20,095 bases of DNA. It comes from Vicinamibacteria bacterium (GTDB taxonomy: Bacteria; Acidobacteriota; Vicinamibacteria; Vicinamibacterales; UBA2999). Shown here piece by piece: positions 1 to 20,095 of the stretch; position 1 is the first letter of the stretch; each line of letters starts with the position of its first letter. Made by a program: the position numbers and the translations under genes. The DNA is taken from contig JAICQE010000068.1 of the NCBI GenBank assembly GCA_025938035.1, positions 1 to 20,095 of the forward strand, given 5' to 3'. The notes under the pieces are model-generated. The model worked only from the letters and a program-made list of their open reading frames with translations. It made no database searches and was not told the DNA's origin.

Positions 1-1
1 T

Positions 2-661
2 CAGGTCGGCCCGCGCGAAATCGTGAAAGAGGTCGTCAAGATCGTCGAGACGCCGAAGCGGCGGAAGCTGCCGGACGAGCGCAACTCGATCACGCACAAG
101 TTCGACATCGCCGGCCATGAGGGCTACATCACCGTCGGCCTCTTCGACGATGGGACGCCGGGCGAGATCTTCCTGACGATGGCGAAGGAGGGCTCGACGA
201 TTTCGGGCTTCGCCGACGCGTTCGCGCAGGCGATCTCCTACGCGCTGCAGTACGGGGTGCCGCTGCAGGTGCTGGTCGACAAGTTCAGCCACGCGCGGTT
301 CGAGCCGTCGGGGATGACGAAGAACCCCGAGATCCGCTTCGCGAAATCGATCGTGGACTACATCTTCCGGTGGCTGGCGACGAAGTTCCTGTCGCCGGAG
401 GCACAGTTCCATGTCGGCGTGAACGTCAAAGAACAGCCTGTGGAGAAGGTCGAGAAGCCGGTAGAGGCCGACGTTCACGTCGGTCTTGCAGCAGCCAACC
501 GCAAGGAAACCGCTGCCGCGCCGAAACCCAAGTCCGCTGAATTCGCCGCGATGCGGAATCAGGAGGACGCGCCGCCGTGCAGCACGTGCGGGTCGATCAT
601 GATCCGCAGCGGCAGCTGCTACAAGTGCGCGAACTGCGGGACGACTTCGGGTTGCGCCTAG
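2..661 (+). CDS. nrdJ: Class II (adenosylcobalamin-dependent) ribonucleotide reductase, C-terminal part
   Basis: The frame is open to the left edge, so the gene is cut by the window and the GTG at 23 is an internal codon. The visible part begins with the distal portion of the catalytic barrel, including GYITVGLFDDGTPGEIF and ISYALQYGVPLQVLVDKF, which are typical of vitamin B12-dependent reductases. A variable linker rich in Val, Glu, Lys and Ala follows. The end is a cysteine-rich tail (CSTCGS, CYKCANCG, then GC near the end) that fits the C-terminal zinc-ribbon/redox cysteines of NrdJ. The enzyme reduces ribonucleotides to deoxyribonucleotides in the cytoplasm, independently of oxygen. The product call is based on the tail plus the preceding domain; no catalytic-centre residues lie in the window. 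Confidence 0.9.
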   Translation, partial: QVGPREIVKEVVKIVETPKRRKLPDERNSITHKFDIAGHEGYITVGLFDDGTPGEIFLTMAKEGSTISGFADAFAQAISYALQYGVPLQVLVDKFSHARFEPSGMTKNPEIRFAKSIVDYIFRWLATKFLSPEAQFHVGVNVKEQPVEKVEKPVEADVHVGLAAANRKETAAAPKPKSAEFAAMRNQEDAPPCSTCGSIMIRSGSCYKCANCGTTSGCA

Positions 662-717
662 CGGCGCAACTGGAAGGCGCAGAAATCAGGCCTGAGGCCT
701 AAGGGCTGCCAGGGATC

Positions 718-748
718 AGGGCACGAAGGATTCGGATCCTCGTGCCCT
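718..748 (+). terminator. Hairpin after nrdJ, candidate terminator
   Basis: Arms AGGGCACGA-A-GGAT and ATCCTCGTGCCCT pair over 13 bp with one bulged A and a TCGG tetraloop. It lies 57 nt past the nrdJ stop. There is no real T-run after the stem (only TTG), so intrinsic termination would be weak. It is followed by the GNAT gene start at 830, so it separates two transcription units. Confidence 0.55.
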
Positions 749-829
749 TGCATGGCCGGAGAACGTCACTACGCCTCGCGCAGCGCTTTGCTGAACACTC
801 GACGTGATCAAGTCGGGAAAAGCAATGGT

Positions 830-1327
830 GTGATTGAAATCCGCGAAGAGAGTCCGGATGACATCGCGGCTATTCGCGAGGTGAACCGCCTCGCGTTTGG
901 TCAAGGCCTGGAAGGCCAAGTCGTCGACGCGCTGAGGGCAAACGGCGGTGTCCTGCTGTCGCTCGTCGCGGTCTCGGACGGCAAGATCGTCGGACATATT
1001 CTCTACAGTCCTGCCGTTGTCGGCGCATTCCGGGGCGCCGCGCTGGGGCCGATGGCGGTGCTGCCGGATTACCAGCGGCAGGGCCTAGGTAGCCAGCTCG
1101 TCACGACCGGGAACCGACGGATTGGCGAAGCCGGCCATCCCTTCGTCATCGTCCTCGGACATCCGCAGTTCTATCCGCGCTTCGGGTTCACACCCGCCAG
1201 CGCGCGGAGCATCAGATGTCAGTGGGACGTCCCCGACGACGTATTCATGGTGCTGATACTCGATTCGACGAAGACCGAAGGGATGACCGGATTGGCGCAA
1301 TACCGATCGGAATTCTCCATGGTGTGA
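830..1327 (+). CDS. GNAT family N-acetyltransferase (YhbS-like)
   Basis: This 165-residue protein has the GNAT fold signature: an N-terminal beta strand (VIEIREESPDDIAAIREVN), the beta4 segment AALGPMAVLPDYQRQGLG with the acetyl-CoA pyrophosphate loop Q-R-Q-G-L-G, and the C-terminal GHPQFYPRFGFTPA segment typical of YhbS-type acetyltransferases. GTG at 830 is preferred because it begins the conserved first strand; an ATG 78 nt further upstream would add residues that match nothing and would run through the end of the upstream hairpin region. It transfers an acetyl group from acetyl-CoA, but the substrate cannot be told from sequence. It stands alone between a hairpin and the lipid operon. No strong Shine-Dalgarno is visible (GGGAAA 8-13 nt upstream at best). 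Confidence 0.85.
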   Translation: MIEIREESPDDIAAIREVNRLAFGQGLEGQVVDALRANGGVLLSLVAVSDGKIVGHILYSPAVVGAFRGAALGPMAVLPDYQRQGLGSQLVTTGNRRIGEAGHPFVIVLGHPQFYPRFGFTPASARSIRCQWDVPDDVFMVLILDSTKTEGMTGLAQYRSEFSMV

Positions 1328-1401
1328 CGTGAGCGTGTTGCTTTCAGCGTAATTCAGCGTCCCGTCAGGACTTCGCGCGGTCCGTTGGCCACGATCGCAT
1401 C

Positions 1402-2214
1402 ATGGCTTTGGGCACCGCAGTTCGCCGCCGCATCCTGCACATCTGCATCGCCGCGGGTCTCGCCACCGCCGGGTGTGCCGGTCAGATCCGCCCGGCGCTG
1501 ACGCCGACCCCGCGCTCCGAGGCACTGCTGATCCTGCCGGGCTTCGGCTACGGGCGCGGGGCCGAGCAGACGCTTCGCGGGCTCGCTCCCGAGGTTGCGG
1601 CGGCCGGTCTCGACCTCTACGTGCCGAGCTACATTTCCCGCGGCGGCCTCAACCGAAGCCGCGACCGCCTGCGCGACCTCATTCGTGAACAGCGGCTCGA
1701 GCGCTACGACCGGCTGCACGTCTTCGCGTTCATTGCCGGCGGCTGGAGCTTCAATCCACTGGCCCAGCAACCCGGCCTGCCAAATCTCGCAACGGTCGTC
1801 TACGACCGCAGTCCGCTGCAGGAACGCGCCGCACGCATTGCGACGGACGACCTCCACTTCCTCACCTGGATCCGCTACGGCACTCCGGTCTTCGACCTTG
1901 CCCGCACACCCTATCCGCCGTTTGCCGGGTCGGGTGTTCGCGTGGCGCTCCTCGTCGAGACCAGGCCGACGCCGTTCGTCCGCAAACGCGCAGCGGCGGC
2001 ACGGAAGTACGGACCATTCGAGTTCGACTGCGACAGCTTCGCGCAGCCCCACGACGATTGCGCGTTCGTCGACCTGAACCACGACCAGATGTATCGGCGG
2101 TTCGCCGACGTCCTGCCCGAAGTGCTGACCTTCATCCGGACCGGACGTTTCAGCAGCGCCGCGGTCCGCGAACCGCCGGCGACGGAACCGCTGGCAGACG
2201 AGGGAGCGCGCTGA
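1402..2214 (+). CDS. Lipoprotein with alpha/beta-hydrolase-like fold, no nucleophile serine
   Basis: A 270-residue protein, first gene of the phospholipid operon. The N-terminus has Arg residues, a hydrophobic stretch and a lipobox-like TAGC (Cys25), so it is probably a lipid-anchored exported protein. The body has the look of an alpha/beta hydrolase: the strand LLILPGFGYGRG (oxyanion region), a Tyr/Pro strand LDLYVPSY, and a strand-turn LHVFAFIAGGW at about residues 105-115, where the nucleophile elbow GxSxG should be. Here that turn reads FIAGG with no Ser, Cys or Asp. A late NHDQM could carry the His. It may therefore be a non-catalytic binder or use other residues. Its stop overlaps the next start (TGATG), which ties it to membrane lipid synthesis. 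Fold assignment is by pattern only. Confidence 0.6.
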   Translation: MALGTAVRRRILHICIAAGLATAGCAGQIRPALTPTPRSEALLILPGFGYGRGAEQTLRGLAPEVAAAGLDLYVPSYISRGGLNRSRDRLRDLIREQRLERYDRLHVFAFIAGGWSFNPLAQQPGLPNLATVVYDRSPLQERAARIATDDLHFLTWIRYGTPVFDLARTPYPPFAGSGVRVALLVETRPTPFVRKRAAAARKYGPFEFDCDSFAQPHDDCAFVDLNHDQMYRRFADVLPEVLTFIRTGRFSSAAVREPPATEPLADEGAR

Positions 2215-2903
2215 TGTCCACGAATTCGACCGCATACCCGTCCTTCGCCGGTGCTGCCATGGGCGAACGTCGTGCGCTGCGCACGAGGAACACGAGTTGG
2301 GCCAGGCTGCTCGCGCGACAGCTGGCACGCCTCGGCGTTCGCCCCAACGCTGTTTCGATTGCGAGCGTCGTCTTTGCGGCAGGCGCGGGTGTCTGTCTGG
2401 CTATGTCACCGGCCGCGAAGAGCGACCTGCGCGCCGTCCTGCTCCTCGCGGCTGCCGCACTGATTCAGCTGCGGCTGCTCTGCAACCTGCTCGACGGCAT
2501 GCTCGCGGTCGAGCACCGCCTCGCCACTCGCACCGGCGTCCTCTACAACGAGATTCCGGACCGCATCGCCGACGTCCTGGTGCTCGCAGGGGCCGGATAT
2601 GCGACGGCGAGCGAGCCGTGGGGCGCCGCGCTCGGCTGGACGGCCGCCGCTCTGGCGCTGTTCACGGCGTACATCCGCGTCTTCGGCGGGTCGCTCGGCA
2701 TGACGCAGAGCTTCGCCGGCCCGATGGCCAAGCAGCACCGCATGTTCGTCCTGACAGTCGCGGCGATGGCGTCCGCCATGGAGGCGTGGCTCTGGCTGCC
2801 GATGCGCGCCATGCTGCTCGGCCTCGTGGTCGTCGTCCTGGGCTCGATCGTCACGGCTGCCAGGCGCATCCACCGCATCGCCAGAGAACTGGAGTCGCGA
2901 TGA
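2214..2903 (+). CDS. CDP-alcohol phosphatidyltransferase, YnbA-like
   Basis: A 229-residue membrane protein with several hydrophobic helices (about residues 47-64, 73-90, 118-155 and 180-215). The family motif D-x2-D-G-x2-A-R-x8-G-x3-D-x3-D is recognisable at residues 91-116, but as N91-x2-D94-G95-x2-A98-V99-x8-G108-x3-N112-x3-D116. The first and third metal-binding Asp are Asn, and the Arg is Val. As I recall it, E. coli YnbA has the same two Asn substitutions (NALDGMLAR and LNETGD), which places this protein near YnbA rather than PgsA or PssA. The family joins a CDP-linked lipid to an alcohol acceptor at the inner membrane; the acceptor here is unknown. ATG 2214 overlaps the previous stop, and its own stop overlaps the next start, so translation is probably coupled. 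Confidence 0.82.
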   Translation: MSTNSTAYPSFAGAAMGERRALRTRNTSWARLLARQLARLGVRPNAVSIASVVFAAGAGVCLAMSPAAKSDLRAVLLLAAAALIQLRLLCNLLDGMLAVEHRLATRTGVLYNEIPDRIADVLVLAGAGYATASEPWGAALGWTAAALALFTAYIRVFGGSLGMTQSFAGPMAKQHRMFVLTVAAMASAMEAWLWLPMRAMLLGLVVVVLGSIVTAARRIHRIARELESR

Positions 2904-3523
2904 TCGCCACTGCCGTTTCCGGCGCTGTCCATTTGCTCAGTGGTCCTGGCGTGGAATGGCGCTGCGCGCCGAACTCGGACGCGCAGCGAATCTATTTCGC
3001 CAATCACGCCAGCCATCTCGACTTCGTCGTCATCTGGGCCGCACTGCCGCCGGAAGGTCGAAGGCTCGTGCGTCCTGTCGCCGACCGCCGCTACTGGGAA
3101 CACCACGCCGTCCGCCGCAGACTTGCGCGCCAGGTCTTCAACGCCATCCTGGTCGATCGCGGATGTGCGCCAGACGTGTCGCCGCAGGAAGCGGCACGTG
3201 CCACGACCACGCGCATCTGCGGGGGGATGGGCGATCGCCATTCGCTCATCCTCTTTCCAGAAGGCACGCGCAGTCTGACCGGCGAGATCGGCGCTTTCAA
3301 GAGCGGTCTGTATTTCCTGGCACGATGCCGTCCCGAAGTGGAGCTCGTCCCGGTGCATTTGTGGAATCTGCACCGCATCCTGCCGAAGGGCGAGTGGCTG
3401 CCGCTGCCGATGCTGAGCCGCGTCATCTTCGGCGCGCCTCTCACGCTTCGTCCTGGCGAGGAGAAAAGCGCGTTCCTCGAACGGGCTCGCGCGGCGGTCG
3501 TGGCGCTCGGAGACGCAGCATGA
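2900..3523 (+). CDS. Lysophospholipid acyltransferase (PlsC/LPLAT family)
   Basis: A 207-residue protein carrying the acyltransferase blocks in order: NHASHLD (residues 35-41, the catalytic H-x4-D), an Arg/Asp-containing block near 80-87, FPEGTRS (119-125, glycerol-phosphate binding), then FKSGLYFLA and the hydrophobic VPVHLWN strand with a following Pro. The family transfers an acyl chain from acyl-CoA or acyl-ACP to a lysophospholipid or related acceptor. It has no clear transmembrane helix and is shorter than typical PlsC (about 240 residues), so it is probably membrane-associated. It starts at ATG 2900, overlapping the phosphatidyltransferase stop by 4 nt (ATGA), and its stop overlaps the cdsA-like start in the same way. 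It is the member that distinguishes this cluster from the E. coli ynb operon as I remember it. Confidence 0.88.
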   Translation: MIATAVSGAVHLLSGPGVEWRCAPNSDAQRIYFANHASHLDFVVIWAALPPEGRRLVRPVADRRYWEHHAVRRRLARQVFNAILVDRGCAPDVSPQEAARATTTRICGGMGDRHSLILFPEGTRSLTGEIGAFKSGLYFLARCRPEVELVPVHLWNLHRILPKGEWLPLPMLSRVIFGAPLTLRPGEEKSAFLERARAAVVALGDAA

Positions 3524-4470
3524 CGACCCCGCTCGACCCGGGGCTGCTGATGCTCCTCGGCACGATCTTGATACTGCTCGTTGTCGCCTCGATTGCCGGA
3601 TGGGCGCTCGGCCGCATGGTGCGCAGCGACGCCGCACGGGCGACGATGGCGAACGTGAACGCGAGGATACGTGCCTGGTGGGTCATGGCCGGCGTGTTCG
3701 CGGCGACGCTCGCTGCCGGCTTTACGTGGTCGATCCTGCTGTTCGGGCTCGTCTCTTTTCTCGCGCTGCGGGAGTTCGTCACCATGGCGCCCACGCGTCC
3801 TGGCGATCATCGTCCGCTCGCGTGGTCGTTCTTCGTCGTGCTGCCGCTGCAGTTCGCGCTGGTGTGGGCCGGATGGTACGGCCTGTTCAGCATCCTCATT
3901 CCGGTCTACGTCTCGATCTTCGTGGCCGTGCGGGCGGTGATGGCCGGTGACACGCAGCGCTTCCTCGAACGCGCCGCAGTCACGCAGTGGGGCTTGACCA
4001 TCTGCGTCTACTTCGTGAGCTGTGTGCCGGCGCTGCTCACGCTGCGCATTCCCGGATTCGAGGGACAGAACGCCCGGCTGCTCTTCTTTCTCGTGTTCGT
4101 CGTGCAGCTGAGCGACGTGCTGCAGTACGTATGGGGCAAGGCGATCGGCCGCCGTCCGCTGGCCTCGTCCATCAGTCCGAACAAGACGTGGGAGGGGCTC
4201 GTCGGCGGAGTGCTGTGCGCTACCGCGGCGGGCACCGCGCTCTGGTGGGCCACGCCGTTCACGCCGGTCCAGGCCGCCGCGCTCGCGTTCACGATCGGCG
4301 TGATGGGATGCGCCGGCGGCCTGATCATGTCGGCGATCAAGCGCGATCGCGGGGTCAAGGACTACGGCACGCTCCTTCCCGGCCATGGCGGCATGCTCGA
4401 CCGGATCGACTCGCTCTGCTTTGCGGCGCCGGTGTTCTTCCATCTGACACGGTATTTCTTCGCGAGGTAA
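3520..4470 (+). CDS. Phosphatidate cytidylyltransferase family protein (CdsA/YnbB-like)
   Basis: A 316-residue polytopic membrane protein with about eight hydrophobic segments. The CdsA signature is near the C-terminus: S-A-I-K-R followed by VKDYGTLLPGHGGMLDRID, matching the S-x-x-K-R-x4-K-D-x-G-x2-L-P-G-H-G-G-x-x-D-R-x-D consensus. The conserved ISPNKTWEG block upstream also fits. CdsA enzymes make CDP-diacylglycerol from phosphatidate and CTP at the inner membrane. In this operon it would supply the CDP-activated lipid to the phosphatidyltransferase and use the acyltransferase product. ATG 3520 overlaps the acyltransferase stop (ATGA). It may be a second, specialised copy rather than the housekeeping cdsA; the window cannot tell. 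Confidence 0.9.
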   Translation: MTTPLDPGLLMLLGTILILLVVASIAGWALGRMVRSDAARATMANVNARIRAWWVMAGVFAATLAAGFTWSILLFGLVSFLALREFVTMAPTRPGDHRPLAWSFFVVLPLQFALVWAGWYGLFSILIPVYVSIFVAVRAVMAGDTQRFLERAAVTQWGLTICVYFVSCVPALLTLRIPGFEGQNARLLFFLVFVVQLSDVLQYVWGKAIGRRPLASSISPNKTWEGLVGGVLCATAAGTALWWATPFTPVQAAALAFTIGVMGCAGGLIMSAIKRDRGVKDYGTLLPGHGGMLDRIDSLCFAAPVFFHLTRYFFAR

Positions 4471-4476
4471 CGTTAG

Positions 4477-4492
4477 CTTCCGGCTTCGGAAG
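4477..4492 (+). terminator. Small hairpin after the phospholipid operon
   Basis: CTTCCG-GCTT-CGGAAG forms a 6-bp stem with a 4-nt loop, starting 7 nt after the stop codon. No T-run follows, so it is only a weak candidate for a terminator or an mRNA 3' end stabiliser. The rest of 4493-4621 shows nothing else recognisable. Confidence 0.3.
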
Positions 4493-4621
4493 GCCCTTCA
4501 CGGGTGCCGCATCGCTGGCCTTTCACGTTTCTGCCCGAAAGCCTCCGAACTAGCATCACGTAAAAGGCGTAGGGCAGTCCCGGCATCCGCGTCCGGCGTC
4601 TGAAGTACGGGAGCGAAGAGC

Positions 4622-5353
4622 GTGCCTATGGACGTGGCGATGTGCGTGCGGCTTTCCGCGGCGGCGGTCTTTGTCGGTTACGTCCTCACTGCGTCAACGG
4701 CCCACGCCTGCGACTGTTTCGGAGCCCCGACGTGCGCGAACCTGTGGAACGCCGGACTGGTGTTTGTCGGCCGGGTCGAGCGGATTGACACCCCATCTCC
4801 ACGCAACGAGGTGGCGACTCTCGTCGTCGAAGAGTGGTTGCGCGGCGCAGCCGTCAAGGACCGAGTGACGATTGTTTCCGAGGGGGTCGGCGTCGCCTGC
4901 ACCTACGACTTCAATGAGCAGCGCCGATATCTCGTATTTGCCTACCAAGCGCCCGACGGCGCCTGGAAGGCCCCCCTGTGTGGCGGTACGATGCCGCTGG
5001 AATCTGCGAGCAAAGTCCTCGATGAGATCAAGAGGGACCTGCGCTCTCGCCGGTCTGGCCGCGTTTCAGGGTCTGTCGCTTTCGATGAGAGACCTGGCGA
5101 ACTCATCTTCACCGGTCCTCCGATTCCGGCCGCCACGGTCTCGCTCCGTAACGAACAAAGAGTGCTGACGACGAAGACGAACGCGCGCGGCGAGTTCCAA
5201 TTTCCCCGAGTTCCGCCCGGCGCCTACTCCCTTTTTGCTGTGCTGCCGGCGGACGCTCAACAGGTGGCGCCGATACCGGTTCGTGTCGGTGCAAATGCCT
5301 GCATCACGCGGCACGTCTTTCCCGAGCGAGCGAACCAATCAGTCGTACCGTGA
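4622..5353 (+). CDS. Secreted TIMP/NTR-like protein with carboxypeptidase-regulatory-like domain
   Basis: A 243-residue protein with a signal peptide ending at TAHA, so the mature protein would begin with Cys30 in CDCF. A free N-terminal Cys-x-Cys is the hallmark of TIMP-like/NTR domains, and the text after it (LWNAGLVFVGRVE, then CTYDFNEQRRYLVFAY and a later CGGT) fits the OB-like fold with disulfides. Residues about 145-240 resemble a carboxypeptidase D regulatory-like (transthyretin-like) beta-sandwich: PIPAATVSLRNE, then NARGEFQFPRVPPGAYSLFA. Role unknown; likely extracytoplasmic. Start may be GTG 4622 (GGGAG 8 nt upstream) or ATG 4628 (GAAGAG 7 nt upstream); both give nearly the same protein. 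It stands alone between the lipid operon and another secreted protein. Confidence 0.7.
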   Translation: MPMDVAMCVRLSAAAVFVGYVLTASTAHACDCFGAPTCANLWNAGLVFVGRVERIDTPSPRNEVATLVVEEWLRGAAVKDRVTIVSEGVGVACTYDFNEQRRYLVFAYQAPDGAWKAPLCGGTMPLESASKVLDEIKRDLRSRRSGRVSGSVAFDERPGELIFTGPPIPAATVSLRNEQRVLTTKTNARGEFQFPRVPPGAYSLFAVLPADAQQVAPIPVRVGANACITRHVFPERANQSVVP

Positions 5354-5430
5354 GTTGACGAGTAAATGGCCGACGCTGTTTCATTCCGGGGCGTCTTGCG
5401 AATCTGGCAAGATGAACGCCGGGATTCAAG

Positions 5431-5859
5431 ATGACGCGGGCGTTCATGAGTCAGGCAGCACTGGTACTCGCCGCATGCTTGTCAACCGCACACGGTGTGG
5501 CCGCACAAACGTCATGGAAATGCCCCGACCAGCCGATCGAGCCGTGCGTCAAGCGTCACGGACGTCTTTCGAGCCAGAACGGCATCACGTTGACGGTCTG
5601 GATTATCGGCACGACGCGGAGAGTTGCCGTGGCAAACGACGTCGAATCGTTTCCACCAATTGTCCAGAAGTACTTGACGATGACATCGGACGATCACAGC
5701 TACGTCTTCGGAGACTTCGAGCTTTGTCTCACGCGTCCCGATGTCCCGGGCCACATCATGCACGCCTGCGTCGCGGGAGCGGAGAAGCTGGTGGTTCAAC
5801 CGCTCCGCCGGCGCGAGCCGCCATTTCGTCTGCTGTCGACGTGGCCATCTGACCGCTAG
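5431..5859 (+). CDS. Secreted hypothetical protein
   Basis: A 142-residue protein not recognised as a named family. A Sec signal peptide is clear (AALVLAACLSTAHGVAAQ), with cleavage expected after AAQ or VAA. The mature part has four Cys residues (CPDQPIEPC close together, then CLTRP and HACVAG), which could form two disulfides, and alternating hydrophobic strands suggesting a small beta protein. The start may instead be the in-frame ATG at 5446. Its stop TAG shares the palindrome CTAG with the stop of the convergent gene on the other strand, so the two coding regions overlap by 3-4 nt. Confidence 0.6.
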   Translation: MTRAFMSQAALVLAACLSTAHGVAAQTSWKCPDQPIEPCVKRHGRLSSQNGITLTVWIIGTTRRVAVANDVESFPPIVQKYLTMTSDDHSYVFGDFELCLTRPDVPGHIMHACVAGAEKLVVQPLRRREPPFRLLSTWPSDR

Positions 5860-6296
5860 AAATGGACGTACACAAGCACCCCTTGCCGATCCTTCCCAAC
5901 GAGTGGAGAGACTACGAGCCTTGATGTCGGCCCGGGCAATACATAGGGAAGTCTGCTGCTCTCGTGAGCACGATCGACCAACGCTCCGACAAGGGCACCG
6001 ACACCCGAAAGCAGCAAAGGGGCTCCCACTTTCGCTGAAGGGAGGACGTAGCCCTCTCCAGAGCCGGCGATTGCCAGGATACTCAGCGCCGCGCCGGCGC
6101 CTACGGCTGCTCCAATCAAAGCGCCATTAGCGAGGCCGTCCTTCTTTTGTGCTGCGCTGACTTGGGACCGCGCGAAGCTCTGGTTGTTACGTAGCCCGTC
6201 GGATGATCGGGCCATGACCTGAGCTTCAGCGATGGCGGGCCACAACACCATCGATGCCCCCACTCCAGTGAACCATCGTCGTATCGAACTGGTCAC
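5856..6296 (-). CDS. Exported glycine-rich membrane-associated hypothetical protein
   Basis: A 146-residue protein with a signal peptide (cleavage near AIAEA-QVMA). It is followed by a polar region and then two glycine-zipper-like hydrophobic segments, GALIGAAVGAGAALSILAIAG and LLLSGVGALVGALVD, with a basic/polar C-terminus. This pattern resembles small glycine-zipper proteins of the envelope, but no family is recognised. GTG at 6296 is supported by a GAGGAG Shine-Dalgarno 5 nt upstream on the minus strand (plus positions 6302-6307). It is convergent with the secreted protein at its left and divergent from the small peptide at 6402, so 6297-6389 is a shared upstream region. Confidence 0.6.
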   Translation of the reverse strand: MTSSIRRWFTGVGASMVLWPAIAEAQVMARSSDGLRNNQSFARSQVSAAQKKDGLANGALIGAAVGAGAALSILAIAGSGEGYVLPSAKVGAPLLLSGVGALVGALVDRAHESSRLPYVLPGPTSRLVVSPLVGKDRQGVLVYVHF

Positions 6297-6389
6297 GGCA
6301 TCTCCTCATCTCTCTGCCGAATGAATGCGTGAAATGAGAGGCAAGTGGCTCATGGATTGGCCGTGACCTGCCGCGTCCACCCTCCGATC

Positions 6390-6395
6390 TATCGT
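6390..6395 (+). promoter_or_regulatory. Possible leaderless -10 (TATCGT)
   Basis: TATCGT lies 6 nt before ATG 6402, the same spacing as four stronger examples in the window. It matches TATAAT at four of six positions. No Shine-Dalgarno precedes this ATG. No clear -35 is visible. Confidence 0.3.
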
Positions 6396-6401
6396 TAACT
6401 G

Positions 6402-6539
6402 ATGGAACTGAATGGATTAGTGGAACATGGCGGCTGGTTTGGCATCGCTATGGCCGTGATTGTGGCAATTGCCGTCGCGCTGATCAGACGCGGCGTGAAG
6501 CTGAAAATTGAAGCGGAAATCCCAGCATCAAAACGCTAG
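6402..6539 (+). CDS. Small single-span membrane protein (45 aa)
   Basis: A short open frame that would be missed by ordinary length cut-offs. It reads MELNGLVEHGGWFG, then a hydrophobic helix IAMAVIVAIAVALI, then a basic/charged tail RRGVKLKIEAEIPASKR. The layout (acidic or neutral N-terminus, one transmembrane helix, Arg-Arg at the cytoplasmic border) is that of a genuine small membrane protein. Its stop (TAG) is 2 nt before the GTG of the lipoprotein gene at 6542, which suggests one transcript and coupled translation. It lacks a Shine-Dalgarno, but has a possible -10 at 6390. No homolog is known to me. Confidence 0.5.
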   Translation: MELNGLVEHGGWFGIAMAVIVAIAVALIRRGVKLKIEAEIPASKR

Positions 6540-6541
6540 CT

Positions 6542-7150
6542 GTGCGACGCACTCACTCATTGCGTAACAGCTGGCGGCTCGTCCGGCGATCCGCGGTCGC
6601 GGCGGCGGTAGTGTCCCTTTTTGCTTGTAGTGCGCGAACGCCGCGCCCAGCCGAATCGGAGATCGCTCCAGCCGTTCCGCGACGGATTCACGCGGAAATC
6701 CGCGATTCGTCCGTTGACGCACTTCCGGATTACCGCGTGCTGGTCTCTCCCGATATCGTCTTTGCCATCGTCGACGTCGGCCCGGACGAAATCGTCTTCC
6801 GGCTGCGACATCGGCCGGGGTCATTCGAATCGGCAATCACGATGTTCACCATCGATCTCGACACCGATCAGAACGCATCAACTGGGTCCGAGAGCATCGA
6901 GTACTCCGTCTTCGTCTTTCCCGCCGGCGGAAAGGGCGCAGACGTGTCGCGAACGACGAGTACGGGGAATACGCTTGTTGGGACGGTTCCAGTCACCTTC
7001 GTCACCGACGGATGCGACGTGGCGATACCTCGCTCGCTCCTGAAAGACGAGGACGGCCGGTTCGACTTCCGCGTGCGCGTCTACGCGCAACCGGCATTGC
7101 CGCTCGTTCTTGATGTGCTCCCGGATAACGGCCTGGTGCGAATCCAATGA
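6542..7150 (+). CDS. Lipoprotein of unknown function
   Basis: A 202-residue protein with a type II signal peptide: Arg-rich start, hydrophobic AAAVVSLF and lipobox LFAC (Cys29). The mature part has alternating strands and an acidic, possibly Ca-binding stretch TIDLDTDQNASTGS, followed by IEYSVFVFPAGGKGADVS. This resembles the beta-sandwich layout seen in proteins with 'DxDxNxxTG' segments. Function cannot be given. GTG start, directly behind the 45-residue membrane peptide. The first two codons after GTG are Arg and the next basic residues fit an n-region, so this start is credible. Confidence 0.6.
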   Translation: MRRTHSLRNSWRLVRRSAVAAAVVSLFACSARTPRPAESEIAPAVPRRIHAEIRDSSVDALPDYRVLVSPDIVFAIVDVGPDEIVFRLRHRPGSFESAITMFTIDLDTDQNASTGSESIEYSVFVFPAGGKGADVSRTTSTGNTLVGTVPVTFVTDGCDVAIPRSLLKDEDGRFDFRVRVYAQPALPLVLDVLPDNGLVRIQ

Positions 7151-7202
7151 TGGTGCTCGCTGGCCAGATTCGCCTGGATTGGCGCACACTGATTGGTGCC
7201 GA

Positions 7203-7715
7203 ATGAAACGAGTACTCGTGATTGCCGCAATCCCGCTGCTCTCGATCGCCGCCGCGACTGCGGCGCACGCCCAGCCGCAGCCGCCGGCCGCATGCCGCTC
7301 GGCCATCGACGCGCGGCTGCCGGGCTGGCAGTTGTCCCCGCCGCCTGCCGATCTTGCAAGAGTAGCGAAGCAGAAGAAGATCTCGACCAACGTCGTCCAA
7401 TCGGATTTCGACGACAACGGAACGCGCGATACGGCCGTTCTGGTCGTCATGCCCGGGACGGGCGAGCTCCATCCGCGCCAGCGCATCGCCGTCTGCCTGT
7501 CACAGGCCGGCACGATCAATCTTCATGTGATCGGCGACCCGTACTGCGGCGACGGGATCAGCGTGGCGCCGAAGGGCACTCGCGCATGGGATTTCACAAC
7601 CGAGAAGCCGGTGACCTACTGGACCAACGGCGTGTCTGCCTATTGCTACGAGAAGGCGGGCGGGACGTATCTCTTCAGAGACGGGAAGTTCGTCCTGATT
7701 GTCGACAGCGATTGA
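7203..7715 (+). CDS. Secreted hypothetical protein with FG-GAP/EF-like segment
   Basis: A 170-residue protein beginning MKRVLVIAAIPLLSIAAATAAHA-Q, a textbook Sec signal peptide. The mature part contains SDFDDNGTRDTAVLVV, an Asp/Asn-rich loop followed by a hydrophobic strand, as in FG-GAP/VCBS-type repeats. It has four Cys in the mature part (ACRS, VCLS, PYCGDG and YCYE), which suggests disulfides. An upstream GTG or ATG in the same frame would bury the signal peptide, so ATG 7203 is chosen. It is the first gene of a same-strand run with gaps of only 1-23 nt that reaches 10500. Function unknown. Confidence 0.6.
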   Translation: MKRVLVIAAIPLLSIAAATAAHAQPQPPAACRSAIDARLPGWQLSPPPADLARVAKQKKISTNVVQSDFDDNGTRDTAVLVVMPGTGELHPRQRIAVCLSQAGTINLHVIGDPYCGDGISVAPKGTRAWDFTTEKPVTYWTNGVSAYCYEKAGGTYLFRDGKFVLIVDSD

Positions 7716-7720
7716 CTGAT

Positions 7721-8149
7721 ATGACCTTCGTTCTCCGAACGACCGACGTCGTGGACGAGGGCCTGCGCGCGGCAATTGCGGGCCCGCTCATCGCCTACAA
7801 CGAGGCGAAGACCGGCCGAAACGATTATCGGCCGCTCATCATCGCCATCGACGACGCTGAAGGCCGTGTGATGGGCGGACTGTGGGGACGCACGGTCTAC
7901 GACTGGCTGTTCGTCGAGCTGCTGGTCGTGCCGGACGCGCTGCGCGGACGCGGGCTCGGGACCGAGCTGATGAAGCGGGCGGAGGACGAGGCGCTGAAGC
8001 GCGGGTGTCACAGCGCCTGGCTTGACACCTTCGAGTTCCAGGCGCGCGGGTTCTACGAACGTCTCGGCTACAGTTGCTTTGGTGAATTGCGTGACTATCC
8101 ACCCGGCTACGCTCGATATTTCATGAAGAAAGCACTCAAACGAAACTGA
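7721..8149 (+). CDS. GNAT family N-acetyltransferase
   Basis: A 142-residue acetyltransferase with the acetyl-CoA loop L-R-G-R-G-L-G-T-E-L after the strand LFVELLVVPDA. It also has a C-terminal helix-strand GFYERLGYSCFGEL, and the usual Asp/Glu-containing strand AWLDTFEFQA before it. The sequence GGLWGRTVYDWLFVELLVVP is common in small GNATs of unknown substrate. It is 5 nt downstream of the secreted protein and 1 nt upstream of the LysE-type exporter, so co-transcription is likely. An acetyltransferase next to an amino-acid-type exporter might modify or detoxify a small amine, but that is a guess. Confidence 0.85.
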   Translation: MTFVLRTTDVVDEGLRAAIAGPLIAYNEAKTGRNDYRPLIIAIDDAEGRVMGGLWGRTVYDWLFVELLVVPDALRGRGLGTELMKRAEDEALKRGCHSAWLDTFEFQARGFYERLGYSCFGELRDYPPGYARYFMKKALKRN

Positions 8150-8150
8150 C

Positions 8151-8777
8151 ATGTTTGGCACCGAACATCTCGCGTTGTTCATCGTCAGCGGATTCCTGCT
8201 GAACATCACCCCCGGCCAGGACACGCTCTACATCGTCGGCCGCACGGTCTCGCAGGGCCGCCGCGCGGGTGTGCTGTCGGTCCTCGGCATTTCCTCCGGC
8301 TGCGTCGTCCACACGATTGCGGCAGCGTACGGGTTGGCGGCGATTCTTGCGGCGTCGGCAAATGCGTATGTCGTGATCAAATTCGCCGGCGCGGCGTATC
8401 TGGCGTATCTGGGCGTTCGTATGATGCTCTCGGGGCCCGTCGCGGGCGACGCTCCGTCGACATTCGGCCGTGATTCGGCGTGGTCGATCTACCGTGCCGG
8501 ACTGGTCAGCAACGTGCTGAATCCGAAGGTGGCGCTGTTCTTCCTCGCGTTTCTGCCGCAGTTCGTGACTGCCAACGCAGAATCGCGGGTGCTCGCGTTC
8601 CTGTTTCTCGGCGCCGTTTTCGTCTTCAACGGCACGCTGTGGTGTTTCTTTCTCGTGTGGGCCGCGTCGGCGGTGAAAGAACGCCTGCGCGGCACGCCCT
8701 CGTCCGGGCTGATCCTCAAGCGAGCGGTCGGAGCGATGTTCGTTGGTCTCGGCGTGAGGCTTGCGGTTTCGAAGTAA
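8151..8777 (+). CDS. LysE/RhtB family exporter
   Basis: A 208-residue inner-membrane protein with about six hydrophobic helices. The family hallmarks are present: the N-terminal ITPGQDTLYIVGRTVSQGRRAG (the PGP/N-like motif reads PGQDT), a helix-rich middle, and NPKVALFFLAFLPQFV in the second half. LysE/RhtB proteins export amino acids or related small molecules such as threonine, homoserine and leucine. The substrate is not visible. The ATG follows the GNAT stop by 1 nt, which indicates translation coupling. Confidence 0.9.
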   Translation: MFGTEHLALFIVSGFLLNITPGQDTLYIVGRTVSQGRRAGVLSVLGISSGCVVHTIAAAYGLAAILAASANAYVVIKFAGAAYLAYLGVRMMLSGPVAGDAPSTFGRDSAWSIYRAGLVSNVLNPKVALFFLAFLPQFVTANAESRVLAFLFLGAVFVFNGTLWCFFLVWAASAVKERLRGTPSSGLILKRAVGAMFVGLGVRLAVSK

Positions 8778-8800
8778 CGTGCACGCAGCAGGACGTTACG

Positions 8801-9694
8801 ATGTGGCTCGATGACACCAGAGGACACTTCGTCGACTGGTCGACTCAGCGCTGGGTGCAGTTGACCGGCCGGCGCGTAAATCTCGAGGACCATGGCTGGC
8901 TGCACGGGCCCGTTGGCAAACCAACGGGGATCGGTGCGGGATTCTTCGAGACCTATGCCGCGGAACACGACCTACGCCTCGCGCGCGGCGAGATGTGCGG
9001 GCTGCTTCCGGACATTCGGTCGCTCGCCGGTCCGGAATTCGACCCGCTGAGCGTGGCAGCTCCGGTCGCGGATTTCTACCATCGAACATCCGAGTACGAC
9101 CTCGATGCCTGGTCGCAGTGGTGCGGTATGTTTCGACCGTTTGGGTCGGCGCTCGCCCTCCTGTTCAGCCGGCGGCTCCAGCAGCTGAACGTCCCGCTTT
9201 CCGGCTTGGACACCAGCCACGGCATGTCAAGTGACGTCATCCCGCTTCGTGACGTTGCGACTGATGAAGTGGTCTTCACCGCGTGGGTGCGCCGGCTTCT
9301 CGAAACCGGTCATGTGATTTACGCGGGTGCGTACTCCACCTGCACGGTGCCGGATTATGCGGGCCGGTGCGTACGGGTCGTGTTTCCGCTGCCGAACGGG
9401 AACGCGGTCGTGGTCATGCGCCCCGTCGCGCACGAAGACGGTTCCTTGTCACTCGTCTCCGCTGGCGATCGATTCGGAAGTCCTGGATTCTACTTCACCG
9501 TCAATGCCGGCGGCGGACGCGTCTGGGCTCGATACCTGCGGGCTCTTCGAGAGCAGATTCATGTCTACGCCGTTGCAGACGATGTGCGGGCCGATCACGT
9601 GCTGTCATTGTGGGGCGCGAAGTTTCTCCGGCTGCATTACCGCCTTCGCCCGAAGCTGGCTGTGTTGACGACTTCAGTGACGGGCCGGACGTAA
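8801..9694 (+). CDS. Conserved hypothetical protein, unknown family
   Basis: A 297-residue soluble protein with no signal peptide and no obvious transmembrane helix. I recall similar uncharacterised bacterial proteins with the same landmarks: VADFYHRTSEYDLDAWSQW, MFRPFGSALALLFSRRLQQL, LDTSHGMSSDVIPL, VFPLPNGNAVVVMRP and SPGFYFTVN, but I cannot name a domain. The high density of conserved-looking Trp, Tyr, His and Arg suggests an enzyme or ligand-binding role. ATG 8801 has AGGAC 6 nt upstream. It lies 23 nt after the exporter and 14 nt before the Rid-family gene. Confidence 0.6.
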   Translation: MWLDDTRGHFVDWSTQRWVQLTGRRVNLEDHGWLHGPVGKPTGIGAGFFETYAAEHDLRLARGEMCGLLPDIRSLAGPEFDPLSVAAPVADFYHRTSEYDLDAWSQWCGMFRPFGSALALLFSRRLQQLNVPLSGLDTSHGMSSDVIPLRDVATDEVVFTAWVRRLLETGHVIYAGAYSTCTVPDYAGRCVRVVFPLPNGNAVVVMRPVAHEDGSLSLVSAGDRFGSPGFYFTVNAGGGRVWARYLRALREQIHVYAVADDVRADHVLSLWGAKFLRLHYRLRPKLAVLTTSVTGRT

Positions 9695-9708
9695 TCCATG
9701 GGACACGC

Positions 9709-10092
9709 ATGAGACAGCTCATTTCCAGCGGCAGCCCGTACGAACCGAAGGTCGGAATCTCGCGCGCCGTGCGCGTGGGATCGTTCATCGCCGTGTCGGG
9801 GACGGCACCCTTGCGGGACGGGGAGACAGTCGGAGTAGGTGACCCCGCAGCGCAGGCCAGACGCTGCCTCGAGATCATCAGGGAAGCGCTCGAGCGCGCG
9901 GGGACGACGCTGGATCATGTCGTCCGGACCAGAACACTGCTGACGCGAATCGAGGACTGGCAGGCCGTAGCCGCGGTGCACGGTGAGTTCTTCGGCGCCA
10001 TTCGTCCGGCGAATACGATCATGCAGGTGTCGCGATTCATCGATCCGGACTGGCTCGTCGAGTTCGAGGCCGATGCGGTCGTGAGCGGCTGA
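9709..10092 (+). CDS. Rid-family (YjgF/YER057c/UK114) protein lacking the catalytic Arg
   Basis: A 127-residue protein with the full Rid layout: GSFIAVSGTAPLRDGE strand region, AAQARRCLEIIREALERAG helix, TRTLLTRIEDWQAV, FFGAIRPANTIMQV, and the terminal VEFEADAV. In RidA the active-site Arg (R105 in E. coli, in PARSCVEV) deaminates reactive imines such as 2-aminoacrylate. Aligning PAN-TIMQV with PAR-SCVEV puts Asn102 at that position. It therefore belongs to a Rid subgroup not expected to have imine deaminase activity. ATG 9709; the preceding gene stops 14 nt upstream and the VOC gene starts 12 nt downstream. Confidence 0.88.
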   Translation: MRQLISSGSPYEPKVGISRAVRVGSFIAVSGTAPLRDGETVGVGDPAAQARRCLEIIREALERAGTTLDHVVRTRTLLTRIEDWQAVAAVHGEFFGAIRPANTIMQVSRFIDPDWLVEFEADAVVSG

Positions 10093-10104
10093 AGAGCTAC
10101 GTCG

Positions 10105-10500
10105 ATGGCTGTTGCAACCTTCGGCCTCACGCACATCGCGCTGGCGGTCAAGGATCCGGCGCGCGCGTTTGGCTTCTACCGTGACGTCTTCGGTATGGTG
10201 GCCGTGTACGACAAGCCGGACTTCGTCCAGGCGCAGACACCTGGCTGGCGCGACGTGCTCGTGTTTGAAAAGTCCACGCGCCGCACCGGCGGGACAGGAG
10301 CCATCGCGCACTTCGGTTTTCGTCTGACCGATCCGGCCGACATCGATCGCGCCGCTGCGGCTGTCAGAAGGGCCGGAGGTACCGTCGTCGAGCAGGGTGA
10401 ATTCGTGCCGGGCGAGCCTTATCTCTTTGCACGTGATCTCGACGGATATATGGTCGAGATCTGGTACGAGCTTCCGACGAAGGTCGATCCGCCGAGCTAG
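10105..10500 (+). CDS. VOC (glyoxalase/bleomycin-resistance/dioxygenase) superfamily protein
   Basis: A 131-residue single-domain VOC protein. The first beta-alpha-beta unit starts LTHIALAVKDPARAFGFYRDVFGM with the metal-ligand His10. The second has IAHFGFRL (second His) and ends DLDGYMVEIWYE with the ligand Glu. These three are the usual metal ligands of glyoxalase I or extradiol-dioxygenase-like folds. Substrate unknown. The gene closes the tight run that starts at 7203. Confidence 0.87.
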   Translation: MAVATFGLTHIALAVKDPARAFGFYRDVFGMVAVYDKPDFVQAQTPGWRDVLVFEKSTRRTGGTGAIAHFGFRLTDPADIDRAAAAVRRAGGTVVEQGEFVPGEPYLFARDLDGYMVEIWYELPTKVDPPS

Positions 10501-10530
10501 CCTACCTCCTATCTTCTATCTCCTCCCCTC
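10501..10530. repeat. Pyrimidine-rich short repeat
   Basis: Immediately after the VOC stop, the plus strand is 28 of 30 pyrimidines, with imperfect CTAYCTYCT units (CTACCTCCTAT, CTTCTATCTCCT). It sits between two genes on the same strand and is unlike the surrounding balanced sequence. Confidence 0.5.
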
Positions 10531-10567
10531 GCACGCCTGTTGCATCCAGCCACGGCGGAGGCGGGAA

Positions 10568-11011
10568 ATGATCAGGGCACTCTTTCGACTGATCCTGCTG
10601 GCGGTGCTCGTCATCGGAATCGCGGCGTTCTTCTTTGGCTATCGCTGGGGTTCGGACGGTCCCGAACGCGTGGACATCTCCGACCGGCCGGCGGCCACGA
10701 CCGGCGAACGCGACCCCATCGACACGACGCGGGCGCGGGAAGCTGGCGCCGAGGTTGCCGAGGCCGTCGCCGAGGGCGCGAACGAAGCGAAGCGGGTGGC
10801 TGAAGCCGGGGCGCTGACGGCAAAGATCAAGGCCAAGATGGCGCTCGACGACCGCGTCAAGGCGGCGAAGATTGACGTCGATACCGCCGGTTCGGTGGTC
10901 ACGCTCTCCGGCCGCGTCGGCAGCGAGGCCGAACGCGCGCGGGCCGTCCAGCTGGCGCGTGAAACGGACGGAGTCACCTCGGTGGTGGACGAGCTCACGA
11001 TCGCCCGGTGA
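10568..11011 (+). CDS. Membrane-anchored BON-domain protein
   Basis: A 147-residue protein: one N-terminal transmembrane helix (LFRLILLAVLVIGIAAFFF), a charged Ala/Glu/Lys-rich linker of about 50 residues that may be coiled, and a C-terminal BON domain (residues about 80-147) with LTAKIKAKMALDDRVKAA, the strand VDTAGSVVTLSGRVGSEAE and the closing VTSVVDELTI. BON domains are found in envelope proteins such as OsmY and may bind phospholipid surfaces. A clean GGAGG at 10557-10561 lies 6 nt before ATG 10568, which fixes the start. Confidence 0.88.
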   Translation: MIRALFRLILLAVLVIGIAAFFFGYRWGSDGPERVDISDRPAATTGERDPIDTTRAREAGAEVAEAVAEGANEAKRVAEAGALTAKIKAKMALDDRVKAAKIDVDTAGSVVTLSGRVGSEAERARAVQLARETDGVTSVVDELTIAR

Positions 11012-11040
11012 TTACTCGACGCTGATAACATCGGCCGGGA

Positions 11041-11424
11041 TTGAACGCACCTTGCGCTCTGGCGCTTGCGGAGTACGAGCGCGGGCGGTCGCTGTTGGCG
11101 GATGGCGATCTGCCCGGCGCCATCGCTCGCCTCGAAGCGTCCGTGGCGGCGTATCCGCATTTCAAGGCGTTCGAACTCCTCGGCGAAGCGTGGCTGCGCA
11201 GCGGTGAGCCACTGCGTGCGATCGCCCCACTCGCCGCTGCGACGACCTTGAACGGCCAAGTGCGGGCGCCGTCGCTCCTTGCCGAGGCGCTGCTCGCGGC
11301 CGGCGATCACCTCAAGGCCCACGAGATCGCGAAACTGGCGCTCGGTCGTGATCCGAACAACCGGAAGGCGCGTGCCGTCTTCGATGCGACGGATGCCGTC
11401 TACCGGCAACAAAATCCTTCATGA
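11041..11424 (+). CDS. TPR-like protein
   Basis: A 127-residue helical protein with three TPR-like helical pairs: ALAEYERGRSLLADGDLPGAIARLEASVAAYP, then FELLGEAWLRSGEPLRAIAPLAAATTLNG, then LLAEALLAAGDHLKAHEIAKLALGRDP. The A-x(2)-L-G-x-A and G-D-x-x-x-A spacing of TPRs is visible. No signal peptide. TTG 11041 is the first start after an in-frame TAA and is needed to include the first helix. A GATAAC hexamer at 11024 may be a -10, but the start is uncertain. The stop overlaps the next ATG by 4 nt (ATGA). Confidence 0.7.
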   Translation: MNAPCALALAEYERGRSLLADGDLPGAIARLEASVAAYPHFKAFELLGEAWLRSGEPLRAIAPLAAATTLNGQVRAPSLLAEALLAAGDHLKAHEIAKLALGRDPNNRKARAVFDATDAVYRQQNPS

Positions 11425-11693
11425 ACCGAGGAGGATTCCTCGCGATCGTCGGCTTCGCCGTGCTGTTGTTCGTGGCAGTTCCGTATGCGCGGGAATCTAT
11501 CCTGGTGGACGGGTGTCTTGATACCGGCGGTTCGTACAACTACATAGACGAGGCATGTGACCACTCGAAGAAGCATCCGTACTCGCCCTACGCGCAGCGT
11601 CATCCGCTGGCGGCGTCAGCCGCTCTTTCTGGCGTCGTTCTGACGGTCGCGGGCACAGTGATCGCCCGGCGCTCGAAGCAACAGGCGAACTGA
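11421..11693 (+). CDS. Small two-span membrane protein of unknown function
   Basis: A 90-residue protein with hydrophobic helices at both ends (LAIVGFAVLLFVAV and ASAALSGVVLTVAGTVIA) and a central loop with two Cys (DGCLDTGGSYNYIDEACDH) that could form a disulfide outside the membrane. The C-terminus is basic (RRSKQQ). No family recognised. It overlaps the TPR gene by 4 nt, so the two are probably translated together. Confidence 0.6.
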   Translation: MNRGGFLAIVGFAVLLFVAVPYARESILVDGCLDTGGSYNYIDEACDHSKKHPYSPYAQRHPLAASAALSGVVLTVAGTVIARRSKQQAN

Positions 11694-11703
11694 GTCCTCG
11701 CTG

Positions 11704-12795
11704 GTGAGCGATCTCGCCGCCTTCTCGTCCGACTACGCGACGGCCCGCGGCCGCTTCCGGCAGGCCGCGTCGCGCCTTGGGTGGCAGCTGGACGCTCACC
11801 CGATCGACGCCGTCGGACCGCGCGGCGAGGAGCTGACGATCGACGTTGCGTCCTCGAGCGGCGATCCCGAGCGCGTGCTCGTCGTCTCGTCGGGCATTCA
11901 CGGCGTCGAGGGGTTCTTCGGATCGGCTGTCCAGCTCGCGCTGCTCGACCGGTGGGCCGCCGCCGGGCCGCCGCCCGTGAAGTGCGTGTTCCTTCACGCG
12001 CTCAACCCGTACGGCTTCGCGTGGATCCGGCGGGTTGACGAACACAACGTCGATCCGAACCGGAACTTTCTCGTCGAGGGCGAACGGTTCGAGGGCGCGC
12101 ACGAACGCTACGCGCAGCTCGATCCATTCCTGAATCCGCAGCAGCCGTCTTCGTTGTGGCAGCCGTTCACGCTGAAAGCACTGCCGCTTATCGTTAGGTA
12201 CGGCGTGCCGGCGCTTCGCCAGGCCATCGCGGAAGGGCAATACGACTATCCGCGCGGTTTGTTTTTCGGCGGCGCGGAACCGTCACAGATGCACCGGCTG
12301 TTGGACCAGCACTTCCCGCGTTGGCTGCAGGGCAGCAGAAGCGTCGTCCATCTCGACTTTCACAGCGGACTCGGCACACGCGGGACGTACAAGCTGCTGA
12401 TCGACTACCCGCTGAGCGATCGCCTGCGGAGCCGGCTGGCCGCGTGGTTTGGTTCCGATTCGTTCCGGACGGCGGAGTCGAGCCGAATCGCGTACACGGC
12501 GAAAGGAGGATTCGGCCGCTGGTGCGTGTCGCGCCGCTTCGCCCCCGACTACCTGTTCGCCTACGCCGAATTCGGAACCTATTCGCCGCTGCAGATGCTG
12601 GCCGGACTTCGCGCCGAGAATCAGGCGCACCACTGGGACGCGCCCGATTCGCCGGCCACGCTTCGTACGAAAGGACGGCTCAAAGAACTGTTCTGTCCTG
12701 CCGATGCGGAGTGGCGCGCGCAGGTCCTCGAGCGCAGTCTCGCAATCGTTCAGCGCACGCTGCAGGAGCTCCCGCGATTACGATCAGACGGGTAA
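11704..12795 (+). CDS. M14-like zinc carboxypeptidase family protein (DUF2817)
   Basis: A 363-residue protein. H66-x2-E69 in SSGIHGVEGFFGS forms the first two zinc ligands, N119-R120 in NVDPNRNF is the C-terminal carboxylate-binding motif of M14 peptidases, H220 in DFHSGLG is the third ligand and E289 in YAEFGTYS is the likely catalytic base. The order and spacing match the DUF2817 group of M14-like metallopeptidases. No signal peptide, so it is probably cytoplasmic. It probably cleaves small peptides or amidated substrates. GTG start, 10 nt after the preceding stop. The next gene's Shine-Dalgarno is 4 nt after its stop. Confidence 0.85.
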   Translation: MSDLAAFSSDYATARGRFRQAASRLGWQLDAHPIDAVGPRGEELTIDVASSSGDPERVLVVSSGIHGVEGFFGSAVQLALLDRWAAAGPPPVKCVFLHALNPYGFAWIRRVDEHNVDPNRNFLVEGERFEGAHERYAQLDPFLNPQQPSSLWQPFTLKALPLIVRYGVPALRQAIAEGQYDYPRGLFFGGAEPSQMHRLLDQHFPRWLQGSRSVVHLDFHSGLGTRGTYKLLIDYPLSDRLRSRLAAWFGSDSFRTAESSRIAYTAKGGFGRWCVSRRFAPDYLFAYAEFGTYSPLQMLAGLRAENQAHHWDAPDSPATLRTKGRLKELFCPADAEWRAQVLERSLAIVQRTLQELPRLRSDG

Positions 12796-12816
12796 GGCAG
12801 GAGGTCACAAGACGAT

Positions 12817-13302
12817 ATGGCGCTTCCGTTGCCAGCAATGGACCCGTGCTACCTGTGCGGGATCGTGGCCGGACACTCGGACGGCTGGAATCTGCTCGGC
12901 CAGGACGATCTCACGGTGACGATTCTGAACGGCCGGCAGTTCGAGGTTGGCCAGTGCATGGTGCTGCCGAAGCGCCACGCCCCGACGCTGCTCGACCTCG
13001 ACGACCTGGAAGGGGCGGCTGTGATGGCTGCCGCCCGGCGAATCATGCAGGTCATGGTCGACGAGTTTGCCACCGATGGCGTGCTGCTGTATCAGAACAA
13101 CGGCACCGGCAGCGGCCAGGAAGTCCCGCACTTTCACCTGCATGTCGTCCCCAGGCGTCCGGTGAGCGACTGGGGATTCGGTCCACCGCATCTGGCGAAG
13201 CTCGAGGCACACAGACGCGCGGCCCATTCGGATTACGCGACCGTCACCGAGGAAAAGCTGCGGACCGCTCAACTGCTGCGACGGCATTTCGTCGGCGTGT
13301 GA
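12817..13302 (+). CDS. HIT family hydrolase
   Basis: A 161-residue histidine-triad protein. The catalytic motif HFHLHVVP (His105, 107, 109) is intact, and CYLCGIVAG (Cys11, Cys14) with H54 in KRHAPTLLD supplies the usual zinc-site residues of Fhit/GalT-like HIT proteins. The family hydrolyses nucleoside phosphoramidates or dinucleotide polyphosphates. A strong AGGAGGT at 12799-12805 precedes ATG 12817 by 11 nt; an in-frame ATG at 12838 is less likely given that spacing. Confidence 0.9.
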   Translation: MALPLPAMDPCYLCGIVAGHSDGWNLLGQDDLTVTILNGRQFEVGQCMVLPKRHAPTLLDLDDLEGAAVMAAARRIMQVMVDEFATDGVLLYQNNGTGSGQEVPHFHLHVVPRRPVSDWGFGPPHLAKLEAHRRAAHSDYATVTEEKLRTAQLLRRHFVGV

Positions 13303-13307
13303 CGGAC

Positions 13308-13313
13308 TAGAAT
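13308..13313 (+). promoter_or_regulatory. Leaderless -10 candidate (TAGAAT) for the OsmC gene
   Basis: TAGAAT, 5 of 6 matches to TATAAT, lies 6 nt before ATG 13320. A transcript starting about 7 nt after the hexamer would begin at the A of the start codon. There is no Shine-Dalgarno. The -35 is not obvious. Confidence 0.5.
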
Positions 13314-13319
13314 CGAAAA

Positions 13320-13784
13320 ATGTCACTGCACCAGGCATCAGTCATCTGGGAACGCGCCGAGGGCGCGAAGTTCGTTGACAACCGGTATAGCCGTGGCCAC
13401 CGCTGGGAGTTCGATGGCGGCGCGGTCGTGCCGGCATCCGCATCTCCGGCCGTCGTGCCGGTGCCGCTCTCGGATCCGGCTGGCGTCGATCCGGAAGAAG
13501 CGTTTGTCGCGTCGCTCTCGAGCTGCCACATGCTGTGGTTCCTCTTCTTCGCCGCGAAGGGCGGTTTTGTCGTCGACGCCTATCGCGACGCGGCAGCGGG
13601 TCACATGGAAAAGACCGCCGACGGCAATCAATGGATGGCGCGCGTCGTCCTGCGCCCGGAGATTCGATTCTCAGGCGCCGCGCCGGACGCGGCGGCACTC
13701 GCCGCCATGCACGATAAGGCGCATCACGCCTGTTTCATCGCCAACTCGGTGAAGACGGCCGTCACCGTCGAGGGGATGGAATAG
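13320..13784 (+). CDS. OsmC family peroxiredoxin
   Basis: A 154-residue OsmC/Ohr-type protein with both redox cysteines: Cys69 in SLSSCHM and Cys138 in HHACFIANSV, with Glu59/Glu60 upstream (DPEEAFVAS), as in the active site. The family reduces organic hydroperoxides using these two cysteines, in the cytoplasm. The ATG is preceded by a -10-like TAGAAT and no Shine-Dalgarno, so the mRNA may be leaderless. Its TAG stop is directly followed, in the same frame, by the only possible start of the phosphatase gene. Confidence 0.9.
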   Translation: MSLHQASVIWERAEGAKFVDNRYSRGHRWEFDGGAVVPASASPAVVPVPLSDPAGVDPEEAFVASLSSCHMLWFLFFAAKGGFVVDAYRDAAAGHMEKTADGNQWMARVVLRPEIRFSGAAPDAAALAAMHDKAHHACFIANSVKTAVTVEGME

Positions 13785-14336
13785 CTGGCGGGCAGGCTCT
13801 TTCTCGTTCGTCACGCACACTCGGAGTACACCCCCGACGAGATGCGTGGGCTGTCCGATGCCGGCCGTCGGGAGGCACAGCGTGTCGCCGACCTGCTCGA
13901 AGGCCATGACGTGGCGGCAATCATCGCCAGTCCGTACACCCGTGCGATTCAGACCGTGCAGCCGCTGGCCGATCGTCTGGGAACGACGATCGAGATCGAT
14001 CCCGATCTCCGCGAACGTCATCTGTCATCCGGCCCGCTCGACGACTTCACGGCCTGGCTCGAGGCGACGTGGCGGGACTTCCGCCTTGCCCATCCTGGTT
14101 GCGAGTCGAACGGCGCGGCGCAGGCCCGCGTCAGCCGGGCTATTCGCAGGATTGCCGCGAGCAGTGACAGCCGCGACGTTGTCATTGCCACTCACGGCAC
14201 CGCGCTGTCGCTGTTTCTGCGCACGCTGGATCCCGCGGTTGATTTCGAATTCTGGGCGCGAATGTCGCTGCCGGACGTCTACGCTGTCGCGACCTCTCCC
14301 GAAGGCGCCTGGTCGTATCGGCGAGTCTGGTCCTGA
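13785..14336 (+). CDS. Histidine phosphatase family protein, likely CTG start
   Basis: A 183-residue phosphoglycerate-mutase-like protein. The catalytic core is complete only if translation starts at CTG 13785: R9-H10-A-H (RHG motif), R53 in SPYTRAIQT, E77 in RERH and H137 in IATHGTAL. The first ATG in frame (13842) would remove the catalytic His10. No ATG, GTG or TTG lies between the OsmC stop (13782-13784, same frame) and the RHG motif. GAGGGGA at 13770-13776 sits 8 nt before CTG, a good Shine-Dalgarno position. Activity might be on sugar phosphates or phosphopeptides; substrate unknown. Confidence 0.82.
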   Translation: MAGRLFLVRHAHSEYTPDEMRGLSDAGRREAQRVADLLEGHDVAAIIASPYTRAIQTVQPLADRLGTTIEIDPDLRERHLSSGPLDDFTAWLEATWRDFRLAHPGCESNGAAQARVSRAIRRIAASSDSRDVVIATHGTALSLFLRTLDPAVDFEFWARMSLPDVYAVATSPEGAWSYRRVWS

Positions 14337-14352
14337 ACCCGTATTTCGGGTT
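14336..14352 (+). terminator. Small hairpin after the phosphatase gene
   Basis: AACCCG-TATTT-CGGGTT makes a 6-bp stem overlapping the last base of the stop codon. No T-run follows, so this is a low-confidence terminator. The remaining 14353-14557 has no coding sequence or RNA gene that I can recognise. Confidence 0.3.
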
Positions 14353-14557
14353 GCGGTGTCTGGCAGCCTCCGCTTTGGAGACATCGTCCCGGCAATCGAC
14401 ACGGCCAGGGAGCCGGGGTGACCCGAGTCGGCATCATCACCGAACGGACGCGGGTGCCGCACAACGTTTCACAAAAAAAGCGCTGAAGTAGCGGCAATTG
14501 CACACTGATTCGCGCGGTACTGCTTTCCAGTTACAGATTCCAGCCAGTTCGACCACG

Positions 14558-14563
14558 TATAGT
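14558..14563 (+). promoter_or_regulatory. Leaderless -10 candidate (TATAGT) for the DUF4177 gene
   Basis: TATAGT, 5 of 6 to TATAAT, lies 7 nt before GTG 14571. No Shine-Dalgarno. The surrounding sequence (CGGTTTT after it) is typical of the short gap seen at other leaderless starts here. The -35 is weak or absent. Confidence 0.5.
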
Positions 14564-14570
14564 CGGTTTT

Positions 14571-14756
14571 GTGACTACAGCCGCGCGACAGAGGTGGGAA
14601 TACCGGGTCGTGGAGACGGCCGATCGCGAATCCCTCCAGCCGGAGCTGACGCTCGCCGGCCACGAGGGCTGGGAACTGGTGTCATCCACGGCGATGTTCA
14701 ACACCTGGATGAGCAAGGTCGTGTACGTCCTCTTCCTGAAACGTCCGCTCCCCTGA
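14571..14756 (+). CDS. DUF4177-type small protein
   Basis: A 61-residue protein with the pattern W-E-Y-R-V-V-E, then L-x(2)-x-G-x-E-G-W-E-L-V-S and a terminal YVLFLKRP, which is the layout of DUF4177-like small proteins. These are short beta-rich proteins of unknown function. GTG start with a -10-like hexamer 7 nt upstream. It converges on the small CxxC protein across a repeat-filled gap. Confidence 0.7.
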   Translation: MTTAARQRWEYRVVETADRESLQPELTLAGHEGWELVSSTAMFNTWMSKVVYVLFLKRPLP

Positions 14757-14763
14757 CAATAGG

Positions 14764-14836
14764 AAGTGTCAAGTAACAAGTGTCAAGTAACAAGTAAGTT
14801 GACAAGTACTTGTCACCTGCCCCTTGTGACTTGCAA
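14764..14836. repeat. 14-bp tandem repeat and palindrome in a convergent gap
   Basis: Two exact tandem copies of AAGTGTCAAGTAAC (14764-14777 and 14778-14791) run into degenerate CAAGT units. They are followed by a perfect 16-bp palindrome TGACAAGTACTTGTCA at 14800-14815 and inverted CTTGTGACTTG words up to 14836. It lies between the stops of two convergent genes, so it may act as a bidirectional terminator or be an intergenic repeat element. Confidence 0.7.
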
Positions 14837-14838
14837 CT

Positions 14839-15048
14839 TCAGTGAACGGACTCTCCCGTGACGTCGGCCTCGTCCGGTTCGAGGTGCGGAATCTCCAGAC
14901 GGCGGATCGTGTCGATGGCGACCGCAAGCGTCTTCTCTGCGGCCTTCGACGCGGAGGACTGCCGCAGTCGGCGCTGCGTCTCGCGCAGCGCGCGCAGCAC
15001 CTGCGCGCGGTCGAATCGCTGCCCCTGACAGTGTTCGCAGAAGCTCAT
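14839..15048 (-). CDS. Small CxxC protein of unknown function
   Basis: A 69-residue protein starting MSFCEHCQGQ, with a Cys-x2-Cys pair, then a long helix-forming Arg/Ala/Leu-rich segment (RAQVLRALRETQRRLRQ and KTLAVAIDTIRRLEI) and an acidic tail. A GGAG 6 nt before the ATG on the minus strand and strong third-position GC support it over the opposite-strand reading. The CxxC might bind zinc or act in redox, but one pair alone is weak evidence. It shares the gap 15049-15119 with the divergent metallophosphoesterase gene. Confidence 0.55.
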   Translation of the reverse strand: MSFCEHCQGQRFDRAQVLRALRETQRRLRQSSASKAAEKTLAVAIDTIRRLEIPHLEPDEADVTGESVH

Positions 15049-15119
15049 CGTGACTCCGTTGTCCCCTTTATGACTCTTTACGACTCTTACGCTACTACGG
15101 CTTCGGCCGGCTCAACAAC

Positions 15120-15168
15120 GGTCGCCTGGTAGGCTTCCGCCCTAAGGCGGTAGGCTACCCAGGCAACC
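15120..15168. repeat. Long imperfect hairpin abutting the metallophosphoesterase start
   Basis: Two arms of 22-23 nt (15120-15141 and 15146-15168) pair at about 19 positions around a CTAA loop, with GGCGG/CCGCC at the base of the loop. The right arm ends 2 nt before ATG 15171, so it occupies the whole ribosome-binding region, and no Shine-Dalgarno is visible. The outer parts of both arms (GCCTGG and CCAGGC) match the 9-bp repeat unit found elsewhere in this window. Confidence 0.7.
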
Positions 15169-15170
15169 CC

Positions 15171-15944
15171 ATGCGAATCGCGGCGCTTTACGACATTCAC
15201 GCCAACCTGCCGGCGCTCGACGCGGTGCTCGCGGAGCTTCGCCGCGAGCACGTGGACGAGATCGTCGTCGGCGGCGACGTCCTGCCGGGTCCTATGCCCT
15301 GCGAAACGCTGGCACTGCTCTCGAGCCTGCAGGCGCCCGTGACGTTCATTCACGGCAACGGCGAATTGGCCGTGCTGGCGCAGATTGAGGCGGCCGATCC
15401 CTCGTCGGTCACCTATTGGGGAACCACGTCCGGCGATCCGCCGCCAGAGAGTGTGAAGGACACGTTCCGCTGGACCGCGGCGCAGATTTCATCAGGATGC
15501 GGTCCGCTGCCACGCTGGCCGAGGACGTATCGCCGGACCATCGACGGAATCGGAGAGGTGCTTTTCTGCCATGCGACCCCGCACAGCGAGACCGATTGTT
15601 TTACTCGACTGACCCGTGAAGACGCGCTGGCGCCTGTATTCAAGACCGTCGATGCCGCTCTGGTGGTATGCGGCCACACGCACATGCAATTCGATCGCGT
15701 CGTGGCGGGTGTGCGGGTCGTCAATGCCGGCAGCGTGGGAATGCCGTTCGGGAAGCCCGGCGCGGACTGGCTGATGCTCGGTCCCGATGTCGAGCTGCGG
15801 CACACCGACTACGACTTCGAAGAGACGGCGGCGCAGGTTCGAGCCACGACGTATCCGCAGGCGCGCGAGCTCGCAGAGTCGATCCTGCAGCCGCCTTCAG
15901 AGCAGGCGATGCTCGACGCCTTTACCGCGCTGTCGTTTCCATGA
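15171..15944 (+). CDS. Metallophosphoesterase (YfcE-like phosphodiesterase family)
   Basis: A 257-residue calcineurin-like phosphoesterase. Metal-site motifs in order: D8-I-H10 near the start, G-G-D36 in VVGGDVLPG, G-N63-G-E (in place of GNHE), H134 in LFCHATPHSE, and G-H169-T-H171 in CGHTHMQF. The usual His of the GNHE block is Gly here, so the transition-state His is not at that position. The family hydrolyses phosphodiesters or phosphomonoesters with two metal ions. The start ATG has no Shine-Dalgarno, and a long hairpin ends 2 nt before it. After its stop at 15944 comes a 9-bp repeat array. Confidence 0.88.
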   Translation: MRIAALYDIHANLPALDAVLAELRREHVDEIVVGGDVLPGPMPCETLALLSSLQAPVTFIHGNGELAVLAQIEAADPSSVTYWGTTSGDPPPESVKDTFRWTAAQISSGCGPLPRWPRTYRRTIDGIGEVLFCHATPHSETDCFTRLTREDALAPVFKTVDAALVVCGHTHMQFDRVVAGVRVVNAGSVGMPFGKPGADWLMLGPDVELRHTDYDFEETAAQVRATTYPQARELAESILQPPSEQAMLDAFTALSFP

Positions 15945-15955
15945 GCGCGGCTGGG

Positions 15956-15991
15956 TTGCCTAGGTTGCCTGGGTTGCCTGAGTTGCCTGGG
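15956..15991. repeat. 9-bp repeat array (TTGCCTGGG family), 4 units
   Basis: Four head-to-tail units TTGCCTAGG, TTGCCTGGG, TTGCCTGAG, TTGCCTGGG at 15956-15991, with a partial CTGGG just before. It fills the gap between the metallophosphoesterase stop (15944) and the convergent minus-strand gene end (16005). The unit is the same as at 17596, 17914 (reverse) and 19037. Confidence 0.85.
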
Positions 15992-16004
15992 TGAGCACCG
16001 ATGC

Positions 16005-17552
16005 TCAGCGCAGCTTGACCCGCTTGACACGCACCTCTGGTCCTGCGCCAGCGAAATAGTACAGATCGTCACCGGAGATCGTGGCTGCCATCGCGGCGCC
16101 GGCGTTCGGAGAGAACGTTTCAATCAGCGTTGCCGCCGAAACAGCCCGGCGATCGCCATTCAGCTGTAACTGGACGATGCCGCGCGATCCGTCGGACTGC
16201 ACCTGACTGCCGACAAGCGCGTCGCGATGCAAGCGGATGTAATCGAGATCCGTGAGCGCGATTCCGTTTCCCGCGGTCAGCGGCGATGAGCGGCGTGCCT
16301 GCAGATCGAGGCGGACGATGCCATCGCCGTGCGCCACGTACGCCCGCTGGCCACCCTCGTCTACGGCAAGGCTGATCGGATTCGGCGTCGTCAATCGCAT
16401 CAGGGGTTCGACGGCCGACGCGCCGGGCCGGAGAACGAGCACGCGCGGCGCAGCACTATCCAGGATGAACAGCGTGCCATCGCCAGTTACCGCCAGGTCG
16501 ATCAATCGCATCGAGCCTTGAACGGGGACGGCGAGCTTCGTCAGCGCCCGCCCGGAAATCAGCTGCAGCCGATGAACAGCGCCTGAGCTTCCGTCCGCGG
16601 CCGTGCTGGCAACCCAGAGATCGCCGCGCTTTGCGTCGATGGCGATTGCCGTGACCTCATCGAAGCCGGCAGAGTCCGCGCGGACCAGATCGACGGTCCG
16701 ATCTGACCCCTCGCCGACGACGAACAGCCGGCGTCCCGTGACATCGCCGAAGAGAAATCGCCGCGAGATCGCGTCGTAGGCGATGCCCGCCGGGGTGAAG
16801 GAGGCGGTCGAAAACCGCGCCGCGTGTTCGACGACCGCCGGCGTAAGCGGCGGCATTCGCCGCACAACAGCAGGCGGGGCCGCGACCGTCGCCGCACGAG
16901 GTGCCGGCGTTGCCGCGGGCGGCTTGTCGAGCGGAGCTGAGGTCGCAACGGGCGGAGGAGCGACAACCGCGGACGATAGGGTGGCCGACACAGAAGAACG
17001 CGGTGCCAGGCGCGGCACCGCAACCCGCGCGGCGGACCGGATCGGCTTTGACGGGAGCACGGCCGGAGCCAGCGCGGAAGAAGCTGGCGGGGGCGCCGCC
17101 GCGGCAGCAGGAGTGGGAGCCGGAGCTGGCGCCGTCGCCGCTGGAGTAGCCACCGCCGTTCGTGAACGGCTGGCAAGCGACGCGATGTACTGCCAGTCCG
17201 CCAGCTCGCGCACGCGGCGGAAGTCCTCGTCCGCGGTGTCGATGGCGAAGCCGGATTCAGCGAGCCGGCGAAGCATGACCACCGCGTCCCGCCGGCGGCC
17301 GCTGAGCGCCTGCGCTCGCGCCAGCAGGTACATCAGGTCGGGATCGTTCTGTCGGCCCGTCTGCACCGCACGCCATGCCAGGTCATGGAAAGCCTCGAAC
17401 GCGCCGCGCGCTCGAGCTTCCAACGCCAGCTCGCGGCATTCCTGCGCTTCGCGACATTCCGGTTGCGTGTTCTGCGCGGCAGCGCCGGTCACAAACACGG
17501 TCAGCAGTGCCAAAACGAAGCACAAATAGGATCGCGGGTCAGACGCCGCCAT
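16005..17552 (-). CDS. Secreted TPR plus beta-propeller protein with an Ala/Pro linker
   Basis: A 515-residue protein. A signal peptide ends near GAAAQ. Residues about 33-125 hold Cys residues (PECREAQEC) and TPR-like helices (ELALEARARGAFEAFHDLAWRAVQTG and YLLARAQALSGRRRDAVVMLRRLAESG). Residues about 130-235 are a low-complexity Ala/Pro/Val linker. The C-terminal half shows repeated beta-propeller-like strands, for example IAYDAISRRFLFGD, AIAIDAKRGDLWVAS, LAVTGDGTLFILD and LAVDEGGQRAYVAHGDG, as in NHL/SMP-30-type propellers. Probably a periplasmic or surface protein binding partners; no catalytic residues seen. CATAAT lies 6 nt before the ATG on this strand (plus 17559-17564), so the mRNA may be leaderless. 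Confidence 0.75.
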   Translation of the reverse strand: MAASDPRSYLCFVLALLTVFVTGAAAQNTQPECREAQECRELALEARARGAFEAFHDLAWRAVQTGRQNDPDLMYLLARAQALSGRRRDAVVMLRRLAESGFAIDTADEDFRRVRELADWQYIASLASRSRTAVATPAATAPAPAPTPAAAAAPPPASSALAPAVLPSKPIRSAARVAVPRLAPRSSVSATLSSAVVAPPPVATSAPLDKPPAATPAPRAATVAAPPAVVRRMPPLTPAVVEHAARFSTASFTPAGIAYDAISRRFLFGDVTGRRLFVVGEGSDRTVDLVRADSAGFDEVTAIAIDAKRGDLWVASTAADGSSGAVHRLQLISGRALTKLAVPVQGSMRLIDLAVTGDGTLFILDSAAPRVLVLRPGASAVEPLMRLTTPNPISLAVDEGGQRAYVAHGDGIVRLDLQARRSSPLTAGNGIALTDLDYIRLHRDALVGSQVQSDGSRGIVQLQLNGDRRAVSAATLIETFSPNAGAAMAATISGDDLYYFAGAGPEVRVKRVKLR

Positions 17553-17558
17553 TGATGC

Positions 17559-17564
17559 ATTATG
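17559..17564 (-). promoter_or_regulatory. Leaderless -10 candidate (CATAAT) for the TPR/propeller gene
   Basis: On the minus strand CATAAT, 5 of 6 to TATAAT, is separated from ATG 17552 by 6 nt. No Shine-Dalgarno exists in the gap. A transcript starting near the A of ATG fits a leaderless mRNA. Confidence 0.5.
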
Positions 17565-17595
17565 AAGTGCTTTCGAGCTGAGGTGTCGCGATGGG

Positions 17596-17613
17596 TTGCC
17601 TCGGTTGCCTGGG
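17596..17613. repeat. 9-bp repeat array, 2 units
   Basis: TTGCCTCGG at 17596-17604 and TTGCCTGGG at 17605-17613, in the same orientation as the array at 15956. It lies 44 nt upstream of the start codon of the minus-strand TPR/propeller gene. Confidence 0.8.
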
Positions 17614-17640
17614 AAAAGACTCGGGCCATGCCAGGAATCC

Positions 17641-17692
17641 GTAGACGGCGCACGGGCTTACACGAGCGTCTGAACTAACGTGCGCCGTCTAC
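17641..17692. repeat. Perfect 14-bp inverted repeat, 24-nt loop
   Basis: GTAGACGGCGCACG at 17641-17654 is the exact reverse complement of CGTGCGCCGTCTAC at 17679-17692. The 24-nt spacer shows no further symmetry. It lies about 90-140 nt upstream of the minus-strand gene at 17552 and could be a cruciform or protein-binding site, a terminator-like hairpin, or a trace of a mobile element. Confidence 0.75.
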
Positions 17693-17913
17693 TCTTCTAT
17701 GTCGCTACCGGCGTTGCTTTGGCGGCTGCGCTGACACACGCCGGCGTCTGTTGGCGGGTTTCGTCCGGTTACGCAGCAGGTCTCCGCTTCCTCAGTCGAA
17801 CCAATCGTATTCAAGCTGTTCTTCACAGGTACCGGACCCGAGCTGCCAGACGAGGAGCGCTTCAGCCGGGGCTGCCTCTGTTCCCACCTATCTCTTCGCT
17901 GACTTCGGCCTCA

Positions 17914-17953
17914 ACCCAGGCCACCCAGGCAACCCAGGCAACCCAGCCTACCC
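17914..17953. repeat. 9-bp repeat array, reverse orientation, overlapping the amidohydrolase stop
   Basis: Units ACCCAGGCC, ACCCAGGCA, ACCCAGGCA, ACCCAGCCT at 17914-17949, followed by ACCC. These are the complement of TTGCCTGGG, so this array points opposite to the other arrays. The TAG stop of the amidohydrolase (17948-17950 on the minus strand) lies inside its last units. Confidence 0.8.
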
Positions 17954-19021
17954 AATCCGCAGCAGGCGCATCAGGTTGCCGCCGAGAATCGCCGTCTTGT
18001 CCGCATCGCTGAGGAACGATGCCTTCAGTACGATATCGAGCGTCAGCGGCCAGTTGAACGGCACATCGGTGCCGTAGACGATTTGGCCCGCTCCCATCTC
18101 GGCGACGAGATGGCGCAGCCCCTCGTCGCTGAACACCATCGTGTCGGCGACGATGTGGCTGCGCAGGTACTCGCGTGGCCGCTTCGTATTGGCGCACTTG
18201 GCGTTCGGTCGAACATCGCATGCGACGTCGGTGCGGCCGAAGTACGATGGCAGATAGCCGCCGGCGTGTGCGGCGCCCACCTTCAGCTTCGGAAAGCGGT
18301 CGAACACGCCGTCGAAGATCAACCGCGAGAGGAAGTACGTCGTCTCCAGCGGATTGCCGATGATGTTGCCGAGATCACCGCGCCCGCCGAGCGCACCGTT
18401 GCGGATGATGTTCTCGGCGCCGTTCGGGTGCATGAAGACGATCTCGCCGAGCTCCGCTGCCTTCGCCCAGAACGGATCGAACCGCGGGTCCGACAGATCC
18501 TGCCCGTTGACGTGGCCGCCAATGGCCGCGCCGCGCAGGCCAAGCCGCTTGATGCCGTCCTCGATCTGGGCCGCCGCGAGATCCGGAAACTGAAGCGACG
18601 ATGACGCGAACGCGACGAATCGATCGGGATGCTGCTTGCACCAGGCGGCGAGGCCCTCGTTCTGTGCCCGGACGATCCGATCGGCCAGATCGCGGTCGGT
18701 GATCGTGTACCACCAGAATCCGTTGATGCTGAGCGCCTGGTAATCCACGCCCTGCTTGTCCATCGTGGCGATGCGCGCCGCGTTCAACAGCTGTCCCCCG
18801 ACGACGTTGCCGTTTGCCTCGAACGGCGTCCCCTTGACGACCGGTGGCACCGTGAGCACCCCGCAATGGGCGTGAATGTCGACGACCGGTACCCGGCGGC
18901 CGGCAATTGAGATCTGGCGCCGCGCCGAGCCCTGCGCCTGACCGAACACAGGCACGCGGGAACCGAGCACTCCTGCAGCCGCGCCGGCTACAGCCTGGAC
19001 GAACTCACGGCGATTTGGCAT
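17948..19021 (-). CDS. Tat-exported amidohydrolase (ACMSD-like family 2)
   Basis: A 357-residue protein. The N-terminus [17 protein letters not shown] is a twin-arginine (RR-x-F) signal followed by an Ala-rich hydrophobic core. The catalytic domain has DIHAHCG (first metal ligands), [20 protein letters not shown], and GTDVPFNWP (Asp of the metal site), which is the amidohydrolase-2/ACMSD layout. It likely hydrolyses or decarboxylates a small cyclic substrate in the periplasm. ATG 19021 is preferred over ATG 19030 because the RR motif is then near the start and a -10-like TAGAAT lies 7 nt upstream. An upstream extension would only translate the 9-bp repeat (QPRQPR). The stop lies inside another repeat array. 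Confidence 0.87.
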
Positions 19022-19028
19022 GGGGGAC

Positions 19029-19034
19029 ATTCTA
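19029..19034 (-). promoter_or_regulatory. Leaderless -10 candidate (TAGAAT) for the amidohydrolase
   Basis: On the minus strand TAGAAT lies 7 nt before ATG 19021, directly next to the 9-bp repeat array. It matches TATAAT at five of six. The region where a -35 would sit is repeat sequence (CAACCC), not a recognisable TTGACA. Confidence 0.45.
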
Positions 19035-19036
19035 GG

Positions 19037-19080
19037 TTGCCTGGGTTGGCTGGGTTGCCTAGGTTGCCTGGGTTGCAAGG
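19037..19080. repeat. 9-bp repeat array, 4-5 units, at the edge of a truncated gene
   Basis: TTGCCTGGG, TTGGCTGGG, TTGCCTAGG, TTGCCTGGG at 19037-19072, then TTGCAAGG. One side touches the promoter and start region of the amidohydrolase. The other side is the start of a protein-coding remnant of an ABM gene on the plus strand. Confidence 0.85.
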
Positions 19081-19273
19081 CGCTTCGCTCGAGCTTCAGA
19101 AGTGTGTTGAACGCTCGAACCGGTACGCGCCGCTCGTTCGCTGGTCCCGTCTCGAGGATCACACCGTCGGCTTCCGTCAATCCGCGGAGTACCAGCGGTG
19201 GAAACAGCTGCTGCACCATTTCTACGATCCCTTTCCCGACGTCGAACACTACACGCTCACAGTCCAACTTTGA
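19073..19273 (+). pseudogene. C-terminal remnant of an antibiotic-biosynthesis-monooxygenase (ABM) protein
   Basis: In frame after the repeat, the plus strand encodes about 66 residues: [19 protein letters not shown], then [20 protein letters not shown] and [13 protein letters not shown], ending in TVQL and TGA. This is the second half of the ABM dimeric alpha/beta-barrel domain (strand with LVRW, helix DHTVGFRQS, helix [13 protein letters not shown] strand), as in YgiN-type quinol monooxygenases. The first ~35 residues of the fold are absent and the 9-bp array stands where they should be. A TTG within the array could start translation, but the product would be half a domain. The stop overlaps the end of the minus-strand barrel gene by 17 nt. 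Confidence 0.7.
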
Positions 19274-19841
19274 ATCGCAGCACCGCTTCGAACAGCCCGT
19301 CGCCTTTAACGCCGGTGGACGGTCTTTTTACGTGGATCAATCCTCCAGGGAACGCGTGCGCGCCGATTTCGAAATTCAGCGTGGCCGAGTCGGACACCGG
19401 CACTTCGGCGCCCCCGTATACGTAGAACCCTGCCTTGATGGGTGTCTTTACGGTGTCATGCGTAAGCCAATAGACCCCTCCGCCGACACCGGCATAGGGA
19501 GAGACGATGTCGCCCGGCCTGCCGAGTCCCGCGACACTCACGGTCAGCCGTGAGATGCGGGCGTCGCCCGTAAAACGATACGACACCCGGCTCGCGCCAG
19601 CCGGCACACGAACCCCGCTGCGACCGGCTTCGATTCTCAACCGTGCCTCGTCCGTGAATGGAATCTCGACGGTGCCGGAGAGAAGCCGATTCGTCCGGCC
19701 GTTATTGATGTCGTAGTCGAGCGCCCCGAATGCCAGGCCGATCGATGGCCGCGGCTGCCATGGGCCGACGTAGGTGGTCTGCGCGTTTGCGGTTGCCGTC
19801 ATCACCGTGAGTACCCAACAGGCGAGAAGCATGGTTCGCAT
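19257..19841 (-). CDS. Outer-membrane beta-barrel-like secreted protein
   Basis: A 194-residue protein with a signal peptide ([18 protein letters not shown]). The mature part has alternating strands typical of small outer-membrane barrels: [59 protein letters not shown] and [12 protein letters not shown]. It ends with the aromatic/hydrophobic strand [14 protein letters not shown] 19841 is chosen because it starts the signal peptide; an upstream in-frame ATG at 19925 would place 28 residues before it. Function unknown. The C-terminal coding end overlaps the ABM remnant on the other strand. Confidence 0.65.
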
Positions 19842-19929
19842 GACGACACTCTGAGCCGATCGCCCGCGGCAAGTCCTGACGCAATCGCTGAAATGTTCTG
19901 AATGGGGTACGATTCGCGCGCCCATTCGC

Positions 19930-19935
19930 GAGGAG
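19930..19935 (+). promoter_or_regulatory. Shine-Dalgarno of the MBL-fold gene
   Basis: GAGGAG at 19930-19935 is 9 nt before ATG 19945. A TACGAT hexamer at 19908-19913 could be the -10, giving a leader of about 25 nt. This is the contrast case to the leaderless genes in the window. Confidence 0.5.
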
Positions 19936-19944
19936 CCGCTCTTT

Positions 19945-20095
19945 ATGAAAAGCCGCGCTGGCCTGGCCGTCGTGCTGTGTTTCGTCCTTCTTGGTTCATA
20001 CGTCTACGCCCAGTTCGGAACGAAGCCGTCCGCGCTGTCGACCATCAAGGTCCGCGACGATCTCTTCGTCGTCTACAACGATCTCGTCCCCGGCA
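19945..20095 (+). CDS. MBL-fold metallohydrolase with signal peptide, N-terminal part
   Basis: The gene runs off the right edge; 50 codons are visible. A signal peptide (GLAVVLCFVLLGSYVYA-Q) is followed by STIKVRDDLFVVYNDLVPG, a typical start of exported metallo-beta-lactamase-fold hydrolases in which the HxHxDH metal motif follows further on. The metal site is outside the window, so the call rests on the opening strand pattern as remembered from the family. ATG 19945 is supported by GAGGAG. Confidence 0.6.
   Translation, partial: MKSRAGLAVVLCFVLLGSYVYAQFGTKPSALSTIKVRDDLFVVYNDLVPG

Follow-up and report, generated by a model that had tools for sequence, protein, structure and literature searches.

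The STRR repeats of heterocystous cyanobacteria are short tandem units, heptamers, that are dispersed in spacers. Short tandem units scattered in spacers are also present in the DNA analysed here, a stretch of 20,095 bp from a member of the Vicinamibacteria (in the following the window), with a unit of 9 bp instead of a heptamer. The G-rich heptamer arrays of Xanthomonas and Nostoc, with the units GGGNATC and GGGGAYT, are described as short, single or in inverted pairs and mostly located in spacers, the G-rich strand being the non-coding one upstream of genes and the coding one just after stops (PMC4692102). The likeness lies in the G-run of each unit and in the strand rule near starts and stops, to which all four window arrays conform, while the differences are a unit of 8 or 9 bp, another sequence and another phylum; the unit in the window is CCTGGGTTG and thus neither GGGNATC nor GGGGAYT. 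The same source places the Xanthomonas and Nostoc repeats at stable loci, whereas here a broken gene lies on one side. The TAACTGA repeats of Beggiatoaceae, Cyanobacteria and Bacteroidetes, which in one genome are reported within several bases 5' of start codons (PMC4679880), are likewise short intergenic direct repeats but are heptamers of a different sequence from other phyla. The arrangement in the window is best filed as gene erosion beside an array that belongs to a known kind, dispersed and G-rich.

The window contains four arrays with the same unit, all within 3.1 kb (15950-19076). Array A (15950-15994, plus strand) starts 5 bases past the stop of a phosphoesterase gene (15171-15944), array B (17590-17613, plus strand) consists of two 9-bp units and lies 37 bases upstream of a gene on the minus strand (16005-17552), array C (17912-17954, G-rich strand minus) begins at the stop codon of an amidohydrolase gene, and array D (19031-19076, G-rich strand plus) is built from five 9-bp units; A, C and D all belong to the CCTGGGTTG family. 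By inspection, the orientation conforms to the strand rule in all four cases, with the G-rich strand being sense after a stop in A and C and antisense before a start in B and D. Matches to two units (up to three mismatches) occur 12 times in the window and in these four places, against a mean of 0.00 in 100 shuffles, and TRF recovered three of the four places. The window arrays show no remarkable RNA folding (z -1.3 to -1.8). Array D, on inspection, has no more than three GGG runs, and both the frame of 19020 and that of 19037 pass through it without a stop. We rejected the idea that the array is part of a larger dispersed element, as within 17500-20095 the array alone repeats, and also that it is a phage feature, as the viral match (L033) is a glycine-rich repeat within coding sequence, and L112 is a contig in which other short repeats abound. 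The region 17553-17911 holds no convincing gene and looks like the debris of a lost one: it has a start resembling that of a signal peptide (17680) and, in a different phase, a second open frame (17741-17899), and two frames tried from 17680-17911 gave no Pfam match. A 14-bp unit (AAGTGTCAAGTAAC) is repeated 2.3 times with no mismatch at 14764-14795.

Directly after array D the plus strand carries a 5'-truncated gene remnant of the ABM (PF03992) type at 19082-19273, which encodes the last 63 residues (36-98) of a 98-residue protein and has kept its stop codon. Using the 78-residue frame 19037-19273 as query, 1041 proteins were matched, the top hit being P0001 (98 residues, E 9.3e-35), so that the family assignment of the first-pass annotation is borne out; all comparisons with ABM homologues rest on the best 120 of the 1041 matches. 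P0001 is the closest intact homologue among the matches listed and equals the remnant in 60 of 62 aligned residues, with two changed, and over 72 residues its full-length sequence is 86% identical, showing homology to full-length ABM members. In the alignments with intact homologues the break falls at residue 36/37 of 98, with 'A' at 19082 and 'SLELQ' from 19085. The similarity starts 5 bases past the end of array D (gap 19077-19081, plus strand), and the sharp junction noted at first sight therefore holds. The description of the remnant as a C-terminal half was right as to the C-terminal part but not as to the amount, since about 63% of the protein remains and the first landmark given there, EDHTVGF, lies some 24 residues inside it; that the repeat units are in frame is true but uninformative, because any number of 9-bp units leaves the reading frame unchanged.

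Compared with the ABM family as described (for example PDB 3gz7), 62 residues can be aligned in the C-terminal part and the intact P0001 matches both 3gz7 and the Pfam profile (positions 1-77 of 78), whereas the window remnant is without residues 1-35/36, hence without a complete domain, and itself stays below Pfam detection (no match at E up to 10). P0043, a 66-residue homologue covering the same part as the remnant, does match ABM in Pfam. The missing N-terminal part was sought elsewhere in the window without a convincing match (best stray E 0.017), and its relocation within the window was rejected on this ground. We also rejected a natural short form, the case of short proteins that start at this point: an internal Met32 is used as start by 4 of the 120 listed homologues, and this codon too is gone from the window. 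An 18-residue remnant of an ABM C-terminus was seen in another genome of the class (G102; L042, 1501-1554), in a spacer that separates two genes.

On its 3' side the remnant meets the convergent gene of an outer-membrane beta-barrel protein (19257-19841, minus strand; PF13505 just below the cut-off), which shares 17 bp with the ABM end, stop against stop. This overlap restricts the C-terminus that an ABM protein can have, and according to a register rule that we derived from the genetic code, the C-termini of 7 of the 120 homologues listed (ranks 1-6 and 9) are compatible with an overlap on a barrel gene ending KVGL; these end TLT[VA][QRP]L, and ranks 7, 8 and 10-120 are incompatible. A second line is given by P0153, which consists of barrel residues 1-70 followed by an antisense reading of the ABM end, this part matching window positions 19273-19151 (85% over 41 residues, E 1e-19). 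More weakly, P0011 comprises the ABM protein from about residue 35 and has the tail NAIAEMF, one change away from the DAIAEMF encoded on the plus strand just upstream of the barrel gene; the alignment containing this tail reaches an E of only 0.98 and the contig of P0011 is 500 bp long. Judged from the C-terminal register, the P0153 join and, more weakly, P0011, the ABM and barrel genes are native neighbours, and the remnant lies at its native place because the downstream arrangement is shared with intact homologues. Deletions also seem to have hit this locus in other lineages, if P0153 and, when correctly read, P0011 are taken as examples. Among the 193 genomes of the class, the ABM search gave only the 18-residue match in G102 and one distant relative (G168) and the barrel search a single weak match (G151), and viral contigs yielded no confirmed relative of either gene. 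The contig sizes of ABM and barrel records coincided in 3 cases, where shifted lengths gave 0.9, and this was not taken as proof. Two other barrel proteins deserve mention: the C-terminus of P0143, LPKWPGWPG, is what the array CCTAAGTGGCCTGGGTGGCCTGGG would encode and so appears to be a translated 9-bp array of this kind, and P0144 diverges from its relatives after residue 95 and is perhaps another rearranged copy.

On the other side of array D, only 9 bases away, starts the amidohydrolase gene (17948-19021, minus strand; PF04909, E 3.7e-32), the stop codon of which lies within array C. The neighbouring start reported in the first-pass annotation agrees with our analysis, as relatives begin at the residue equivalent to 19021; a second in-frame ATG is located at 19030-19028. 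In 16 aligned sequences read by eye, several relatives show a GGAG-like stretch before the start (for example L005, L006, L009, L010, L012 and L014), where the window has the array. The proposal that the event created or moved the amidohydrolase promoter found no backing, with 0 sigma-70-like sites in 15900-19400 against a shuffle mean of 0.5, under a sigma-70 model that may not suit this phylum. We also compared 32 amidohydrolase loci (L001-L032), which are at most 67% identical to the window and hence distant. None of them has an ABM or barrel neighbour, and none of the other window genes tested (25 window frames less 3) has a match there either. Because this ABM and barrel neighbourhood is absent from the 32 loci, the amidohydrolase may have moved in. 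In the closest relative (L001, 3727-3825) an inverted 8-bp array forms a hairpin directly 3' of the stop with a fold z of -5.9; strong folding is seen in two hairpin arrays of relatives (z -5.4 and -5.9).

We searched 193 genomes of the class (that of G002) for such arrays. The CCTGGGTTG unit was not found with up to three mismatches over three units, the sole matches being 8 places in three genomes where the unit is CCTGGGGTG; the ribonucleotide reductase end of the window matches 178 of the 193 genomes, the eight best with 76-81% identity over nearly the whole query. A looser 9-bp pattern occurs in 10 of the 193 genomes at 242 places, compared with 7 in the reversed control, with G123 contributing 155 and G121 49 places and some of the rest (G052, G064, G186) having other units. 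The stricter 9-bp pattern is present in 5 of the 193 genomes (control 3 places), and the 8-bp family CNACCYAG in three, at 29 places against 1 in the control; with one base added between its units the latter pattern gave 0 of 30. Overlapping windows of one array are counted separately in these numbers, and they are lower bounds since a DNA search with one array locus (from the L061 comparison) revealed numerous additional weak matches to arrays in the same group. This kind of array is dispersed and lineage-restricted and normally located at gene edges. Among the papers listed by literature searches, none deals, judged by its title and the start of its abstract, with these arrays in this class. 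They represent an array kind in an under-studied bacterial class, in which related genomes place different units (CCTGGGTTG, CCTNNGGTG, CNACCYAG) at the same kind of site.

From 67 fetched loci (L034-L041 and L052-L110) we kept 33 distinct array places, the rest being overlapping copies, and called the surrounding open frames with a crude script that leaves out frames below 90 codons. Most of the arrays are found in spacers and at the edges of genes. Counted per array-gene relation and given without a null, the G-rich strand is antisense at 17 of 25 starts, antisense in all 11 cases inside frames and sense after 14 of 24 stops, positions and orientations that resemble the Xanthomonas and Nostoc pattern described in PMC4692102. 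The first-pass annotation had taken the array as such to mark a rearrangement point, which the relatives do not support. Among 20 array-bordering proteins, hand-picked from 18 of the 33 loci, 14 have a Pfam domain above the cut-off and none is cut on the array side, in a test that is biased to intact genes by the skipped short frames and that missed the broken neighbour in L084 that way. Gene order is kept in the alignable relatives at two of the three array loci compared. At L061 the flanking genes are contiguous in three of 13 genomes searched (G117, G120, G004) and the 108-bp array is extra spacer, and at L093 the site of the array is spanned by a single alignment in 10 of 16 genomes, with the exceptions that the flanks are about 5.9 kb apart in G140 and on different contigs in G149.

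The third locus, L084 (genome G147), is different. Here an inverted 8-bp array hairpin (1354-1546) separates the remaining fragments of an alpha/beta hydrolase gene from an SDR gene that is intact; the last fragment and the SDR gene are about 90 bp apart. Both pieces are on one contig in five of 24 genomes, at distances of about 630 (G149), 656 (G138), 706 (G137), 1375 (G145) and 1512 bp (G131), and G137, G138 and G149 have unbroken hydrolase frames of 264-288 residues (PF00561/PF12697). The remaining 19 of the 24 genomes lack such a hydrolase/SDR pair, and the content of this region is therefore variable in any case. L084 closely resembles the window: an intact gene has an array at its start, the G-rich strand being antisense, and the neighbour is clipped. 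In the relatives, arrays of this kind for the most part adjoin complete genes and do not mark a break, with one of three compared loci showing an array on an eroded gene as in the window.

We consider it probable that the 5'-truncated ABM remnant, which lies at its native place, is young and was left by a deletion in place. This deletion would have removed its first 35-36 codons and the start region; the left end would have come to lie at the 9-bp G-rich array D, in the spacer by the amidohydrolase start, and the remnant would have stayed tail to tail with the barrel gene. This is supported by the parallel case in G147 and by the remnant being only two of 62 residues away from P0001. One single deletion is the simplest reading, and we infer that array D and the deletion are linked. 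The case looks modest and mostly like ordinary gene erosion. Alternatively, an ordinary deletion may have broken the ABM gene before the array existed, and the array may then have grown in the non-coding space left beside the amidohydrolase start. The position of the arrays in spacers and at gene edges and the array at L061, which is extra spacer, would fit, but the hardly decayed remnant would leave little time for a new array, and we regard this order as rather unlikely. That the array-ABM join is an assembly artefact is highly improbable: short repeats are a common cause of false joints, but sequencing reads are usually longer than the 46 bp of array D, and P0159, encoded on a 3164-bp contig of probably another assembly, has the amidohydrolase of the window with the same MSPM start, which extends 9 bases towards array D.

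An unlikely explanation, with several observations on its side, is that recombination between arrays brought in the amidohydrolase as a unit bracketed by C and D, which are inverted, and that the ABM gene was thereby cut. C and D are 88% complementary over 41 nt and frame the gene from its stop codon to 9 bases before its start, an exact stretch of 29 bases is common to arrays A and D, their variant units following one another in the same order (reached by 3% of unit shuffles), and the amidohydrolase cluster has 50 members against 3 for the barrel. The gene is also free of the tested window neighbours in its 32 distant loci and stands in tandem with paralogues in L001 and L003. However, the ABM 5' part was not found on the far side of the unit, and the closest locus, L001, also has its array-like hairpin at the stop codon. 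Because a gene with an array at each end is compatible with the positions usual for this array type, a mobile amidohydrolase is kept as a rival to the in-place deletion, which we continue to prefer. More generally, gene-edge G-rich arrays might act as exchange points, at which recombination or template switching between copies would move or delete the DNA between gene edges, so that amidohydrolase-like genes would travel bracketed by arrays and their neighbours would be clipped, an idea that we regard as quite a long shot. The two junctions of an array with an eroded gene, in the window and in G147, are a place to ask if arrays promote deletion or are merely tolerated. Other repeats were seen along the way: L093 contains dispersed repeats of about 70 bp (1102-1173 and 2691-2770), which recur in several genomes of the group (G148; G001, G145, G133) and were matched on both strands at some of the same places, and in G148 a 9-bp array lies in frame within an EamA transporter gene (L056, 1501-1536).
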